64,000 nt of DNA from Frigoribacterium sp. Leaf263 (GTDB lineage: Bacteria; Actinomycetota; Actinomycetes; Actinomycetales; Microbacteriaceae), in assembly GCF_001422285.1 (NCBI RefSeq), contig NZ_LMMO01000003.1, forward strand, positions 763 to 64,762. Direction: 5' to 3'. The stretch's first letter is position 1, and each line of letters opens with the position of its first letter. Positions 1 through 64,000 of this stretch are shown here, in pieces. Made by a program: the position numbers and the translations under genes. The notes beneath the pieces were generated by a model. It was not told where the DNA came from. It was given only the letters and a program-made list of their open reading frames with translations, and made no database searches.

Positions 1-109
1 GCACATCAGCCCCGATGCCGCCGCGCTGCTGAACCAGACCTTCAACACCGACGCCGTCCAGGACGAGATGCTCGTCGGCGTCGCGAAGATCACCGTCGCC
101 ACGGAGTAA
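1..109 (+). CDS. C-terminal end of an unidentified protein
   Basis: The window opens inside this gene. Reading from base 2, the last 35 codons run to a TAA stop at 107-109 and end in VGVAKITVATE. The codons are strongly GC3-biased, as in the neighbouring genes. The short tail has beta-strand-like alternation, which would fit a secreted or surface protein, but no family can be recognised from 35 residues. Two tandem hairpins follow it directly and presumably end its transcript. Confidence 0.7.
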   Translation, partial: HISPDAAALLNQTFNTDAVQDEMLVGVAKITVATE

Positions 110-137
110 CCCTCCCGGGCGGATCCGTGACGACGAG

Positions 138-165
138 CCGGCTCCGCCCTGACGGGCGGAGCCGG
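138..165 (+). terminator. Perfect hairpin after the first gene
   Basis: A 12-bp perfect stem (CCGGCTCCGCCC at 138-149 pairing with 154-165) closes a TGAC loop 29 nt after the stop codon. There is no T-tract after it, which is common in high-GC actinobacteria. Confidence 0.75.
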
Positions 166-177
166 TGATCCCGGTGG

Positions 178-208
178 GCCCCCTCTCGCACTCTGTGCGG
201 GAGGGGGC
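178..208 (+). terminator. Second tandem hairpin
   Basis: A stem of about 14 bp (from GCCCCCTC at 178 to GAGGGGGC ending at 208) with a short CTCT loop is followed by TTCTCCC. It is a backup terminator directly behind the first hairpin. Confidence 0.75.
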
Positions 209-373
209 TTCTCCCGTTGAGAGGGGCGGTGCTCGGGGACGGCGGCTCCCCAGACGCCGAGGTCGGAGCGACTAGCACGAAGCGCAGGTGCCGCCGGCGT
301 CGCGAGGTCACCTGTCGCCGGAGGTGGACGTCCCCGGCCCTGTCGTTCAGATGAGAGCTTCGTCGCGCTGCGA

Positions 374-402
374 TGGACAGCGACACGCCCGGGCTGTACT
401 GT
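374..402 (+). promoter_or_regulatory. Promoter of the 44-aa ORF/rtcB unit
   Basis: The -35 TGGACA (374-379) and -10 TACTGT (397-402) are separated by exactly 17 nt, close to the sigma-70/SigA consensus. Transcription would start near 409, at the edge of the palindrome at 411-427. Confidence 0.6.
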
Positions 403-410
403 CTCGTCTC

Positions 411-427
411 GTGCCGACAGTCGGCAC
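411..427. promoter_or_regulatory. Perfect 17-bp palindromic operator
   Basis: GTGCCGAC-A-GTCGGCAC is a perfect 8-1-8 inverted repeat directly downstream of the -10 element and around the inferred transcription start. A repressor bound here would block the promoter. The protein that binds it is unknown. Confidence 0.6.
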
Positions 428-473
428 GTTCGTCGCCTCGTCGACGTCGAGCACCCCGAGAGAGGACTCCACC

Positions 474-608
474 GTGTCGAATCGCACCCTGACCGACATC
501 CGTGCACCGCGCCTCCTCGGGGGCACCGGTCCGAGCCGCTATCTCGCGCAGCACGCACTGCCCGAGCAGCAGCAGATCACCGTGCTCGAACTCGACACCC
601 TCTCGTAG
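474..608 (+). CDS. 44-aa hypothetical small protein upstream of rtcB
   Basis: A GTG start at 474 follows GAGAGGACTCCACC, a usable ribosome-binding site, and the frame runs to TAG at 606-608. About 85% of third codon positions are G or C, matching real genes here. The peptide is not obviously membrane-bound or secreted: it begins with a basic, Leu/Gly-rich half (NRTLTDIRAPRLLGG) and ends with a Gln-rich stretch (PEQQQITVLELDTLS). It lies on the same inferred transcript as rtcB, separated from it by a hairpin. No family is recognised. It may be a partner of RtcB or a translated leader that tunes rtcB expression. Confidence 0.5.
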   Translation: MSNRTLTDIRAPRLLGGTGPSRYLAQHALPEQQQITVLELDTLS

Positions 609-626
609 GCCGCCCGCGTCATCCGA

Positions 627-653
627 CGCCCCGCGCCCACGAGGGCCGGGGCG
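627..653 (+). terminator. Hairpin between the 44-aa ORF and rtcB
   Basis: CGCCCCG...GCCC pairs with GGGC-CGGGGCG around an ACGA loop, with one bulged C. It could attenuate read-through into rtcB or act as a processing site. Confidence 0.4.
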
Positions 654-743
654 CATCTCTCGCATCCACCGACACTGCAGGGTCGGCGTGCGTCCGTCCG
701 CCCCGGACGACGACACCCCACCCCACAGAGGACCGAGAGGACC

Positions 744-1910
744 ATGGAGAAGATCACTGCCCGGCTGTTCAGCTGGGCGAGCCTGCTCGAGGACAAGACC
801 GAGCAGCAGGCCAGGACGACGTCGACGATGCCGTTCATCTACCCGCACCTCGCACTGATGCCCGATGCCCACCTGGGCCTCGGCGCGACCGTCGGGTCGG
901 TGATCCCGACACTCGGCGCCGTCATGCCGGCCGCCGTCGGCGTCGACATCGGCTGCGGCATGATCGCCGTGCGCACGCAGTTCACGGCGGACGACCTGCC
1001 GTCCGACCGCAGGCCCCTGCGTGAGCAGATCGAGCGGGCGGTGCCGACCTCGGCCGGCGCCTACAACCGCAAGGTCGTCGCGACCGCCGAGCCACGCGTC
1101 GCGGAGCTCGAGGCGCTGGCCGCCGAGTCCGGCTTCGACCCGGCGTCGTACGCCCGCAACTGGCAGCTGCAGCTCGGCACGCTGGGCAGCGGCAACCACT
1201 TCATCGAGGTCAGCCTCGACGAGACGGATGCGGTGTGGCTGTTCCTGCACTCGGGCAGCCGGGGCGTCGGCAACAGGATCGCGCAGGCGCACATCAGGAT
1301 CGCCCAGGCGGCCATGAAGCGCTGGTGGATCACGCTGCCCGACCCCGACCTCGCCTACCTGGTCGAGGGCACCGCGGAGTTCGACCGGTACATCGCCGAG
1401 CTCGGCTGGGCTCAGCGCTTCGCCCTGCTGAACCGCGAGGAGATGATGGACCGGGTCGTGCGCCAGTTCACCGACTGGGTCGGCTCGCCGGTGGAGGAGC
1501 AGGAGCGGATCAACTGCCACCACAACTTCACGCAGCGGGAGCGGCACTTCGGCAAGGACGTGTGGCTCAGCCGCAAGGGCGCCATCTCGGCGCGAGCGGG
1601 GCAGGCCGGGCTGATCCCCGGCAGCATGGGCACCGCCTCCTACGTCGTCGAGGGCAAGGGTCATCCCGTCGCCCTCGAGTCGTCACCGCACGGCGCCGGG
1701 CGGGCGTACTCGCGGAGCGCCGCACGCCGGAAGTTCACGCACGACGAGCTCCGCACCGCGATGGAGGGCATCGAGTACCGCGACACCGACGCGTTCCTCG
1801 ATGAGATCCCCGCGGCGTACAAGCCCATCGACCAGGTCATGGCCGACGCGGCCGAGCTCGTGACGATCCGGCACACGCTGCGCCAGATCGTCAACGTCAA
1901 GGGCGACTAG
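744..1910 (+). CDS. rtcB: RNA-splicing ligase RtcB
   Basis: RtcB joins RNA 2',3'-cyclic phosphate (or 3'-phosphate) ends to 5'-OH ends with GTP and Mn2+, in RNA repair and tRNA or mRNA healing in the cytoplasm. The 388-aa product has the family signatures in order: PDAHLG near residue 40, VDIGCG with the metal-binding Cys at about 71, GNHFIE near 150, HSGSRGVG near 170, and NCHHNF near 258 ahead of SRKGA. Its length is close to the 408 aa of the E. coli enzyme. The ATG at 744 follows GAGAGGACC. It appears to be co-transcribed with the 44-aa ORF upstream under an operator-bearing promoter, rather than with an RtcR-type sigma-54 activator as in enterobacteria. Confidence 0.95.
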   Translation: MEKITARLFSWASLLEDKTEQQARTTSTMPFIYPHLALMPDAHLGLGATVGSVIPTLGAVMPAAVGVDIGCGMIAVRTQFTADDLPSDRRPLREQIERAVPTSAGAYNRKVVATAEPRVAELEALAAESGFDPASYARNWQLQLGTLGSGNHFIEVSLDETDAVWLFLHSGSRGVGNRIAQAHIRIAQAAMKRWWITLPDPDLAYLVEGTAEFDRYIAELGWAQRFALLNREEMMDRVVRQFTDWVGSPVEEQERINCHHNFTQRERHFGKDVWLSRKGAISARAGQAGLIPGSMGTASYVVEGKGHPVALESSPHGAGRAYSRSAARRKFTHDELRTAMEGIEYRDTDAFLDEIPAAYKPIDQVMADAAELVTIRHTLRQIVNVKGD

Positions 1911-2089
1911 CCGGGCGCGCAGGAGGTGCGGGTCATCTCGGACGAGGATTCTTCCGGCTGGGAGACCGAGATGATCCGACACCTGCGAACCGGGGTCGGC
2001 CCCGCAGGAGGTCGCGCGGTCTCCGTCGTGCGAGGGATATTCCCCGTGCGGTGAGCGACGATCCAGGGCCCGGTGCCAGGGTGAGGGGC

Positions 2090-2797
2090 ATGCGTGTTCG
2101 TCTGAGCCCCCTCGTCGCCACCGCGTCAGCCGCCCTCCTGGTCGTCGGTCTCGCCGGCTGCACCTCCGAGGGCGCGGCGCCGCCCACCGAGACCGTCACG
2201 GCGACGGAGACCGTGACACCGACACCGACACCGGCGCCCACGGCATCCGGAACCCCAGCCCCGGCGCCCGCGCCCAGCGCCCCGGTGACGTCGACGCCCG
2301 GCCCTGACGGGGCCTCCGGAGGCGGGGGAGACCTCGGCGACGGGGCGGCAGGCTCCGTGGGCGACCGCTGCACCGTCGACGAGCTGCAGGGCGGCATCGA
2401 CGACGGAGGCGGTGGTGCCGCCGGCAGCGTCGGCGTCGCACTCATCCTCACGAACGTCGGCGACCGCACCTGCGAGCTGCAGGGATGGCCCGGCGTCTCG
2501 TTCGTCGGCGGCGGCGACGGCACCCAGCTCGGAGCCTCCGCGACACTGGACCGCTCCACGGCGCATCCGACCGTAGAGATCGCCCCCGGCGGCTACGCCC
2601 AGGCCATCCTGACGATGGTGCAGGCGGGGAACTACGACGACGCCGAGTGCGAGCCCCAGCAGAGCGAGGGATTCCGCGTCTACCCGCCCGGATCGACGGC
2701 GTCGCTGTACATCGAGGCCGGGGGACGGCTCTTCACGGCCTGCACCTCCCCTGACGTGCAGCAGCTCTCGGTCGGGGCGATCGAGCCCGGCCCCTGA
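2090..2797 (+). CDS. Lipoprotein with DUF4232 domain
   Basis: The 235-aa product starts with a lipoprotein signal peptide whose lipobox, VVGLAGC, places the lipidated Cys at residue 24. The ATG at 2090 after GTGAGGGG was preferred to a GTG at 2051 because it gives a standard n-region. A Pro/Thr/Ala-rich linker (about 27-95) leads to a DUF4232 domain, a beta-sandwich common in actinobacterial surface lipoproteins, recognised by CTVDELQ, LTNVGDRTCELQGWPG, the APGGYAQA region and Cys residues near the C-terminus. The function of the family is unknown. The next gene also encodes a lipoprotein in the same direction, 42 nt away. Confidence 0.85.
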   Translation: MRVRLSPLVATASAALLVVGLAGCTSEGAAPPTETVTATETVTPTPTPAPTASGTPAPAPAPSAPVTSTPGPDGASGGGGDLGDGAAGSVGDRCTVDELQGGIDDGGGGAAGSVGVALILTNVGDRTCELQGWPGVSFVGGGDGTQLGASATLDRSTAHPTVEIAPGGYAQAILTMVQAGNYDDAECEPQQSEGFRVYPPGSTASLYIEAGGRLFTACTSPDVQQLSVGAIEPGP

Positions 2798-2839
2798 CCG
2801 CCGTCCGGCCCGATCCGAGCACCATCGAGAGGAACCCCC

Positions 2840-3403
2840 ATGCCCGCCAGATCGCGATCCCGGGTCCTCGCCGTGCTCGTCATCGGTGTCGTCGTGGCGG
2901 GCGCGGCCTCCGGGTGCACGGGCGTGCCCGGAGACGCCGACGGGCACTCGACCGGCGCCGGTCCCTCCGTCGCCGCGTCGCCGACGGCGGAATCGGAGAC
3001 CCCCTCAGGAGGCGCGGAGGCCGGCTCGGACGCGCTGCCCCTCCCTCGCGACGAGATACCCGACTGGGCGGCGACGGCCCTCCCTCCGCAGGGCGGGGCG
3101 CCTCGCGTGATCGCTCAGAGCGGAGGGCTCGGCCCCAGCACGTCGACTCGGCTCACCGTGTCCGCGCCGGAGGCGCCCGCGGGTCGATACGCCGTCGACG
3201 TGGCGTGCCTCGGCGCCGGGACCGTCACCGTCCACCTGACGGAGCCCGAGGACGCCGCCTCTCCGGACGCCCCCGACGCGACCTGCTCCGATGAGACGAT
3301 CAGCTTCGAGTACGACAGCAGCCCCGATGCGCCTCGCCTCAGCCTCGGCCTCGTCGGCGATCCGACCGTCTACGCCGTGGCCGTCGCGCCCGTGACGGAC
3401 TGA
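2840..3403 (+). CDS. Hypothetical lipoprotein
   Basis: A 187-aa product with a clear lipoprotein signal (GAASGC, lipidated Cys26) and an ATG preceded by GAGAGGAACCCCC. Residues 30-70 are a Ser/Thr/Ala-rich spacer. The C-terminal half contains the strand-rich segments YAVDVACLGAGTVTV and LSLGLVGDPTVYAVAVAP with two Cys that could form a disulfide. This suggests a small beta-sandwich on the outer face of the membrane. The family is not recognised. It probably shares a transcript with the DUF4232 lipoprotein upstream. Confidence 0.8.
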   Translation: MPARSRSRVLAVLVIGVVVAGAASGCTGVPGDADGHSTGAGPSVAASPTAESETPSGGAEAGSDALPLPRDEIPDWAATALPPQGGAPRVIAQSGGLGPSTSTRLTVSAPEAPAGRYAVDVACLGAGTVTVHLTEPEDAASPDAPDATCSDETISFEYDSSPDAPRLSLGLVGDPTVYAVAVAPVTD

Positions 3404-3904
3404 TCGGTCGCCCCCGGGTCCGGCCGGGCCGCACGCCGATGGGCGGCGCACCGCCGCGCGGCGTAGCGTCCACTGCTGTCGCCCGATGCACCTAGCGCTT
3501 CGGACTCACCGCACGGTCGGCCCGACACCGTGCGACGCGGCAGGCGTCCCCCGTGGCCCGAACCACGGGGGACGCCACCCCCTGTACCCCTCGCATTGCC
3601 AGCTAGGCGACACCTGTCGCGCGTAGTTTGGGAGCGTCGATCGGGGATTCGGGTCCTCGGTCGACGGGCGGGGCCACCACGTCGGGTACGTGATGCCGGC
3701 CCCGCCGCCTCTGTCCTCAGGGTCTGCGCGATGTGGCGTGTCGCGCTCCCTCGGGCTGTTCAGGCGTCAGCCGTTCCCGCACTCCCTTGAGGTCTCGAAC
3801 TCGCCCTCGAGGGGACCGCGGGGTGATCGTCCGGCCGTGACGATCCGCGTCCGGACTTCCCGTCGTGTCGGGAGTCGGCGTCTTCGGCTGGGTCTGGCCT
3901 TCCG
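3404..3904. other. 500-bp gene-free, hairpin-rich intergenic region
   Basis: No ORF here shows consistent codon bias. The region holds several inverted repeats: CGCACGGT...ACCGTGCG (3510-3533), a 14-bp stem at 3543-3576, GGCGGGGCC...GGCCCCGCC (3667-3706) with a nested CACGT...ACGTG, and GACTTCCCG...CGGGAGTC (about 3853-3875), which could terminate the minus-strand gene at 3905. A structured non-coding transcript is possible but not shown. Confidence 0.4.
3543..3576 (+). terminator. 14-bp perfect hairpin
   Basis: GGCGTCCCCCGTGG (3543-3556) pairs perfectly with 3563-3576 around a CCCGAA loop, about 140 nt after the lipoprotein gene. The likely role is transcription termination. Confidence 0.6.
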
Positions 3905-4312
3905 CTAGTCGGGGCGTCCGTTCTGCGGTTCGTCCGTCGGGACGAGCACGTCGCCCACCACGACCTCGGTGTTGCAGTCGAAGGGGCCGGCGGTGGCGGG
4001 TCGCGAGATCTGCCACCAGCGCCGGTCGAAGCGGTCGCAGACGGCGCTGGTGGCGTCGCCGGCGACGGCGACGTACTCGAGCGTGCCGCCCGGAGTCTCG
4101 CGGACGACTCCGGCAGCACCTTCCCTCTCGCCTCGATCGACGATGGACGCGGCCGTCGGTGCAGGCGTCGGAAGCGCGTCAGTCGCGCTCTGCGGAGTGG
4201 CCGAAGCCGAGGGGGTGGTGGGCGGGGGCGCCGAGTCGCTCGTGCACGAAGCGGATGCGAGCACCAGCGCCGCAGCGAATACAGGAGTCACCAGCCGGAA
4301 TCTGATCGTCAC
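3905..4312 (-). CDS. Small hypothetical lipoprotein
   Basis: A 135-aa product with a lipoprotein signal peptide (LVLASASC, Cys23) and a Ser/Thr/Pro-rich linker to about residue 55. A compact C-terminal domain follows with two further Cys (SAVCDRFDRRWW and GPFDCNTEVVVGD). The start is GTG at 4312, nine bases after the stop of the upstream membrane-protein gene on the same strand, so the two are probably one operon. Family and function are not recognised. Confidence 0.75.
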   Translation of the reverse strand: MTIRFRLVTPVFAAALVLASASCTSDSAPPPTTPSASATPQSATDALPTPAPTAASIVDRGEREGAAGVVRETPGGTLEYVAVAGDATSAVCDRFDRRWWQISRPATAGPFDCNTEVVVGDVLVPTDEPQNGRPD

Positions 4313-4321
4313 ACGATGAGA

Positions 4322-4786
4322 TTAGGTCACCAGCCCTGCCCACTCGTGCAATGTCTTCCGTCCTCTGAGCGCGTGCTCGGCGAGTTCCGGGGCGGCATCG
4401 CGGCCGGTGAAGAGCGGGGTGACCGGTGTCGAACGTTCTCGCCCACGAGAATCAGTCCACTTCACGGACGGCCAGGGCGTTATCGATGTGATGGAGGCGC
4501 GAGGCACGCTCCGTGACCACAGGTGGCCGTAGACGACCATCTCGTCGTGACGGAGGACGATCCGCACCCGGTGGTTGCGAATCGCCGCCACGACTCCGAT
4601 GACTGCTGCTGAGGCTCCCGTGACGGTCTGAGGCCAGCCCGGGGAGACCCAGGTGCCCTGCCAGATCGAGACCCCTCCGGCGACGATCAGGAACAGAGCC
4701 ACCCCGAGACCCATCCGTCTGGCGAGTCGCAGCGGCCGGATGACGATGTCCGAGCCTGGGTCCCGGCCCTCGGAGTCCATGCACAT
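4322..4786 (-). CDS. Two-helix membrane protein with PH-like domain
   Basis: A 154-aa protein with two predicted transmembrane helices near residues 20-60 (GLGVALFLIVAGGVSIW and VTGASAAVIGVVAAI). A bacterial PH-like cytoplasmic domain follows, with VRIVLRHDEMVVYGHLWSRSVPR and the SITPWPSVKW strand. ATG 4786 is chosen over an upstream TTG (4816) because GGGAG lies 7 nt before it. PH-like domains of this class sit on the inner membrane face and have no known enzymatic role. It is followed within 10 nt by the small lipoprotein gene at 3905-4312. Confidence 0.7.
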   Translation of the reverse strand: MCMDSEGRDPGSDIVIRPLRLARRMGLGVALFLIVAGGVSIWQGTWVSPGWPQTVTGASAAVIGVVAAIRNHRVRIVLRHDEMVVYGHLWSRSVPRASITSITPWPSVKWTDSRGRERSTPVTPLFTGRDAAPELAEHALRGRKTLHEWAGLVT

Positions 4787-4941
4787 CAGAGAACTCCCGC
4801 ATGAGGCGCATGTCAAACGGTGAACAGGGTCGACATCGTCAACGGCACCATCAGTCCGAGCATCGTCCGCTCGATCACGACACTGGATCGGTGTCGTCGG
4901 GCGAGTGCCTGCACGACCGTGCGCTTCCGGGTGCCGGGTGC

Positions 4942-4947
4942 TAGCTT
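4942..4947 (+). promoter_or_regulatory. -10 element, leaderless promoter of the START-like gene
   Basis: TAGCTT ends 6 nt before the ATG at 4954 and no ribosome-binding site lies between, consistent with a leaderless mRNA. Confidence 0.5.
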
Positions 4948-4953
4948 CCCGCC

Positions 4954-5367
4954 ATGACCTGGCCCGCCGTGCACATCTCGCGACCCTTCGACCATGACGT
5001 CGAGACGGTGTCCGGGGTCGCCGGGCATCCGGAGGATCTCCCCCTCTGGGCGGCCGGTCTCAGCGCCGGCATCCGAGAGGAGGACGGGCGATGGTTCACG
5101 GACTCGCCCATGGGCGTCGTCGAGGTGGCCTTCACCGGCCCGGTCGCGTCGGGGATCCTCGATCACGACGTGACCCTGCCGGATGGGACGGTCGTGCGGA
5201 ACGCCTTCCGGGTCGTCGCCAACGATGGCGGCAGTGAGGCGATCTTCACCCTGTTCCGCCGCGACGGCATGTCCGAGGCCGAGTTCCAGGCCGACGCCGA
5301 CGCCGTCCGCGGCGACCTCGACAGGCTGGCGCTGCTGCTCGAGAAGCGCTTCCCGTCCGCCCGGTAG
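4954..5367 (+). CDS. SRPBCC (START-like) family protein
   Basis: A 137-aa protein with the alternating pattern of the START/polyketide cyclase-like fold: an N-terminal strand (HISRPFDHDVETV), VEVAFTGPVASGILDHDVTLPDG, a VRNAFRVVANDGGSEAIFTLF strand pair and a long C-terminal helix (AEFQADADAVRGDLDRLALLLEKRF). Such proteins bind hydrophobic ligands or act as small enzymes. The substrate cannot be told from sequence. It is transcribed alone and faces the SulP gene tail to tail. Confidence 0.75.
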   Translation: MTWPAVHISRPFDHDVETVSGVAGHPEDLPLWAAGLSAGIREEDGRWFTDSPMGVVEVAFTGPVASGILDHDVTLPDGTVVRNAFRVVANDGGSEAIFTLFRRDGMSEAEFQADADAVRGDLDRLALLLEKRFPSAR

Positions 5368-5444
5368 GCGGTCCCGCCCCCGCCCCGTGTCGAGCGCGAT
5401 GCCGGACGGGTCCGCGGACCTCGTCAGGGACGAGGTGACCGGGC

Positions 5445-6968
5445 TCAGTGCCCGGCGCCGAGCTCGCCGGCGAGGCGGGCGTGCATCCCGCGGGAGGCCT
5501 CGTTCATGCCCTCGATGACGGCGTGTTTGCCGTGCCGGTCGTACCTGGTCGTGATCGCATCGAGCGCTGCCACGGTGGAGGCGTCCCAGATGTGCGAGCC
5601 GGAGAGGTCGATGACGACGTCCTCCGGGTCGTCGGCGTACTCGAACCGGGTGGTGAGGTCGTTGCTCGAGGCGAAGAACAGCGCGCCGGTGACCGTGTAG
5701 CGGGCTCGGCCGTCGCCCTCGTCGTTCGTCGCGAGCGTCCGCTCGACCGTCGCGAGGTGCGCCACCCGGTGGGCGAAGACGATCATCGCGGCCACGACGC
5801 CGAGCACGACGCCGATCGCGAGGTTGTGCGTGATCACGACCACGGCGACCGTGAGCGCCATGACGATCGTCTCGCCGAGCGGCATCCGCCGGAGTGTCGA
5901 CGGCCGGATGCTGTGCCAGTCGAAGGTGCCCACGGAGACCATGATCATGACCGCCACGAGGGCCGCCATGGGGATCATCGCCACGACGTCGCCCAGGCCG
6001 ACGACGAGGATCAGCAGGAAGACGCCCGCCATGAAGGTCGAGATGCGGGTGCGGGCGCCGGAGGCCTTGACGTTGATCATCGTCTGGCCGATCATCGCGC
6101 AGCCGCCCATCCCCCCGAAGAGGCCGGAGAGGATGTTCGCCCCGCCCTGGCCGAGGGTCTCGCGGGTCTTGCCGGAGCGGGTGTCGGTGATGTCGTCGAC
6201 GAGCTTGGCGGTCATGAGCGACTCGAGGATCCCGACGAGCGCCAGTGCGACGGCGTAGGGGGCGATGATCGTGAACGTCTCGAGGGTGAGCGGCACCGAC
6301 GGGAGGAGCAGCGACGGCAGGCTGTCGGGCAGCTCGCCCTGATCGCCGACGGTCGGGACGGCGATCGCAGCGGTCACGGTCGCCGCCGTGAGCAGCACGA
6401 TCGCCACCAGCGGTGCCGGGACGACCCTGGTCAGGCGCGGCGCGAACACCATGATGCCGATGCCGACCGCCACCATCGGGTAGACGATCCAGGGCACGTC
6501 GACGAGGTTCGGCAGCTGTGCCGTGAAGATGAGGATCGCGAGCGCGTTGACGAAGCCGACCATGACGCTGCGCGGGATGAAGCGCATGAGCTTCGCCACG
6601 CCGAGCAGGCCCAGCGCGACCTGGAGGACCCCGCCGAGGATGACCGTCGCGATGAAGTAGTCGACCCCGTGCTCGCGCGCGACCGGGGCGATGACGAGCG
6701 CGATCGCACCGGTCGCCGCGGTGATCATCGCCGGCCGGCCTCCGAGGAACGCGATCGACACCGCCATGACGAAGGAGGAGAACAGGCCGACCCGCGGATC
6801 GACGCCGGCGATGATCGAGAACGAGATCGCCTCGGGGATGAGGGCCAACGCGACGACCAGGCCGGCGAGCACCTCCCGGCTGAGGATCCTCGGGCTGCGC
6901 AGGGCGGTCAGCACCGAGGGCTCGGCGCGAGACCGGGCCGAGACGGGCGCTTCGGGGGAGATGGTCAT
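5445..6968 (-). CDS. SulP family inorganic anion transporter
   Basis: A 507-aa inner-membrane transporter of the SLC26/SulP family, which imports sulfate, bicarbonate or similar anions. The N-terminal domain has the family's helices (LAGLVVALALIPEAISFSII, GGRPAMITAATGAIALV, MIPMAALVAVMIM). A C-terminal STAS domain occupies about residues 420-500, with VVIDLSGSHIWDASTV as the strand and helix of the domain. ATG 6968 is preferred to a codon 24 residues upstream because AGGAG lies 5 nt before it. It is divergent from a MerR regulator with an operator-like dyad between them, so MerR control is likely. Confidence 0.92.
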   Translation of the reverse strand: MTISPEAPVSARSRAEPSVLTALRSPRILSREVLAGLVVALALIPEAISFSIIAGVDPRVGLFSSFVMAVSIAFLGGRPAMITAATGAIALVIAPVAREHGVDYFIATVILGGVLQVALGLLGVAKLMRFIPRSVMVGFVNALAILIFTAQLPNLVDVPWIVYPMVAVGIGIMVFAPRLTRVVPAPLVAIVLLTAATVTAAIAVPTVGDQGELPDSLPSLLLPSVPLTLETFTIIAPYAVALALVGILESLMTAKLVDDITDTRSGKTRETLGQGGANILSGLFGGMGGCAMIGQTMINVKASGARTRISTFMAGVFLLILVVGLGDVVAMIPMAALVAVMIMVSVGTFDWHSIRPSTLRRMPLGETIVMALTVAVVVITHNLAIGVVLGVVAAMIVFAHRVAHLATVERTLATNDEGDGRARYTVTGALFFASSNDLTTRFEYADDPEDVVIDLSGSHIWDASTVAALDAITTRYDRHGKHAVIEGMNEASRGMHARLAGELGAGH

Positions 6969-7133
6969 GGGGGCTCCTGACGGAGACGGGGCTCTCATCG
7001 TGGGAGCCGATCGGATGATGTCGGGGGTCGGGCGCGTCATCGCGCACGTCGCCTGCTCGACCGCACCGGAGAGCGCGGGAGAATGGCGGAGGAGGTCACG
7101 TCGACCGGCTGTCCAGCCGGTGACCAGAACTCT

Positions 7134-7149
7134 ACCCTAACGTAAGGGT
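7134..7149. promoter_or_regulatory. MerR-type operator candidate
   Basis: ACCCT-AACGTA-AGGGT is an inverted repeat with a 6-bp spacer, lying between the divergent sulP and merR genes. The layout is what MerR proteins bind in autoregulated divergent promoters. Confidence 0.5.
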
Positions 7150-7171
7150 CGATTTGGAAAGGCGGTGTCCG

Positions 7172-7555
7172 ATGGTCTCCGGGCGCAGCATGATGCACAT
7201 CGGCGAACTCGCCGAGCGGTCCGGGATGTCGCTGCGGAGTCTGCGGCACTACGACGAGATCGGCCTCGTGTCCGCCTCCGGCCGGACCGAGGGCGGGTTC
7301 CGCCTCTACACCGAGACCGACTACGACCGGCTCATCCTGATCCGGCGGATGAAGCCTCTCGGCTTCAGTCTCGACGAGATGGCCGACCTCCTGCGCATCA
7401 TCGACGCACTCGAGGAGGACCCCGACGGCACCGATCGATCGGAGCTGCGGGCCGGACTGACCGGCTTCATCGAGCAGGCGGTCGAGCGGCGGGAGAAGCT
7501 GCGCCGTCAGCTCGACATGGCCGACGAATTCGTGGAGCTCCTCCGCACCCGCTGA
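7172..7555 (+). CDS. MerR family transcriptional regulator
   Basis: A 127-aa regulator with the MerR winged-helix at residues 7-75 (IGELAERSGMSLRSLRHYDE, then GLVSASGRTEGGFRLYTETD) and a long C-terminal dimerisation helix (EQAVERREKLRRQLDMADEFVELL). There is no Cys cluster or large C-terminal domain, so it is not a metal sensor of the MerR or CueR type. ATG 7172 after AAAGGCGG was chosen over TTG 7154; ATG 7190 is also possible. It probably controls itself and the adjacent SulP transporter. Confidence 0.88.
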   Translation: MVSGRSMMHIGELAERSGMSLRSLRHYDEIGLVSASGRTEGGFRLYTETDYDRLILIRRMKPLGFSLDEMADLLRIIDALEEDPDGTDRSELRAGLTGFIEQAVERREKLRRQLDMADEFVELLRTR

Positions 7556-7644
7556 CGCTCGGCCGGGCGTCACCTGGTCGTGGCGGCGGATGTCCTGCGA
7601 GCACGGTCTAGGTTGGGCCCGGGGCACCCACGGAAGGAACCGCC

Positions 7645-9546
7645 ATGAGCATGGAAGGCGCGGCCTGGAGCTCGCTCTACAAGATCTCGACCGCCCGAGA
7701 CGGCGATCACGGCTTCTCCCGCGAGTCCGTCCGCCGGATCATGACGTTCGCCGTGCCGTACCGCTCCAAGCTGGTGGTCTTCATCATCCTCTCCGTCGTG
7801 GGCGCGTTCCTCGCGGTCGCGACGCCGGTCCTCGCCGGTCGGGTGGTCGACGTGATCGTCGCCCGCGGCGCGGTCTCCACGATCGTCCGGCTCGCGGTCG
7901 TCATCGCCCTCGTGGCCGTGGCCGACGCCGCCGTGTCGCTCGTGACGCGCTGGTACTCGGCACGGATCGGCGAGGGCGTGATCCTCGACCTCCGCACCGC
8001 CGTGTTCGACCACGTGCAGAAGATGCCGATCGCGTTCTTCACGCGCACGCGGACGGGCGCCCTCGTGAGCCGTCTCAACAACGACGTGATCGGTGCGCAG
8101 CAGGCCTTCAGCGGCACGCTGTCGGGGGTGGTCACGAACCTCGTGGCGCTGGTCCTCACCTTGAGCGTCATGCTCAGCACGTCCTGGCTCGTGACGGTGC
8201 TCGCGGTCGTCATGCTCCCGATCTTCCTCGTGCCCGCGCGCCGCATGGGCAGCCGTCTCGCCGCCCTGCGCCGCGAGGCCGCCGATCACAACTCCGCCAT
8301 GAGCACCCAGATGACCGAGCGCTTCTCGGCGCCCGGAGCCACCCTCGTCAAGCTCTTCGGCCGCCCGGACGAGGAGTCGGCGGAGTTCCGCGTCCGCGCC
8401 GCCCGCGTCCGCGACATCGGGGTCCGGACCGCGCTCCTGCAGTTCGTCTTCGTCACCGCGTTGACCCTCGTCTCCGCCCTCGCCCTGGCGCTCGTCTACG
8501 GGCTCGGCGGTGCCCTCGCGCTCGCCGACCAGCTCGACACGGGCGAGGTGGTCACCCTGGCTCTCCTCCTCACCCGCCTGTACGTGCCCCTCACCGGTCT
8601 CGCGAACGCGCGGGTGGAGATCATGAGCGCCGTGGTCAGCTTCGAGCGCGTCTTCGAGGTGCTCGACCTGGAGCCGCTCATCCGCGAGAAGCCCGACGCC
8701 GCCTCCGTCCCCGAGGGCCCGGTGAGCGTCGAGTTCGACGACGTCCGCTTCGCGTACCCGTCCGCCGACAAGGTGTCGCTCGCCTCGCTCGAGGAGGTCG
8801 CGACGCTCGACACCCGCGGCGGTGAGGAGGTGCTGCACGGCGTGTCGTTCCGCATCGAGCCGGGGCAGACCGTCGCCCTCGTCGGCACGTCCGGTGCCGG
8901 CAAGTCGACGATCGCGCAGCTGCTCTCGCGCCTGTACGACGTCGACGGCGGCGCGGTGCGGCTCGCGGGGACGGACGTGCGCGACGTGACCTTCGCCTCG
9001 ATGCGCCACACCCTCGGGATGGTGACGCAGGACGGCCACCTGTTCCACGAGACCATCCTGTCCAACCTGCGCCTCGCGAGGCCCGAGGCGTCCGAGGACG
9101 AGGTCTGGGACGCCGTCCGCCGCGCCCGCCTCGAACCGCTCATCCGGTCGCTGCCCGATCAGCTGGACACCATGGTGGGCGAGCGCGGCTACCGGCTGTC
9201 CGGGGGAGAGCGCCAGCGGATGACCATCGCGAGGCTCCTGCTCGCCCAGCCGCGGGTCGTCATCCTCGACGAGGCGACCGCCGCGCTCGACTCGACGTCG
9301 GAGGCCGCCGTGCAGGCCGCGCTCAGCGAGGCGCTCGAGGGCCGGACGGCGATGGTGATCGCGCACCGTCTCTCCACCATCCGCAGCGCCGATCAGATCC
9401 TCGTGATCGAGGACGGCTCGATCATCGAGCGCGGCACGCACGAGGAGCTGCTCGCCGCGGAGGGGCGCTACGAGGAGCTGCACCGGACCCAGTTCGCCGT
9501 GCAGAAGAACGTCGCGGCCGACGAGGAGGCGCGGAGCGGGTCGTAG
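7645..9546 (+). CDS. ABC exporter, fused permease and ATPase
   Basis: A 633-aa half-transporter. An N-terminal six-helix ABC exporter domain (about 35-340) is followed by the nucleotide-binding domain with Walker A GTSGAGKST near 417, the Q-loop in VTQDGHLFHET, signature LSGGERQRM near 518, Walker B VVILDEATAAL near 536 and the H-loop AHRLST near 572. It should homodimerise and export lipids, peptides or drugs. The substrate is not determinable. ATG 7645 has a good GGAAGGA site 9 nt upstream, and a -10 (TAGGTT) lies about 30 nt upstream. The last codons carry one copy of the dispersed GAGGAGGCGCGG motif. Confidence 0.93.
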   Translation: MSMEGAAWSSLYKISTARDGDHGFSRESVRRIMTFAVPYRSKLVVFIILSVVGAFLAVATPVLAGRVVDVIVARGAVSTIVRLAVVIALVAVADAAVSLVTRWYSARIGEGVILDLRTAVFDHVQKMPIAFFTRTRTGALVSRLNNDVIGAQQAFSGTLSGVVTNLVALVLTLSVMLSTSWLVTVLAVVMLPIFLVPARRMGSRLAALRREAADHNSAMSTQMTERFSAPGATLVKLFGRPDEESAEFRVRAARVRDIGVRTALLQFVFVTALTLVSALALALVYGLGGALALADQLDTGEVVTLALLLTRLYVPLTGLANARVEIMSAVVSFERVFEVLDLEPLIREKPDAASVPEGPVSVEFDDVRFAYPSADKVSLASLEEVATLDTRGGEEVLHGVSFRIEPGQTVALVGTSGAGKSTIAQLLSRLYDVDGGAVRLAGTDVRDVTFASMRHTLGMVTQDGHLFHETILSNLRLARPEASEDEVWDAVRRARLEPLIRSLPDQLDTMVGERGYRLSGGERQRMTIARLLLAQPRVVILDEATAALDSTSEAAVQAALSEALEGRTAMVIAHRLSTIRSADQILVIEDGSIIERGTHEELLAAEGRYEELHRTQFAVQKNVAADEEARSGS

Positions 9547-9611
9547 CCCCGAGCCCCAGCCGCGGCGGGGAGCGAGCAGACTGGGCTGATCCTCCTCGAA
9601 GAAAGAAGACC

Positions 9612-10643
9612 ATGTCAGCGCTGACAGTCCTGTTCATCGGCGGCACCGGCATCATCAGCTCGGCGGCCGCCGTCCGAGCCGTCGAGCTCGGTCACGAAGT
9701 CACCCTGCTCAATCGGGGGTCGTCCTCGCTCCGACCCGCGCCTCCCGGGGTCGAGGTGCTGACCGGCGACGTCGCGGATCCGGCCTCGATCCGCTGGGCC
9801 CTCGGCGACCGGTCGTTCGACGTCGTCGTCGACTTCGTCGCCTTCACCCCCGACCAGGTGCAGGCCGACATCGACCTCTTCACCGGTCGCACCGGCCAGT
9901 ACGTGTTCATCAGTTCGGCGTCGGCCTATCAGAAGCCGGTCGCCGCGCTGCCGATCCGCGAGTCGTCGCCGCTGCGCAACCCGTTCTGGCAGTACTCCCG
10001 CGACAAGATCGCCTGCGAGGACCTCCTCGTCGGCGCCTACCGCGATCAGGGCTTCCCGGTCACGATCATCCGGCCCTCGCACACCTACGACCGCACCTCC
10101 CTCCCCGTCACCGGCGGCTGGACCGTCGTCGACCGGATGCGCCGCGGCCTCGAGGTCGTCGTCCCGGGCGACGGGACGTCGCTCTGGACCCTCACGCATC
10201 ACGCCGACTTCGCACGGGCGTTCGTCGGACTGCTGGGACTCCCGGCCGCGGTCGGCGACGTGTTCCACATCACCTCCGACGAGGCCCTGCCGTGGGACCA
10301 GATCTACACGACCCTCGCCGCCGCGGCCGGGGTCGACGACCCGAGGCTCGTCCACGTGGCGAGCGAGAGCGTCGCCGTCGTCGAGCCCGAGTGGGGCCCG
10401 GGGCTCCTCGGCGACAAGGCGCACTCGGTCGTGTTCGACAACTCGAAGGTCAAGGCGTTCGTCCCCGGCTGGCAGGCGACGACGTCGTGGGCCACGGGCG
10501 CTCGCGAGATCATCGAGTGGTTCGACGACGACTCGTCACGTCGCGAGACCGACCCGGCGGCGGAACGGGCCTTCGACCGCCTCCTCGCGGGCGCTCGCGG
10601 CTTCGGCGGAGAGGGAGAGGACCCCCTCGGCACCGGCGAGTGA
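9612..10643 (+). CDS. NAD-dependent epimerase/dehydratase family protein
   Basis: A 343-aa extended short-chain dehydrogenase. The N-terminal Rossmann motif is VLFIGGTGIISSAAA (GGTGxxS, slightly off the usual GxxGxxG), followed by the GDVADPASIRWAL acidic region and VFISSASAYQKP as the catalytic Ser/Tyr region. The typical YxxxK appears as YSRDK near residue 130. The C-terminal half resembles mRNA-binding/isomerase-like actinobacterial epimerases acting on nucleotide sugars. It follows the ABC exporter by 65 nt and may be co-transcribed. The substrate is unknown. Confidence 0.88.
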   Translation: MSALTVLFIGGTGIISSAAAVRAVELGHEVTLLNRGSSSLRPAPPGVEVLTGDVADPASIRWALGDRSFDVVVDFVAFTPDQVQADIDLFTGRTGQYVFISSASAYQKPVAALPIRESSPLRNPFWQYSRDKIACEDLLVGAYRDQGFPVTIIRPSHTYDRTSLPVTGGWTVVDRMRRGLEVVVPGDGTSLWTLTHHADFARAFVGLLGLPAAVGDVFHITSDEALPWDQIYTTLAAAAGVDDPRLVHVASESVAVVEPEWGPGLLGDKAHSVVFDNSKVKAFVPGWQATTSWATGAREIIEWFDDDSSRRETDPAAERAFDRLLAGARGFGGEGEDPLGTGE

Positions 10644-10849
10644 GACACGGCCGACGCGACGGGGATCAGAGCCGTCGCGGTGGCCGGTCGGGGTGGACGG
10701 TCGGTCCCGAAACCGAGGCCGTTCCGGCGCGTGAACCGCGCGCCTCCCTGGATGATTACAACGCATGGACCTCGGGTTGTCGACGTGGCCGTGAACGTCC
10801 CTCGCAATTCGTACAGAGGCGTCGACGGAACCCGCTCGGCATCCGATCA

Positions 10850-12145
10850 TCACCCCGCGGATGCCTCTCGGACCGCCGCGTCCGGCACGTCGGCGCGGAG
10901 GCGTCGCACGCTCGGTGCCGAGAGCGCTGCCGCGGTCGCGAGGACGATGACGAGTGCGCACGCGACGAGCGTCGACCGCGCGCCGAACACGTGCGCGGCC
11001 GGGCCCACGAGGATCTCGCCGAGGGGGATGGCGACGAACGAGCCGACCATGTCGTACGAGTACACCCGGGCCAGCGCCTCCCGGGGGATGCGGGTCTGCA
11101 GCGACTGATCCCACGAGATGGCGAAGATCTCGAGGGCGACGCCCCCGAGCAGGAAGGCCGCGACGAGCACCGGCAGGGCGGGAGCCAGCCCGAGGGTCGC
11201 GACCGGCACCGCGGTCACGGCCATGAGCCCCACCCCGACGGCCAGTGCCCGGCGCGGGCGCCAGCGGAGGGCCACGAGCGCCCCGACGGCCAGGCCGACG
11301 GTCTGGGCTGCGACGACGAGGCCCCAGGCGGCGCGCCCGAACGACTCGTCGGCGACGACGGGGCCGAGCACCGTCGTCGCTCCGACGAAGGCGGCGTTGA
11401 GGACGGCGAACTGCGCGACCACGATCCACACCCACGAGCGGCGGGTGAACTCGTGCCAGCCCTCGCGCAGGTCGGCGAGCACCGTCGTCGGCCCTCCGCC
11501 CTCCGAGACCGGGCGAGCCGCCGCGGGCAGTCGCAGTCGCGCGAAGAGGGCGCCGGCCACGGCGAAGCCCGCCGCGTCGACGGCGAGCCCCCACCCCGGT
11601 CCGACGACGGCGACGAGACCGGCTCCGGCGGAGGCGCCGAGGATGCCGCCCGTGCTCAGTCCCAGCCGGAGGAGCGCGTTCGCCGGTCGCAGCAGCGCCG
11701 GCGGAACCGTCTCGGGCACCAGCGCCGCGGCCGCCGGCAGGCTGACGGCGGCGACCGCTCCGTTCAGCACGCTCAACACCACGAGCAGCGGGATCGTCGC
11801 CGCCCCGGTGATGACGAGCGCGGCGACCACGGCCTGGGTCGCCGCGGCCGCCAGGGAGGCTCCCACGAGCACGACGTCGCGCGGCAGCCGGTCGGCGATC
11901 ACGCCGCCGAGCAGCAGCACCGCCACGTTCGCGATCGACCGGGCGGCGACGACGAGGCCCAGGTCGGCCGCCGAGCCCGTGAGGTCGAGCACGGCGAAGG
12001 CCAGCGCGATGGGTGCGACGGAGTTGCCGAGGATGCTGGTCGTCCGCGCGGCGAGCAGCCACCGGAAGGCGCGATGCGCGAGGGGACCGCCTCGCGCGCC
12101 GGCGGTTCCGGGAGCCGAGGAGGCGCCTCCTCGGTCTCCGGTCAT
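10850..12145 (-). CDS. MFS exporter (EntS-like MFS_3 type)
   Basis: A 431-aa twelve-helix major facilitator. The second helix and loop read VVAARSIANVAVLLLGGVIADRLPRD in two parts, the standard motif-A region. The overall pattern (FAVLDLTGSAADLGLV, and ISWDQSLQTRIPREALARVYSYD in the second half) matches the EntS/MFS_3 group of siderophore or drug exporters. The ATG overlaps the stop codon of the ArsR-type gene upstream in an ATGA junction, so the two form one operon and the regulator very likely controls it. The N-terminus contains a 20-bp palindrome (12115-12134). Confidence 0.9.
   Translation of the reverse strand: MTGDRGGASSAPGTAGARGGPLAHRAFRWLLAARTTSILGNSVAPIALAFAVLDLTGSAADLGLVVAARSIANVAVLLLGGVIADRLPRDVVLVGASLAAAATQAVVAALVITGAATIPLLVVLSVLNGAVAAVSLPAAAALVPETVPPALLRPANALLRLGLSTGGILGASAGAGLVAVVGPGWGLAVDAAGFAVAGALFARLRLPAAARPVSEGGGPTTVLADLREGWHEFTRRSWVWIVVAQFAVLNAAFVGATTVLGPVVADESFGRAAWGLVVAAQTVGLAVGALVALRWRPRRALAVGVGLMAVTAVPVATLGLAPALPVLVAAFLLGGVALEIFAISWDQSLQTRIPREALARVYSYDMVGSFVAIPLGEILVGPAAHVFGARSTLVACALVIVLATAAALSAPSVRRLRADVPDAAVREASAG
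12115..12134. repeat. 20-bp perfect palindrome, two head-to-head motif copies
   Basis: CCGAGGAGGC followed immediately by its reverse complement forms a perfect palindrome. Each half is one copy of the dispersed CGCCTCCTCGG motif. It lies within the first 11 codons of the MFS gene. Confidence 0.7.
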
Positions 12146-12663
12146 CGTCGCCTCATCGGGAACAGCGCCGCCGTCATCGACACGGGCCGCGTGCCCGGCG
12201 TGCGCGGGGGCTGCGCCGCCGCGTGCAGGAGGGACGACGCCTGGCCCACGTGATGGACGACGCGACGCCAGGTCTCGGGGTCGACCCACAGCTCGGCGTC
12301 GGTCGAGATCTGGTGCCCTCCGGTCCTGAGGCGCGAGCGCCGACGGAGCTCGTCGACGAGAGCCTCGACGTATTCGGCACGCAGGTCGTCGCCCGCGACG
12401 GCCGGAGTCGGCTCGGGCGGGAACGGCCGCGCCGACGACAGATGCCGGTAGCGCTTCGCGTCGCCGCCCCGGATCCGCACCACGTCGACGACGGTCACGA
12501 GCCCGACGCGCTCGAGGACGCGCAGGTGGTAGCTCGCGGTCGCCTGCGAGACCCCCAGCTCGCGTCCGGACTCGGCGGCGCTCATGGCCGCCCCCGTCAG
12601 GAGCGAGAGGAGGCGGAGGCGGATCGGGTGAGCGGTGGCGCGCAATTCGTCGAGGTCGGACAT
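12142..12663 (-). CDS. ArsR-type winged-helix regulator
   Basis: A 173-aa regulator with an N-terminal HTH (HPIRLRLLSLLTGAAMSAAE, then VSQATASYHLRVLERVGLV) followed by a wing containing GGDAKRYRHLSS. There are no metal-binding Cys pairs, so it is of the HTH_20 drug-responsive type rather than a metal sensor. The C-terminal 90 residues (LRAEYVEALVDELRRR onward) would form the ligand and dimer domain. It overlaps the downstream MFS exporter gene by 4 nt. A weak dyad CAAATG...TTTG at 12696-12709 lies just upstream and may be its operator. Confidence 0.87.
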   Translation of the reverse strand: MSDLDELRATAHPIRLRLLSLLTGAAMSAAESGRELGVSQATASYHLRVLERVGLVTVVDVVRIRGGDAKRYRHLSSARPFPPEPTPAVAGDDLRAEYVEALVDELRRRSRLRTGGHQISTDAELWVDPETWRRVVHHVGQASSLLHAAAQPPRTPGTRPVSMTAALFPMRRR

Positions 12664-12730
12664 GCGGCAATCGTGGGCGCTCGCCGGCCGACCGTCAAAT
12701 GTCTCTTTGGGGGTCGTGGCGGGAGACGAG

Positions 12731-12765
12731 GAGGCGCCCCGCTCGGCTGTCGAGCGGGGCGCCTC
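12731..12765 (-). terminator. 15-bp perfect hairpin after the BCCT gene
   Basis: GAGGCGCCCCGCTCG pairs perfectly with 12751-12765 around GCTGT, 28 nt beyond the stop of the transporter gene. The arm includes a copy of the dispersed GGAGGCGC motif. Confidence 0.8.
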
Positions 12766-12792
12766 GGGGGATGGTGCGGCGGTGCGAACGGA

Positions 12793-14769
12793 TCAGGTGC
12801 GGTCGCGGCCTGTCCGGTCGTCCGCGCTGCTGCCGGGTGCGGCCCCCTCGGCCACGGTCGCGTCGGACTCGGACTCGGACTCGGACTCGGACTTGGCCGT
12901 CGCGTCCGCGTCGGTCGTCGCCTCGGCCTCGGCCGCGGCGTACGAAGCGCTGAGCGCCTCGTCGGGCTCGTGCTCGACCCAGGCCAGATCGTCCTGCGAG
13001 TGGTCGTAGGCGGCGGGGACGAGCGCGAAGTCGTCGCCGTACTCCTCGAGGCCGTTGCGGACGCTGTGCCGCACGACGCGTTCGGCGTACTCGTCGCGGA
13101 GGATGAGCGGGTCACGACGGAGGTCCTTCGTGAACGCGATCATGATGAACGCCATGATGATCGCGAACGGCAGCGCCGCGATGATCGTGACGTTCTGCAG
13201 CGCGCTGAGACCCGCCCCGTCCTCACCTCCCGCGACGAGCAGCACCGCCGCGATGGCCCCGACGAGGACACCCCAGGTCACCGTCACCCAGCGCGACGGC
13301 TCGGGGCGGCCCTGCTGCGACAGGGTGCCCATGACCAGCGAGGCCGAGTCGGCTCCGGTGATGAAGAAGATGGCGACGAGCACCGCGGCGATCACCGTCG
13401 TGACACCGGCCAGCGGCAGGCTGCCGAGCATGCCGAACAGGACCTCCTCCGGAGGGCTGCTGGGCAGCGGCGCGTCGTTCATCCGCTGATCGATGGCGGT
13501 GACGCCGAAGATGGCGAACCAGATGAACGACACGATCGACGGGACGACCACGACGACCGAGACGAACTGGCGCAGGGTGCGGCCGCGCGAGATCTTGGCG
13601 ATGAACATGCCGACGAAGGGGGACCACGAGATCCACCAGGCCCAGTAGAAGATCGTCCAGCTGGAGAGGAACGCCTGCGCCTCCTCGCCCTGCGAACCGG
13701 AGCGGCCGATCATCATCGGCAGATCGCCGACGAACTGCGCGGCGACCGACGGGATGACGTTGAGGATCAGCATCGACGGTCCGACGAAGAAGACGAACAG
13801 CGCCAGCAGGAGCGCGACGACGGTGTTGATGTTCGACAGCGCCTGGATGCCCCGCGAGACGCCCGAGACGGCGGAGATGATGAACGCGATCGTGAGCACG
13901 GTGATGACCCCGACGAGCAGGGCGTTGCCGGCCTGGCCTATGCCGCTGATCAGCTCGACTCCGTGGCCGATCTGGAGGGCGCCGAGACCGAGCGAGGCCG
14001 CCGTGCCGAAGAGCGTCACGATGATCGCGAAGATGTCGATGGTCTTGCCGATGGGGCCCTGGGTGCGGTCCTCGCCGAGCAGCGAGGCGAAGATCGAGGA
14101 GATCAGCGGCGTCCGGCCACGACGGTAGGCGCCGTAGGCGATCGCCCCGCCGATCAGGGCGTAGAACGACCACGCCTGCGGACCCCAGTGGTACAGGACC
14201 TGCGTCAGGGCCGTGTGCATCGCCTCGACGGTCTCGGCCTCGTCGGTGCCCGGCGGCGGGCTCTCGAAGAACGTCAGCGGCTCGGCGGCGCCCCAGAAGA
14301 CGAGGCCGATGCCCATCCCGGCGGCGAACAGCATCGAGATCCACGAGAACATCGAGAACTCGGGGGCCTCGTCGTCGCGGCCGAGGCGGATGCGACCGAA
14401 GCGGCCGAAGCCGACCCAGAGCATGAAGACGAGGATCACGGTCGCGATCGAGGTGAAGAACCATCCGGTGTACTCGATGATCCAGCCGAGCACGGCCGTC
14501 GCCGTCGAGGCGAGGCTGTCGCCGCCGAGGACGCCCCAGGCGAGGAACGCGACCGTGAAGAGGATCGCGACGCCGAAGACGACCCGATCGGTGCGGAACA
14601 CGCGACCGGTCTGCTCGACGCCGAGACCGGGTATGAGGGCCGGGTGGACGCCGACGGGCGGTGGTTCGGTGAGGTCACGGACGAGGCGTCGGGCGCCTCC
14701 GGCGGTGCGTTCATGCGGGTTCGCGCCGGTCGGATCGGTCGGTTTCGGGGCCTGCTCGTTTCCTTGCAT
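12793..14769 (-). CDS. BCCT family betaine/choline/carnitine transporter
   Basis: A 658-aa sodium- or proton-coupled transporter for trimethylammonium osmolytes such as glycine betaine. Twelve helices are visible. The family signatures are GMGIGLVFWGAAEPL near residue 145 and the substrate-box helix FYWAWWISWSPFVGMFIA near 370. The C-terminal tail of about 110 residues is hydrophilic and acidic and contains a Ser-Glu repeat (SESESESESD); in BetP-like carriers such tails are involved in osmosensing. The start at ATG 14769 has no strong ribosome-binding site and is the best of few choices. The gene ends in a strong terminator at 12731. Confidence 0.92.
   Translation of the reverse strand: MQGNEQAPKPTDPTGANPHERTAGGARRLVRDLTEPPPVGVHPALIPGLGVEQTGRVFRTDRVVFGVAILFTVAFLAWGVLGGDSLASTATAVLGWIIEYTGWFFTSIATVILVFMLWVGFGRFGRIRLGRDDEAPEFSMFSWISMLFAAGMGIGLVFWGAAEPLTFFESPPPGTDEAETVEAMHTALTQVLYHWGPQAWSFYALIGGAIAYGAYRRGRTPLISSIFASLLGEDRTQGPIGKTIDIFAIIVTLFGTAASLGLGALQIGHGVELISGIGQAGNALLVGVITVLTIAFIISAVSGVSRGIQALSNINTVVALLLALFVFFVGPSMLILNVIPSVAAQFVGDLPMMIGRSGSQGEEAQAFLSSWTIFYWAWWISWSPFVGMFIAKISRGRTLRQFVSVVVVVPSIVSFIWFAIFGVTAIDQRMNDAPLPSSPPEEVLFGMLGSLPLAGVTTVIAAVLVAIFFITGADSASLVMGTLSQQGRPEPSRWVTVTWGVLVGAIAAVLLVAGGEDGAGLSALQNVTIIAALPFAIIMAFIMIAFTKDLRRDPLILRDEYAERVVRHSVRNGLEEYGDDFALVPAAYDHSQDDLAWVEHEPDEALSASYAAAEAEATTDADATAKSESESESESDATVAEGAAPGSSADDRTGRDRT
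12863..12892. repeat. (TCGGAC)x5 microsatellite
   Basis: Five perfect 6-bp units encode the alternating Ser-Glu stretch in the BCCT transporter's C-terminal tail. Unit number could change by slippage without breaking the frame. Confidence 0.9.
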
Positions 14770-14937
14770 GAGATGAAATTGTCCGTGATGCGAAGGGAAA
14801 CGTCTAATCGAGGTGGCCGAGCGGACCGGCGGCGAGCCCTGAGAAGCGACCGGGATCCGCCCCGATGTCATCCTCCCGGCGGGCCGGTGGTCCTCGAGAC
14901 CGACGCGATCACGACGCTCTCCCGCGATCCTGGTGAC

Positions 14938-15561
14938 ATGACACGACGCCTCGGCCACGCCCTCGTCTGGTGGTCGCTCGCCGCGGCCGTCGGTCTGCTC
15001 CTCGGGGGAGCGACCTCGTTCGCGCAGCAGCACCTGCCCGACGGGCTCCGCTCGTTCGCGAACTCGAACAGCGGGTGGACGCTGCTGGCCTTCGCCGTGG
15101 TCGTGGTCTCTACGCGGTGGTCGAGCGCCCGCCCCTGGTGGGTCGCCGCGGGCGTCGGACTCGTCGTCTTCCATGCTCTCCTCCAGGGCTATGCGATCGT
15201 GTCGACCCTCCGCGGATTCCCGGACTCCTACGGGCCCGGCGACTTCTTCTTCGTCGTGGCGTCGCTCGCGGGCCCGGTCATCGGGCTGGCGGGGCTCTGG
15301 TGGCGTTCCGCCTCGGGCGTGCGGCGGGCGGTGGGGGCCGCGGTGTTCGCGGCGGTCATGATCGGCGACGGCGCCTGGGGGCTCCTCCGGGTCGTCGAGA
15401 CGACGGGGTGGCTCTACTGGGTGCTGAGCATCGCCGTCGGCCTCGGCTTCCTCGCCTGGACGGCGAGCCGCCTCCTCGCGGCCCGGCGCGACCGGGGGCT
15501 CGCGGTCGGCCTGACGATCGTGGGCGCCGCCCTGTTCGCGGCGCTCTTCAGCGCCCTCTGA
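14938..15561 (+). CDS. Small integral membrane protein (DUF6518-like)
   Basis: A 207-aa protein made almost entirely of five or six hydrophobic helices (WWSLAAAVGLLLGG, WTLLAFAVVVVSTRWSS, VVFHALLQGYAIV, LAGPVIGLAGLWWRS, VFAAVMIGDGAWGLLR, LTIVGAALFAALFSAL) with short charged loops. The ATG at 14938 follows GGTGAC. The pattern fits the DUF6518 group of actinobacterial membrane proteins, but that identification is tentative and no function is known. It stands alone, divergent from the BCCT transporter. Confidence 0.75.
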   Translation: MTRRLGHALVWWSLAAAVGLLLGGATSFAQQHLPDGLRSFANSNSGWTLLAFAVVVVSTRWSSARPWWVAAGVGLVVFHALLQGYAIVSTLRGFPDSYGPGDFFFVVASLAGPVIGLAGLWWRSASGVRRAVGAAVFAAVMIGDGAWGLLRVVETTGWLYWVLSIAVGLGFLAWTASRLLAARRDRGLAVGLTIVGAALFAALFSAL

Positions 15562-15788
15562 CCGGCCGGAACGATCCGTGACGGGCCGTTCCCTCGCGGG
15601 TGCGGAAGCGGACCCCATCGGAGGCGCGGCGTCCGGGAGGAACGCGGAGTACTGTGGCCGAGCACGCCGCGGATGGCCGCGGATCGTGCCTCGGATCAGA
15701 CCCTGCCGAGTCCGTCGACGGCGACCGCCGCTCGACGGTCGTCGTCTCGGGGCCGGTGCTCCGCAGACCCGATGCGCACGAGGTCCGC

Positions 15789-16988
15789 ATGATCGTCTCC
15801 CCCCGTCATCTCATCGCCCGGCCGCTCATCGGCTGGTGGCTCTCGACGAGCGCCGCATCGTGGCGTCGCCACGACATGCCCGCCGACTCCCCGCACGTCA
15901 ACGCACGAGGAGCCGACCCCGACCGCGTCCTCCTCGCGGGGGATGGAGCGGCGACCGGCCGCGCCGTGCTCACCCACGACCTCGGGCTGCCCGCATCCCT
16001 CGCGCGGGCGCTCACCGGGCGCACGGGTCGGGCGACCGACGTCGACGCCGTCGTCACGGGCGACATGACCGCGCACAGCTGTCTGTCCGCTCTGGCCGAC
16101 GTCGATCTCGAGCGCTTCGACGTCGTCGTCCTGATGGTCGGCGCGAACGAGGCCCTCGCCCTGACACCGGTCCCGGCGTGGGAGGAGGCCCTGGGCGCCC
16201 TGCTCGACGACGTCGCCGGGCGGTCGCCGGCGGCCACGCGCATCCTCGTCCTCCCGATCGCCTCCTTCGGGGCCGTGCCGGGATTCCCGCGATCACTGGC
16301 GCGCGTGGTGGATCGGCACGTCCGGACGATGAACGAGGCGACGTCGGCGCTCGTGGCGCGCCTCCCCGGGGTCGAGGTCGTCCCCGTCGACGCGTCGGCA
16401 GCCTCAGAGCCCGAGGGGTCCTCCGCGTACCGCCGCTGGGCCGAGGCGATCGCGGTGCGCGTCAGCGCCTCCCTCGATCCGGCCCGGGCGGCTGCGCGCA
16501 GCACGGAGGAGGACGACGAGCGGAGGCGTCAGGAGGCGCTCCTCGCCCTCGCCGATCGCCGCCCCGTCACGGAGGAGGACGCCGGGCTCGACGCCCTCGC
16601 CGAGAGGGCCCGGCAGGCGTTCGGCACGTCGATCGCCGCGGTGACGCTCGTCGAGAGCGACGTTCAGGTCATGCGCGCGGCTCGGGGCATCGACCCGGTG
16701 GTCCTGCCCCGGGACGAGGCGTTCTGCGACCTCACGATCCGGCGCGCCTCGCACTTCGTCGTCGAGGACGCGAGTCTCGACTCCCGATACGCCGACTACT
16801 CGATCGTGGCCGGCGATCCGGGCGTCCGATTCTATGCGGGATACCCGATCGAGTCGCCGGACGGACACCGCGTGGGGGCGCTGTGCATCATGGACACCGA
16901 GCCGCGGAGGTTCACACCCCACGACGCCGCGCTGCTCCGCAGCATGGCCGAGGGGGTCCAGGCGCACCTCTGGCGCGACCGGGACTGA
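15789..16988 (+). CDS. SGNH-like domain fused to a GAF domain
   Basis: A 399-aa two-domain cytoplasmic protein. Residues about 40-235 follow the SGNH/GDSL hydrolase fold: block I VLLAGDGAATG, block III VLMVGANEAL and a C-terminal RRWAEAIA helix. The nucleophile Ser of GDSxxxG is replaced (GDGAATG) and the DxxH of block V is missing before SSAYRRWAE, so it may be an inactive, sensory relative. Residues about 240-399 form a GAF domain (FGTSIAAVTLVESDVQVM, CDLTIRRASHFVVEDAS, FYAGYPIESPDGHRVGALC). ATG 15789 after GAGG is preferred to an in-frame extension beginning at 15600. Ligand and output are unknown. Confidence 0.8.
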   Translation: MIVSPRHLIARPLIGWWLSTSAASWRRHDMPADSPHVNARGADPDRVLLAGDGAATGRAVLTHDLGLPASLARALTGRTGRATDVDAVVTGDMTAHSCLSALADVDLERFDVVVLMVGANEALALTPVPAWEEALGALLDDVAGRSPAATRILVLPIASFGAVPGFPRSLARVVDRHVRTMNEATSALVARLPGVEVVPVDASAASEPEGSSAYRRWAEAIAVRVSASLDPARAAARSTEEDDERRRQEALLALADRRPVTEEDAGLDALAERARQAFGTSIAAVTLVESDVQVMRAARGIDPVVLPRDEAFCDLTIRRASHFVVEDASLDSRYADYSIVAGDPGVRFYAGYPIESPDGHRVGALCIMDTEPRRFTPHDAALLRSMAEGVQAHLWRDRD

Positions 16989-17126
16989 CCGGTCGCGGCG
17001 TGCGCCGGCGCGGTCGGACGGGTACCGCCTCGCCCCGGGACGACGACGCGGCACCGTGCTCCCGCACCCGCAGGGGTGGCGAGGCGCACGATGCCGCTCG
17101 TCGTCAGACGTCGATCTGGGGCGGTG

Positions 17127-17264
17127 TCAGCGCTTCTTCACGTTCGACACGGCGTCCTCGGAGTGGCTGACGCCCTCCCGCTTGTCCTTCTTGTCGGCGC
17201 GCTTCTCCTTGAGTGAGCGGACCGCCGTCTTGGCTGTTCCCTTTTTCGCTGATTTCTCTGCCAT
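17127..17264 (-). CDS. 45-aa lysine-rich small protein
   Basis: A short gene with a strong GGAGG site 7 nt before its ATG at 17264 and a TAGGCT -10 element about 45 nt upstream (17309-17314 region). The peptide starts MAEKSAKKGTAKTAVRSLKE, continues through KRADKKDKREG and ends NVKKR. It is about one third Lys/Arg with no hydrophobic segment. Small, very basic proteins of this kind are found across actinobacteria and may bind nucleic acid. No function is established here. Confidence 0.75.
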   Translation of the reverse strand: MAEKSAKKGTAKTAVRSLKEKRADKKDKREGVSHSEDAVSNVKKR

Positions 17265-17455
17265 GGTGGTGCCTCCGTACCTGGACCTCGATGGTCCGGT
17301 CGCTGGAGCCTAGGCGCAACGGGCCCCGCCGCACGCCCCCGCAGGCGGGTTGGCAGCTTCGGGCCCGGCCGTGTCGGTGCCGGACGCTACCGTGGTCCCC
17401 GCGCATCCGCCTCCGACCCGCGCGCCCCGCCCGCCCCGAGACCCAGGTGACCGAC

Positions 17456-18838
17456 ATGAGCGACGACCTCGCCGACCGCCCCCCGACTCCGCCCTCACCG
17501 GCCGCGACGCCCTCCCGCAGCGACCGTCTCGACGACCTCCCCTTCACGTCGAAGCACCGCCGCCTCCTCGTCGGCTCGGGCGTCGGCTGGGCCCTCGACG
17601 CCCTCGACGTCGGTCTGCTGTCGTTCGTCATCGCCCAGCTCGCGGTGGTGTGGCGCGATCAGGCCGGTCAGCTGGCCTGGGTCGCCTCCGCCGGCTTCGC
17701 GGGGATGGCGATCGGAGCCGCGGTCGGCGGTTCGCTGGCCGATCGGCTCGGCCGCAAGACCGTCTTCGCGCTGACCCTGCTGCTCTACGGGCTGGCGACC
17801 GGCCTCTCGGCCCTCTCGTGGTCGGTCGGCGTCCTGCTGGTGCTCCGGTTCGTCGTCGGGCTGGGTCTCGGGTCGGAGCTCCCCGTCGCCTCGACGCTCG
17901 TCAGCGAGTTCTCGCCGCGCCGCATCCGCGGTCGCGTCGTCGTGCTGCTCGAGGCGTTCTGGGCCGTCGGCTCGATCGGGGCCGCCCTCGTGGGCTTCCT
18001 GGTCATCCCGACCAGCGACGACGGCTGGCGCTGGGCTCTGCTGATCGGGGCGGCGCCCGCCCTCTACGCCGTGTTCGTCCGCCTCCGCATGCCCGAGTCG
18101 GTGCGCTACCTCGAATCGCGGGGGCGTCACGCCGAGGCCGAGCGCACGGTCCGCGACTTCGAGGAGGCCGCGGGCGTGGCCGCCCCGGCGACGATGCCAT
18201 CGGAGGAGGCGCGGGTCGTCGCCTCATCGCCCCGCACCTCGGTCGCCGAGCTCTTCGGCGCCGGGATGGCGCGCCGTACGGTGCCGATCTGGATTGTCTG
18301 GTTCATGACCAACTTCTCGTACTACGGCGCCTTCGTCTGGCTGCCGACGCTGCTCGTGGCGCAGGGATTCCCGCTCGTGCGCTCGTTCGAGTACGTCCTC
18401 ATCATCACCCTGGCGCAGCTGCCCGGCTACGCGGCCTCGGCCTGGTTGATCGAGAGATGGGGGCGTCGGGGCACGCTGGCGTCGTTCCTGCTCGGCTCGG
18501 CGATCGCGGCCGGGTTCTTCGGCTTCGGCGCGGTCAGCGGCAGCGTGACGCAGATCCTGGTGTCCGGGATGCTCCTGTCGTTCTTCAACCTCGGCGCGTG
18601 GGGCGCCCTCTACGCCGTGACCCCCGAGCTCTACCCGACCGCCCTGCGCGGCACCGGGGCCGGGTGGGCCGCCGGCGTCGGCCGCCTCGCCTCGATCGCA
18701 GCGCCGCTCTCGGTGCCGCCCGTGCTGGCCCTCGGCGGTCCGCCGACCCTGTTCGTGGTCTTCGGCGCCGTGTTCGTGATCGGGGCCGTCGCCGCGACCC
18801 GGCTCCCCGAGCTGCGCGGCACGAGGCTCGCCCGATGA
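17456..18838 (+). CDS. MFS transporter, metabolite:proton symporter type
   Basis: A 460-aa twelve-helix carrier of the sugar-porter/SV2-like branch. Motif A is GGSLADRLGRKTVF between helices 2 and 3. The family-typical LGLGSELPVASTLVSEFSP and RIRGRVVVLLEAFWAVG follow in the first half, and LYAVTPELYPTALRGTG in the second. This branch carries aromatic acids, niacin or sugars. The substrate cannot be fixed. The ATG at 17456 follows CAGGTGACCGAC. The stop codon overlaps the start of the nuclease gene (ATGA), so the two are co-transcribed. Confidence 0.9.
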   Translation: MSDDLADRPPTPPSPAATPSRSDRLDDLPFTSKHRRLLVGSGVGWALDALDVGLLSFVIAQLAVVWRDQAGQLAWVASAGFAGMAIGAAVGGSLADRLGRKTVFALTLLLYGLATGLSALSWSVGVLLVLRFVVGLGLGSELPVASTLVSEFSPRRIRGRVVVLLEAFWAVGSIGAALVGFLVIPTSDDGWRWALLIGAAPALYAVFVRLRMPESVRYLESRGRHAEAERTVRDFEEAAGVAAPATMPSEEARVVASSPRTSVAELFGAGMARRTVPIWIVWFMTNFSYYGAFVWLPTLLVAQGFPLVRSFEYVLIITLAQLPGYAASAWLIERWGRRGTLASFLLGSAIAAGFFGFGAVSGSVTQILVSGMLLSFFNLGAWGALYAVTPELYPTALRGTGAGWAAGVGRLASIAAPLSVPPVLALGGPPTLFVVFGAVFVIGAVAATRLPELRGTRLAR

Positions 18839-19431
18839 GCCCGCGCAGGCGTCGCCGACCCCTGACCCGTCGTCGCGCCGTCGGGCTGGCCGTCGTGCTG
18901 CTGGCCGGGGTCGTCCTCGTGGCGTTCCCGCGCCTCCTCGACGGGGGCGCCGGCGGGGGATCGGGCGATGGCCCCGGCGGGGGAGCCGTGCCGACGAGCG
19001 TCCCGACCGAGGCGGCCGAGGCCGTGGTCGAGCGGGTCGTCGACGGCGACACCGTGGTGGTCCGCGTGCAGGGCGAGCGGGAGCGCATCCGGCTGATCGG
19101 GGTGGACACCCCCGAGACGGTGAAGCCCGACGCGCCCGTCGACTGCTTCGGACCCGAGGCGAGCGACGAGACCACCGGTCTGCTGCCCGGGGGGTCGACG
19201 GTCTGGCTCGAGTCCGACGCCTCGCAGGGCGACGCCGACCGCTACGACCGGCTGCTGCGCTACGTGTGGGCTCCCGACGGCACGATGCTCAACGAGCATC
19301 TGATCGCCGACGGCTTCGGTCGCGAGGACACCTACGACGACCCCTACCGCTACCGCTACCGCGACCGGTTCGTGGCGGCCGAGGCCGAGGCCGAGCGCGC
19401 CGACCTCGGCCTCTGGGGCGCCTGCCGATAG
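18835..19431 (+). CDS. Exported thermonuclease-like (SNase) protein
   Basis: A 198-aa protein with an N-terminal membrane anchor or signal segment (AVGLAVVLLAGVVLVAF), a Gly-rich linker, and a staphylococcal-nuclease domain from about residue 62: VVERVVDGDTVVVRVQG, IRLIGVDTPETVKP with the catalytic Arg and Asp, then DRYDRLLRYVW and a helix starting MLNEHLIADGFG. It should cut DNA and RNA outside the membrane with Ca2+. It overlaps the MFS gene by 4 nt. The physiological link between the two is unclear. Confidence 0.9.
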   Translation: MSPRRRRRPLTRRRAVGLAVVLLAGVVLVAFPRLLDGGAGGGSGDGPGGGAVPTSVPTEAAEAVVERVVDGDTVVVRVQGERERIRLIGVDTPETVKPDAPVDCFGPEASDETTGLLPGGSTVWLESDASQGDADRYDRLLRYVWAPDGTMLNEHLIADGFGREDTYDDPYRYRYRDRFVAAEAEAERADLGLWGACR

Positions 19432-19464
19432 GGCCCGCGGCGGGTCGCCGTGCCCTCGGTGGGG

Positions 19465-21624
19465 TCAGCGCGGACCGGCCACGGTCGACGCGGGCGAGCC
19501 GGCGCCGGACGTCGTCGCCCTGCGGAGGCCGGGCCACCAGAACCGGTCGCCGAGCACGAACACCAGGGCCGGGACGAGCACCGTCCGCACCACGAGGGTG
19601 TCGAGCAGCACGCCGATGCAGACGATCACGCCGACCTGGGTCAGCGCCACCACGGGCAGCACTCCGAGCACGGCGAACACCGCCGCGAGCAGGATCCCGG
19701 CACTCGTGATGACGGCCCCGGTCGACGCGAGCGCCCGGATCATGCCCTCGCGGGTGCCGTGGACCAGAGCCTCCTCGCGGGCCCGGGTGGTGAGGAAGAT
19801 GTTGTAGTCGACTCCCAGGGCCACCAGGAACAGGAACGCGTAGAGCGTCACCGCCGTGTCGAGCGCGGGGAACCCGAGCACGTTCTGGAACAGCCACGTC
19901 GACGCCCCGAGGCTGGCGAAGAACGTCGCCAGCACCGACGCGATGAGCAGGACCGGAGCGACGAGCGAGCGCAGCAGCACCGCGAGGATGGCGAAGACGA
20001 TCGCGAGGATGATCGGCGCGATGAGGTCGATGTCGGCCTGCGCGGCGGTCTTCGTGTCGTAGGCCGTCGCGTCGCTTCCGCCGACCAGCGCCTCCGCCGT
20101 CTCGCCGCCGTCCTCGGCGTACGCGGTGCGCAGGCGCTCGATCGTGGCGAAGGCGGCGTCGCTCTCCGGCTCGGCGGTCAGCTGCAGGTCGACGCGGGTG
20201 AGTCCGCCCGACGTCTCGGCGGCCGTCGCCGTGTCGACCCCGTCCGTCCCGGCCGCGATCGCGGTCGCCCGGTCGCTCGCGGCCGACGGCACGAGCACGG
20301 TCGTCCGACTCGTCAGACCGGCCGAGAACGAGTCGTCGACGATCTTCTGCGCGGTGACCGACTCGGGGTCGCCGAGCAGCTGATCGGTCTGCGAGAGTCC
20401 GACGGTGTATCCGCTCAGCCCCAGGCAGAGCACCGCGATGCCGGCGACGGCCGACACCGCCACGACGGCCGGACGGCGCGAGACGCCCCGACCGAGACGG
20501 TCCCAGAACCCGCGTCGGGGGGCCGTGCGGCGGGTGACGCCTCCTGCGCTCTCGGCGGCGTCGCGCGAGACGTCGGCCGGGTCGACCGGGCCCACCGAGG
20601 AGGCGCGGGGCACGAAGGGCCAGAAGAGCCCGCGACCGCAGACCACGAGGGCCGCCGGCAGCGCCACCAGCGCGAAGACGATGGCGATGACGACTCCGAC
20701 GGCGCAGGCGAAGCCCAGCGCCCGGTTGCCCGAGAGCGAGGCGAGCAGCAGGGTGAGGAGGCTCAGCGCGACGGTGCCGCCGCTGGCCGCGATGGCCGGG
20801 CCCGCGCTCGTGACCGCGGTGCGCATGGCACGGTGCCGATCGGGCTCGCGCAGCAGCTCCTCGCGATAGCGGGCCACGAGCAGCAGCGCGTAGTTCGTGC
20901 CGGCGCCGAAGACCAGGACGGAGAGGATCCCCGAGATCGACGCATCGATGGTGATGCCGAGCGGCGCGGCCAGAGCGGCGGCGACGCGCCCGGCGAGGGC
21001 GTCGGCGGTTCCGACGACGGCGAGCGGGACGATCCAGAGGACGGGGCTCCGGTACGTGACGATGAGCAGCACGGCGACCACGATCACGGTGACGAGGAGC
21101 AGTCGGAAGTCGGCGCCGGCGAACGCGTTCGCGATGTCGTCCTGGAACCCGATCGGGCCCGTCAGAGAGGCCTCCAGACCCTTCGGCAGATCGGCCCCCG
21201 CGGCGTCGCGGAGGGACGTCGCGGTCGCCGCCACGTCGGCGTCGGCCTCGTCGGCGTCGAGGGGCACGGCCACGAGCGCGGCCGTCCCGTCGTCGCTGAT
21301 CTGCGGGCGCACGGCCTGCGGCGTCGTCGACAGGTCCGCGAGCGCGCCGGCGCGCTCGTCGATCGCGGCGAGGTCGTCCGCGTCGAGGGTGTCGCCGCCG
21401 TGGCTGAACACGAGGATCCCCACGGTCGTGTCGGCGCTCGGGAAGCGCTCGAGCAGGGCCGTCACCTCGGCCGACTGGCTCGAGGCCGGCACGCCGGAGG
21501 GGGGTGCGGCGTCGCCTTCGCTCGAGGGCAGGAAGGCGAAGAGGAGGGCGACGGCCACGGCGGTGGCCGCGAGCACGGCCCAGGCGGCACGGGGGCCGCT
21601 CACGAATCGGGCGAGGGTGCGCAC
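19465..21624 (-). CDS. MMPL family RND-type exporter
   Basis: A 719-aa membrane protein with two repeats of a single helix, a periplasmic-type domain and a five-helix bundle, as in the MmpL/RND superfamily. It opens with GPRAAWAVLAATAVAVALLF. The first bundle includes LLLVTVIVVAVLLIVTYRSP and the FGAGTNYALLLVARYREELL signature. The second has LGVDYNIFLTTRAREEAL with the conserved Asp-Tyr pair that relays protons. It exports lipids or drugs across the envelope. The start is GTG at 21624. It is divergent from a MarR regulator, and a perfect 17-bp palindrome lies just upstream of its start, so it is almost certainly MarR-repressed. Confidence 0.92.
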   Translation of the reverse strand: MRTLARFVSGPRAAWAVLAATAVAVALLFAFLPSSEGDAAPPSGVPASSQSAEVTALLERFPSADTTVGILVFSHGGDTLDADDLAAIDERAGALADLSTTPQAVRPQISDDGTAALVAVPLDADEADADVAATATSLRDAAGADLPKGLEASLTGPIGFQDDIANAFAGADFRLLLVTVIVVAVLLIVTYRSPVLWIVPLAVVGTADALAGRVAAALAAPLGITIDASISGILSVLVFGAGTNYALLLVARYREELLREPDRHRAMRTAVTSAGPAIAASGGTVALSLLTLLLASLSGNRALGFACAVGVVIAIVFALVALPAALVVCGRGLFWPFVPRASSVGPVDPADVSRDAAESAGGVTRRTAPRRGFWDRLGRGVSRRPAVVAVSAVAGIAVLCLGLSGYTVGLSQTDQLLGDPESVTAQKIVDDSFSAGLTSRTTVLVPSAASDRATAIAAGTDGVDTATAAETSGGLTRVDLQLTAEPESDAAFATIERLRTAYAEDGGETAEALVGGSDATAYDTKTAAQADIDLIAPIILAIVFAILAVLLRSLVAPVLLIASVLATFFASLGASTWLFQNVLGFPALDTAVTLYAFLFLVALGVDYNIFLTTRAREEALVHGTREGMIRALASTGAVITSAGILLAAVFAVLGVLPVVALTQVGVIVCIGVLLDTLVVRTVLVPALVFVLGDRFWWPGLRRATTSGAGSPASTVAGPR

Positions 21625-21646
21625 GGTGATCCTTCGTTCGGTGAAT

Positions 21647-21663
21647 GTCTTAGCTGCTAAGAC
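21647..21663. promoter_or_regulatory. Perfect MarR operator
   Basis: GTCTTAGC-T-GCTAAGAC, an 8-1-8 perfect palindrome, sits 23 nt upstream of the MMPL start and about 50 nt before the marR start. This is the expected target of the adjacent MarR protein for both divergent genes. Confidence 0.8.
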
Positions 21664-21713
21664 TATTGCCCATCCCCGGGTCGGTGCGCAAGAATCGAGG
21701 GGCAGGAGGCCCG

Positions 21714-22256
21714 ATGCCCGACCCGACCCACCCGACCGACCCGACCCCCCAGACCCGACCGATCGACTCGACCCGACCGACCGACTCGACCCGCTCGCCG
21801 CTCGCGGACGACATCGTCACGTCCATGCAGCGGCTGACCACCGAGTCGCAGAAGGTCGCGCAGGCGTTCGCGACGCAGCAGGGCCTCGGGCACATCGACC
21901 TCGAGGCTCTGCTGCACGTCATGCAGGCCGAGCGGGGCGGCGACCCCGTCACGGCCGGCCGCCTCGGCGAGCTGCTCGGCGTCACCTCGGGTGCGGCGAC
22001 CGGGGTCATCGATCGTCTGGAGCGGGTCGGCCACGTGCAGCGCAGTCGCGACGACGCCGACCGCCGCCGGGTCCTCGTCCGCTACTCCGACCGGGCCCGC
22101 GCCGTGGCCGGCGCCTTCTTCGGCCCCCTCGGCGTGATGAGCGACGAAGTCATGTCGGGATTCGACGAGGCGGAGCTCCGCACCGTCCGCCGATTCCTCG
22201 ACGGCATGTCGGCCGCGATGGCCGAGCGGGCGCGCGAGGTGGGGCGCTCCGCCTGA
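21714..22256 (+). CDS. MarR family regulator of the MMPL exporter
   Basis: A 180-aa regulator. After a low-complexity Pro/Thr/Asp N-terminus (DPTHPTDPTPQ and repeats of DSTRPTDSTRS, from near-repeated DNA), the MarR fold runs from about residue 30: a dimer helix (DIVTSMQRLTTESQKVAQAF), the recognition helix in VTSGAATGVIDRLERVGHV, and the wing RSRDDADRRRVLVRYSD. ATG 21714 follows AGGAGG by 4 nt. It is divergent from the exporter, with the palindrome at 21647 between them, so it probably represses both until it binds a ligand. Confidence 0.9.
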   Translation: MPDPTHPTDPTPQTRPIDSTRPTDSTRSPLADDIVTSMQRLTTESQKVAQAFATQQGLGHIDLEALLHVMQAERGGDPVTAGRLGELLGVTSGAATGVIDRLERVGHVQRSRDDADRRRVLVRYSDRARAVAGAFFGPLGVMSDEVMSGFDEAELRTVRRFLDGMSAAMAERAREVGRSA

Positions 22257-22321
22257 GCCGACCCGCGCCTCCTCGGCGGCAGCGGGTAACCTCGTGCGGG
22301 TACTCGGAAGGCAGGTGGCAC

Positions 22322-23749
22322 GTGACCGACCACGTCTCGGCGCTCGACCTCTTCTCGATCGGCATCGGCCCGTCGAGCTCGCACACCGTCGGACCCATGC
22401 GGGCCGCCCGGCAGTTCCTGCTGGCGGTCGAGGCCGACGGCCGACTCGCCGACGTCGCGAGGGTCGAGGCCGTCCTGTACGGCTCGCTCGCCGCCACCGG
22501 CGCGGGGCACGGCACTCCCTCGGCAGTCCTCGCGGGTCTCGCCGGGATGGAGCCGGAGTCGTGCGACCCCGACGTCGTCACCGGGATGCAGAGCTCGGTC
22601 GAGCACGGCGGCGGTCTGCGCCTTCTCGGGCGGCACCAGATCGCCTTCGCGCCGAACGACCTCCGCATGGCGCCGCTCACGCGCATGCCCCGGCACCCGA
22701 ACGCCCTGAGCGTCGAGGCCTTCGACCAGGCCGGTGCGACCATCGCGCGCGAGGTCTACTTCTCGGTCGGCGGCGGTTTCGTCGTGCGAGACGGCGACGA
22801 CGACGAGCACGCCGTCCCGACGGCCGAGGCGCCCTTCGCGTTCGTCGACGCCGACGACCTCCTGCGGCTGTGCGACGCCGAGGGGGCCACGATCGCCGAA
22901 CTCGCCTGGCGCAACGAGGTCGCCCTGCACGGAGCCGAGGGCGCCGCGGTCGGTCTGGCCTCGCGCTGGGCGGCCATGCAGGCGTGCGTCGACGTGGGCC
23001 TCGAGGCGACGGGCGTCCTGCCCGGCTGGATGAAGGTCCCGCGCCGCGCCCGCCAGTTCGCGACGATGCTGCGGCAGCACGAGCAGCGGGCGACCGGCTA
23101 CGCCCTCGGCGGCTCCGCGCTCGAGCAGGGCCGCGCCTCCTCGCTGCTCGTCTCGGACCTGCCCGCGCAGTGGTTGCAGGCCTACGCCATGGCCGTCAAC
23201 GAGGAGAACGCGGGCGGCGGCCGGGTCGTCACGGCTCCGACCAACGGCGCCGCGGGCATCATCCCGGCCGTCGGCTACTACGCGATGCGGTTCCACGGGG
23301 CGACGGTCGACGAGCTCGCCCGCACGTACCTGCTGACGGCGGCGGCGATCGGATCCCTCTACAAGCGCAACGCGTCGATCTCGGGTGCCGAGGCCGGCTG
23401 CCAGGGCGAGGTCGGGTCGGCCTCCTCGATGGCGGCCGGCGCGTTGACGGCCCTCCTGGGAGGCACGCCCCGGCAGGTCGAGAACGCCGCCGAGATCGCG
23501 ATGGAGCACCACCTCGGCCTCACCTGCGACCCGGTCGGCGGATTCGTCCAGGTGCCGTGCATCGAGCGGAACGCCATCGCGGCCGGCACGGCCGTCGCCG
23601 CCGCCCGGATGGCGCTGCTGGGCGACGGCAGCCACGTCGTCAGTCTCGACACCGTGATCGAGACCATGCGGCAGACCGGGCGCGACATGAAGGACAGCTA
23701 CAAGGAGACCAGCCGCGCCGGTCTCGCCGTCAACGTCATCGAGTGCTGA
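22322..23749 (+). CDS. sdaA: L-serine dehydratase, single-chain iron-sulfur type
   Basis: A 475-aa enzyme that deaminates L-serine to pyruvate and ammonia in the cytoplasm using a [4Fe-4S] cluster. The N-terminal (beta) domain begins with [20 protein letters not shown]. The catalytic (alpha) domain carries the cluster-ligand region: [12 protein letters not shown] near 358, [18 protein letters not shown] near 400-415, and [13 protein letters not shown]. The length fits the fused type II enzymes. The start is GTG 22322 after GGAAGGCAGGTGG, with a TAACCT -10 about 35 nt upstream. It is transcribed after marR but probably from its own promoter. Confidence 0.95.
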
Positions 23750-23796
23750 GGGGTGGCCGGCCCGGCGGCTCGGCCGGCGATGTCGGCGGCCGCCGT

Positions 23797-23802
23797 TAGC
23801 CT
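23797..23802 (+). promoter_or_regulatory. -10 element, leaderless promoter of the pentapeptide-repeat gene
   Basis: TAGCCT ends 6 nt before the ATG at 23809. Confidence 0.5.
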
Positions 23803-23808
23803 CGACGC

Positions 23809-24504
23809 ATGACCCCGCCTCGCCGACCCGCCACCCGCTCCGTCGCATCGGTCGAGCACGGCACGGACGCACCGCGACTCGACCCGGTCGACCCCCGGGG
23901 GCTCGTCGACCTCGGCACCGATCTGCTCGGGGCCCACGACTCCCGCGAGCTCGAGCGCTACATCGACGCCGACCTCACCGACCGCGACCTCGAGGGCACG
24001 TCGTTCAGCGACTGCGTGTTCGAGTCCCCGCGGCTCGGGGCGACCCGCCTGCGCGGCGCCCGGTTCGTCGAGTCGGTGCTCAGCGACTCGTTCGCCCCCG
24101 AGCTCGCGGCCGCCCGGAGCACCTGGCGCGACGTCCGCGTCGAGCGCCCCCGGTGGGGTTCGGCCGAACTGTTCGACGCCGATCTGCGGTCGGTCCGCCT
24201 CGTGGGCGGCAAGATCGATTACCTCAACCTGCGGGGCGCTCGGCTCACCGACGTCGTCATCGAGGGGTGCAGCATCGGCGAGCTCGACCTGAGCGGCGCG
24301 ACGACGCTGCGGGTGGCCCTGGTCGACTGCCGGGTGGGTGCGCTCGACGTGACCCGCGCCTCCCTGACCCACACCGATCTCCGCACCACCGACTTCTCGC
24401 GCATCGACGGTCTGGCGGGGCTCTCCGGCGCCACCATCGACGACCTCCAGCTGTCGCTGCTCGCCCCCGTCATGGCCGCCCATCTGGGGCTGGTCGTCGA
24501 CTGA
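23809..24504 (+). CDS. Pentapeptide-repeat protein
   Basis: A 231-aa protein whose residues about 55-215 fit a right-handed quadrilateral beta-helix built of A(D/N)LXX-like five-residue repeats: DLTDRDLEGTSFSDCVF, ATRLRGARFVESVLSD, LFDADLRSVRLVGGK, LNLRGARLTDVVIEG, LDLSGATTLRVALVD, LDVTRASLTHTDLRTTDF. Such helices mimic DNA and in Qnr/MfpA proteins protect gyrase from quinolones. The family is broad and a role in this case is not established. It appears to be transcribed from its own leaderless promoter. Confidence 0.88.
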   Translation: MTPPRRPATRSVASVEHGTDAPRLDPVDPRGLVDLGTDLLGAHDSRELERYIDADLTDRDLEGTSFSDCVFESPRLGATRLRGARFVESVLSDSFAPELAAARSTWRDVRVERPRWGSAELFDADLRSVRLVGGKIDYLNLRGARLTDVVIEGCSIGELDLSGATTLRVALVDCRVGALDVTRASLTHTDLRTTDFSRIDGLAGLSGATIDDLQLSLLAPVMAAHLGLVVD

Positions 24505-24592
24505 GGGCGTCGCCGTGCGACGCCGTGCTACGCCCACGTCGAACACCGGTGCTGCGCGGGGGTCGCCGGTGCTATCGTCGCAGCCAGAGCAA

Positions 24593-24726
24593 CGCGCTCC
24601 GGGGTCAGTGCAAATCTGAACCGGCGGTCACAGTCCGCGACCCGAGGCCTCTCGTCACCGAGGGGCCGAGGTTGAACCGGTGGAATCCCGGTACCGACGG
24701 TCATAGTCCGGATGAGAGGCAGCGCG
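24593..24726 (+). promoter_or_regulatory. FMN riboswitch (RFN element)
   Basis: All conserved RFN blocks are present: GGGGTCAGTGCAAATCTGAA after the P1 strand CGCGCT (24593-24598), ACCGGCGGT...AGTCCGCGACCC, GTTGAACCGGTGGAATCCCG, CGACGGT...AGTCCGGATGAGAG, and the closing P1 strand AGCGCG (24721-24726). FMN binding should switch off the riboflavin genes downstream. The following 80 bases contain GGCCCG/CGGGCC pairing that may form the expression platform before the GGAGG site at 24801. Confidence 0.95.
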
Positions 24727-24810
24727 GGCCCGACGACTCGTCCGCGAGCCGCGGGCCGAGGCGACCCCGCGTCGCGTCCCCGGAGAGCACCACGCCGACC
24801 GGAGGACGCC

Positions 24811-24939
24811 ATGACCCACCCCACCGCCACAGCCCGCACCGCGCGCGCTGCCGATCCCGCCGCCGCGTCGGCTGCCGCGGAGGCCTCGCCGTCGGCGGAT
24901 CGCGACGTCGTCGGGCGCACGCGCGGGGCGGTGGTCTGA
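24811..24939 (+). CDS. 42-aa ORF between the FMN riboswitch and ribE
   Basis: The ATG at 24811 follows an excellent GGAGG site by 5 nt, and the frame ends one base before the ribE start. The peptide is Ala/Thr/Arg-rich (MTHPTATARTARAADPAAAS... ending GRTRGAVV) and matches no riboflavin enzyme. Its site is the one most likely to be masked by the riboswitch, and ribE has no strong site of its own, so this ORF may couple riboswitch control to ribE translation. Alternatively it is a remnant of the ribD position. Confidence 0.55.
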   Translation: MTHPTATARTARAADPAAASAAAEASPSADRDVVGRTRGAVV

Positions 24940-24940
24940 C

Positions 24941-25570
24941 GTGTTCACCGGACTCGTCGAGGAGCTCGGCAGCGTCGTCCGCGTCGACGATCAGGGCGAC
25001 AGCGTGCGGTTGACCGTCCGCGGCCCCCTCGCGGTCGCCGACGCCGATCACGGGGACTCCATCTCGGTCAGCGGCGTCTGCCTCACGGTCGTCGAGCACG
25101 ACGCCGAGACCTTCACCGCCGACGTCATGCGGCAGACCCTCGTCATGAGCACGATCGGCTCCTTCGGCCCCGGCGACGCCGTGAACCTCGAGCGCGCGGC
25201 GCGTGTCGGCGACCGTCTCGGCGGGCACATCGTGCAGGGGCACATCGACGGCACGGCCCGCGTCGTCGAGATCGAAGACGGCGACGCCTGGCGGCGCGTG
25301 CGCTTCGACCTCTCCGCCGATCTCGCTCCGCTGCTGGTCGACAAGGGCTCGGTGACGCTCGACGGCGTCAGCCTCACGGTCAGCGCCATCAGCGAGCCCG
25401 GCGCCGAGCAGGGCTGGTTCGAGGTGAGCCTCATCCCCGAGACCCTCGCCGTCACGACCCTTGGCGCCAAGACGGTCGGCGACGCGGTCAACGTCGAGAC
25501 CGACGTCCTGGCCCGTCATGTGAGGCGCATGCTGCGTCTCGACGCGATCTCCGCCGAGGCGCGCCCGTGA
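24941..25570 (+). CDS. ribE: Riboflavin synthase, alpha chain
   Basis: This enzyme condenses two molecules of 6,7-dimethyl-8-ribityllumazine into riboflavin. The 209-aa protein has the two tandem lumazine-binding domains expected of the trimeric enzyme: [10 protein letters not shown] at the N-terminus, [14 protein letters not shown] and [13 protein letters not shown] in the first, [14 protein letters not shown] and [16 protein letters not shown] in the second. The GTG start at 24941 directly follows the TGA of the 42-aa ORF, suggesting translational coupling. Its own stop overlaps the ribB start (GTGA). Confidence 0.95.
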
Positions 25571-26385
25571 CCGGCCCCGTCGAGAGCGTTCCGACCGCGA
25601 CCGCCCCCGCTCCGCCGATAGACGCCGAGGAGGCGCGGGTCGACCGGACTCCGGCCCTCGCCTCGATCGAGACCGCGCTCCGGCACCTCCGGCGCGGTCG
25701 CCCCGTCATCGTCGTCGACGACGAGTCGCGCGAGAACGAGGGCGACGTCGTCCTCTCCGCCGAGCTGGCCACGCAGGAGTGGCTGGCGTGGACCGTCCGG
25801 GTGTCATCCGGCTTCATCTGCGCCCCGATGACGAACGCCGAGGCCGACCGCCTCGATCTGCCCCCGATGGTCGCGCGCAACGAGGACGACCGCGGCACGG
25901 CCTACACGGTGAGCGTCGACGCGGCGTCCGGCGTGACCACCGGGATCAGCGCCTCCGACCGGGCCACGACCCTGCGCGCGCTGGCCTCGGCGTCGAGTGT
26001 CCGCGACGATCTCCACCGCCCGGGTCACGTCATCCCGCTGCGCGCCCGCGACGGCGGGGTGCGCGAGCGCGACGGTCACACCGAGGCGTCGGTCGACCTG
26101 ATGCGGGCGGCGGGTCTGCGCCCCGTCGCGGCCATCAGCGAGATCGTCGCCGACGACGGCGAGATGATGCGCCTGGCGGGTCTGCTCGAGCTCGGCGCCC
26201 GCGACGGGGTCCCGGTCGTGACCATCGCCGAGCTGATCCGCTGGCTCGGCGACCGGGATCTCGACGATCTCGGCACCCCCGACGACACCGGCACCCCCGA
26301 CAGCACCATCACCCCCGACGACACCGGCACCCCCGACAGCACCATCACCCCCGACGACACCACCAGCGAAGGAGACCGCGCATGA
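25567..26385 (+). CDS. ribB: 3,4-dihydroxy-2-butanone 4-phosphate synthase
   Basis: RibB makes the four-carbon precursor of riboflavin from ribulose 5-phosphate. The 272-aa product has the full RibB domain at about residues 33-235: [62 protein letters not shown] and [14 protein letters not shown]. Unlike the bifunctional RibBA usual in actinobacteria, the GTP cyclohydrolase II domain is absent. The protein ends in about 35 low-complexity residues rich in Thr, Pro and Asp, coded by a 36-bp tandem repeat. Start and stop overlap ribE and ribH. Confidence 0.93.
26275..26361. repeat. 36-bp tandem repeat in the ribB 3' end
   Basis: Units at 26275-26310 and 26311-26346 are identical, and a third is cut off after 15 nt (26347-26361). 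They encode repeats of [12 protein letters not shown]. The repeat falls where a RibA domain would begin in a fused RibBA. Confidence 0.9.
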
Positions 26386-26864
26386 GCGGCGAAGGCTCAC
26401 CCACCGAACTCGAGGTCGACGGCACGGGGGTGCGCGTCACCATCGTCGCGGGCACCTGGCACCAGTCCATCAGCGACGGCCTGCTGGCCGGAGCGCTCGC
26501 CGCGGCCGAGCGTCTCGGAGCGACGGCCACGGTGCTGCGCGTCCCGGGCAGCTTCGAACTGCCGGTCGTCGCGAAGGCGGCGCTCGAGAACGGCGCCGAC
26601 GCCGTCGTCGCCCTCGGCGTCATCATCCGCGGAGGCACCCCGCACTTCGAGTACGTGTCGGACGCCGCGACGTCCGGGCTGCTGCGGGTGAGTCTCGACA
26701 CGGGCAAGCCCGTCGGCTTCGGCGTGCTCACCCTCGACGACGAGCAGCAGGGACTCGACCGCGCCGGTCTGCCCGGCTCCAAGGAGGACAAGGGCGCCGA
26801 GGCCACCCACGCCGCCATCGCCACGGCGGTGCAGCTGAGAACCCTCGCCGCCCCGCGCGCCTGA
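26382..26864 (+). CDS. ribH: 6,7-dimethyl-8-ribityllumazine synthase
   Basis: Lumazine synthase joins the RibB product to the pyrimidine intermediate to give 6,7-dimethyl-8-ribityllumazine. The 160-aa protein has [12 protein letters not shown] at the N-terminus, the [12 protein letters not shown] substrate loop, [17 protein letters not shown] with the catalytic His region, and KPVGFGVLT. The ATG overlaps the ribB stop. It is the last gene of the riboswitch-controlled operon, followed by a run of repeated GCGCCTCC motifs. Confidence 0.95.
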
Positions 26865-26997
26865 CCCCGCGCCTCCTGACCCGCGCCTCCTGACCCGCGT
26901 CGGCCTGACCCGCGCCGGCCGGCCCCGCGCCGGCCGGCCCCGCGCCCGGTGGGGCGGGTCCGGCCCGCCGGGCGACGCGACCGGCGGCGGTCGGCCG
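26865..26997. repeat. Tandem short repeats after ribH
   Basis: TGACCCGCGCCTCC-like units occur twice in a row followed by a CCGCGTCGGCCTGA variant, then GCGCCGGCCGGCCCC appears twice in tandem. It is a local amplification of the dispersed motif. No terminator with a clean stem was resolved. Confidence 0.6.
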
Positions 26998-27816
26998 CTA
27001 CGCCAGGACCTCGTCGAAGAACGCCCGCATCTGCGCCCACGAGCGTCGGTCGGCGACGGCCTGGTACTGGGCGCCGTGCTCGGGCGAGTCGACCTCGGGC
27101 ACGGCGAACGCGTGCATGGCGCCGCTGTACGTGACGATCTGCCAGTCGGGCGCTCCGGCGTTCCGCAGCTCGTCCTCGAAGGCGACGACCGCGTCGTCGG
27201 GCACGACCGGGTCGGCAGAGCCCGTCATGACCAGGATCGGCGCGGTCACGGCGCCGGGCAGCGCGGGCGCACCGGTCGACAGCCCGCCGTGGAACGAGGC
27301 GACCGCCGCCACGGGGGCCCCGGAGCGAGCGAGCTCGAGGGCCGCCGAGCCTCCGAAGCAGTACCCCATGACGGCGATGCGCTCGGGGTCGACCCCCGGC
27401 TCGGCCCGCAGGCGCTCGAGGCTCGCGAGCAGGCGGGCGCGGAACGCCTCGACGTCGCCGTACCAGCGACCGGCCTCGGCAGCCGCGCCCTCGGGTCCGG
27501 GCCGGACGCCCTTCCCGTAGACGTCGCCGGCCAGCGCGACGTACCCGAGGCGGGCGAGCATCCGAGCCCGCACCTTGACGTGGTCGACGACGCCGAACCA
27601 GTCGTGGATCACCAGGACGCCGGGCCGCAGCTCGGACGTCGACGTCTCCGACGGCCCCGAGGAGGCACGGGCCGGCCTGGCGAGGAACCCCTCGAGATCG
27701 GTGGTCCCGTCGCGGTAGACGACGTCGCCGGCCTCGACGCCACCCGGGTCGGGCACGGTGGCGAGCAGTCGTTCGAGGTCGGGGGAGAGGGTCTGGGGGG
27801 AGTCGGTGTCGGTCAC
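26998..27816 (-). CDS. Dienelactone hydrolase family protein
   Basis: A 272-aa alpha/beta hydrolase. The catalytic triad is recognisable: Cys in GYCFGGSAAL near 153, Asp in MTGSADPVVPDD and His in GAMHAF near 240. The oxyanion strand is PGVLVIHDWFGVVDHVK. Family members open dienelactones in aromatic catabolism, but most genomic copies act on other esters or lactones, and nothing nearby suggests aromatic degradation. The start is GTG 27816, with a -10 TACCGT 6 nt upstream. It is followed on the chromosome by a TetR gene in the same direction. Confidence 0.9.
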   Translation of the reverse strand: MTDTDSPQTLSPDLERLLATVPDPGGVEAGDVVYRDGTTDLEGFLARPARASSGPSETSTSELRPGVLVIHDWFGVVDHVKVRARMLARLGYVALAGDVYGKGVRPGPEGAAAEAGRWYGDVEAFRARLLASLERLRAEPGVDPERIAVMGYCFGGSAALELARSGAPVAAVASFHGGLSTGAPALPGAVTAPILVMTGSADPVVPDDAVVAFEDELRNAGAPDWQIVTYSGAMHAFAVPEVDSPEHGAQYQAVADRRSWAQMRAFFDEVLA

Positions 27817-27822
27817 GTCGTC

Positions 27823-27828
27823 ACGGTA
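27823..27828 (-). promoter_or_regulatory. -10 element, leaderless promoter of the hydrolase gene
   Basis: TACCGT on the minus strand ends 6 nt before the GTG at 27816. Confidence 0.5.
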
Positions 27829-27837
27829 CTCTCGAGC

Positions 27838-28395
27838 TCAGCCGACGAGCCGGGTGACCGCCTGGCGGACGACCACGCAGCGTCGTTCGTGCGGGCCGGT
27901 GTGCAGGTTCGAGGCGTCGGGGGTCACGAACCAGGCGAGGACGAGGCCGAAGACCATCGTCAGCAGCTCGTCGGCGTCCCACTCGGAGGGGATCGCGCCG
28001 GCCTGCTGCGCTTCGCGCACCGCCTCGCGACGTGCCTCCAGCTGGTCGTGGTCGACGACTCCCGGGCTGGGCAGCGAGGCGCCCTCGATCTGACCCCAGA
28101 GCAGCAGCCGTGCGTCGTCGGGGTTCGTCGCCAGGTGGTCGTACAGGCGCGAGGCCCATCGCGGCAGGTCGTGCGCGTCGAACGGGATCGCGGCGAGCCA
28201 CCGGTCGATGCTCTCGCCGAGCGTCGCGTCGAAGAGCACGCGCTTGGTGCTGAAGTGCGCGTAGAGGCGCTCCTTGCTGGCCTCGGCCTCGCGCGCGATG
28301 GTGTCGATGCGCGCTCCGGCGAGTCCGCGGGCGGCGAACTCCGCTCGCGCGGCATCGAGGAGGCGCTCGCGCGGTGGTGTGGGGCGTCGGGGCAT
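27838..28395 (-). CDS. TetR family transcriptional regulator
   Basis: A 185-aa repressor with the TetR HTH at residues about 8-55 (RERLLDAARAEFAARGLAGA, then TIAREAEASKERLYAHFSTK) and a C-terminal ligand domain (LYDHLATNPDDARLLLWGQIEG, LLTMVFGLVLAWFVTPD). ATG 28395 was chosen over an in-frame extension beginning at 28560 because the TATGAT -10 lies 6 nt before it. The hydrolase gene downstream in the same direction is a plausible but unproven target. Confidence 0.9.
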   Translation of the reverse strand: MPRRPTPPRERLLDAARAEFAARGLAGARIDTIAREAEASKERLYAHFSTKRVLFDATLGESIDRWLAAIPFDAHDLPRWASRLYDHLATNPDDARLLLWGQIEGASLPSPGVVDHDQLEARREAVREAQQAGAIPSEWDADELLTMVFGLVLAWFVTPDASNLHTGPHERRCVVVRQAVTRLVG

Positions 28396-28401
28396 CCCCA
28401 G

Positions 28402-28407
28402 ATCATA
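28402..28407 (-). promoter_or_regulatory. -10 element, leaderless promoter of tetR
   Basis: TATGAT on the minus strand, near consensus, ends 6 nt before ATG 28395. Confidence 0.55.
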
Positions 28408-28483
28408 GGTGCGGCGAGGGTCGGCCCGCGCGTCGATGCGCGGGCCGGCCCGACCACGCCGTCCGCATCGAGGAGGCGCGGTG

Positions 28484-28939
28484 TCAGCGACCCCCGCCGG
28501 TCGCGTCGGCGGCCCGTGCCATCGGCACATGGGGGATGGCGTCCTCGATGAACTCGTCACCGTCGACGACGAACCCGAAGCGCGCGTACCAGTCGGCGAG
28601 GTGGGCCTGGGCGTCGAGACGGATCAGCCGCCCCTCGCACTCGTCGACGGCTCGACGCATGAGCTGGGCGGCGAGCCCTCGGCCACGGGCCCTCGCGGCG
28701 GTGGCGACGCGGCCGATCCGGCGGTCGTCGCCGTCGTGCAGCACGCGGAGGGTGGCGAGCACTGCGTCGTCGCTCTCGGACCACATCTGCAGGGCGTCGG
28801 GCTCGAGGTCGCGCCCGTCGAGCTCGGGGTAGGCGCATCGCTGCTCGACGACGAAGACGTCGACGCGGAGGCGCATGAGCGAGTAGAGGGTGGCGGGTGG
28901 CATCGCGGCGAGTCGGGCGGTGCGGTGGGTGACGTTCAC
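28484..28939 (-). CDS. ElaA-like GNAT N-acetyltransferase
   Basis: A 151-aa acetyltransferase of the ElaA branch, recognised by LYSLMRLRVDVFVVEQRCAY and PELDGRDLEPDALQMW. The acetyl-CoA loop appears as RIGRVATAARARGRGLAAQL (R/QxxGxG/A form) with the following helix MRRAVDECEG, and the end motif is YARFGFVVDGDEF. The acceptor is unknown. The start is GTG 28939 with TACCCT 6 nt upstream. A copy of the dispersed CGCGCCTCCTCG motif begins three bases after its stop codon. Confidence 0.9.
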   Translation of the reverse strand: MNVTHRTARLAAMPPATLYSLMRLRVDVFVVEQRCAYPELDGRDLEPDALQMWSESDDAVLATLRVLHDGDDRRIGRVATAARARGRGLAAQLMRRAVDECEGRLIRLDAQAHLADWYARFGFVVDGDEFIEDAIPHVPMARAADATGGGR

Positions 28940-28945
28940 GGGATC

Positions 28946-28951
28946 AGGGTA
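28946..28951 (-). promoter_or_regulatory. -10 element, leaderless promoter of the GNAT gene
   Basis: TACCCT on the minus strand ends 6 nt before GTG 28939. Confidence 0.5.
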
Positions 28952-29135
28952 TCGGCGGCCCCCGACACGGCCGAACGGGTGAAGCTGGCGGGGGTAGACG
29001 GGTGATTCTGCCCCCCTGATGACCCCGTCGAGCGCGACGGTGTGATGGTCTGGGGTGTCGTGCCCGACACGGCATCCCCGTCCGCCCCGACCGACCGACC
29101 CCCGCGCGTCCGCGTTCGCGCCTCCCGGAAGACCG

Positions 29136-30182
29136 ATGACCACCGCCCACCCCCGACCGAACAGCCCCGATTCCCCCGACGCCGGCGCCGGCGTCGCGAG
29201 CGCGTCGCCCGACGGCACCGATCCTCTCGCCGTGGTCGACCCCACCGACCCCATCGACGTCAGGGATCCGCTGGACGCTCCGAGACCGGCGGGCGGGTTC
29301 CGCAGCCGCGTCGTCGTCTTCGGCGACGTGCTCGACGACATCATCGTCACCGCGACGACCCCGATGGTCCGCGGCACGGACACCGACGCGCTGATCCGGC
29401 ACCGGGCCGGCGGCGCGGCCGCGAACACCGCGGCGTGGCTCGGCTCGCTCGGCACCGAGGTCGACTTCGTCGGACGGGTCGGGATCGCCGACCGGCATCG
29501 GCACGCGCAGCTGCTCGCGGACGCCGGGGTGGCACCGCGGCTGACCTACGACGCCCATCATCCGACCGGGACGGTCGTCATCACCGTCGACGGCGACGAG
29601 TCGTCGATGTACACCGACCGCGGGGCGAGCGCGACCCTCGACCCCGACGAGGTGCCCGACGAGCTGCTGCGCTCGGCGGCCGTCCTGCACGTCACCGGCT
29701 ACTCGGTCGTCCACTCGCGGACGCCGGTCCCGCTCCGCCGTCTCCTGGCCCGCGCGCGCGACGCCGGCGTCGCCGTCTCGGTCGATCCGGGCAGCAGCGG
29801 GTTCATCGACCGGTTCGGCGCCGAGGCGTTCCTCGAGACGGTCCAGGGCGCCGATCTGCTCTTCCCGAGTCCCGCCGAGGGGCGTCTGCTGACGGGCCTC
29901 GACACCGAGCACGAGATCGCCGAGTCCCTCGCCGGTCGGTTCGGGGTCGTCTGCGTCGTCCGGGACGACGGAGGCGCGGTGCTCGCCCGTCACGGCCGTC
30001 CCGTCGTCGACGTGGCGACCCTCGCCACGCGGATGGTCGACCCGGTGGGTGCCGGAGACGCGTTCGTCGCCGGCTTCATCGACTCGTGGCGCACGAACCG
30101 CAAGCCCGGCGTGGCCGCCCGCCGGGGCGCCCGTGCCGCGGCCCGCGCGTTCGCCGTCACCGGCGGCCGCCCGCCCGCCTGA
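29136..30182 (+). CDS. PfkB family carbohydrate kinase
   Basis: A 348-aa ribokinase-like sugar kinase. After a Pro/Asp-rich N-terminal extension of about 50 residues, the domain begins VVVFGDVLDDIIV. It contains the first signature GGAAANTAAWLGSLGTEVDF, the lid region SSMYTDRGAS, and the second signature DPVGAGDAFVAGFI near 302 with the catalytic Asp. It phosphorylates a sugar or nucleoside whose identity is not evident. ATG 29136 follows GGAAG. An in-frame GTG/ATG extension to 29055 is less likely. No sugar-uptake genes are adjacent. Confidence 0.9.
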   Translation: MTTAHPRPNSPDSPDAGAGVASASPDGTDPLAVVDPTDPIDVRDPLDAPRPAGGFRSRVVVFGDVLDDIIVTATTPMVRGTDTDALIRHRAGGAAANTAAWLGSLGTEVDFVGRVGIADRHRHAQLLADAGVAPRLTYDAHHPTGTVVITVDGDESSMYTDRGASATLDPDEVPDELLRSAAVLHVTGYSVVHSRTPVPLRRLLARARDAGVAVSVDPGSSGFIDRFGAEAFLETVQGADLLFPSPAEGRLLTGLDTEHEIAESLAGRFGVVCVVRDDGGAVLARHGRPVVDVATLATRMVDPVGAGDAFVAGFIDSWRTNRKPGVAARRGARAAARAFAVTGGRPPA

Positions 30183-30226
30183 GGAGCGTCGCCTCCGCCT
30201 GAGACTCGCGCGCCGCCGGCCGGGCC

Positions 30227-31681
30227 TCAGTGAGCGGTCTCGGCCCGGACGGTCAGCGTCTGCACGCGGGGCGGGGACTCCGGCGTCAGCCGGATCTCGA
30301 AGCGGAGCAGCCCGCGGCGGCCCGCGCGGCGCCAGACCAGATGCGACGGGGCCTTGGACTCGTCGACGGGGGCGTCCGCGACCGTGCCGCGCGCGCCTCC
30401 TCGGTCCTCCGCCGGGGCGTCCCCTGCGGCGTCGATCCGGGCGATGCCGCCCACCGCGGCGACGGCCTCCGCCCACTGCCGACGGCGTCGTCCGAGGGGC
30501 ACGTCGAGCTCGATGTTCTCGGCGAGCCAGTCGCCCGGCTCGTCGTCGCCGAGCACCAGCCCCTCGACGGCGTCGCGGGCGGCGAGCGTCTCGGGCCACG
30601 GGGCCGTCGCGACGCGCGACGAGGCCGTCTCGGCCAGCAGCCCGTCGAGGGCGAGGGTGACGGGCACCGACACCTGCGCGTAGGTGGCGTTCTCGAAGCC
30701 GATCGCTCCGACGCCCGTGGCGGCGTGCCACCGCATGTGGGCCGAGAAGCCGGGGTACCCGCCCGAGTGCGAGACGATCGCGCCGTGATCCGGGTGGTGC
30801 TCGACGAAGAGACCGAGGCCGTACCCGCCGGGGTGCGCGCCGAGGCCGGGGACGAACCGCTGGATCTGCTGCATCTCCCGGCGGGAGGCGCGCGAGAGGA
30901 CGCCCTCGTGGTCGCCCTCCGCCTCGGGGTCGAACGCCGAGCCGAGCCAGCGCGCCCAGCGCGCGAGGTCGTCGGTCGTGCTGAAGAGCCCGCCGATCGA
31001 CGAGAACGCGCCCGGACCCGAGAACGGCAGGGGCTCCCATCCGTCGCCGACGCGTCGGTGTCCGACCGCGAGGCCGCCGGCGGCGTCGACGTCGGTCGTG
31101 AAGCCGGTCGAGGCGAGTCCGAGCGGTTCGAGGACGTCGCGCTCGATCACCTCGCGGTACGTCCGACCCGCGGCCTCGGCGATCACGCGGCCGAGCAGGG
31201 CGTATCCGAGGTTCGAGTAGGCGAAGGTCGTGCCGGGCACGCTGTCGAAGGTCAGGCCCCGCCGGAGGACGGCGTCGAGACCGGCGTCCGTCAGCGACTC
31301 CTGCCGGTCGCCCCACGGGTCGTCGGTGGGGAACCCGGCCGACATCGTCGCGAGCATGCGGATGGTGGGCACCGGCGAATCGGCGGTGGGCAGCGCGACC
31401 TCGCGGAACGCCGGGACCCAGTCGGTGACGGGCGCGTCGAGATCGACCTCGCCGGCGTCGCGGAGGGCGAGCAGCGCGGTCGCCGTGAAGCTCTTCGTGC
31501 ACGACGCGATCCGGTACGCCGTGTCGGGGCCGGGCCTGCGTCCGTCGAGCGTGCCCGACGCGCCGCGGTGGGTCACGCCGTCGCGGTCGAAGGTGGCCCA
31601 GACGGCGCTCGGGGCCTTCCGCTCGGTCTCGCGGGCGGCGAAGACCGCGTCGATGCCGGAGGCGCGGGTCGAGCCGGTCAC
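30227..31681 (-). CDS. Serine beta-lactamase-like hydrolase (class C/esterase type)
   Basis: A 484-aa protein of the beta-lactamase/EstB superfamily. The catalytic SxxK is SCTK at residues 60-63, the Tyr-x-Asn motif is YSNLGY near 155, and HSGG near 303 replaces the KTG box. No signal peptide is visible, so it is probably a cytoplasmic esterase or peptidase rather than a resistance enzyme. A C-terminal domain (about 400-484) has beta-strand character. The GTG start overlaps the photolyase stop (GTGA), so it is the last gene of a MarR-phr-hydrolase operon. Confidence 0.9.
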   Translation of the reverse strand: MTGSTRASGIDAVFAARETERKAPSAVWATFDRDGVTHRGASGTLDGRRPGPDTAYRIASCTKSFTATALLALRDAGEVDLDAPVTDWVPAFREVALPTADSPVPTIRMLATMSAGFPTDDPWGDRQESLTDAGLDAVLRRGLTFDSVPGTTFAYSNLGYALLGRVIAEAAGRTYREVIERDVLEPLGLASTGFTTDVDAAGGLAVGHRRVGDGWEPLPFSGPGAFSSIGGLFSTTDDLARWARWLGSAFDPEAEGDHEGVLSRASRREMQQIQRFVPGLGAHPGGYGLGLFVEHHPDHGAIVSHSGGYPGFSAHMRWHAATGVGAIGFENATYAQVSVPVTLALDGLLAETASSRVATAPWPETLAARDAVEGLVLGDDEPGDWLAENIELDVPLGRRRRQWAEAVAAVGGIARIDAAGDAPAEDRGGARGTVADAPVDESKAPSHLVWRRAGRRGLLRFEIRLTPESPPRVQTLTVRAETAH

Positions 31682-33060
31682 GACTGCTCGGTCTCGACGG
31701 GCGTCCGTCGCATGGTCTCGTACGCGTCGAGCGCTGCCCGGCGCGAGGCCTTGAGGTCCACGAGGGGCTCGGGGTAGTCGTCGTCGTCGACCTCGGGCAC
31801 CCACTGACGGATGTAGTCGCGATGCTGATCGAACTTGCTCGCCTGCAGCACCGGGTTGAAGACCCGGAAGTACGGTGCGGCGTCGGCGCCCGATCCGGCC
31901 GTCCACTGCCAGTTCGCGGGGTTGTTGGCCTCGTCGGCGTCGACCAGGGTGTCCCAGAACCAGGCCTCGCCGACCCTCCAGTCCACGAGCATGTTCTTGA
32001 TCAGGAAGCTCGCCGTCACCATTCTGACGCGGTTGTGCATCCAGCCGGTCGTCCAGAGCTGCCGCATGCCGGCGTCGACGAGCGGCACGCCGGTGCGGCC
32101 GTGCCGCCAGGCGTCGATCTCGCTCTCGGGCACGTCGGCCCAGGGGAAGCTCTCGAACTCGGGTCGGTAGCTGACGGTCGCGAGATCGGGCGACGTGAAG
32201 AGGATGGTGTGGTTGAACTCGCGCCAGACGACCTCGCGGAGGAACGACTGGGCGCGTTCGCGCGAGGCGTCCGGCAGGGCCCCGCGCATCCGGTGCCAGA
32301 TCTGGAACGGGCTGATCTCGCCGAACCGGAGGCGCGGCGACAGCCGACTCGTCGCCTCCTGCGCCGGGAAGTCGCGGTCGCCGTAGTCGGCCAGGGCCCC
32401 GGTCGCGAAGTCCTCGAGGGTGTCGAGGGCGGCGGCCTCGCCCGGGGTCCAGGTCTCGCGGAGGCCAGCGGCCCAGTCGGGGCGGGTGGGGAGCAGACCC
32501 CAGTCGTCGAGGGCGTCGCTCGCCACCGACGCCGCCGGTGCGGTGAGCGACCGGGGCTCGTCGAGCGGCTGACGCGGCTCGGGGCGATCGAGGCAGGCTC
32601 GGTAGAACGGGGTGAACACCTTGAAGGGCTGACCCTGGCCGGTCTGGATCGTCCAGGGCTCGAACAGCAGGTTGGCCTGGAAGCTGTCCGCGACGACTCC
32701 GCCGTCGCGCAGTCCCGCCTTGAGACCGGCGTCGACCTGACGGGGCCCGTGACCGTACCGACGGTTCCAGAAGACGGCGCCGGCGCCCACGTCGGCGACC
32801 AGCTGGGTGATCGCGGCGGCGGCGGCGCCCCGTCGCAGCGTCAACGTCACGCCGATCGCGCGGAGTGACTCGTCGAGGGCCGCGAGGCTGTGGTGCAGCC
32901 ACCATCGCGACGCACCGCCGAGGGGCCGGACCCCCTCGGATTCGTCGTCGAGCACGTAGACGACCACGACCGGCTCGCCTCGCTCCATCGCAGCGTGCAG
33001 GGCGGGGTTGTCGGCCACGCGGAGGTCGTCGCGGAGCCAGACGATCGAGGGTGCGCTCAC
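31678..33060 (-). CDS. phrB: Deoxyribodipyrimidine photolyase
   Basis: A 460-aa flavoenzyme that splits UV-induced cyclobutane pyrimidine dimers with blue light. The N-terminal antenna domain starts SIVWLRDDLRVADNPALH. The C-terminal FAD domain has the signatures WREFNHTILF, GWMHNRVRM and WFWDTLVDADEANNPANWQW, plus the RVFNPVLQASKFD tail. The Trp-rich electron-transfer path is intact. The GTG start overlaps the MarR gene stop by 4 nt, and the stop overlaps the hydrolase start. The class I type is clear; CPD specificity is inferred from the family. Confidence 0.95.
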   Translation of the reverse strand: MSAPSIVWLRDDLRVADNPALHAAMERGEPVVVVYVLDDESEGVRPLGGASRWWLHHSLAALDESLRAIGVTLTLRRGAAAAAITQLVADVGAGAVFWNRRYGHGPRQVDAGLKAGLRDGGVVADSFQANLLFEPWTIQTGQGQPFKVFTPFYRACLDRPEPRQPLDEPRSLTAPAASVASDALDDWGLLPTRPDWAAGLRETWTPGEAAALDTLEDFATGALADYGDRDFPAQEATSRLSPRLRFGEISPFQIWHRMRGALPDASRERAQSFLREVVWREFNHTILFTSPDLATVSYRPEFESFPWADVPESEIDAWRHGRTGVPLVDAGMRQLWTTGWMHNRVRMVTASFLIKNMLVDWRVGEAWFWDTLVDADEANNPANWQWTAGSGADAAPYFRVFNPVLQASKFDQHRDYIRQWVPEVDDDDYPEPLVDLKASRRAALDAYETMRRTPVETEQS

Positions 33061-33527
33061 GCGGGGTTCTCCTGGTCGGTGAGGGGTGCCGGACCGCCGC
33101 CGGCGAGCAGCCGGGTGCAGAGGTCGGTCAGGGCGACGAGATCGTCGTGGGGGAGGCTGCCGCCCACACGGCGGCGGATGGTGGCGGCGTGGGCGACGGC
33201 GGTCCGCCGGTAGAGCTCGTAGCCGTGGTCGGTCAGGGCGACGATGATGCCGCGCGCGTCGGCCGGGTCGTTGAGCTTCTCGACGATGCCTCGGGCGGTC
33301 AGGCGGTCGACCATGCGGCTGATGCTCGGCTGCGTGAGCAGCAGGTGGCGGGTCAGATCGCGGATGCGCGCCCGGCGCTCGGGCTGGTTCGACAGGTTGA
33401 AGAGCACGTCGTACTCGTTGAACGAGATCTCCTGAGTCGGGAAGCAGTCGTTGAGCTCGCGCATCACGCTCACCTGCGCGCGGAAGAGGGCCTCCCAGGC
33501 CCCGACGGCCACGGATGTCTCGCTCAT
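33057..33527 (-). CDS. MarR family regulator heading the photolyase operon
   Basis: A 156-aa MarR-type repressor: dimer helices (VGAWEALFRAQVSVMRELND), the recognition helix region LLTQPSISRMVDRLTARGIV and the wing NDPADARGIIVALTDHG. ATG 33527 is preceded by GAGGTGGAG and by a TAGACT -10 (33553-33558) about 25 nt upstream. It overlaps phrB by 4 nt, so the operon is probably autoregulated and induced by an unknown ligand. Confidence 0.9.
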   Translation of the reverse strand: MSETSVAVGAWEALFRAQVSVMRELNDCFPTQEISFNEYDVLFNLSNQPERRARIRDLTRHLLLTQPSISRMVDRLTARGIVEKLNDPADARGIIVALTDHGYELYRRTAVAHAATIRRRVGGSLPHDDLVALTDLCTRLLAGGGPAPLTDQENPA

Positions 33528-33575
33528 CTCCACCTCGCATTCGTTTCCGTCGAGTCTACGAAGGCAGAGGGGCGC

Positions 33576-33608
33576 CGTCCCGCCACGCGCCGGTCGATGC
33601 GCGGGACG
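33576..33608. terminator. Inverted repeat upstream of marR-phr
   Basis: CGTCCCGC (33576-33583) pairs with GCGGGACG (33601-33608). It stands in tandem with the stronger hairpin at 33612-33643. Confidence 0.4.
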
Positions 33609-33611
33609 ACA

Positions 33612-33643
33612 GAGGGCCGGTCGCCTGACGGCGACCGGCCCTC
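33612..33643. terminator. 14-bp perfect hairpin with T-rich plus-strand flank
   Basis: GAGGGCCGGTCGCC pairs perfectly with 33630-33643 around TGAC and is followed on the plus strand by TTCCCTT. No plus-strand gene precedes it. On the minus strand it would end any transcript entering from the 33644-33776 region before the marR promoter. Confidence 0.65.
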
Positions 33644-33776
33644 TTCCCTTGCACCAAGAGTGTCCTGCGTTCTCGTTCCACCTCCGCCGCCACAGCAAAC
33701 GACTTCGGTTCGCACAACCTATAACGAATCGGTAACGGGGGTCTAGTCCTCAAGCCAAGGATTCGCTGGGAACCGT
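33644..33776 (-). other. AT-richer gene-free stretch, possible small RNA
   Basis: The base composition is less GC-rich than the surroundings. On the minus strand a TATAGG box near 33728-33733 would start a transcript of about 110 nt ending in the hairpin at 33612-33643. On the plus strand GTTCTCGTTCC (33669-33679) resembles a tRNA T-loop, but no cloverleaf can be folded. There is no credible ORF. Confidence 0.3.
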
Positions 33777-33778
33777 CG

Positions 33779-33801
33779 CCGCGCCTCCTCGGGGAGGCGC
33801 C
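33779..33801 (-). terminator. Motif-containing hairpin after the winged-helix gene
   Basis: GCGCCTCC-TCGG-GGAGGCGC forms an 8-bp stem extended by flanking CG pairs, 20-40 nt beyond the stop of the gene at 33820. The left arm and loop are exactly the dispersed CGCGCCTCCTCGG motif. Confidence 0.55.
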
Positions 33802-33819
33802 GCGGCGGACCGTCCGGTC

Positions 33820-34572
33820 TCAGAAGACGTCGGGCGACGGGGTGGAGGCGTGTCGGATCGACACGTCAGCGTGGCGGTCGAACCGGTAACCGGCGCCGCG
33901 CACGGTGCGGACGATGTCCTCGAACGCGCCGAGCTTCGACCTGAGGCGTCGCACATGCACGTCGATGGTGCGCTCGTTGGGAACCTCGTCGTCGCCGTCG
34001 GCCCACAGGCTCGAGATGAGCTCGGCCCGCTCGATGGTGCGGCCCTCGCGCAGGACGAGGTACTGCAGCAGCTCGAACTCCTTGTAGGTCAGAGGAGCGA
34101 CGTCCCCGTCGAGCAGCAGTCGCTTGCGGGAGATGTCGACGACCACGCCGCCGCGGGCGCCGGGCTCGTCGTCCTCCTCGACCTCCTGACGGCGCGCGGC
34201 GAGGGCCGAGGGGTCGTGCAGGGCCAGCCGCACCACGTCGACGTCGCGGCCACCCGAGTCGCTCGGAGCCAGGGCCACGGCGGCGTGGGTCTCCGCCGAG
34301 GGGGCGATCGAGCTCACGAGCGCCTTCAGCTGCGAGACGATGGCGCCGAGGTCCGTGCCGTCGGCGGCGGCCTTGAGCTCGTCGATCCCGACGTAGAGCA
34401 CGAACCCGCGGGCCTCGGTGCCCTCGGGCACGGCCCGGCGTCGAGGCGACGCCGGGGGAGTCGCGGCGGTCGGGGCGGGGGAGGCCTCGTCGAGGGACGG
34501 GGCGGCGCTCAGACGACGGACGGGCGGGATGCTGCGGGCGGCGGTGACGGGACGGTCGAGGGTGAGGGACAT
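33820..34572 (-). CDS. Orphan OmpR-type winged-helix regulator with unusual N-terminus
   Basis: A 250-aa protein. The C-terminal domain (about 140-235) is an OmpR/PhoB-type winged helix: GVVVDISRKRLLLDGDVAPL, TYKEFELLQYLVLREGRTIE, NERTIDVHVRRLRSKLG and VRTVRGAGYRFD. The N-terminal part is not a receiver domain. It has a disordered Pro/Ala-rich stretch (1-50) and a small alpha/beta region (GFVLYVGIDELKAAADGTDL, HAAVALAPSDSGGRDV) without the phospho-Asp pattern. It probably responds to something other than a histidine kinase. A 32-aa ORF with a strong promoter lies 258 nt upstream on the same strand and may be its leader. Confidence 0.85.
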   Translation of the reverse strand: MSLTLDRPVTAARSIPPVRRLSAAPSLDEASPAPTAATPPASPRRRAVPEGTEARGFVLYVGIDELKAAADGTDLGAIVSQLKALVSSIAPSAETHAAVALAPSDSGGRDVDVVRLALHDPSALAARRQEVEEDDEPGARGGVVVDISRKRLLLDGDVAPLTYKEFELLQYLVLREGRTIERAELISSLWADGDDEVPNERTIDVHVRRLRSKLGAFEDIVRTVRGAGYRFDRHADVSIRHASTPSPDVF

Positions 34573-34830
34573 GGGTACGCGGATCCTTGCGTGCGGGTGA
34601 GAGGTACGCCGCCGACGGTGACGCCATCGTTCGTCGGGGGTGCCGCTCGGTTCGTGTCGGTGCCCGCTGCCGGTCGGGCAGGTCGCGGGCGGTCGATCCC
34701 GGAGGATCGAGGGGATGCGCGTCGGAGTGGTGACGCGGGTTCATCCGGGAGTCGGCGGCTCAGCAGCGGGGTGGGGCTGCGAGCTCAGCGTGCTGCGGAA
34801 GCAGCGGCGACTCGGCGAGGTGTGGCCGGA

Positions 34831-34929
34831 TCAGGCGCACATTCGACACAGGACGGCGTGCATCGGCATCATCATGCCGGTGCTCCCGGGGGCCTCAACG
34901 GAGGTCGGGATGAACACGCTGTCAGTCAT
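34831..34929 (-). CDS. 32-aa Cys-containing peptide ORF, leaderless
   Basis: The ATG at 34929 lies 7 nt after a -10 element, and the frame ends in TGA at 34831-34833. The peptide begins MTDSVFIPTSVEAPGSTG and ends MHAVLCRMCA, with an unusual triple Met in the middle and two Cys near the end. It is upstream of, and in line with, the winged-helix regulator. It could be a regulatory leader peptide (for example cysteine-responsive), a toxin-like or signal peptide, or a modified-peptide precursor. No modification enzymes are adjacent. The family is not recognised. Confidence 0.5.
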   Translation of the reverse strand: MTDSVFIPTSVEAPGSTGMMMPMHAVLCRMCA

Positions 34930-34936
34930 GGGCTTG

Positions 34937-34966
34937 ATTGTGTTACAGCGTGCGTCGCGCTGTCAA
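34937..34966 (-). promoter_or_regulatory. Near-consensus promoter of the 32-aa ORF
   Basis: On the minus strand a perfect -35 TTGACA (34966-34961) and -10 CACAAT (34942-34937) are 18 nt apart. The ATG follows 7 nt later, so the transcript would be leaderless. This is the only perfect -35 hexamer I noticed next to a gene in the window. Confidence 0.6.
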
Positions 34967-35005
34967 GCGCCACGCGGTATGAGGCCTGGCGGCCCGGGAC
35001 GACGA

Positions 35006-35033
35006 ACCGCGCCCCCGGGATCGGGGGCGCGGT
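35006..35033 (-). terminator. 12-bp perfect hairpin after upp
   Basis: ACCGCGCCCCCG pairs perfectly with 35022-35033 around GGAT, about 40 nt beyond the upp stop codon. Between them, ACCCGC-AGGAGGC-GCGGGT (35042-35060) forms a second small hairpin carrying the dispersed motif. Confidence 0.75.
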
Positions 35034-35073
35034 CGAGGAGCACCCGCAGGAGGCGCGGGTCGGCGGGCGCGGG

Positions 35074-35706
35074 TCAGGCGAGCCCGTAGAGGCGGTCGCC
35101 CGCGTCTCCGAGCCCGGGGACGATGTAGCCGTTGTCGTCGAGGCGCTCGTCGACGGCGCCGAGCACGACGTGCACGTCGCGTCCGGCCATGGCCTTCTCG
35201 ACGGCGGCGAGGCCCTCGGGTGCGGCGAGGATGCAGACGGCGGTGACGTCCACGGCGCCGCGGTCGAGCAGGTAGTCGATGGCAGCGATGAGCGAGCCGC
35301 CGGTGGCGAGCATCGGGTCGAGCACGAAGCACTGGCGGTTCGAGAGATCGTCGGGCAGGCGCTCGGCGTAGGTCGTGGGCTCGAGCGTCTCCTCGTCGCG
35401 CACCATGCCCAGGAACCCGACCTCGGCGGTCGGGACGAGCTTCGTCATGCCCTCGAGCATGCCGAGGCCCGCGCGCAGGATCGGGACGACGAGCGGACGC
35501 GGCTGGCTGATCTCGAGACCGGTGGTGGGGCCGACCGGGGTGACGATGTCGACGGGCGTCGTCCGCACGTCGCGCGTGGCCTCGTAGGCCAGGAGGGTGA
35601 CGAGCTCTTCGGTCAGGGCCCGGAAGGTCGGTGACGGCGTGTTCTCGTCACGGAGCACGGTCAGCTTGTGGGTGATCAGGGGATGGTCCGCTACGTGCAC
35701 TCGCAT
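35074..35706 (-). CDS. upp: Uracil phosphoribosyltransferase
   Basis: Upp salvages uracil to UMP using PRPP. The 210-aa protein matches the family throughout: [20 protein letters not shown] at the N-terminus, [13 protein letters not shown], the PRPP loop [29 protein letters not shown] and the uracil-binding [16 protein letters not shown] at the C-terminus. The ATG at 35706 has TAGCGT 7 nt upstream. It is divergent from tadA. Confidence 0.96.
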
Positions 35707-35713
35707 AGGCTCA

Positions 35714-35719
35714 ACGCTA
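35714..35719 (-). promoter_or_regulatory. -10 element, leaderless promoter of upp
   Basis: TAGCGT on the minus strand ends 7 nt before ATG 35706. Confidence 0.5.
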
Positions 35720-35764
35720 GCGGAGTCGACCGGCCCGCACCGCCGTCAGAGAGGCCGCCGAGGC

Positions 35765-36229
35765 GTGATCGCGCATCCCCCCGTGTTCGACGACTGGATG
35801 GGCCTGGCGCTCGCCGAGGCCGATGCATGCCGCGTGTCGGACGACGTCCCCGTCGGCGCCGTCGTCGTCGACGCGTCGGGCGTCGTGATCGCCACGGGGC
35901 GGAACGAGCGCGAGCTGCGGCGCGACCCGACGGCGCACGCCGAGGTGCTCGCGCTGCGCGAGGCCGCCCGCGCGACCGGCGACTGGCAGCTCACGGACGT
36001 GACCCTGGTCGTGACCCTCGAACCGTGCCCGATGTGCGCCGGGGCGATCCTGGCCGCGCGCGTGCCGAGGGTCGTGTTCGGCGCCTGGGACGACAAGGCC
36101 GGTGCGGCGGGCAGCGTGTACGACATCGCCCGCGACCGTCGTCTGCCGCATCGGTCGGAGGTCGTCGCCGGCGTCCGCGAGCCCGAGTGCCGCGCCCGTC
36201 TCGACGACTTCTTCGCCGCCCGCCGCTGA
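35765..36229 (+). CDS. tadA: tRNA-specific adenosine deaminase
   Basis: TadA converts A34 to inosine in tRNA-Arg(ACG). The 154-aa zinc deaminase has HAEVLALREAA with the zinc His and catalytic Glu, and PCPMCAGAI with the two zinc Cys, followed by RVVFGAWDDKAGAAGSVYD. GTG 35765 is chosen over an in-frame extension to 35597 because the deaminase fold begins about 10 residues later. It was checked as a candidate for the missing ribD and lacks any RibD reductase domain. Confidence 0.94.
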   Translation: MIAHPPVFDDWMGLALAEADACRVSDDVPVGAVVVDASGVVIATGRNERELRRDPTAHAEVLALREAARATGDWQLTDVTLVVTLEPCPMCAGAILAARVPRVVFGAWDDKAGAAGSVYDIARDRRLPHRSEVVAGVREPECRARLDDFFAARR

Positions 36230-36271
36230 TCCCGGTACGGCGTCGGGCGCGACCGCCGAGGAGGCGCGGTG

Positions 36272-37234
36272 TCAGTCCGCGGCGCGGATGACGATCGCGT
36301 CCGTGGGCGGGTCGACGCGACCGGGCCGGACCCACACGTCGGGCTCGACGTAGATGACGCGGGCGATCGGCACGGCGGCGCGGATGCGCGTCTCGACGGC
36401 GTTGATGGCGCTCGAGACGTCGGCCAGGACGGTGCGTCCCGGCATGGCGACCTTGACGCCGACGAGCAGCTCGTCGGGGCCGAGGTAGAGGGTCTTCATG
36501 TGGATGATCGTCTCGACCTCGGGTCCGTCGGTGATGGCGGCGCGGATCTTCGCGACGTCGTCCGCCGAGGCGCCCTCGCCGACGAGCAGGCTCTTCGTCT
36601 CGATGCCGAGGATGACCGCGACGGCCACGAGCAGGACGCCGATCGCTAGCGTGCCGATGGCGTCGAAGACGCCGTCGCCGGTGATCCAGGTCAGGACGAC
36701 GCCGATCATCGCGAACGACAGTCCGAGCAGTGCGGCGGCGTCCTCGAGCAGCACGACGGGCAGCTCGGGCGCCTTCGCGCGGCGGACGAACGAGACCCAG
36801 CTCTGCTGGCCCTTGCTCGGTCGCGACTCGCGCACGGCGGTGCGGAGCGAGAAGCCCTCGAGGGCGAGCGAGACGGCGAGCACGAGGACGGGCAGCCAGG
36901 GCACCTCGAGCGGGTGGGGCTCGCGCAGCTTCTCGACGCCCTCGTAGAGCGAGAACACCCCGCCGACGCTGAACAGGATGATCGAGACCACGAACGCGTA
37001 GACGTACCGCTCGCGCCCGTAGCCGAACGGGTGCTCGGCGTCGGCCGCCTTCTTGGCCTTCCGACCGCCGAGCAGCAGGAGCACCTGGTTGCCGGAGTCG
37101 GCCAGCGAATGGACCCCCTCGGCGAGCATCGACGACGAGCCCGAGAAGGCCCAGGCGATGAACTTCGTGACGGCGATGCCCAGATTCGCGCCGAGCGCCG
37201 CGATGATCGCCTTGTTGCCGCCGGAAGTGCTCAT
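36272..37234 (-). CDS. Cation diffusion facilitator transporter
   Basis: A 320-aa CDF family member exporting Zn2+, Fe2+ or a related divalent ion. Six helices are visible, with the metal-site motif HSLADSGNQ in helix 2 (HxxxD), EHPFGYGRERYVYAF after it, and LLEDAAALLGLSFAM in helix 5. The cytoplasmic C-terminal ferredoxin-like domain covers about 215-310. ATG 37234 follows GAGGGGATCGAC. Its TAAGAT -10 (37264-37269) interlocks with the -10 of the divergent proC gene. Confidence 0.93.
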   Translation of the reverse strand: MSTSGGNKAIIAALGANLGIAVTKFIAWAFSGSSSMLAEGVHSLADSGNQVLLLLGGRKAKKAADAEHPFGYGRERYVYAFVVSIILFSVGGVFSLYEGVEKLREPHPLEVPWLPVLVLAVSLALEGFSLRTAVRESRPSKGQQSWVSFVRRAKAPELPVVLLEDAAALLGLSFAMIGVVLTWITGDGVFDAIGTLAIGVLLVAVAVILGIETKSLLVGEGASADDVAKIRAAITDGPEVETIIHMKTLYLGPDELLVGVKVAMPGRTVLADVSSAINAVETRIRAAVPIARVIYVEPDVWVRPGRVDPPTDAIVIRAAD

Positions 37235-37267
37235 GTCGTCGATCCCCTCGTGTGTCCGCGTCGATCT

Positions 37268-37273
37268 TAGGAT
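37268..37273 (+). promoter_or_regulatory. -10 element, leaderless promoter of proC
   Basis: TAGGAT ends 6 nt before ATG 37280 and overlaps the minus-strand -10 of the CDF gene by two bases. Confidence 0.55.
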
Positions 37274-37279
37274 GGCCTG

Positions 37280-38131
37280 ATGGTCACCACGCTCCCCACG
37301 ACAGCGATTCTCGGCGCCGGCTCGATGGGAGGCGCGATCCTGTCCGGTCTGCTGCGACCGGGGGTCGAGGTCGACGGCGGCGTCCGGGTCACCAACCGCA
37401 CCGAGGCGAAGGCCGTCGCGCTGCGGCACGGCCCGGTCACCTCGCTGGCGACCGAGAGCGACCCGCGCGCCAACGCGTCGGCCGTCGTCGGCGCCCGGCT
37501 CGTGCTGATCGGCGTGAAGCCGCACATGGTCGTCGACCTCCTGACCGAGATCGGACCGGTGCTCGACCCGGGGGCGGTCGTGGTCAGCCTGGCCGCCGGC
37601 GTCACCACGGCCACGATGGAGGCGGCCCTCCCTCCGACCGTCTCGGTCCTGCGCTCGATGCCCAACACCCCGTCGGTCGTCGGGCTCGGGGTCACGGGCC
37701 TCAGCGCGGGCTCGCGGTCCAGCGACGACGACCTGGCGCTCGCCCGGTCGCTCTTCGAGGTCGTCGGCGAGGTCGTCGTGGTCGACGAGGACCGCATCGA
37801 CGCTCTCAGCACGATCTCGGGCTCCGGCCCCGCCTACGTGTTCCTGCTCGTCGAGAGGTTGCAGGAGGCGGCGGTCGGCCTCGGCTTCACCCCCGCGCAG
37901 GCCGCCACGATGGTCCAGGGCACCTTCCGAGGTGCGAGCGAACTGCTCGCGACGAGCGACCTGCTGCCCGCCCACGACGCCCCCGCCGAGCTCCGGCGCC
38001 GCGTGACGAGCCCGGGCGGTACGACCGAGCGCGCCGTCGCCGTGCTCGACGACGCCGGGCTCGCCGACCTGTTCGACCGGGCGACCGCCGCGGCGCTCGA
38101 GCGCAACCGGGAGATCGCCGAGGGCCGCTGA
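37280..38131 (+). CDS. proC: Pyrroline-5-carboxylate reductase
   Basis: ProC catalyses the last step of proline synthesis, reducing pyrroline-5-carboxylate with NADPH. The 283-aa protein has the Rossmann motif AILGAGSMGGAIL, VTNRTEAKA, VLIGVKPHMV, LRSMPNTPSVVGLGVT, ISGSGPAYVFLLVE and the C-terminal RRRVTSPGGTTERAV that forms the active site. It is monocistronic and ends before a motif-bearing hairpin at 38137. Confidence 0.96.
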   Translation: MVTTLPTTAILGAGSMGGAILSGLLRPGVEVDGGVRVTNRTEAKAVALRHGPVTSLATESDPRANASAVVGARLVLIGVKPHMVVDLLTEIGPVLDPGAVVVSLAAGVTTATMEAALPPTVSVLRSMPNTPSVVGLGVTGLSAGSRSSDDDLALARSLFEVVGEVVVVDEDRIDALSTISGSGPAYVFLLVERLQEAAVGLGFTPAQAATMVQGTFRGASELLATSDLLPAHDAPAELRRRVTSPGGTTERAVAVLDDAGLADLFDRATAAALERNREIAEGR

Positions 38132-38136
38132 CCTCG

Positions 38137-38166
38137 TCGACCCGCGCCTCTTCGGCTGCGGGTCGA
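38137..38166 (+). terminator. Hairpin after proC
   Basis: TCGACCCGC (38137-38145) pairs with GCGGGTCGA (38158-38166). The 12-nt loop GCCTCTTCGGCT continues the dispersed motif in variant form. Confidence 0.6.
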
Positions 38167-38213
38167 GAGGGGTGTCCGCGGATCGGGAGGGATCTCAGCG
38201 GGTCGGGGCGGTG

Positions 38214-38885
38214 TCAGCCCTCGAGAGCGGCGAACCGCTCGATGGCCGCGCTGTCGCCCGAGACGATGATCAGATCGTGGTTGCTGATCACGGTGTCGGG
38301 GGTGGCCTCGCTGAATGCGCCGCCGGGGCTCTTGACGCCCACGATGGTGACGCCGTACTTCTTGCGGATGTTCGAGGCCGCGAGGGTCGACCCGCGGACG
38401 GGCTTCGGCGGGTACATCTTGACGATGGCGAAGGCGTCGTCGAACTCGATGTAGTCGAGCAGACGACCCGAGACCAGATGCGCGACGCGCTCCCCGGCCT
38501 CGCGTTCGGGGTAGATGACGTGGTTCGCGCCGATGCGCGCGAGGATCTTGCCGTGCGACTGGCTGATGGCCTTCGCCCAGATCTGCGGCACCTTGAGGTC
38601 GACGAGGTTCGCGGTGATCAGGACGCTCGCCTCGATCGACGAGCCGACGGCCACGACGGCGATCGAGAAGTCCTGCGCGCCGATCTGCTTCAGGGCGTCG
38701 ATGCTGCGCGCGTCGGCCTGCACGGCGTGCGTGACGCGGTCGGCCCACTTCTGCACGAGACCGGCGCTGGTGTCCACTGCGAGCACGTCGCGGTCCTGTC
38801 GCTCGAGCTGGCCCGCGGTCGCCGCGCCGAACCGGCCGAGGCCGATGACGAGGACGGGGGCGTCGTGCTTGATCTTGTCAACCAA
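38214..38885 (-). CDS. ktrA: KtrA-type potassium channel regulatory (RCK) subunit
   Basis: A 223-aa cytoplasmic protein that forms the nucleotide-gated ring under the KtrB channel. The RCK_N Rossmann domain shows VLVIGLGRFGAATAGQL and the acidic end of the second strand VLAVDTS. The RCK_C domain (about 140-220) follows with VRGSTLAASNIRKKYGVTIV and DLIIVSGDSAAIERF. The start is TTG at 38885, overlapping the ktrB stop by 8 nt, so the two are translationally coupled. Confidence 0.92.
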   Translation of the reverse strand: MVDKIKHDAPVLVIGLGRFGAATAGQLERQDRDVLAVDTSAGLVQKWADRVTHAVQADARSIDALKQIGAQDFSIAVVAVGSSIEASVLITANLVDLKVPQIWAKAISQSHGKILARIGANHVIYPEREAGERVAHLVSGRLLDYIEFDDAFAIVKMYPPKPVRGSTLAASNIRKKYGVTIVGVKSPGGAFSEATPDTVISNHDLIIVSGDSAAIERFAALEG

Positions 38886-40350
38886 CGATCGGTCGCTCCT
38901 CGGGTCGCGTGAACAGCTGGCGTCGCTGGCTGGCTGCCAGGGCGACGGAGAGTGTCACTGTACCAACGCGGCCCATCCACATCGTGGTCGCGAGGATGTA
39001 CTTGCACGAGTCGGGCAGCTCGGTCGTCAGGCCGGTCGACAGGCCCGACGTCGCGAAGGCGGAGATCACCTCGAACAGCACGTGCTCGAGGGGCTCCTTC
39101 GTGATGTGCATGATGAGGATGCTCGCCACGGCCACGATGGTGGCGCCCCAGAGCACGACGCTGACCGACAGACGCAGCACGTCGCTCGGGATCCGCCGGC
39201 CGAAGGCCTCCATCGAGCGGTTGCCGCGGGCCTCGGCGAACGCGGCCAGGAACAGCACGGCGAGGGTGGTCACCTTGATGCCTCCGGCCGTCGAGGCCGA
39301 GCCGCCGCCGATGAACATCAGCATGTCGGTGACGAGCAGGGAGGATCCGTTCAGGTCGCCGATGTCGATCGTCGAGAACCCGCCGGAACGGGTCATCTGA
39401 CTGAGGAACAGCGACTGGAAGATCGTCGGGAAGGCGGCGATGCCGCCGAAGGTGTCGGGGTTGTCGAACTCGAGCACGATGAACAGCAGGGCCCCCGCGA
39501 AGAGCAGGACGAAGCTCGTGACGAGGGTCAGCTTCACGTGCACCGACCAGCGGCGGGGATGCCAGGGGTTCCGGGCCAGGGCGTAGATGACGGGGAACCC
39601 GATGCTGCCGAGGAACACGCCGATCATGATCAGCGTCAGGAACCAGTAGTCGTTCTCGAACGGGGCGAGACCCTCGGCGTTCGGCGAGAAGCCCGTGTTC
39701 GTGAAGGCCATCGCCGAGTAGTAGAAGCTGTCGAGCACGGAGTCGCCGAGCGGGATGCCGTCGATCACGAGACGGGGGATCAGCAGCAGCGCGATCACGG
39801 TCTGGATGACCGCCGAGCTCAGCGCGACGGTGGCGAGCAGCCCGCCGACCTCGCCGAGCCGCACGGCCTGCCCCTCGGGCACCGGACCGGCGTGCACGCG
39901 CAGGGGGTTGCTGTCGGAGGCGGCCATCAGACGGGCGCGCAGGCCCAGCTTGCGCGACACGACGAGACCCATGATCGACGCGAGCGTCAGGACGCCGATG
40001 GCGCCGATCTGCACGCCCACGAAGATGACCACGTGCCCGAAGAGCGACCAGTGCGTCGCCATGTCGACGGTGGCCAGACCCGTGACGCAGATGACCGACA
40101 CGGCCGTGAAGAGCGAGTCGGCGAGGGGCGTCGCGCGACCGTCGGCGGCGGCGACGGGCAACGAGAAGATCGCCGTGAAGACGAGGATCAGACCGGTGAA
40201 GATCATGATCGCGAAACGAGCGGGCGAGTGCCGCCCGATGTCGTCGACGTAGTCGGTGATGCGGCGGACCGGGCCGCGGCCCGAGGAACGGACGGGACCC
40301 TGCCGGATCGCTCGGGGGATGCGCCGGGAGGCGGAGGAGGCGCGCGTCAC
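38878..40350 (-). CDS. ktrB: KtrB/TrkH-type potassium uptake channel
   Basis: A 490-aa membrane protein with four M1-P-M2 repeats. The selectivity-filter loops are VTGLATV, FTNTGFSP, TRSGGFST and ATSGLSTG, each with the conserved Gly. It imports K+ (with Na+ in some members) together with KtrA. The GTG at 40350 is used because TACCAT lies 6 nt upstream and the hydrophobic core starts about 45 residues later. It is divergent from an ArsR regulator across only 42 bp. Confidence 0.93.
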   Translation of the reverse strand: MTRASSASRRIPRAIRQGPVRSSGRGPVRRITDYVDDIGRHSPARFAIMIFTGLILVFTAIFSLPVAAADGRATPLADSLFTAVSVICVTGLATVDMATHWSLFGHVVIFVGVQIGAIGVLTLASIMGLVVSRKLGLRARLMAASDSNPLRVHAGPVPEGQAVRLGEVGGLLATVALSSAVIQTVIALLLIPRLVIDGIPLGDSVLDSFYYSAMAFTNTGFSPNAEGLAPFENDYWFLTLIMIGVFLGSIGFPVIYALARNPWHPRRWSVHVKLTLVTSFVLLFAGALLFIVLEFDNPDTFGGIAAFPTIFQSLFLSQMTRSGGFSTIDIGDLNGSSLLVTDMLMFIGGGSASTAGGIKVTTLAVLFLAAFAEARGNRSMEAFGRRIPSDVLRLSVSVVLWGATIVAVASILIMHITKEPLEHVLFEVISAFATSGLSTGLTTELPDSCKYILATTMWMGRVGTVTLSVALAASQRRQLFTRPEERPIVG

Positions 40351-40356
40351 GTGTAG

Positions 40357-40362
40357 ATGGTA
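40357..40362 (-). promoter_or_regulatory. -10 element, leaderless promoter of ktrBA
   Basis: TACCAT on the minus strand ends 6 nt before GTG 40350. It overlaps the expected -35 zone of the opposite arsR promoter. Confidence 0.5.
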
Positions 40363-40380
40363 CTCCGGGGTGGTCGTCGT

Positions 40381-40386
40381 TACTGT
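40381..40386 (+). promoter_or_regulatory. -10 element, leaderless promoter of the ArsR gene
   Basis: TACTGT ends 6 nt before ATG 40393. Confidence 0.5.
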
Positions 40387-40392
40387 GGCAGC

Positions 40393-40914
40393 ATGCCTGA
40401 CCTCTTCGCCGTGATCGCCGACGGGACCCGCCGAGACCTCCTGGCGGTGCTGCTCGAGGCCCGAGCCGCAGGCGAGTCGGCCACCGGCGACGTCTCGGTC
40501 GGCGAGCTGGTCACCCGCCTCGGCATCAGCCAGCCCACGGTCTCGAAGCACCTGCGCGTGCTGCGCGACGCGGGGCTCGTGCACGTGCGCGAGGGCGGGC
40601 AGCACCGCTTCTACGGCATCGACACCGAACCCCTCGAGGCGATCGAGGACTGGCTCATCCCGTTCCTCGGGGCCGAGGTGGAGGTCGACGCCTCGGTGGC
40701 CGGGGCGTTCGCGGCCTGGGCGGGAGCCGGCGTACCCGCCCCCATCCGCCGGGCCGCCGAGAGCATCCCCGACGCGGGCGACGTGGGGAGCTCGCTGGGA
40801 CGCGCGGTCGCCGATGCGCAGCACCGCGCCTCCTCGGCCCTGCACGACGCCACGAACGTGCTCGACGAGCGCGTGATCGTGCCAGTCCGCAAGCGGCTGG
40901 GCCGCGGCGCCTGA
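40393..40914 (+). CDS. ArsR/SmtB-type regulator
   Basis: A 173-aa protein with an N-terminal winged helix (DLFAVIADGTRRDLLAVLLE, VSVGELVTRLGISQPTVSKH, LRVLRDAGLVHVREGGQHRF). An extended helical C-terminus of about 90 residues (AEVEVDASVAGAFAAWAGAG, and ALHDATNVLDERVIVPVRKR) is not part of the usual 100-aa ArsR fold. No metal-binding Cys are present. Given the 42-bp divergent spacing, it may regulate ktrBA, though the sequence alone does not prove this. Confidence 0.85.
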   Translation: MPDLFAVIADGTRRDLLAVLLEARAAGESATGDVSVGELVTRLGISQPTVSKHLRVLRDAGLVHVREGGQHRFYGIDTEPLEAIEDWLIPFLGAEVEVDASVAGAFAAWAGAGVPAPIRRAAESIPDAGDVGSSLGRAVADAQHRASSALHDATNVLDERVIVPVRKRLGRGA

Positions 40915-41019
40915 CCGTTGCACGACGCCTCGTGCGCCCCTAGAGTGACCACCAGGCGCACCAGTCACATGGTCGCGCCTGCGCGCTCGGGGGTCCCCGG
41001 GCCGAGACGAGGGGGAGAC

Positions 41020-41214
41020 ATGGCGGACGACCTGTCGGACGTGAGGTTCCTCACGGTGGCCGAGGTGGCCGACATGATGCGCGTATCGCGCATGACGGTC
41101 TACCGGATGGTCCACTCGGGCGAGCTCCCCGCGATCCGGTTCGGCCGCTCGTTCCGTGTTCCCGAGTCGGCGGTGGCGGCGGTGCTCCGCATCGGCGTCG
41201 CCGACGTCGGCTGA
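41020..41214 (+). CDS. Excisionase-family HTH protein (Rv0500A-like)
   Basis: A 64-aa MerR-like helix-turn-helix protein: FLTVAEVADMMRVSRMTVYR, MVHSGELPAIRFGRSFR, then VPESAVAAVL. GGGGGAG lies 3 nt before the ATG. It is the chromosomal actinobacterial type found next to bS22 (as Rv0500A in mycobacteria), not a phage excisionase. It binds DNA; its targets are not known from sequence. Confidence 0.9.
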   Translation: MADDLSDVRFLTVAEVADMMRVSRMTVYRMVHSGELPAIRFGRSFRVPESAVAAVLRIGVADVG

Positions 41215-41319
41215 CTCGCTTCGACTTTCGGCGGCGGCCCTAGTAGACTGCCCCGAGGTATTTTTCCGCGGTTCTGTTTCGGACCCGGTCGGTCCAATCC
41301 AGAAATCAGTGAGGTCTCT

Positions 41320-41418
41320 ATGGGTTCTGTCATCAAGAAGCGTCGTAAGCGCATGGCGAAGAAGAAGCACCGCAAGCTGCTTCGCAAGACTCGTCACCAG
41401 CGACGCAACAAGAAGTAG
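41320..41418 (+). CDS. Small ribosomal protein bS22 (AURKAIP1/COX24 domain)
   Basis: A 32-aa, extremely basic protein starting MGSVIKKRRKRMAKKKHRKL and ending RHQRRNKK. GAGG sits 7 nt before the ATG and the codons are those of a highly expressed gene. It matches the actinobacterial bS22 protein (Rv0500B in M. tuberculosis) bound on the 30S subunit near the decoding centre. It is followed by a 16-bp terminator. Confidence 0.93.
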   Translation: MGSVIKKRRKRMAKKKHRKLLRKTRHQRRNKK

Positions 41419-41430
41419 TCGCACCACCGT

Positions 41431-41467
41431 CGATGCCCCCGCAGGCCCAGTGCCTGCGGGGGCATCG
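41431..41467 (+). terminator. 16-bp perfect hairpin after bS22
   Basis: CGATGCCCCCGCAGGC pairs perfectly with 41452-41467 around CCAGT, 13 nt after the stop codon. Confidence 0.9.
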
Positions 41468-41484
41468 ACGCGTCCGCCCCTTGC

Positions 41485-41490
41485 TAACGT
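41485..41490 (+). promoter_or_regulatory. -10 element, leaderless promoter of the glutaredoxin gene
   Basis: TAACGT ends 6 nt before GTG 41497. Confidence 0.5.
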
Positions 41491-41496
41491 GGGTCC

Positions 41497-41778
41497 GTGA
41501 CCGCACCGAGAATCACCCTGCTCACCAAGCCCGGCTGCCATCTCTGCGACGAGGCGCGCGGCGTCCTCGACGGGGTGCTCGCCGAGAGCGAGTTCGCGGC
41601 GGCCTCCCTCGGCTACCGAGAAGAGAACATCCTCACCGACGCCGCCCTGCGCGACGCGTATGCCGAGGAGATCCCCGTCGTGCTCATCGACGACCGCGTG
41701 CACACGATCTGGCGAGTCGAGCCCGAGCGGCTGCGCGCGGCGCTGCGCCGTGCCATCCCGGGGGCCCGCCTGGCCTAG
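41497..41778 (+). CDS. Glutaredoxin-like thiol protein
   Basis: A 93-aa thioredoxin-fold protein. The redox motif CHLC is at residues 14-17 after ITLLTKPG, the cis-Pro is in EEIPVVLIDDRV, and the C-terminal helix is VEPERLRAALRRAI. This is the DUF836/glutaredoxin-2 type common in actinobacteria. It probably reduces disulfides with mycothiol or thioredoxin reductase; the partner is not shown. Confidence 0.88.
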   Translation: MTAPRITLLTKPGCHLCDEARGVLDGVLAESEFAAASLGYREENILTDAALRDAYAEEIPVVLIDDRVHTIWRVEPERLRAALRRAIPGARLA

Positions 41779-41810
41779 TCGCGGAGCCGGGCGACGGACT
41801 CGCCGCCGGG

Positions 41811-42782
41811 TCAGGGGCGGCGGAGGGTCTCGCGGGGGTACTCGCCGAACTCCGCGGCATAGGCTGCCGAGAAGCGCCCCGCGTGGCCGAAGCCCCAGGC
41901 CGACGCGACGTCGGCGATGTGCGTGATGTCGGGGTTCGAGCGCAGGAGCTCCTCTCGGACCTTCTGCAGCCTCACCTGTCGGATGTAGCCGTGCGGGGTC
42001 GTCTCGAACAGGCGCTGGAACGCCTGCTGGAGTCCTCTCGCGCTCAGGTCGGCGGCACGCGCCACCTCGACCGGAGTCAACGGCAGGTGCGCGTTCTCGT
42101 GGACGAACTCGACGGCCGTGCGGATGCGTGCGTTCTTCGGCAGCAGCAGCTCCGGCGGGAGGCGCGTCTCGTCCTGGGGGTAGAGCTCCAGAAGCGACAG
42201 ACCGGCCAGGCGCCCCATCTCGGCCTGCAGGAGGGGGCTGGCGTTCAGATCCAGGACGCTGCGGGAGATCAGGCTGACGCTGTTCCGCCACAGTCGCATG
42301 GCCTGCGGGCCCGGATCGGCCCGGTGGTCGAAGGTCAACGACCGAGCGGGGATGCCCTGCTCTTCAGCCAGCTGCTCGACGAGGCGGCGGTTCATCTGGA
42401 CCAGTCGCTGGTCGTAGTCCTGGAACCGGAATCGGAACGCCTGCTGCGGCCACATCCTGGCCTGACCCGGCACGAGCGAGATCTCGTCTCGGCCGACGTC
42501 GAGGACCCCCTGCCCCTTGGTGATCCATTGGATGACGATGTCGTCGCCGGCGGCCATCTCGCCGATGAGCAGGCCCTCGAACTGGACGTTCCGCAGGGTC
42601 ATGGCGCCGTCGCCCGCCGCCTGATAATGGAACGAGAAGTCGTTCTCGGTACGGTCTGCGCGCCACTCCACACCGGCGTAGGCCGCGGCGAGGACGTCTC
42701 TGGCGACGTCGAGGTCCGTGCCTCGTTCGTCTATCCGTATGCGCTCAGGCCTGTCATCGTTCACCGAGGCCCATTCTGGCAT
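41811..42782 (-). CDS. AraC family transcriptional regulator
   Basis: A 323-aa regulator. The N-terminal 200 residues form a cupin-like sensing domain of the AraC-binding-like type (QFEGLLIGEMAAGDDIVIQW, MWPQQAFRFRFQDYDQRLVQ). The C-terminal 95 residues are the double HTH: LPLTPVEVARAADLSARGLQ, QAFQRLFETTPHGYIRQVRL, HIADVASAWGFGHAGRFSAA, YAAEFGEYPRETL. ATG 42782 follows GGGGAG; an in-frame GTG at 42764 is an alternative. The target is unknown. Confidence 0.9.
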   Translation of the reverse strand: MPEWASVNDDRPERIRIDERGTDLDVARDVLAAAYAGVEWRADRTENDFSFHYQAAGDGAMTLRNVQFEGLLIGEMAAGDDIVIQWITKGQGVLDVGRDEISLVPGQARMWPQQAFRFRFQDYDQRLVQMNRRLVEQLAEEQGIPARSLTFDHRADPGPQAMRLWRNSVSLISRSVLDLNASPLLQAEMGRLAGLSLLELYPQDETRLPPELLLPKNARIRTAVEFVHENAHLPLTPVEVARAADLSARGLQQAFQRLFETTPHGYIRQVRLQKVREELLRSNPDITHIADVASAWGFGHAGRFSAAYAAEFGEYPRETLRRP

Positions 42783-42824
42783 GCGGGGTGGCTCCCCGGT
42801 GGTCCGAATGTCCGCGGAGGGCGC

Positions 42825-43385
42825 CTAGAACGTGTCGGACGACTCGTAGACCGACAGGAGCATGGCCGCAGCCGTCCGGGCCGTCCGGACGGGGGCCGGC
42901 GACTCCTTCGCCCGCACCGTCAGGGCGGCCCCCTCGAGCAGCAGCACGAGGGCGTCGCTCATGAACACCGGATATCCGGCTCGGGCGCAGAGGGAGGTCA
43001 TGAGGTGCTCCACCTCGACCAGATGACCCGAGGCGAGGGCCGTGGCGACGTTCTGCCCGGTGCCGACACCCGTGAGACACGGGCAGCAGCCCGCCTGATC
43101 GTGCTCGATGTAGAGGAACACCTCGAGGATCTGATCGCGGGGGTCCGCCTCCGCGGTCAGCGAAGCGAGGAGATCGCGGAACCAAGCCTGGTGTCTCGCC
43201 TCGCACACCGCCTGGACGAGGTCGCTGCGCGTGGCGAAGACGCTGCGCAGCCGGTCGAGGGAGAGCCCGGCGCTGCGGGCGACCGCCGCCGGGGTGAGCC
43301 GCGTGAAGGATCCCGTTCCGACCATCTCCTCGGCCGCGGTCAGCACAGCGTCCCGATCGGCGGAGGCGGTGCTGAGGTGGGGCAA
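42825..43385 (-). CDS. TetR family transcriptional regulator
   Basis: A 186-aa TetR-type protein with HTH DRDAVLTAAEEMVGTGSFTR, then VARSAGLSLDRLRSVFATRS. A C-terminal domain follows with a Cys-Cys-x-Cys element (DQAGCCPCLTGVGT) and a LEGAALTVRAKES helix. The start is TTG 43385, directly after an in-frame stop region, so the N-terminus is constrained. It lies in line with the AraC gene (42-nt gap) and may be co-transcribed. Confidence 0.85.
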   Translation of the reverse strand: MPHLSTASADRDAVLTAAEEMVGTGSFTRLTPAAVARSAGLSLDRLRSVFATRSDLVQAVCEARHQAWFRDLLASLTAEADPRDQILEVFLYIEHDQAGCCPCLTGVGTGQNVATALASGHLVEVEHLMTSLCARAGYPVFMSDALVLLLEGAALTVRAKESPAPVRTARTAAAMLLSVYESSDTF

Positions 43386-43523
43386 GGGGGCTCATTCATG
43401 GTCACTCGTGGAGAGTTGCGTCGCCATCCACTGTAGGTGTCCGCGTCGGACCACGCCCGTCGTGTATCCCCGTTCGGTGGTCACCGAGCCGCGCTGTCCC
43501 GAATGCGCCCCCGCCCCGGAGTC

Positions 43524-43988
43524 TCAGACGGTCCGCGGAGACCGGCGACGGCCCAGGATGACGCCGAGACCGATCATCCCCACGGCGAGGACGAAGTGCA
43601 GCCAGTCGTCGGCCGTGTTCAGCGGCACGAAGTTCGCCTGGCTGTCCTTGTCGATGACGAGGCCGTAGATCCAGAGCACCGCGTAGACGATCCCGCCGAC
43701 GATCAGGTAGAGCTTCGACGCCCTGACCGTGCGCGCGAGCGCGACACCGGCGATGCCGAACAGGAGGTGCACGATGTTGTGGAGCACCGAGACCTGGAAC
43801 AGACCCAGCAGCATCGCGCCGGAGCCGTGTCCGGCGCCGTGCAGGTCCCCCACGTCGGTGGTGAGGCCGGGGACGAACCCGGCGACCCCCACCACCAGGA
43901 ACACCACGCCGACGATCAGCGCCGCCTTCTGCACGGGCGTCTCGGCGACGGGGCGACGGTCGCGGGCGTCGGAGGGTGAACTGGTCAT
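43524..43988 (-). CDS. DUF4383 family four-helix membrane protein
   Basis: A 154-aa protein with four helices: AALIVGVVFLVVGVAGFVPG, MLLGLFQVSVLHNIVHLLFG, ASKLYLIVGGIVYAVLWIYG and WLHFVLAVGMIGLGVILG. The HNIVHLLFG motif marks DUF4383, an actinobacterial family of unknown function. The ATG has AAGGAG 7-8 nt upstream. Confidence 0.88.
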   Translation of the reverse strand: MTSSPSDARDRRPVAETPVQKAALIVGVVFLVVGVAGFVPGLTTDVGDLHGAGHGSGAMLLGLFQVSVLHNIVHLLFGIAGVALARTVRASKLYLIVGGIVYAVLWIYGLVIDKDSQANFVPLNTADDWLHFVLAVGMIGLGVILGRRRSPRTV

Positions 43989-44111
43989 CAGGGACTCCTT
44001 CGAGTTGACGTTCGCAGGGCGGTTCTCCTTGCTCCGGCAGACGGTAGGCGGCGATCGGAGGCGGATCCGGGGGTTGCACGACTCGTCTGGGCGCGGTAGT
44101 GAGACGGCCCG

Positions 44112-44158
44112 GACGAGAGAGAGCCCGCGCATCCGGGATGCGCGGGCTCTCTCTCGTC
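44112..44158 (-). terminator. 22-bp perfect hairpin after aspS
   Basis: GACGAGAGAGAGCCCGCGCATC (44112-44133) pairs without mismatch with 44137-44158 around a 3-nt loop, 23 nt beyond the aspS stop. It is the longest perfect stem seen in the window. Confidence 0.85.
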
Positions 44159-44180
44159 GAGCGTCTACTCGAGGCGTCGT

Positions 44181-45515
44181 CTACGGCGTCAGGCGGGTGG
44201 GCCCGCGGAACAGGTAGGTCACCTCGCGGAGATTGGGCTGGTGCAGCATGAGCATCAGCACGCGGGCGAGGCCCATGCCGAAACCGCCGTGCGACGGGGC
44301 CCCGTACCGGAAGAAGTCGAGATAGCCGCCGAGCTCCTCCGGCTTCATGCCCTTCTCGCGGATCTGCGCCTCGAGCACGTCCACGCGGTGCTCGCGCTGC
44401 GCGCCGGTCGTGATCTCGGTGCCGTTGTAGATGAGGTCGTAGCTCTTGGTCAGCTGCGGGTCGTCCTCGTGACGCATGTGGTAGAACGGCCGGATCGAAG
44501 CGTCGTAGTCCGTGAGGAACACGAAGTCGTGGTCGTGGGTCTCCTTGACGTAGGCCGCGATCTGCCGCTCGCCCTCGGGGTCCATGTCGGCGTCGGCCCG
44601 GGGGACGACGTAGCCGCGTTCGGCGACGATCCGCTTCGCCTCGGCGAGCGGGATGCGGGGGAACGGCCTCGAGGGCACGACGAGGTCGACGTCGAAGAGC
44701 TCCTTGATCTCGGCCCCGTGCTTCTCGACGACCGCGGTGAAGGCGGCGACGAGCAGCTCCTCCTGCATGGCCATGACGTCTTCATGGCTCTCGATGTAGC
44801 TGATCTCGGCGTCGACGCTGGTGTACTCGGTCGCGTGACGCGAGGTGAACGACGGGTCGGCGCGGAACACGGGCGCGATCTCGAAGATCCTCCCGAAGCC
44901 GGCGCTCTGAGCCATCTGCTTGAAGAACTGTGGGCTCTGCGCGAGGAACGCGCTGCCCTCGAAGTAGTCGATCTTGAACAGCTCGGCGTTCGACTCGCTC
45001 GCCGACGCCATGATCTTGGGGGTGTGGATCTCGATGTAGTCGCGCTCCACCCAGTAGGTGCGCATCGCGTGCTCGAGGGTGGTCTGAACGCGGAAGATCA
45101 ACGCGTTGCGCGGCACCCGCAGATCGAGGAACCGCCAGTCCATGCGCTTGTCGATGCCGCTGTCGGCGGCGATCGGCGTCTCGGGGTCGGCCGCCGAGTC
45201 GACCACGAGGGTCTCGATCCGCACCTCGATGCCGCCGAGCTTGACGCGCTCGTCGTGCTTGAGCGCCCCGGTCACGGTCACGAAGCTGCCCTGGGCGAGA
45301 CCGGAGATCGCGTCGGCGATCTCGTCGACCTCGCCGTTCGCCTCGAGGACGTCGGCGGCCGTCCGCGGGCGGACCAGCTGCACGGCGCCCGACTCGTCGC
45401 GGAGGACGACGAACTGCACCTTCTTCTGATCGCGGACGGTATCGACCCAACCCGCCACCGTCACGGTGCCGTCGGGGAGGGGGGAGAGGTCCTTGATGGG
45501 GGTGCGTTCGATCAC
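44181..45515 (-). CDS. aspS: Aspartyl-tRNA synthetase, short archaeal/eukaryotic-type
   Basis: A 444-aa class IIb synthetase. The N-terminal OB-fold anticodon domain (about 10-115: VTVAGWVDTVRDQKKVQFVV) is followed by the catalytic core with motif 2 (FRADPSFTSRHATEYTSVDA) and motif 3 (GGFGMGLARVLMLML). The bacterial GAD insertion is absent and the length is about 150 residues short of typical bacterial AspRS, so it belongs to the archaeal-type group. Such enzymes can be non-discriminating and also charge tRNA-Asn when GatCAB is present; that is not decided here. GTG 45515 has TAAAGT 7 nt upstream. Confidence 0.92.
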   Translation of the reverse strand: MIERTPIKDLSPLPDGTVTVAGWVDTVRDQKKVQFVVLRDESGAVQLVRPRTAADVLEANGEVDEIADAISGLAQGSFVTVTGALKHDERVKLGGIEVRIETLVVDSAADPETPIAADSGIDKRMDWRFLDLRVPRNALIFRVQTTLEHAMRTYWVERDYIEIHTPKIMASASESNAELFKIDYFEGSAFLAQSPQFFKQMAQSAGFGRIFEIAPVFRADPSFTSRHATEYTSVDAEISYIESHEDVMAMQEELLVAAFTAVVEKHGAEIKELFDVDLVVPSRPFPRIPLAEAKRIVAERGYVVPRADADMDPEGERQIAAYVKETHDHDFVFLTDYDASIRPFYHMRHEDDPQLTKSYDLIYNGTEITTGAQREHRVDVLEAQIREKGMKPEELGGYLDFFRYGAPSHGGFGMGLARVLMLMLHQPNLREVTYLFRGPTRLTP

Positions 45516-45522
45516 GAGGCCG

Positions 45523-45528
45523 ACTTTA
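45523..45528 (-). promoter_or_regulatory. -10 element, leaderless promoter of aspS
   Basis: TAAAGT on the minus strand ends 7 nt before GTG 45515. Confidence 0.5.
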
Positions 45529-45584
45529 CAGGCCGAGCGCGCCTCCGCGGTTCCCGAGAGGGAGGTGAGTGCGAGCCCCCGACC

Positions 45585-45590
45585 TAGACT
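45585..45590 (+). promoter_or_regulatory. -10 element before the phosphatase/cytochrome c biogenesis operon
   Basis: TAGACT ends 7 nt before ATG 45598. A leaderless transcript for the five-gene operon 45598-50450 is likely. Confidence 0.5.
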
Positions 45591-45597
45591 GGGCGGC

Positions 45598-46245
45598 ATG
45601 CCCGCGCAGCACATCCACCTCGTCCGGCACGGTGAGGTGCACAACCCCGAGCACGTCCTCTACGGCCGACTCGACGGCTTCGGTCTCAGCGACCTCGGGC
45701 ATCGGATGGCCGCCTCGTCGGCCGCCATGCTCCACGAGCAGGGCGCCCCCGTCGTCGCCGTGCGGTCGAGTCCCCTGCAGCGCACGCGCGAGTCCGCCGC
45801 CCCCTGGGCCGAGCGGTTCGGGCTGACGGCCGGCGTGGACGACCGTCTCATCGAGCCGACCAACAAGTACGAAGGGCGGCGATCGGACTTCACGGTCGCG
45901 AAGCAGCTCGCCGTCCCCGCCGAGTGGCCGTGGATCGTCAACCCCCTGAAGCCCAGCTGGGGCGAGGCCTACGTCAGCATCGCCGCGCGCATGCTCGCGG
46001 CGGTCGAGGACGCCTGGTCGTCGGTCGACGGCGGCGACGTCGTCCTCGTCAGCCACCAGCTGCCGATCTGGATGGTGCACCGCAGCGTCACGGGCGCCCG
46101 GCTCTTCCACGATCCGCGTCGACGTCGATGCTCGCTGTCGAGCGTCACGACGCTCGCGCGGCGGGGCGACCGCTTCGTCGAGGTGGGCTATCAGGATCCC
46201 GCGCGAGACTTGCTGGATTCCGCCGTCGACCTGGGAGCAGTGTGA
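45598..46245 (+). CDS. Histidine phosphatase (phosphoglycerate mutase-like)
   Basis: A 215-aa protein of the histidine phosphatase superfamily. The phospho-His motif is HLVRHGEVHNP near residue 8. Other marks are RLDGFGLSDLGHRMA, SSPLQRTRESAAPWA and the second catalytic His in VVLVSHQLPIWMVH. The substrate is unknown. It opens the cytochrome c biogenesis operon and its stop overlaps the tlpA start, a linkage seen in many actinobacteria, where its contribution is unclear. Confidence 0.9.
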   Translation: MPAQHIHLVRHGEVHNPEHVLYGRLDGFGLSDLGHRMAASSAAMLHEQGAPVVAVRSSPLQRTRESAAPWAERFGLTAGVDDRLIEPTNKYEGRRSDFTVAKQLAVPAEWPWIVNPLKPSWGEAYVSIAARMLAAVEDAWSSVDGGDVVLVSHQLPIWMVHRSVTGARLFHDPRRRRCSLSSVTTLARRGDRFVEVGYQDPARDLLDSAVDLGAV

Positions 46246-46874
46246 CCACCCGTAAGACCTCCATCCCCCGCCGGTCGTCGCCGATGGGTCGTGCGCTCGC
46301 GGGCGCCGCCGTCGTGGCCCTCGCTCTGACGGGCTGCACCTCGCAGAACGACGACCTCGCCGCGAACTTCGGCGACGGCACCACCGAGAACTACATCTCG
46401 GGCAGCGGCACGGTCACCGAGATCGCCCCCGACGATCGGGGCGAGCCCGTGCAGTTCACGAGCGAGACCGACACGGGCGACGCGGTGTCGCGCTCCGACT
46501 ACGACGGCGACGTCGTCGTCCTGAACTTCTGGTATGCCGGCTGCCCGCCGTGCCGCGCCGAGGCACCGGATCTCGAGCAGGTCCACGACGACTACGCCGA
46601 CCAGGGCGTCCGGTTCCTCGGGGTCAACGTCCGCGACCAGGCGGCCACGTCGCAGGCCTTCGCGCGCACGTTCGACGTCGGCTACCCCTCCGTCGTCGAC
46701 ACGAACGACGGGGCCGTCCAGCTGGCCCTCGCGGGGACGATCGCCCCGAACTCCGTGCCGACCACGATCGTCCTCGACCGGCAAGGCCGCATCGCCGCGC
46801 GCATCCTCGGAGGCCTCGACGGACCGAGCATCCTCGACACCCTGGTCTCCGACACCCTCGCCGAGAAGGCCTAG
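46242..46874 (+). CDS. TlpA/ResA-like lipoprotein thiol-disulfide reductase
   Basis: A 210-aa exported lipoprotein (lipobox ALTGC, Cys32) with a thioredoxin domain. The redox pair is in WYAGCPPCRAE at residues 101 and 104 and the cis-Pro in NSVPTTIVLD. It should keep apocytochrome c Cys reduced for heme attachment, taking electrons from the CcdA encoded next. The GTG overlaps the stop of the phosphatase gene. Confidence 0.92.
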   Translation: MTTRKTSIPRRSSPMGRALAGAAVVALALTGCTSQNDDLAANFGDGTTENYISGSGTVTEIAPDDRGEPVQFTSETDTGDAVSRSDYDGDVVVLNFWYAGCPPCRAEAPDLEQVHDDYADQGVRFLGVNVRDQAATSQAFARTFDVGYPSVVDTNDGAVQLALAGTIAPNSVPTTIVLDRQGRIAARILGGLDGPSILDTLVSDTLAEKA

Positions 46875-47678
46875 GTGTACCAGGGCAATCCCTTCTTCGA
46901 GGCGGTGACGGGCGGTCAGCTGCTCGTCGCGCTGCCCGTCGCCCTGCTGGCCGGTCTCATCTCGTTCCTGTCGCCGTGCGTCCTCCCGCTGGTGCCGGGG
47001 TACCTCGGCTACGTCGGCGGGCTGACCGGCCGATCGGCGCCGGTGGCCCGAGGCGGCCTCGCCCCGACCGCCGACGCGGTCGCCGCGGCGGCCCGCCGCG
47101 ATCGCCGACGGGTCGTGCTCGGGGTCCTGCTCTTCGTCGGAGGCTTCACGGTCGTCTTCGTCGGCGCGAACCTCGCCTTCGCGGCGGCGGGCTTCTGGCT
47201 GATCCAGTGGCGCGATCTGATCGTGCGGCTCATGGGAGTCGTGGTGATCGTGCTGGGGCTCGTCTTCATCGGGCGGCTGGAGTTCTTCCAGCGGACGCTG
47301 AAGCTGCCGGTCACACCCGCCACGGGTCTCGCGGGCGCGCCGCTGCTCGGCATCGTCTTCGGCATCGGCTGGACCCCGTGCATCGGTCCGACCCTCGCCG
47401 CCATCACGGCGATGTCGCTCGATTCGGCGTCGCTCGGCCAGGCCGTCCTGCTCGGCCTCTTCTACTGCGTCGGTCTCGGCGTGCCCTTCCTGCTCGTCGC
47501 CCTCGGCTTCGGCTGGGCCTCGCGCTCGATCTCGTTCGTCAAGCGGCACATGCGCGCCGTCAACATCGTCGGAGGTTCCATCCTGATCGTCATCGGCCTG
47601 CTCATGGTCACGGGCCTCTGGTCCGATCTGATGTCACGACTGGGGTCGGTGATCGCGAGCTATGGCACGATCGTCTGA
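46875..47678 (+). CDS. ccdA: Cytochrome c biogenesis protein CcdA
   Basis: A 267-aa, six-helix membrane protein that carries electrons from cytoplasmic thioredoxin to the exported thiol protein. The redox Cys lie in FLSPCVLPLVPGY and GWTPCIGPTLA. An insertion of about 35 residues (SAPVARGGLAPTADAVAAAA) lies in the first loop. GTG 46875 immediately follows the TAG of tlpA. Confidence 0.93.
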   Translation: MYQGNPFFEAVTGGQLLVALPVALLAGLISFLSPCVLPLVPGYLGYVGGLTGRSAPVARGGLAPTADAVAAAARRDRRRVVLGVLLFVGGFTVVFVGANLAFAAAGFWLIQWRDLIVRLMGVVVIVLGLVFIGRLEFFQRTLKLPVTPATGLAGAPLLGIVFGIGWTPCIGPTLAAITAMSLDSASLGQAVLLGLFYCVGLGVPFLLVALGFGWASRSISFVKRHMRAVNIVGGSILIVIGLLMVTGLWSDLMSRLGSVIASYGTIV

Positions 47679-49443
47679 CCGCGAGCCCCTCACCTCGGCC
47701 GACGAGACCGACGCCTCCGCCGACCCGCTGAGACCGAGCGACCACGTCGACTCCGTCGCGGCGCCGGCATCGGGCGGCGGCGTCGCCCAGCCGCGTCTCG
47801 GACCGATCGGCTACCTGCGGTTCTTCTGGCGCCAGCTGACCAGCATGAAGACCGCGCTGTTCCTGCTCATGCTGCTCGCCGTCGCGGCCATCCCGGGCTC
47901 GCTCGTGCCTCAGCGCACGTCCGATCCGAACGGCGTCGTGCAGTACCGCACCGACAACCCCGACCTCTTCCCGATCCTCGACAAGCTCGGGGTGTTCGAC
48001 ACCTACTCGTCGCCGTGGTTCTCGGCCGTCTACCTGCTGCTGTTCATCTCGCTGATCGGCTGCATCATCCCGCGGACGAAGCACCACTTCGAGGCGCTCC
48101 GGGCGCGTCCGCCCAAGACGCCGGCTCGCCTGTCGCGTCTCGCCGGCTACCGCACGGTGACGATCGAGCAGGGCGGAGGAGGCGCGGATCGGCCCTCCGT
48201 CACCGCCGCCGCCGCGGTCGAGGCGGCCCGAGCCCAGTTGAAGCGCGCCGGCTACCGCACCGAGGTCTTCGGCGACTCGGTCAGCGCCGAACGCGGGTAT
48301 CTGCGCGAGACGGGCAACCTGGTGTTCCACGCCGCCCTGGTCGGCGTGCTCCTGACGGTCGGCGTCGGGGGCGGGTTCGGGTACGCCGGGCAGCGCGTGG
48401 TGGTCGAGGGGCAGACCTTCACGAACGTGCTCGGCTCGTACGACTCGTTCAACCCCGGTCGATGGTTCGACGATTCGCAGCTCTCGCCGTTCAGCATCAC
48501 GCTCGACCGGTTCACGACGGACTACGAGGAGCAGAACAAGGACGCCCTCGGGCAGGCGACCGACTACACCGCCGACGTGACGACCCGGACGCGGGGCGGC
48601 GATGACGACGAGAAGCGTCAGATCAAGGTCAACAGCCCCCTGGCCATCGGCGACTCGAACGTCTACCTGCTCGGCAACGGCTACGCCGTCGACGTGACGG
48701 TGCGCGACGGCGACGGCGATCTGGCGTTCCGCGACACGGTGCCGTTCCTGCCTCAGAACACCAACCTCATGTCCCAGGGCGTCATCAAGGTGCCCGACGC
48801 GGTGCCCGAGCAGCTGGGCATGATCGGCTTCTTCTACCCGTCGGCGGTCGACACCGAGTCGGGCATGCTGGCGTCCAGCTACCCCGACACCCTGAACCCC
48901 GTGCTGAGCCTCAACGTCTACACGGGCGACCTCGGTCTCGACGACGGCGTGCCGCGGTCCGTCTACGCGCTCGACACCGTCGGGCTCACGGAGGTCGCGG
49001 GCGCCGACGCCGACACCAGTGCGATCCGCGTCACCCCGGGCGAGACGGCCGATCTGCCGAACGGTCTCGGCACGGTCACGTTCGACGGAGTCAAGCGGTT
49101 CGCCTCGTTCGACGTGCACCACGACCCCTCGCAGCTGTGGGTCCTCCTCTTCGCCGGCCTCAGCTTCGCGGGGCTCCTGACCGCGCTGTTCGTCCCGCGT
49201 CGTCGGGTCTGGGTGAAGGCCCGCGACACGGGATCCGGTCTCGTGCTCGAGTACGCCGGTCTCGCCCGCGGTGAGGACCCGACGCTCGAACGGGCCGTCG
49301 GCGACATCACGCGCACCCATCTGACGGGGCTCGGCGTGCCCGAACAGGCGGCCAAGGCCGTCGCCTCGGGCGAGGCAACCGCTTCGACGTCGAGAGACGC
49401 CGACTCCTCGTCCGCCGCCGACGGACGTAAGCTCTCCTCGTGA
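47662..49443 (+). CDS. resB: Cytochrome c biogenesis protein ResB
   Basis: A 593-aa membrane protein of the System II heme lyase. Three N-terminal helices (TALFLLMLLAVAAIPGSLVP, YLLLFISLIGCIIPRTKHH, TGNLVFHAALVGVLLTVGVG), a large external domain (about 245-490) and a final helix (LWVLLFAGLSFAGLLTALFV) match the family. It forms the heme-handling complex with CcsA, encoded next. The start overlaps ccdA by 17 nt and the stop overlaps ccsA by 4 nt. Confidence 0.94.
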   Translation: MARSSDREPLTSADETDASADPLRPSDHVDSVAAPASGGGVAQPRLGPIGYLRFFWRQLTSMKTALFLLMLLAVAAIPGSLVPQRTSDPNGVVQYRTDNPDLFPILDKLGVFDTYSSPWFSAVYLLLFISLIGCIIPRTKHHFEALRARPPKTPARLSRLAGYRTVTIEQGGGGADRPSVTAAAAVEAARAQLKRAGYRTEVFGDSVSAERGYLRETGNLVFHAALVGVLLTVGVGGGFGYAGQRVVVEGQTFTNVLGSYDSFNPGRWFDDSQLSPFSITLDRFTTDYEEQNKDALGQATDYTADVTTRTRGGDDDEKRQIKVNSPLAIGDSNVYLLGNGYAVDVTVRDGDGDLAFRDTVPFLPQNTNLMSQGVIKVPDAVPEQLGMIGFFYPSAVDTESGMLASSYPDTLNPVLSLNVYTGDLGLDDGVPRSVYALDTVGLTEVAGADADTSAIRVTPGETADLPNGLGTVTFDGVKRFASFDVHHDPSQLWVLLFAGLSFAGLLTALFVPRRRVWVKARDTGSGLVLEYAGLARGEDPTLERAVGDITRTHLTGLGVPEQAAKAVASGEATASTSRDADSSSAADGRKLSS

Positions 49444-50450
49444 CCGCCGACCTCGCCTACTACTCGCTCGTCGCCGTCTACTCGGCGATGGCCATCTACA
49501 CGATCTCGTTCGTGGCCTACGCGCTCGATCTGGCGAAGCGGTCGGGCGACGCTCAGCTCGCCGCCACCGACGCCGCGCGTCTCGACGGCCGTGCTGCCGC
49601 CTCCGCCTCGGCCACGGCCTCGAGGGGTTCCTCGACCGTGGTGCTCGATCGTCCCGTCACGACCCCCGGTCGCGACGGCGCCGATGCGTCGGGGCGCCGT
49701 CGGCCGTCGCGGTTCGAGCGGGTGGCCACCTCGCTGATGGTGCTCGGCCTGCTGGTGCACGTCGCCTCCGTCGTCATGCGGGGCGTCGCCGCCGAGCGGG
49801 TGCCGTGGGCCAACATGTTCGAGTTCTCGCTGACGGGCACGGCGATCATCGTCGGCGTCTACCTGCTGGTGAAGCAGTTCGTCGACATCTCGTTCCTCGG
49901 TGCGTACGTGATGGGCCTGAACCTCATCCTGCTCGCCATCGGCACGGTGAACTACTACGTGGCGGTCGTCCCGCTCCAGCCGGCGCTGCAGTCCGCGTGG
50001 CTGGTCATCCACGTGCTCGTCGCCATCCTCGGGACCGGCTTCTTCGCCATCGCGGCGGGTCTGTCGATCGTCCAGCTCATCCAGACGCGGCGCGAGCAGG
50101 CGAAGCTCGCCGGTCTCGGCTTCATGCAGACGCTCCCCGGCGCCGACCGTCTCGAGGATCTCGCCTACCGCGTCGCCCTCGTGGGCTTCGTGCTCTGGAC
50201 CTTCACGCTCATCGCCGGCGCCGTCTGGGCCGAGCGGGCCTGGGGCCGCTACTGGGGCTGGGACACCAAAGAGGTCTGGACCTTCATCATCTGGGTGCTC
50301 TACGCCGGCTACATCCACGCTCGCGCCACGCGCGGCTGGCGGGGATCCCGGTCGTCGTGGCTGTCGATCATCGGCTTCGCGGCCGTCATGTTCAACTTCT
50401 CGGTCGTCAACGTCTTCTTCAAGGGCCTGCACGCGTACTCGGGTCTCTGA
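49440..50450 (+). CDS. ccsA: Cytochrome c biogenesis protein CcsA/ResC
   Basis: A 336-aa polytopic membrane protein. The Trp-rich heme-binding segment WGRYWGWDTKEVWTF near 270 and conserved His residues (in LGLLVHVASVVMRG, WLVIHVLVAILG and AGYIHARATRGW) are diagnostic. With ResB it exports heme and ligates it to cytochrome c on the outer face. An extra cytoplasmic Ala/Ser-rich stretch separates helices 1 and 2. It is the last gene of the operon. Confidence 0.95.
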   Translation: MTADLAYYSLVAVYSAMAIYTISFVAYALDLAKRSGDAQLAATDAARLDGRAAASASATASRGSSTVVLDRPVTTPGRDGADASGRRRPSRFERVATSLMVLGLLVHVASVVMRGVAAERVPWANMFEFSLTGTAIIVGVYLLVKQFVDISFLGAYVMGLNLILLAIGTVNYYVAVVPLQPALQSAWLVIHVLVAILGTGFFAIAAGLSIVQLIQTRREQAKLAGLGFMQTLPGADRLEDLAYRVALVGFVLWTFTLIAGAVWAERAWGRYWGWDTKEVWTFIIWVLYAGYIHARATRGWRGSRSSWLSIIGFAAVMFNFSVVNVFFKGLHAYSGL

Positions 50451-50476
50451 CCCGCTGACGCCGCACAGCCGGTGCG

Positions 50477-51508
50477 TCATAGTCCGCGGTCGGCCAGCAG
50501 CTCGTAGGAGGCGCGGAGCCGCTCGATCCAGACCCTCCGTCGGTCGTCGTCCGCCGCGTGGCGACGGAGGAGATCGACATCGACGTCGATCCGTCGCACA
50601 TCCACGGCTCCGTCGACCGGCAGGAGCGGCGCCCGGGTCACATCCGCCGTCAGCAGGGCGGCGGTGCCGAGCCCGCAGTCGTGCCGCAGCTCCGGCACGG
50701 CGGCGGCGAGGTGCGCCCCCATGCTGAGGCCCACGGACGTGTCGAGGGCGCTCGAGACGACGACGGGCAGGCCCGCGTCCGCGACGATGCGGAGCGCGGC
50801 CGACACGCCGCCGAGCGGCTGGGCCTTGATCACCAGCAGGTCGGCCGCACCGGCACGGGCGACCGCGAGGGGGTCGGCGGCCTTGCGGACGCTCTCGTCC
50901 GCGGCGACGGGCACGCCGAGGCCGGCGGTGCGGCGCCGCAGCTCCGCCAGCTCGGGCACGCTGGCGCAGGGCTGCTCGACGTACTCCAGGCCGTACGGAG
51001 CCAGGGCGAGCAGCGCCTCCTCGGCCTCGTCGACGGACCACGCGCCGTTGGCGTCGATGCGGACCCGTCCCGCGTCGCCGACGTGGTCGCGAGCCGCGGC
51101 GACGCGGGCGACGTCGTCGGCGAGGCCCTCGCCCGGGTCGGCGACCTTCACCTTGACGGTGCGGCACCCGGGGTACCGATCGAGCACGGCCCCCACCTGG
51201 TCGGGCGCGACGATCGGGAGGGTCGCGTTGACGGCCACCCGGGAGGCGCGGGTCGCGTGCTCGGCGCCCCAGCCGAAATCGATGGTCGCCGCGAGCCAGG
51301 CGCTCGCCTCGGCGGGCCCGTACTCGACGAAGGGGCTGAACTCGGTCCAGCCGTTCGGGCCCTCGACGAGCAGCGCCTCGCGCGCGTCGAGCCCGCGGAA
51401 CCGGGTGCGGAGGGGGAGCCGGACCACGTGCGCTCCGTCGATCAGATCGGCGAGCGGGGGCAGCGGGGGAGTCGGGGCGGCGAGCGGGTGGGGGCTGCTG
51501 TTCGGCAC
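50477..51508 (-). CDS. menC: o-Succinylbenzoate synthase
   Basis: MenC dehydrates SHCHC to o-succinylbenzoate in menaquinone synthesis. The 343-aa enolase-superfamily enzyme shows the catalytic Lys in TVKVKVADPG, metal ligands in RIDANGAWS, LEYVEQPC and PVAADESVR, and the second Lys in DLLVIKAQPLGGV. It matches the actinobacterial MenC type. The GTG at 51508 follows GGGAG. It is transcribed opposite to the rest of the men genes. Confidence 0.94.
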   Translation of the reverse strand: MPNSSPHPLAAPTPPLPPLADLIDGAHVVRLPLRTRFRGLDAREALLVEGPNGWTEFSPFVEYGPAEASAWLAATIDFGWGAEHATRASRVAVNATLPIVAPDQVGAVLDRYPGCRTVKVKVADPGEGLADDVARVAAARDHVGDAGRVRIDANGAWSVDEAEEALLALAPYGLEYVEQPCASVPELAELRRRTAGLGVPVAADESVRKAADPLAVARAGAADLLVIKAQPLGGVSAALRIVADAGLPVVVSSALDTSVGLSMGAHLAAAVPELRHDCGLGTAALLTADVTRAPLLPVDGAVDVRRIDVDVDLLRRHAADDDRRRVWIERLRASYELLADRGL

Positions 51509-51581
51509 GCGGTTAGTCTCCCACCAGCGTCGGTCCTCCGGCCCGCCGACGGGTTCCCTCGGGCGGGCGCGAAGGGTTCGG

Positions 51582-51587
51582 TAGGGT
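51582..51587 (+). promoter_or_regulatory. -10 element before the 51596 gene
   Basis: TAGGGT ends 8 nt before ATG 51596. Confidence 0.45.
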
Positions 51588-51595
51588 CGTGGGCC

Positions 51596-51970
51596 ATGGC
51601 CGCCTCCGAGAACGACCCGACCGCCCGCCCCGAGGGGCTCGACATCCTGGCCGAGGAGAACTCGGGCGTCGAGGTCTCCGACCGTCCCACCGGTTCCCGT
51701 CGCCTCGGCCTCGTGACCCTCCTGCTGTCCCTGGGCCTGCTCCTCCTCGACGGGATCGCCGTCGCGCTCCTCGCCGCCGACCTGGTGACCCCGGCGGCGA
51801 CCATCGCCCTCGTGACGATGCTCGCGTCGATCGTGGTCGGGGTGATCGCGCTCGTCGCGGTCGTGCTCCGGCGCGGTCGCGTGCCCGCCGTGGCCGCCGT
51901 GCTGCTCAGCGTGCTGTCGAACCCGTTCGTCCTCGTGTTCCTGCTCGCCCGGGTGCTGCCCGGATTCTGA
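51596..51970 (+). CDS. Small membrane protein with three helices
   Basis: A 124-aa hypothetical protein. An acidic N-terminus of about 30 residues precedes three hydrophobic helices (LGLVTLLLSLGLLLLDGIAV, ATIALVTMLASIVVGVIALV and VAAVLLSVLSNPFVLVFLLA). It lies between menC and menB but shows no link to quinone chemistry in its sequence. The family is not recognised. Confidence 0.75.
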   Translation: MAASENDPTARPEGLDILAEENSGVEVSDRPTGSRRLGLVTLLLSLGLLLLDGIAVALLAADLVTPAATIALVTMLASIVVGVIALVAVVLRRGRVPAVAAVLLSVLSNPFVLVFLLARVLPGF

Positions 51971-51999
51971 GCCGGGGCACGCTCTCCGGCGCCCGGTCG

Positions 52000-52005
52000 T
52001 AGGCT
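52000..52005 (+). promoter_or_regulatory. -10 element before menB
   Basis: TAGGCT ends 6 nt before ATG 52012. The intervening GAGGGG could also act as a ribosome-binding site if transcription begins further upstream. Confidence 0.45.
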
Positions 52006-52011
52006 GAGGGG

Positions 52012-52920
52012 ATGAGCGACGCCGTCTCCGACCTGTTCGATCCGACCGAGTGGCGAGAGGTCGAGGGCTTCGACGGCCTCACCGACGTCACGTACCACCA
52101 CAGCGTCGACGGGCGGGTCGCGAGGGTCGCCATCGATCGCCCCGAGGTGCGGAACGCCTTCCGACCGCACACCGTCGACGAGCTCTACCGGGCCCTCGAC
52201 CATGCCCGCATGAACAGCCGCATCGGCGTGGTCCTGCTGACCGGCAACGGCCCGAGCGCGAAAGACGGCGGCTGGGCGTTCTGCAGCGGTGGAGACCAGC
52301 GCATCCGGGGTCGCGACGGCTACAAGGCCGAGAGCGACCAGGCCGACGTCGCGGACCCCGCCTCGGCCGGGCGCCTCCACATCCTCGAGGTGCAGCGGCT
52401 CATCCGCTTCATGCCGAAGGTCGTCATCGCCGTCGTGCCGGGGTGGGCGGCCGGTGGCGGTCACTCGCTGCACGTCGTCTGCGATCTGACGGTCGCCAGC
52501 CGCGAGCACGGTCGCTTCAAGCAGACCGACGCCGACGTCGGCTCGTTCGACGCCGGCTACGGCAGCGCCTACTTCGCGAAGCAGATCGGTCAGAAACTGG
52601 CCCGTGAGGTGTTCTTCCTGGCCGAGGAGTACAGCGCCGACCGGGCGCACGAGATGGGCGCCGTCAACCGCGTCGTCGCCCACGCCGATCTCGAGCGCGA
52701 GGCCCTCGCGATGGCGCGGACCATCCTGACGAAGTCGCCGACGGCCATCCGCATGCTCAAGTTCGCCTTCAACGCGACCGACGACGGCATCGTCGGTCAG
52801 CAGGTGTTCGCAGGCGAGGCGACCCGCCTGGCCTACGGCACCGACGAGGCGGTCGAGGGTCGGGACTCGTTCCTCGAGAAGCGCGAGCCCGACTGGTCGC
52901 CGTTCCCCTGGCAGTACTGA
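52012..52920 (+). CDS. menB: 1,4-Dihydroxy-2-naphthoyl-CoA synthase
   Basis: MenB closes the second ring of the naphthoquinone. The 302-aa crotonase has the N-terminal PEVRNAFRPHTVDEL, the acyl-CoA loop AFCSGGDQRIRG, GWAAGGGHSLHVVCDLTVAS and the catalytic SFDAGYGSAYFAK with Asp and Tyr. The C-terminus SPFPWQY is characteristic of MenB. menE follows by 49 nt. Confidence 0.96.
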   Translation: MSDAVSDLFDPTEWREVEGFDGLTDVTYHHSVDGRVARVAIDRPEVRNAFRPHTVDELYRALDHARMNSRIGVVLLTGNGPSAKDGGWAFCSGGDQRIRGRDGYKAESDQADVADPASAGRLHILEVQRLIRFMPKVVIAVVPGWAAGGGHSLHVVCDLTVASREHGRFKQTDADVGSFDAGYGSAYFAKQIGQKLAREVFFLAEEYSADRAHEMGAVNRVVAHADLEREALAMARTILTKSPTAIRMLKFAFNATDDGIVGQQVFAGEATRLAYGTDEAVEGRDSFLEKREPDWSPFPWQY

Positions 52921-52969
52921 TGCCGGTCGTGGCGTCCCTCGGGCGGCGCCGGCCGGGGAGGCGCGGCGC

Positions 52970-54175
52970 ATGACCCGCCCCCTCCGCCCGGTCGACGCCC
53001 GCGACCCGGCCGCGGTGCTCGAGGCGCTCCGCGTCGCCCTGGCCGGCGGTCCGGCCGTCGCCCCGCGCATCGACGGCAGCGTGCCGATCGATCTGCCGGA
53101 GGCCGTGCCCGTCGCCGTGGCGCTCGTGGTCGAGACGAGCGGCTCGACCGGTCGCGCCAAGCGCGTCGCGCTCTCGGCGGACGCCGTCCTCGCCGGCGCG
53201 GCGGCGGCCGACCAGGCGCTCTCCGGCCCGGGGCGGTGGCTGCTCGCCCTGCCGGCGCACTACATCGCGGGGCTGAACGTCCTCGTGCGGTCGATCACAG
53301 CCGAGACGGAGCCGGTGATCCTCGGGCCGGGTCGCTTCGATCCGGAGGACTTCGTCCGGGCGGCTGCTCGCCTCGACCACCCGGTGCGGTACGTGTCGCT
53401 CGTGCCGGCCCAGCTCGCGACGCTCCTCGACGCCGCCGACGCCGAGGGCCGCGCGCACGCCGCCGGCGTCCAGGCCGTCGGCGACGTCGCGGTCGGGCGG
53501 GTGGCCCGGCCCGGTGTGGCCGAGACCCTCCGCGGCTTCGCGGCCGTGCTCGTGGGCGGGCAGGCGACGCCGGCGTCCCTGATCTCCCGAGCGCGCCTCC
53601 TCGGCGTCAGGGTCGTGCGGACGTACGGGGCGAGCGAGACGAGCGGGGGCTGCGTGTACGACGGGGTCCCGGTCGGTCGCACCCGCGTCGAGGTGGTCGA
53701 CGGCCAGATCGAGATCAGCGGACCGTCGCTGTTCGACGAGTACCTCGACGACCCCGACCGGACGGCCGAGGCGGTGACGACGCGTGACGGCCTCCGCTGG
53801 TACCGGACCGGAGACGGCGGCGTCCTGTCCGACGACGGGGTGCTGAGCGTCGTCGGGCGCCTCGACGACGTGATCGTCTCCGGCGGCGAGAAGGTGTCGC
53901 TCGGCGTCGTCGAGCGACATGTGCGCGAGCGACCGGGTCTCGAGACGGCGGTCGTCGTGCGGGCGGAGCATCCGCGGTGGGGCGAGGTGCCCGTCGTGGT
54001 GACGACGGAGGACGCGCCCGATCTGACGGACCTCCGGCGGGCGCTCGTCGAGCGGGCAGGACGCGCTGCGGCTCCCGATCGCATCGTGGTCGTCGACGAG
54101 CTGCCGCTGCTGCCGAGCGGGAAGCCGGACCGCGTCGCGCTGACCCGCGCGGTCGCGGACGGCTCGGCGAACTAG
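52970..54175 (+). CDS. menE: o-Succinylbenzoate-CoA ligase
   Basis: MenE activates o-succinylbenzoate to its CoA thioester with ATP. The 401-aa ANL-family enzyme is compact, lacking most of the N-terminal subdomain. Visible motifs are the P-loop VVETSGSTGRAKRV, YGASETSGGCVYDG, the WYRTGDGG hinge region and the catalytic Lys in LLPSGKPDRVAL. GGGGAGG precedes the ATG by 8 nt; this ribosome-binding site is part of a copy of the dispersed GAGGCGCGG motif. Confidence 0.93.
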   Translation: MTRPLRPVDARDPAAVLEALRVALAGGPAVAPRIDGSVPIDLPEAVPVAVALVVETSGSTGRAKRVALSADAVLAGAAAADQALSGPGRWLLALPAHYIAGLNVLVRSITAETEPVILGPGRFDPEDFVRAAARLDHPVRYVSLVPAQLATLLDAADAEGRAHAAGVQAVGDVAVGRVARPGVAETLRGFAAVLVGGQATPASLISRARLLGVRVVRTYGASETSGGCVYDGVPVGRTRVEVVDGQIEISGPSLFDEYLDDPDRTAEAVTTRDGLRWYRTGDGGVLSDDGVLSVVGRLDDVIVSGGEKVSLGVVERHVRERPGLETAVVVRAEHPRWGEVPVVVTTEDAPDLTDLRRALVERAGRAAAPDRIVVVDELPLLPSGKPDRVALTRAVADGSAN

Positions 54176-54178
54176 GAT
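54173..54178 (+). promoter_or_regulatory. -10 element, leaderless promoter of menA
   Basis: TAGGAT, which includes the menE stop codon, ends 7 nt before GTG 54186. Confidence 0.5.
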
Positions 54179-54185
54179 CGAGGCC

Positions 54186-55130
54186 GTGGCGAAGACGAAG
54201 ACAACCAAGGCCCGACGCGGCGGACGACCCGGTGGGCGTCCCGGCAGACAGCCCGTCCGACGGGTCACCGCGCGCGACTGGATCGGCGGAGCGCGTCTGC
54301 GGACCCTGCCTCTGGCCGTCGCACCCGTCGCTCTCGGCACCGGCGTCGCCGAGGCCAACGGGTCGAGCGACCTCCTGCTGGCCGTGCTCTGCCTCGTCGT
54401 CGCGGTCTTCCTGCAGATCGGCGTCAACTTCGCCAACGACTACTCCGACGGCATCCGGGGCACCGACGCGTTCCGGGTCGGCCCGTCGCGACTGACGGCG
54501 TCGGGCGGTGTCCGCCCCCGCACGGTCCTGCGCGTCGCGCTCGTCTCGTTCGCCGTCGCCGCCGTGGCCGGTCTGGCCGTCGTCGTGCTGTCCGGTCACT
54601 GGTGGCTCCTGGCGGTCGGGGCCGCGGCCGTCGTCGCCGCCTGGTTCTACACCGGCGGAAAGCGCCCCTACGGCTACAACGCCCTCGGCGAGGTCTTCGT
54701 CTTCGTCTTCTTCGGCCTCGTGGCGACGGTGGGCACGACGTTCGTGCAGCTCGGTCGGTTCCCGGCCGACGCGTGGATCGCCGGCGTCGCCGCGGGCCTG
54801 TTCGCCTGCGCCGTGCTGATGGTCAACAACATCCGCGACATCCCGCAGGACACGGCCGCTGGTAAGCGGACCCTCGCCGTCGTGGTCGGCGATCCGGTGG
54901 CCCGGGCCCTGTACGCGCTGTTCCTGCTGCTGCCGTTCCTGATCCTGGCGTACTTCGGCTTCCTGTACTTCGACGCCCCGTACGTCTATTTCACCCTGCT
55001 GGCCGCCATCCCCGCCGCGATCATCGGCGTCACCGGGCGCACGCCGCGCGAGCTCATCCTCGCGCTGCAGCTGTCGTCGCTGACGTCGCTGCTGTGGGCC
55101 CTGGCCCTCTCGGCGGTCCTGTACTTCTAG
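54186..55130 (+). CDS. menA: 1,4-Dihydroxy-2-naphthoate polyprenyltransferase
   Basis: MenA attaches the isoprenoid tail to dihydroxynaphthoate in the membrane. The 314-aa UbiA-family protein has a basic N-terminus, the two Asp-rich Mg-diphosphate motifs NFANDYSDGIRGTD and NNIRDIPQDTAAGKRTLAV, and about nine helices. Its stop codon overlaps the stop of the opposite-strand DUF4229 gene in a shared CTAG. Confidence 0.95.
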   Translation: MAKTKTTKARRGGRPGGRPGRQPVRRVTARDWIGGARLRTLPLAVAPVALGTGVAEANGSSDLLLAVLCLVVAVFLQIGVNFANDYSDGIRGTDAFRVGPSRLTASGGVRPRTVLRVALVSFAVAAVAGLAVVVLSGHWWLLAVGAAAVVAAWFYTGGKRPYGYNALGEVFVFVFFGLVATVGTTFVQLGRFPADAWIAGVAAGLFACAVLMVNNIRDIPQDTAAGKRTLAVVVGDPVARALYALFLLLPFLILAYFGFLYFDAPYVYFTLLAAIPAAIIGVTGRTPRELILALQLSSLTSLLWALALSAVLYF

Positions 55131-55411
55131 CGGACGGTCTGATCGCCGTCGAGGTCCGAGCCGGACCGGCGGATCTCCTCGTCCTCGGCGATGTCGTCGC
55201 CGTGCCGGGTCTCGGGCTTCGCCCGTCGCGCGGCCAGATCGAGGGCGACACGGCGACGGAGCGGCGCGAAGAAGATGTACGAGACGCAGAGGCCGACGAC
55301 CGCCGCGACGACGGTCGCGATGAAGGGGTCGATGCGGATCACGAGCAGCACGGCCAACGCCACCGCGAAGATGCCCAGACGGATGAACGTGTACTTGACC
55401 CAGGGATTCAC
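55127..55411 (-). CDS. DUF4229 small membrane protein
   Basis: A 94-aa protein with two helices (YTFIRLGIFAVALAVLLVI and FIATVVAAVVGLCVSYIFF) and an acidic/basic cytoplasmic tail. The start WVKYTFIRLGIF and the FFAPLRRRVALDLA segment mark DUF4229, an actinobacterial family usually located beside men genes. The function is unknown. It is convergent with menA. Confidence 0.88.
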   Translation of the reverse strand: MNPWVKYTFIRLGIFAVALAVLLVIRIDPFIATVVAAVVGLCVSYIFFAPLRRRVALDLAARRAKPETRHGDDIAEDEEIRRSGSDLDGDQTVR

Positions 55412-55417
55412 GCGGCG

Positions 55418-55423
55418 ATTCTA
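55418..55423 (-). promoter_or_regulatory. -10 element, leaderless promoter of the DUF4229 gene
   Basis: TAGAAT on the minus strand ends 6 nt before GTG 55411. Confidence 0.5.
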
Positions 55424-55508
55424 CGCAGGCCGAGCCGTGCGATCGCCGGGCGCATCACAGGTCGGACACGGAACGGCCGACGGTCAGGAACCCCACCGGG
55501 ACGACGCA

Positions 55509-55514
55509 TATAGT
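55509..55514 (+). promoter_or_regulatory. -10 element before the PLDc_N protein gene and menD
   Basis: TATAGT, one of the best -10 matches here, ends 6 nt before ATG 55521. Confidence 0.55.
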
Positions 55515-55520
55515 CGACGC

Positions 55521-55880
55521 ATGGTGAGGTTGTACGTCGTCGGCATCGTGATCGCCGCTGCCTTCATCATCTACGCGCTGGTCGACTGCCTGTTCGCCGA
55601 CGCCTCGCGATTCCGGGCGCTGAACAAGCCCCTCTGGGCCGTCATCATCGTGGTGCTGCCGGTCATCGGCGCGGTGCTGTGGTTCCTGCTCGGGAAGACC
55701 CGCAAGAACGGGCAGCCCGAGCGCCGCCGCTTCGTGGCACCCGACGACGATCCCGAGTTCTCGGGTCGCTCGGCGTCGACGATCAGCGATCTCGACCGCG
55801 AGACGACCGACGAGCGCATCCGGCGCCTCGAGCAGGAGCTCTCCGAGCTCGACGACGACGGCAAGACCGGCACGGCGTAA
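55521..55880 (+). CDS. PLDc_N domain membrane protein
   Basis: A 119-aa protein with two N-terminal helices (VVGIVIAAAFIIYALVDCLF and WAVIIVVLPVIGAVLWFLLG) in the pattern of the phospholipase-D-nuclease N-terminal domain. A charged C-terminal tail ends in a probable coiled coil (DERIRRLEQELSELDDD). It has no catalytic PLD motif. It precedes menD by 6 nt, so they are co-transcribed. Confidence 0.87.
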   Translation: MVRLYVVGIVIAAAFIIYALVDCLFADASRFRALNKPLWAVIIVVLPVIGAVLWFLLGKTRKNGQPERRRFVAPDDDPEFSGRSASTISDLDRETTDERIRRLEQELSELDDDGKTGTA

Positions 55881-55886
55881 CCGGCC

Positions 55887-57704
55887 GTGTCGTACGGAAC
55901 CGACGATCCCACGAGCGGCAGTCCGGCCACCGACTACGCCGTCGAGCTGCTGTCGGCGCTGATCGACGCTGGCGTGCGCGAGATCGTGCTCAGCCCCGGG
56001 TCCCGTTCGCAGGCCCTCGCGCTGGTCGCCGCCGACCTCGAGCGCGCCGGCAGGGTCCGCCTGCGCGTGCGCATCGACGAACGGTCGGCGGCGTTCCTCG
56101 CCCTCGGCCTGGCCGTCGAGAGCGGATCGCCGACGGCGATCATCACGACGTCGGGCACCGCCGTCGCGAATCTGCATCCGGCCGTGCTCGAGGCCCATCA
56201 CTCCGGCGTCCCCCTGGTGCTCCTGACCGCCGACCGTCCCACCGAGCTCCGCGGCATCGGCGCCAATCAGACGACCCACCAGCCGGGGCTCTTCGGCCGC
56301 GCGGTCGCGTTCGTCCGCGACGTCGAGGCACCCGTCGACAGGCCGGTCGACGTCGCCGCGGTCCGCGCGCTGGCCTCCGACGCCGTCTCGGCCTCCCTCG
56401 GGCACCGACCGGCCGCGGGCGACGCCTCGTTCGGCGATCTCCCGGCACCCGGCCCCGTGCAGATCAACGTGGCCTTCCGCGAACCGCTGTCGGCTCCGGT
56501 GGTGCGACTGGCCGAAGCCCGTCCCGACCCCGTGACCCGCGCCTCCCCGGTGTCCCGTCTGCGGCTGACCGTCGACACGGCGCCGGCCACCCTCGTCGTC
56601 GCCGGGCACGCGGCGACGGACGAGGCCGAGCGGGTCGCGAGGGCCCTCGGAGCGCCCCTCGTCGCCGAGGTCTCGAGCGGCGCCCACTTCGGACCGAACC
56701 TCGCCCTCGGGTACCGAACGCTGCTCGGTGAGCGCGCGTTCGGGGGCGCCGTGCGTCGCGTGGTCGTCTTCGGGCACCCGACGCTGACCCGGCAGGTGCC
56801 CGCACTCCTGCGTCGCTCCGACGTCGAGGTCGTCGTCGTGCGCGGATCCGCGCCCGAGGCCTACGACCCGGGGCGTGACGCCACCGTCGTCGACGCCGTC
56901 GACGTGCCCGACGACGACCGACCCCACGGTCGGCATCAGGCCGAGGTCGTCGCGGGTCCTCCCGCCGACGGGCCCGGCGCCGAGGGTCCGAGCGCCGACG
57001 ACCGGGCCCATCGCGCGTGGGTCGGCCGGTGGGTCCAGGCCGGGCGACTCGTGGTCGGGGACGACGAGTCGGCTCCCGACCTCGGGTCCGCCACCAGCGA
57101 CGAGCCGTCCGAGCGGGCGGCGTTCCTCCGGGGCGAGGTGGCCCTCCTGCGGCGCGAGGTGTCACGTCGCGCCCTGGCCGAGACCCTCTGGCGGGTCACC
57201 TGGCCTCACGACCGGCTCGTGCTCGGAGCGTCGAGGCTCATCCGCGAGGTCGACGAGGTCGTCCCCGGCAAGCGCATCCCCGTGCACGCCAATAGAGGGC
57301 TCGCGGGCATCGACGGCACGATCGCCACGGCGACCGGCATCGCCTACGCCAGCCAGCTCGACGAGACCCGCCCGGGCGTCACGCGCGTGCTCGTCGGCGA
57401 TCTGACGCTGCTGCACGACGTCGGCTCGATGCTCTTCGGCGTCGGCGAGGTCCGCCCGCGACTGCAGGTGGTCGTGGGCAACGACGGCGGGGGCACGATC
57501 TTCGACGGCCTCGAGGTCGCCGCCTCGGCCCCTGCCGACGCGATGACCCGGGTGCAGTTCACCCCGCAGAGCGTCGATCTCTCGTCGCTGGCGGCGGCCT
57601 ACGGCTGGCAGTACTCGAAGGCCGGTACGCGGGCGGAGCTCGATCGCGATCTGGCCCGTCGGTGGGACGGACCCGTGCTCATCGAGGTGCCGCTCGCCCG
57701 CTGA
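55887..57704 (+). CDS. menD: SEPHCHC synthase MenD
   Basis: MenD is the ThDP-dependent enzyme adding succinic semialdehyde to isochorismate, the first committed step of menaquinone synthesis. In the 605-aa protein, IVLSPGSRSQALAL and RIDERSAAFLALGLA (with the conserved Glu) open the PYR domain. ANRGLAGIDGTIATATG and the ThDP motif GDLTLLHDVGSM...NDGGGTIFDGLE mark the PP domain. The middle domain carries an acidic, Gly/Pro-rich insertion near 350-375. Confidence 0.95.
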   Translation: MSYGTDDPTSGSPATDYAVELLSALIDAGVREIVLSPGSRSQALALVAADLERAGRVRLRVRIDERSAAFLALGLAVESGSPTAIITTSGTAVANLHPAVLEAHHSGVPLVLLTADRPTELRGIGANQTTHQPGLFGRAVAFVRDVEAPVDRPVDVAAVRALASDAVSASLGHRPAAGDASFGDLPAPGPVQINVAFREPLSAPVVRLAEARPDPVTRASPVSRLRLTVDTAPATLVVAGHAATDEAERVARALGAPLVAEVSSGAHFGPNLALGYRTLLGERAFGGAVRRVVVFGHPTLTRQVPALLRRSDVEVVVVRGSAPEAYDPGRDATVVDAVDVPDDDRPHGRHQAEVVAGPPADGPGAEGPSADDRAHRAWVGRWVQAGRLVVGDDESAPDLGSATSDEPSERAAFLRGEVALLRREVSRRALAETLWRVTWPHDRLVLGASRLIREVDEVVPGKRIPVHANRGLAGIDGTIATATGIAYASQLDETRPGVTRVLVGDLTLLHDVGSMLFGVGEVRPRLQVVVGNDGGGTIFDGLEVAASAPADAMTRVQFTPQSVDLSSLAAAYGWQYSKAGTRAELDRDLARRWDGPVLIEVPLAR

Positions 57705-57735
57705 GCCGGCCCGGCCCGTCGCCGAGACCGCGTCG

Positions 57736-57741
57736 TAGGCT
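57736..57741 (+). promoter_or_regulatory. -10 element, leaderless promoter of ppk2
   Basis: TAGGCT ends 6 nt before ATG 57748. Confidence 0.5.
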
Positions 57742-57747
57742 CGGCAC

Positions 57748-58599
57748 ATGGCCAAGACCTGGACGACCCCTCCCGCCGAATCCCTCCGAGCCGACGAGAC
57801 GGTCGACCTGGGGGCGATCGACCCGTCGTCGACGCCGGGATTCGCGGGCGACAAGCAGTACGCCGCGCAGTCCCTCGAATCGGGTCGCGACACCCTCGGC
57901 GATCTCCAGGAGCGCTTCTTCGCCGGCAGCCGCCACGGGGGCGACAAGGGCTCCGTCCTGCTCGTCCTTCAGGGAATGGACACCGCGGGCAAGGGCGGCA
58001 TCGTCCGTCACGTCGTCGGCGCCGTCGACCCGCAGGGAGTCGCCCATCACGCCTTCAAGACGCCTACGGAGGAGGAGCTGGCGCACGACTTCCTGTGGCG
58101 TGTCCGTCGTGAGCTGCCGGGCCCGGGCATGATCGGCGTCTTCGATCGCTCGCACTACGAGGACGTCCTGATCGGCCGGGTCCGCCGTCTCGCGTCGCCC
58201 GACGAGATCGAGGCCCGGTACGACGCCATCGTCGCGTTCGAGCGCGAGCTCGCGGAGGCCGGCACGACGGTCGTCAAGGTCATGCTCCACATCTCGTCGG
58301 ACGAGCAGAGGTCGCGGCTGCGCGAGCGCCTCGACCGACCGGAGAAGAACTGGAAGTACAACCCCGGCGACCTCGACGAGCGCCTCCTCTGGAACGACTA
58401 CCAGGAGGCCTACCAGACCGCGATCCGGCGCACGTCGACCGATGCCGCTCCGTGGTACGTCGTCCCCGCCGACCGGAAGTGGTACGCCCGCGTGGCCGTC
58501 CAGCGCCTCCTGATCGACGCTCTGGCCGCGCGGCGCCCGGAGTGGCCCGCGGCCGAGTACGACGTCGACCTCGAGCGCACGCGGCTGTCCTCGACATGA
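57748..58599 (+). CDS. Polyphosphate kinase 2 family protein
   Basis: A 283-aa single-domain PPK2 enzyme that transfers phosphate from polyphosphate to a nucleotide. Walker A is LQGMDTAGKGGIVRH near residue 75, Walker B is IGVFDRSHYEDVLIGRV near 130, and the lid carries RLRERLDRPEKNWKYNPGDL. Which nucleotide (AMP, ADP or both) cannot be fixed without a class-specific alignment. It is transcribed alone. Confidence 0.92.
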   Translation: MAKTWTTPPAESLRADETVDLGAIDPSSTPGFAGDKQYAAQSLESGRDTLGDLQERFFAGSRHGGDKGSVLLVLQGMDTAGKGGIVRHVVGAVDPQGVAHHAFKTPTEEELAHDFLWRVRRELPGPGMIGVFDRSHYEDVLIGRVRRLASPDEIEARYDAIVAFERELAEAGTTVVKVMLHISSDEQRSRLRERLDRPEKNWKYNPGDLDERLLWNDYQEAYQTAIRRTSTDAAPWYVVPADRKWYARVAVQRLLIDALAARRPEWPAAEYDVDLERTRLSST

Positions 58600-58648
58600 T
58601 CGACGCGGGTCTCCTCACGTCCTGACCCGACCCGCCCCGCCCCGCGTC

Positions 58649-60100
58649 TCAGCGAGAGGGTGAGCGCAGGGCCGCCCCCGTGTCGCGGGGCAGGCGGAGC
58701 CCCTCGACGACGCTCACCAGGGCGAGCGCCGCGAGGACGACGAGGGCGATCCGGTAGCCCGTCGGATCGCCGGGGCCGCTCGTGCCGAGGGCGCCGTCCG
58801 CCACGCGCACCACGAGCGCCGTGACCGCGACGCCGAGCCCGACGGCGAGCTGACCGGTGATCGACGACAGCGTGTTCGCCGACCCGAGACGCTCGGGCGG
58901 GACGTCCGCGAACTGCAGCGTGTTGTACGCGGTGAAGCCGACGGAGCGGAAGACGCCGCTGGCCAGCAGCACGAGAGCGATCAGGACGGGCGGGGTGTCG
59001 GCGGAGACGAGGGCGGCGCCCACGAAGGTCGCGGCGAGCCCGACGGTCGACACCGTCACGATCGGGATGACGGCGAAGCGCCGCAGCAGCGGGGTCGTGA
59101 AGGGCTTGACGCCGAGGTTCCCCACGAAGACCCAGGTGAGCATGAGCCCCGCCTCCGTCGGCGACCACCCGAAGCCGTCCTGCAGCAGCAGCGGCACGAC
59201 GAACGGGACCCCGTTCACCACCGCCCGGTAGACGGATCCGCTCAGGTTCGTCACGCGGAACGACGGGATGCGGAACGCGCCGAGGTCGAGCAGCGGATGC
59301 GCCACCCGTCGGAACCACCTCGAGGCCGCGACGACGAGCAGCACCGCCACGACGAGCAGCCCGGCCCCGCTCACGGCCGACGCGCCGGCGCCGAGCAGCT
59401 CGAACGCGACGACCCCGGCCACGATGGCGGCCACGACGAGACCGAGCCCGACCCCGTCGAGCCGCGCGCGCGGGGCGCGGGGCAGCACGGGGACGACCCG
59501 CCATGCGGCGATCAGCAGAGCGGCCCCGACCGGGACGTTGACCAGGAAGACCCACTCCCAGCCGAGGTTCTCGGTCAGCAGTCCGCCGACCAGGGGCGCG
59601 ATGACCGGCGCGACCAGGGCGGGCCAGGTGAGGTAGGCGATGGCGCGGATCAGCTCGGACTTCTCGGTGCTCCGCAGCACGATCAGACGGCCGATCGGCA
59701 CCATCATGCTGCCCGCGAGCCCTTGAACGGCTCGGGCGGACGTCAGCTGCACGAGGTCGCCGCTGACGGCGCAGGCGAGCGACGCGAGCGTGAAGAGGAC
59801 GATGGCGGCGAGGAACACGCGCCGGGCGCCCCACCGGTCGGCGAGCCAGGCGCCCAGGGGGATGAACGCGGCGACCGCGACGAGGTAGGCGGTCACGGCG
59901 ATGCCGACCTCGGCCGGGACGACGGCGAAGTCGTCGGCGATCGACGCGGTGGCCGTCGACAGGATGGTGGCGTCGAGGTTCTCCATGAAGAACGCCGCAG
60001 CCACCACGAGGGCCACCGGTCGCGACCACGACGGCGTCGCCGCCTCCGGCGCGGTCGCCGAGGGCGGGCCGGGATCCCGAGGAGGCGCGGGTGGCGTCAC
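58649..60100 (-). CDS. MFS drug exporter, DHA2 (EmrB/QacA) type
   Basis: A 483-aa carrier with the fourteen-helix DHA2 pattern: FFMENLDATILSTATASIAD in helix 1, motif A LGAWLADRWGARRVF, the motif-C region LVAPVIAPLVGGLL and ENLGWEWVFLVNVPVGAALL. It probably exports toxic compounds. The GTG overlaps the menF stop, so it is co-transcribed with isochorismate synthase. No regulator is adjacent. Confidence 0.9.
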   Translation of the reverse strand: MTPPAPPRDPGPPSATAPEAATPSWSRPVALVVAAAFFMENLDATILSTATASIADDFAVVPAEVGIAVTAYLVAVAAFIPLGAWLADRWGARRVFLAAIVLFTLASLACAVSGDLVQLTSARAVQGLAGSMMVPIGRLIVLRSTEKSELIRAIAYLTWPALVAPVIAPLVGGLLTENLGWEWVFLVNVPVGAALLIAAWRVVPVLPRAPRARLDGVGLGLVVAAIVAGVVAFELLGAGASAVSGAGLLVVAVLLVVAASRWFRRVAHPLLDLGAFRIPSFRVTNLSGSVYRAVVNGVPFVVPLLLQDGFGWSPTEAGLMLTWVFVGNLGVKPFTTPLLRRFAVIPIVTVSTVGLAATFVGAALVSADTPPVLIALVLLASGVFRSVGFTAYNTLQFADVPPERLGSANTLSSITGQLAVGLGVAVTALVVRVADGALGTSGPGDPTGYRIALVVLAALALVSVVEGLRLPRDTGAALRSPSR

Positions 60101-61329
60101 TGCGAGAACGCCCCCACCACGGGTTGGAACTTCATCCGCGTCTCGGCGACCTCGCGATCGGGGACGGAGTCGACGACGACGCCGGCGCCCGCGAAGGCCC
60201 GCACGGTGCCGTCGGGGTGCACCTGCGCGCATCGCAGGGCGATCGCCCACTCGCCGTCGCCGTCGGCGCCGACCCAGCCGACGGGGCCGGCGTAGCGACC
60301 GCGGTCGAACGGCTCCAGCTCCCGGATCAGGGCCAGCGCCTCCGGCGTGGGGGTGCCGGCGACGGCAGCGGTCGGGTGGAGCGAGGCGATGAGGTCGAGG
60401 GAGCTCGAGCCGTCCGTGAGACGACCGCGGACGTCGCTGGCCAGATGCCAGAGGTTCGGCAGCTTGAGCGTGAACGGCTGCTCGGCGGTGACGATCCCGT
60501 CGGCGTGCCGCCCGAGCGAGAGCAGCAGGCTGCGCAGAGCGTACGAGTGCTCGTCGAGGTCCTTGGGGGAGGTCGCGAGAGCGTGGGCGGCGCGTTCGTC
60601 GCTCGTCGCGTCGACGCCCCGGGCGGCGCTGCCGGCGAGGACCCTGGCGGTGACCTCGCCGCGCTCGGTCCGGACGAGCGTCTCGGGGCTCGCGCCGATG
60701 AGTCCGTCGACGGCGAAGGTGTAGCAGTCGGGATAGGCCGTGAGGAGCGTCGCGGCGACCAGTCGCAGATCCGCCTCCGCCGGGATCCGGCCCACCAGGT
60801 CGCGGGCCAGCACCACCTTGCTGACCTCGCCCCGCCCGATGGCCTCGACCGCTCGGGCGACCGCATCGGCGTAGCCGTCGGCGGGCAGGGCGCCGTCGGA
60901 CAGCCGGAGGCGGACGGAGGCGCCCACCGGCGTGGCCGCGGGCGTCTCGGCTCCGTCGACCCGCGTGATCCAGGCCACGCCGTCGCGACGGCCGAGGACG
61001 ATGTGCGGCACGATCAGGACGCTGGTGTCGGTCGACTCGTCGTCGAAGGCGAACGAGCCGAACGCGATCAGGCCGCTGCCGGGCACGCCCACCTCGTCGT
61101 CCACCGAGGCTCGTGCGGCGACCGCGCGCCAGGCGTCGGCGGCGTCCGTCATGCGGGTCGGGCCGGTGAACTCGAGGCGGAGGGCCTCGCCGATCCCGGC
61201 CATGCCGGCGCCGCCCCGGACGAAGACCAGGGGGTTCCTGCGGTCGACGACGTCGAGGAGGGGGCTGATGTGGTCGATCCGCGTGCTGCGGACGGACAAC
61301 GACGGGGCTCGGAACGACGGGAGGTCCAC
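60097..61329 (-). CDS. menF: Isochorismate synthase
   Basis: A 410-aa chorismate-utilising enzyme converting chorismate to isochorismate, the entry to menaquinone synthesis. Motifs are KVVLARDLVGRIP near 195, IGASPETLVRTERG, RVLAGSAARG, SLHPTAAVAGTPTPEAL and YAGPVGWVGADGDGEWAIAL near 350. It could in principle feed a siderophore pathway, but the surrounding men genes make menaquinone the likely use. The GTG at 61329 has TAGTCT 6 nt upstream. Confidence 0.93.
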   Translation of the reverse strand: MDLPSFRAPSLSVRSTRIDHISPLLDVVDRRNPLVFVRGGAGMAGIGEALRLEFTGPTRMTDAADAWRAVAARASVDDEVGVPGSGLIAFGSFAFDDESTDTSVLIVPHIVLGRRDGVAWITRVDGAETPAATPVGASVRLRLSDGALPADGYADAVARAVEAIGRGEVSKVVLARDLVGRIPAEADLRLVAATLLTAYPDCYTFAVDGLIGASPETLVRTERGEVTARVLAGSAARGVDATSDERAAHALATSPKDLDEHSYALRSLLLSLGRHADGIVTAEQPFTLKLPNLWHLASDVRGRLTDGSSSLDLIASLHPTAAVAGTPTPEALALIRELEPFDRGRYAGPVGWVGADGDGEWAIALRCAQVHPDGTVRAFAGAGVVVDSVPDREVAETRMKFQPVVGAFSQ

Positions 61330-61335
61330 CGCGAC

Positions 61336-61341
61336 AGACTA
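61336..61341 (-). promoter_or_regulatory. -10 element, leaderless promoter of menF
   Basis: TAGTCT on the minus strand ends 6 nt before GTG 61329. Confidence 0.5.
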
Positions 61342-61387
61342 CTCGCGTGGCGTCCGCGGCACTCGGGCGATGCACCGGCCGTGCCGG

Positions 61388-61393
61388 TAGGAT
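61388..61393 (+). promoter_or_regulatory. -10 element before menG
   Basis: TAGGAT ends 8 nt before GTG 61402. Confidence 0.45.
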
Positions 61394-61401
61394 CGCTCAT
61401 C

Positions 61402-62139
61402 GTGACCAAGGCCGACATGAACAAGCAACCCTCAGAGGTCGCGTCGATGTTCGACGGCGTCGCCGCGAACTACGATCGCACGAACGACGTGCTCTCGGCG
61501 GGCAACGCCGTCCTGTGGCGGATCGCCACCGTGAAGGCCATCGGCGCGGGCCCCGCCGACAAGGTGCTCGACATCGCCGCCGGCACCGGGACGAGCTCGG
61601 CCGCCATCGCCAAGCGGGGCGCGGAGGTCGTCGCGCTCGACTTCAGCCACGGCATGGTCGAGGTCGGTCGCACGCGCCACCCCGAGCTCGAGTTCGTGGA
61701 GGGCGACGCCGAGAAGCTGCCGTTCGACGACGCCACCTTCGACGCCGTCACGATCTCGTTCGGGCTGCGCAACGTCAACCGGCCGCAGGTGGCGCTCGCC
61801 GAGATGAACCGGGTGCTGAAGCCCGGCGGCCGCCTCGTGGTCTGCGAGTTCTCGACGCCCCCGTTCGGGCTCCTGCGCGCCGCCTACCGCGCCTACCTCC
61901 GATTCGGCATGCCGTTCATCGCCCGCTTCGCGAGCAGCAACGGCCCGGCCTACAGCTACCTCGCCGAGTCGATCGCCCAGTGGCCCGAGCAGCAGGTGCT
62001 CAGCCAGTGGCTCCGCGGAGCCGGGTTCAGCCGCGTCGCCTACCGCAACCTCTCGTTCGGCATCGTGGCCCTGCACCGCGGTCGCAAGCCGTCCGCCCCG
62101 TCGACCCGCGCCTCCTCGAAGAAGCGGGCGACCTCGTGA
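61402..62139 (+). CDS. menG: Demethylmenaquinone methyltransferase
   Basis: MenG (UbiE family) adds the final methyl group from SAM to make menaquinone. The 245-aa protein has VASMFDGVAANYDRTNDVLS, the SAM loop VLDIAAGTGTSSAAIA, ISFGLRNVNRPQVALAEMNR and LKPGGRLVVCEFSTP. GTG 61402 fits the -10 spacing; ATG 61417 is an alternative. A Ser/Lys-rich tail after FGIVALHRG carries a copy of the dispersed motif. It overlaps the next gene by 4 nt. Confidence 0.95.
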   Translation: MTKADMNKQPSEVASMFDGVAANYDRTNDVLSAGNAVLWRIATVKAIGAGPADKVLDIAAGTGTSSAAIAKRGAEVVALDFSHGMVEVGRTRHPELEFVEGDAEKLPFDDATFDAVTISFGLRNVNRPQVALAEMNRVLKPGGRLVVCEFSTPPFGLLRAAYRAYLRFGMPFIARFASSNGPAYSYLAESIAQWPEQQVLSQWLRGAGFSRVAYRNLSFGIVALHRGRKPSAPSTRASSKKRATS

Positions 62140-63251
62140 GCGCGGGTGGGCCGACGACCCACCGCAACAGCCTCGGCTCATCGCTCGGGCTCGGCGAGAA
62201 GCTCTTCGCGACACCGGCCGAACGGCGCTTCGTCGCCGCCGTCGACGACGGCCTCGAGCTCGTCGAGGAGGGGCTCCTTCGCGAGATCGCCTTCGCCGAC
62301 GAGATCGCCGACGCGACGACCCGCTACCTCCTGGCCGCCGGCGGCAAGCGCGTGCGACCGACCCTCACCCTGCTGATCGCGCAGCTCGGCGACGGCGCGA
62401 CGCCCGGCATCGTCGCCTCGGCGCAGGCGACCGAGATCACCCACCTGGCCTCGCTGTACCACGACGACGTGATGGACGAGGCGCAGATGCGCCGCGGAGT
62501 CCCCAGCGCGCAGAGCGTCTGGGGCAACAACGTCGCCATCCTCAGCGGCGATCTGCTCTTCGCCCGGGCCAGTACGATCGTCTCCGGTCTCGGACAGGAG
62601 GCGATCCTGCTGCAGGCCGAGACGTTCGAGCGGCTCTGCCTCGGTCAGCTCCACGAGACGATCGGCCCCCGCGAGGGTGACGATCCGATCGCGCACTACA
62701 TCGACGTGCTCGCCGACAAGACCGGCTCGCTCATCTCGACGGCCGCACGCGCCGGCGTGATGTTCAGCGGCGCACCCCGCGAGTACCTGGCGCCCGTCGC
62801 CGAGTTCGGCGAGAAGATCGGCATCGCGTTCCAGCTGATCGACGACGTCATCGACCTGTCCGACCAGCCGGCCGAGACCGGCAAGAAGGCCGGCACCGAC
62901 CTCCGCGCCGGGGTCGTCACCCTGCCGGTGCTGTACCTCCGCGAGCTCGCCCGGACCGACCTCGAGGCGTCCGCCCTCCTCAGCGAGATCGACCGCATCG
63001 TCGAGGCCACTCACGGCGAGGCCGACCCCGACGTCGACCAGAGCTCGCGACTCGAGGCCGAGACGACCCTCGACGACGAGTTCGCCGACGTGGTCCGCCG
63101 ACTGCGCGAGCACGACGTCACCGAGCGCACGCGTCTCGAGGCCCACCGGTGGGCCAACGAGGCGCTCGAGGCCCTGTCGTCTCTGCCGTCGGGCCCCGTC
63201 AAGAAGGCCCTCACCCGCTTCGCCGACCGCGTGGTCGAGCGCTCCGCCTGA
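62136..63251 (+). CDS. All-trans polyprenyl diphosphate synthase
   Basis: A 371-aa chain-elongating prenyltransferase. The first Asp-rich motif is LYHDDVMDEAQMRRG and the second QLIDDVIDLSDQPAETGKKAG; GGKRVRPTL is the allylic/IPP site. The long-chain class is indicated by small residues upstream of the first motif (ITHLASLYHDD), so it most likely makes the octa- to decaprenyl tail that MenA uses. The start overlaps menG. Confidence 0.94.
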   Translation: MSAGGPTTHRNSLGSSLGLGEKLFATPAERRFVAAVDDGLELVEEGLLREIAFADEIADATTRYLLAAGGKRVRPTLTLLIAQLGDGATPGIVASAQATEITHLASLYHDDVMDEAQMRRGVPSAQSVWGNNVAILSGDLLFARASTIVSGLGQEAILLQAETFERLCLGQLHETIGPREGDDPIAHYIDVLADKTGSLISTAARAGVMFSGAPREYLAPVAEFGEKIGIAFQLIDDVIDLSDQPAETGKKAGTDLRAGVVTLPVLYLRELARTDLEASALLSEIDRIVEATHGEADPDVDQSSRLEAETTLDDEFADVVRRLREHDVTERTRLEAHRWANEALEALSSLPSGPVKKALTRFADRVVERSA

Positions 63252-63319
63252 CCGGCGCCGCGCCTCCTCGTCGCCACCCGCGACACAGCCCACCCGCTCG
63301 CACCGCCGAGCCCCTCAGG

Positions 63320-64000
63320 ATGAGAGAGAACACCGTGACCACCTTGCGACTGGCCATCGTCGGAGCCGGACCCGCCGGCATCTACGCCGCCGACATCCTG
63401 CTGAAAGCCCAGAAGGGGTTCGACGTCCAGATCGACCTCTTTGAGCAGCTGCCCGCCCCCTACGGCCTGGTCCGCTACGGCGTCGCGCCCGACCACCCGC
63501 GCATCAAGGGCATCGTCAACGCCCTCCGCGACGTGCTCGACAGCGGCGACATCCGCGTCTTCGGCAACGTGCGCTACGGCGCCGACATCAGCCTGGACGA
63601 CCTCAAGAAGCACTACAACGCCGTGATCTTCTCGACGGGCGCCATCCGCGACGCCGACCTCGACGTCCCCGGCATCGAGCTCGAGGGCAGCTACGGAGCA
63701 GCCGACTTCGTCAGCTGGTTCGACGGGCACCCCGACGTCCCGCGCACCTGGCCGCTCGACGCGTCGTCGGTGGCCGTCGTCGGAGTCGGCAACGTCGCCC
63801 TCGACGTCTCGCGGATCCTCGCGAAGCACGCCGACGACCTCCTTCCGACGGAGATCCCCGACAACGTCTACGAGGTGCTCAAGGCCTCGCCGGTCACCGA
63901 CGTGCACGTCTTCGGTCGCCGCGGACCGGCTCAGGTCAAGTTCACGCCTCTCGAACTGCGCGAGCTCGGCGAACTGCGCGACGTCGACATGATCGTCTAC
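63320..64000 (+). CDS. Ferredoxin-NADP+ reductase, FprA type (partial)
   Basis: The first 227 residues of a flavoprotein reductase of the adrenodoxin reductase/FprA family; the gene runs past the window end. FAD-binding IVGAGPAGIYAADILL, the family mark YGLVRYGVAPDHPRIK, VIFSTGAIRDADLDVPG, and the NADP-binding AVVGVGNVALDVSRILAKHA are visible. ATG 63320 or GTG 63335 may be the start; the GTG has GAGAGA before it. It lies 68 nt after the prenyl synthase gene and may be co-transcribed. Confidence 0.93.
   Translation, partial: MRENTVTTLRLAIVGAGPAGIYAADILLKAQKGFDVQIDLFEQLPAPYGLVRYGVAPDHPRIKGIVNALRDVLDSGDIRVFGNVRYGADISLDDLKKHYNAVIFSTGAIRDADLDVPGIELEGSYGAADFVSWFDGHPDVPRTWPLDASSVAVVGVGNVALDVSRILAKHADDLLPTEIPDNVYEVLKASPVTDVHVFGRRGPAQVKFTPLELRELGELRDVDMIVY

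Follow-up and report, generated by a model that had tools for sequence, protein, structure and literature searches.

A putative pseudoenzyme of the SGNH hydrolase fold fused to a GAF domain in the Microbacteriaceae

Described relatives and architecture of the fusion

The best-known examples of dead enzymes that have acquired regulatory roles are found among kinases and proteases and in a few SGNH domains of eukaryotes. In a studied SGNH lipase, the replacement Ser10Ala abolishes activity (PMC10779480). The OSK domain of Oskar is an inactive SGNH domain in which Ser and His are disrupted and which is linked to mRNA (PMC2848206, PMC12247748), and three of 116 GDSL proteins of Arabidopsis have lost blocks (PMC4757993). 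On the GAF side, the diguanylate cyclase Dcsbis (PA2771), of GAF-GGDEF architecture, dimerises through a GAF domain that has a large pocket, binds neither cAMP nor cGMP, and whose ligand is not known (PMC4937426).

The gene described here lies in a window of 64,000 nucleotides, the whole stretch of DNA that was analysed, from Frigoribacterium sp. Leaf263 (genome of 3.24 Mb in 10 contigs). Its product shares with SGNH/GDSL hydrolases such as EstL5 and TesA the fold, a PF13472 match above the cut-off and the Asn of block III, but it has Gly in place of the nucleophile Ser, has lost the Gly of block II as well as Asp and His of block V, and carries an added GAF domain. It resembles the OSK domain in being an apparently inactive SGNH domain joined to another domain and put to a probably non-catalytic use, whereas Oskar is an insect protein with a LOTUS/OST-HTH partner and no GAF, and a common descent of the inactivation is not implied. 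The plant GDSL pseudoenzymes are scattered single genes, whereas the fusion forms a bacterial fused clade. The GAF domain of Dcsbis is the closest solved one to that of the fusion among the best 50 VIA-align matches, but it controls an attached catalytic GGDEF domain, whereas the GAF domain of the fusion is attached to a probably dead SGNH domain. The same kind of GAF is found in kinase-GAF, SpoIIE-GAF, HisKA-GAF and GGDEF-GAF proteins of Actinomycetes, and the kinase-GAF proteins have the same domain order, with the partner domain first and the GAF last. However, all these proteins carry a catalytic output and their GAF domains branch apart, whereas the fusion has no output domain. Dead SGNH domains are already known from Oskar and plant GDSL proteins. 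On the GAF-fused bacterial family, in contrast, we found no paper in searches of the open-access literature that paired the two domains or concerned SGNH pseudoenzymes or this genus.

The fusion gene (P0001; 15789-16988, forward strand, as are all features of the window given below) encodes 399 residues followed by a stop codon, as read from the open reading frame and Pfam. An RBS-like GAGGT is read in the sequence at 15780-15784, 4 bases 5' of the ATG at 15789, and in the orthologue L012 the open frame extends no more than 10 residues further upstream than the first Met in the alignment. The initial annotation had proposed an SGNH domain fused to a GAF domain with no kinase or output domain attached, and both statements are borne out by Pfam. 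Lipase_GDSL_2 (PF13472) matches residues 63-209 with 41.5 bits (cut-off 32.9), block I sitting outside this match, and GAF (PF01590) matches residues 267-388 with 51.2 bits (cut-off 22.4). At E values up to 1, only GAF and GDSL families were recovered in the window protein, through overlapping models, so that no third domain and no kinase, GGDEF, HisKA or SpoIIE output domain was found in its chain. A third domain was likewise absent in Pfam scans of nine other fusions, in all nine of which the SGNH part falls below the Pfam cut-off.

An AlphaFold2 model of the window protein, built from an alignment of 26 fusion sequences (mean pLDDT 88.3, pTM 0.85), predicts a catalytically degenerate SGNH-fold domain at residues 42-231 (15912-16481) and a linker helix at residues 241-255 (16509-16553), assigned from the secondary structure of the model, which joins it to the GAF domain (residues 267-388 by Pfam, 16587-16952; 238-399 aligned in structure). 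In VIA-align searches, the SGNH part (model residues 42-231) matched EstL5 (8ik1) with Z 19.9 and rmsd 2.4 over 180 residues, and TesA with Z 18.8, while the GAF part matched Dcsbis (4zmu) with Z 24.4, rmsd 1.9 and 34% identity over 159 residues. The best 50 matches are all SGNH proteins (Z 16.5-19.9) except for the Dcsbis GAF at rank 1, with no Rossmann fold among them. The structure prediction that had been suggested earlier as a check thus agrees with the proposed fusion: according to the model, the first domain adopts the three-layer alpha/beta/alpha SGNH fold, and the second belongs to the GAF domains by both sequence and predicted fold. A membrane anchor was considered and rejected, the N-terminal helix being neither clearly hydrophobic nor amphipathic in a helix scan, as was a role in anti-phage defence, the window protein having no PADLOC match.

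State of the old active site

In block I of the window protein (GDGAATG, residues 51-57, 15939-15959), the nucleophile Ser of the GDS motif is replaced by Gly53, within a G-x-G-x3-G-x-(G) pattern. In the block II equivalent (GDMT, residues 91-94, 16059-16070), alignment with the Ser-bearing homologue L067 places Asp92 at the oxyanion Gly, in a column that is sensitive to the alignment; this replacement had been missed by the initial annotation. Block III (GANEA, residues 118-122, 16140-16154) retains Asn120 in the context VGANEA. At the block V site (residues 205-218, ASEPEGSSAYRRWA, 16401-16442), the Tyr-x-x-Trp-Ala helix is present and the Asp-x-x-His is missing, none being found before the last SGNH helix in residues 202-218 (ASAASEPEGSSAYRRWA). 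The earlier reports of a replaced nucleophile and of an absent block V motif are therefore both confirmed. The corresponding blocks of the L067 homologue (genome G036), which lies at the end of an open frame of 862 residues (L067:232-2817), read GDSTAVG, GESGATS, GANDA and DGFHPS. The window genome has eight PF13472 matches, at least four of which (L001, L002, L003 and L005) show GDS, the block III Asn and D-x-x-H, so it also harbors ordinary SGNH enzymes. Contig C3 of the same genome further carries a match reading GDDVT with no visible block V His (L004) and one reading GDSHALA and GTFD with no His (L008).

The conservation of these positions was counted over the family. From 108 rows of the degenerate domain (SGNH*), 76 non-redundant domains were kept at less than 85% identity, and three rows were dropped. 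Two of these are fragments of the broken L123 gene, of which one has the Gly and the other lacks block I; the third is a strongly diverged tandem copy (L051, 4368-7499) in which Glu occupies the nucleophile position. The rows of classes B and C described below, with Ile, Val, Leu, Ala or Arg at this position, were counted separately. Position 53 is Gly in all 76 domains and is the sole invariant column; Gly is also found at positions 51 (75/76), 57 (75/76) and 59 (74/76). The block III Asn is present in 26 of the 76 domains and the block II Gly in seven. The statement that the Asn block and the fold remain thus holds for the window protein, but it does not extend to the family for the Asn. One of the two patterns used for scanning requires Gly at the Ser position and so introduces a bias, which is removed in a subset of 58 rows omitting all pattern-fetched loci; there, Gly stands at position 53 in 58/58, the block III Asn in 23/58 and the block II Gly in 3/58. 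The replacement of Ser, constant in both counts, is therefore not due to chance.

The columns of blocks II and V are alignment-sensitive, and a second alignment puts the block V column elsewhere than the first. Because of this shift, a count of His208 as the block V His (13/76) was abandoned and motifs were counted instead. A D-x-x-H occurs in the last part of the domain in 7/76 and directly before the block V helix in three (L122, L024 and L042), and D-[ST]-P-H was found in five redundant rows, indicating that the decay has been uneven.

Twenty more homologues with lower scores, 19 without a GAF and one with a GAF in the retrieved stretch, have Gly (15), Asp (4) or Ala (1) at the nucleophile position, and Ser in none. 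The Asp-bearing ones (L174, L177, L178 and L181) are GAF-less relatives reading GTDAASG, possibly a third state of the same loop. As a control, the same kind of model recovered four SGNH-only matches from other genomes of the class that read GESTAAG, GANDVL and DRFHPS, so it does detect Ser-bearing homologues where there are any. The window protein has its S-H-D and T-G-R motifs in common with these four, and both motifs are thus ancestral.

Distribution, phylogeny and selection

The search for the same fusion in other genomes, also suggested at the outset, was successful. Some match to the fusion model (E 1e-10) was obtained in 112 of 199 Microbacteriaceae genomes, and a full-length one, running from model position 60 or less to 380 or more, in at least 52 of the 199 and in at least 25 of 85 genera; one of these genomes (G067) has only a copy with an internal stop. 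Among the matches listed for 394 class-wide genomes, full-length fusions occur in three, all of them Microbacteriaceae, and the remaining ones are GAF-only, partial or SGNH-only. In a set of 60 relatives, the matches listed include full-length ones in all 15 genomes of the same genus and in two others. Moreover, a pattern scan of named genomes identified 31 fusion loci in Frigoribacterium, Frondihabitans, Amnibacterium, Naasia, Cryobacterium, Lacisediminihabitans and Curtobacterium, as well as in MAGs; a smaller alignment (A2) was used for this collection scan because the first one (A1) had no stretch conserved enough for scanning. Both domains lie in one frame at 30 of the 31 loci, the exception being Frondihabitans sucicola (L101:9520-11136), where the gene splits across two frames inside the GAF. 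Several intact paralogues are present per genome, and the window genome itself harbors another fusion (C8) as well as an SGNH gene that lacks both the GAF and the Ser (C5). Judging from these sequences, the loss of Ser is a trait of the whole clade and not particular to the window gene.

Some variants were observed along the way. One Frigoribacterium paralogue (L058, L069, L073 and L077) has a long Ala/Pro-rich linker between the SGNH* and GAF domains. Two classes of Frigoribacterium SGNH genes are GAF-less and Ser-less, with a block I of the GSIAVEG type in class B (L059, L060, L063, L064, L066, L076, L137 and L140, L066 being the copy of the window genome) and of the GERGEINLG type in class C (L061, L062 and L065). 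Finally, a contig labelled as an "Acidobacteria bacterium" MAG (L108) has the same gene order as the Amnibacterium loci and is therefore probably misbinned or mislabelled.

In a tree of 72 SGNH domains, a branch with support 100/98 separates 54 Ser-less domains (GAF-fused, GAF-less, and classes B and C with Ile, Val, Leu, Ala or Arg) from 18 Ser-bearing ones; in an earlier tree of 102 rows, 16 Ser-bearing domains stand together on one side (100/97). The block I columns were left in both trees, and the Ser-bearing rows come mostly from one query. With the root placed among the Ser-bearing enzymes, the 100/98 branch points to a single loss of Ser. GAF-less members are scattered among the fused ones within the Ser-less clade, which points to more than one loss or gain of the GAF. 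In a quick search of the GAF tree, 51 fusion GAFs are split by a branch with SH-aLRT 93 from 16 others, taken from kinases, SpoIIE, HisKA, GGDEF and two unassigned proteins.

The window protein is 55-60% identical to its three closest orthologues. Nei-Gojobori dN/dS values between it and these are 0.44-0.49 for the SGNH and 0.38-0.50 for the GAF domain, against 0.19-0.21 and 0.27-0.38 among the three, so that of these four copies the one in the window evolves fastest. Both domains are constrained by purifying selection. Taken together, sequence, predicted fold and tree strongly support the earlier view that the SGNH domain of the window protein is a pseudoenzyme: the enzyme fold is kept, the catalytic residues are lost, and the gene is maintained by selection. 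The PF13472 matches in these genomes, frequently annotated as hydrolases, thus comprise some proteins that are very unlikely to have any hydrolytic activity. Because this bacterial clade spans numerous species and paralogues, has Ser-bearing homologues close enough to align and shows a Ser changed to an almost fixed Gly at position 53, the step from enzyme to binding domain can be traced and tested in it.

Possible function and genomic neighbourhood

The explanation that we favour, with a probability of roughly 0.55, is that a non-catalytic SGNH domain, derived through a single loss of Ser and fused to a GAF domain, acts as a ligand-responsive adaptor and not as an esterase. According to the trees, Ser would have been lost once, in an ancient event, before or at about the time when one branch gained the GAF. 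The non-catalytic module would then have radiated, with one branch GAF-fused; in this branch, the Gly that replaced Ser would have been kept while the other catalytic positions drifted. That the Gly is invariant while those positions drift argues that the loop was recruited for something else, and against simple decay. The protein would be a cytosolic regulator dimerised through its GAF domain, where the GAF, and perhaps also the old SGNH pocket, may bind small molecules without turnover, and ligand binding may reshape the dimer so that it engages a partner protein. The initial proposal of an SGNH domain turned into a sensor is plausible in this light, although the GAF may only dimerise.

A more specific scenario can be put forward tentatively, as a possibility that we do not favour. 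The single loss of Ser would have founded an SGNH-fold receptor clade specific to the Microbacteriaceae, whose former active-site loop would now be rich in glycine, follow a Rossmann-like pattern (G-x-G-x3-G-x-G) and bind a ligand or nucleotide. Together with the GAF, the receptor domain would form a signalling protein that takes two inputs, lacks a catalytic output and has several paralogues per genome, acting by partner binding. The block I pattern resembles that of glycine-rich phosphate-binding loops.

It is somewhat doubtful that the SGNH domain is itself the ligand-binding part, with the acyl/ester cleft kept as a receptor and the GAF only holding the dimer together. The purifying selection on the SGNH core, which has an invariant glycine loop where the active site used to be, would be consistent with such a role, as would the SGNH-only members of the clade and the published Dcsbis structure, which dimerises via the GAF (PMC4937426). 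However, the GAF is equally well conserved, and its RFYAG motif is invariant in alignment A3.

The genomic context was considered next to these domain-based readings. The genes beside the window gene code for a BCCT transporter, a DUF6518 protein, an MFS transporter and an SNase-type nuclease, with no evident link to it. An inspection of gene neighbours had been proposed initially; they were catalogued, and clustering over the window and the 31 loci gave no consistent partner gene. A conserved operon was rejected, the clusters being mostly within-genus synteny (with a crude choice of ORFs that included shadow frames), and blastn (1e-10) found no other gene shared between 22 kb of the window and the three closest orthologues.

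This context bears on a phosphorylation switch, in which the fusion would be the partner or substrate of Ser/Thr kinase-GAF and SpoIIE-GAF proteins with related GAF domains; we regard it as unlikely. Kinase-GAF proteins are frequent in Microbacteriaceae. The L081 locus of a Rhodoglobus MAG has a kinase-GAF gene (L081:3374-4861) that ends about 70 bases before a fusion; another fusion and a copy without the GAF come after the latter. Further kinase-GAF genes are found no more than a few kb away from a fusion in L072 and from SGNH genes lacking both GAF and Ser in L059 and L063. Over the 199 genomes, a kinase-GAF is among the matches listed for 25 of the 52 fusion-bearing genomes against 17 of the 147 others (odds ratio 7.1) and, by genus, for 15 of 25 against nine of 60, these being raw counts not corrected for kinship or genome size. 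The window genome also has two SpoIIE-GAF genes. However, no full-length kinase-GAF is among the matches listed for that genome, a kinase motif search found a kinase gene at only one of 51 fusion loci, that of L081, and the fusion GAFs do not group with those of the kinases.

It is decidedly unlikely that the protein is still an enzyme through other residues of the SGNH cleft, such as His63, His177, Asp52 or Asn120. His63 is present in 66 of the 76 non-redundant domains and Asn120 in the 26 noted above, and in four relatives without a GAF the nucleophile is replaced by Asp. Nevertheless, the GAF-fused members have no Ser, Cys, Thr or Asp at the nucleophile position, and position 52 is variable (N 33, S 15, D 11 and A 9 of 76). 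Moreover, His63 and the TGR motif also occur in the Ser-bearing homologues and are thus ancestral, not substitutes.

Finally, neutral decay of a gene heading for loss is highly improbable: the divergence of the window copy from its three orthologues, larger than that among them and with a higher dN/dS (0.38-0.50), and the broken frames of a few relatives (L101, L123) would fit it, but dN/dS stays well under 1, the frame is intact, the conservation is family-wide and each genome has several intact paralogues.

A gene of the DarT family (ssDNA ADP-ribosyltransferase) was observed at eight of 51 fusion loci, two of them (L098 and L099) in one genome. This proximity was read as local synteny; such genes lie near fusions at L110:9516-10262, L113:4447-5313 and L081:10757-11482.
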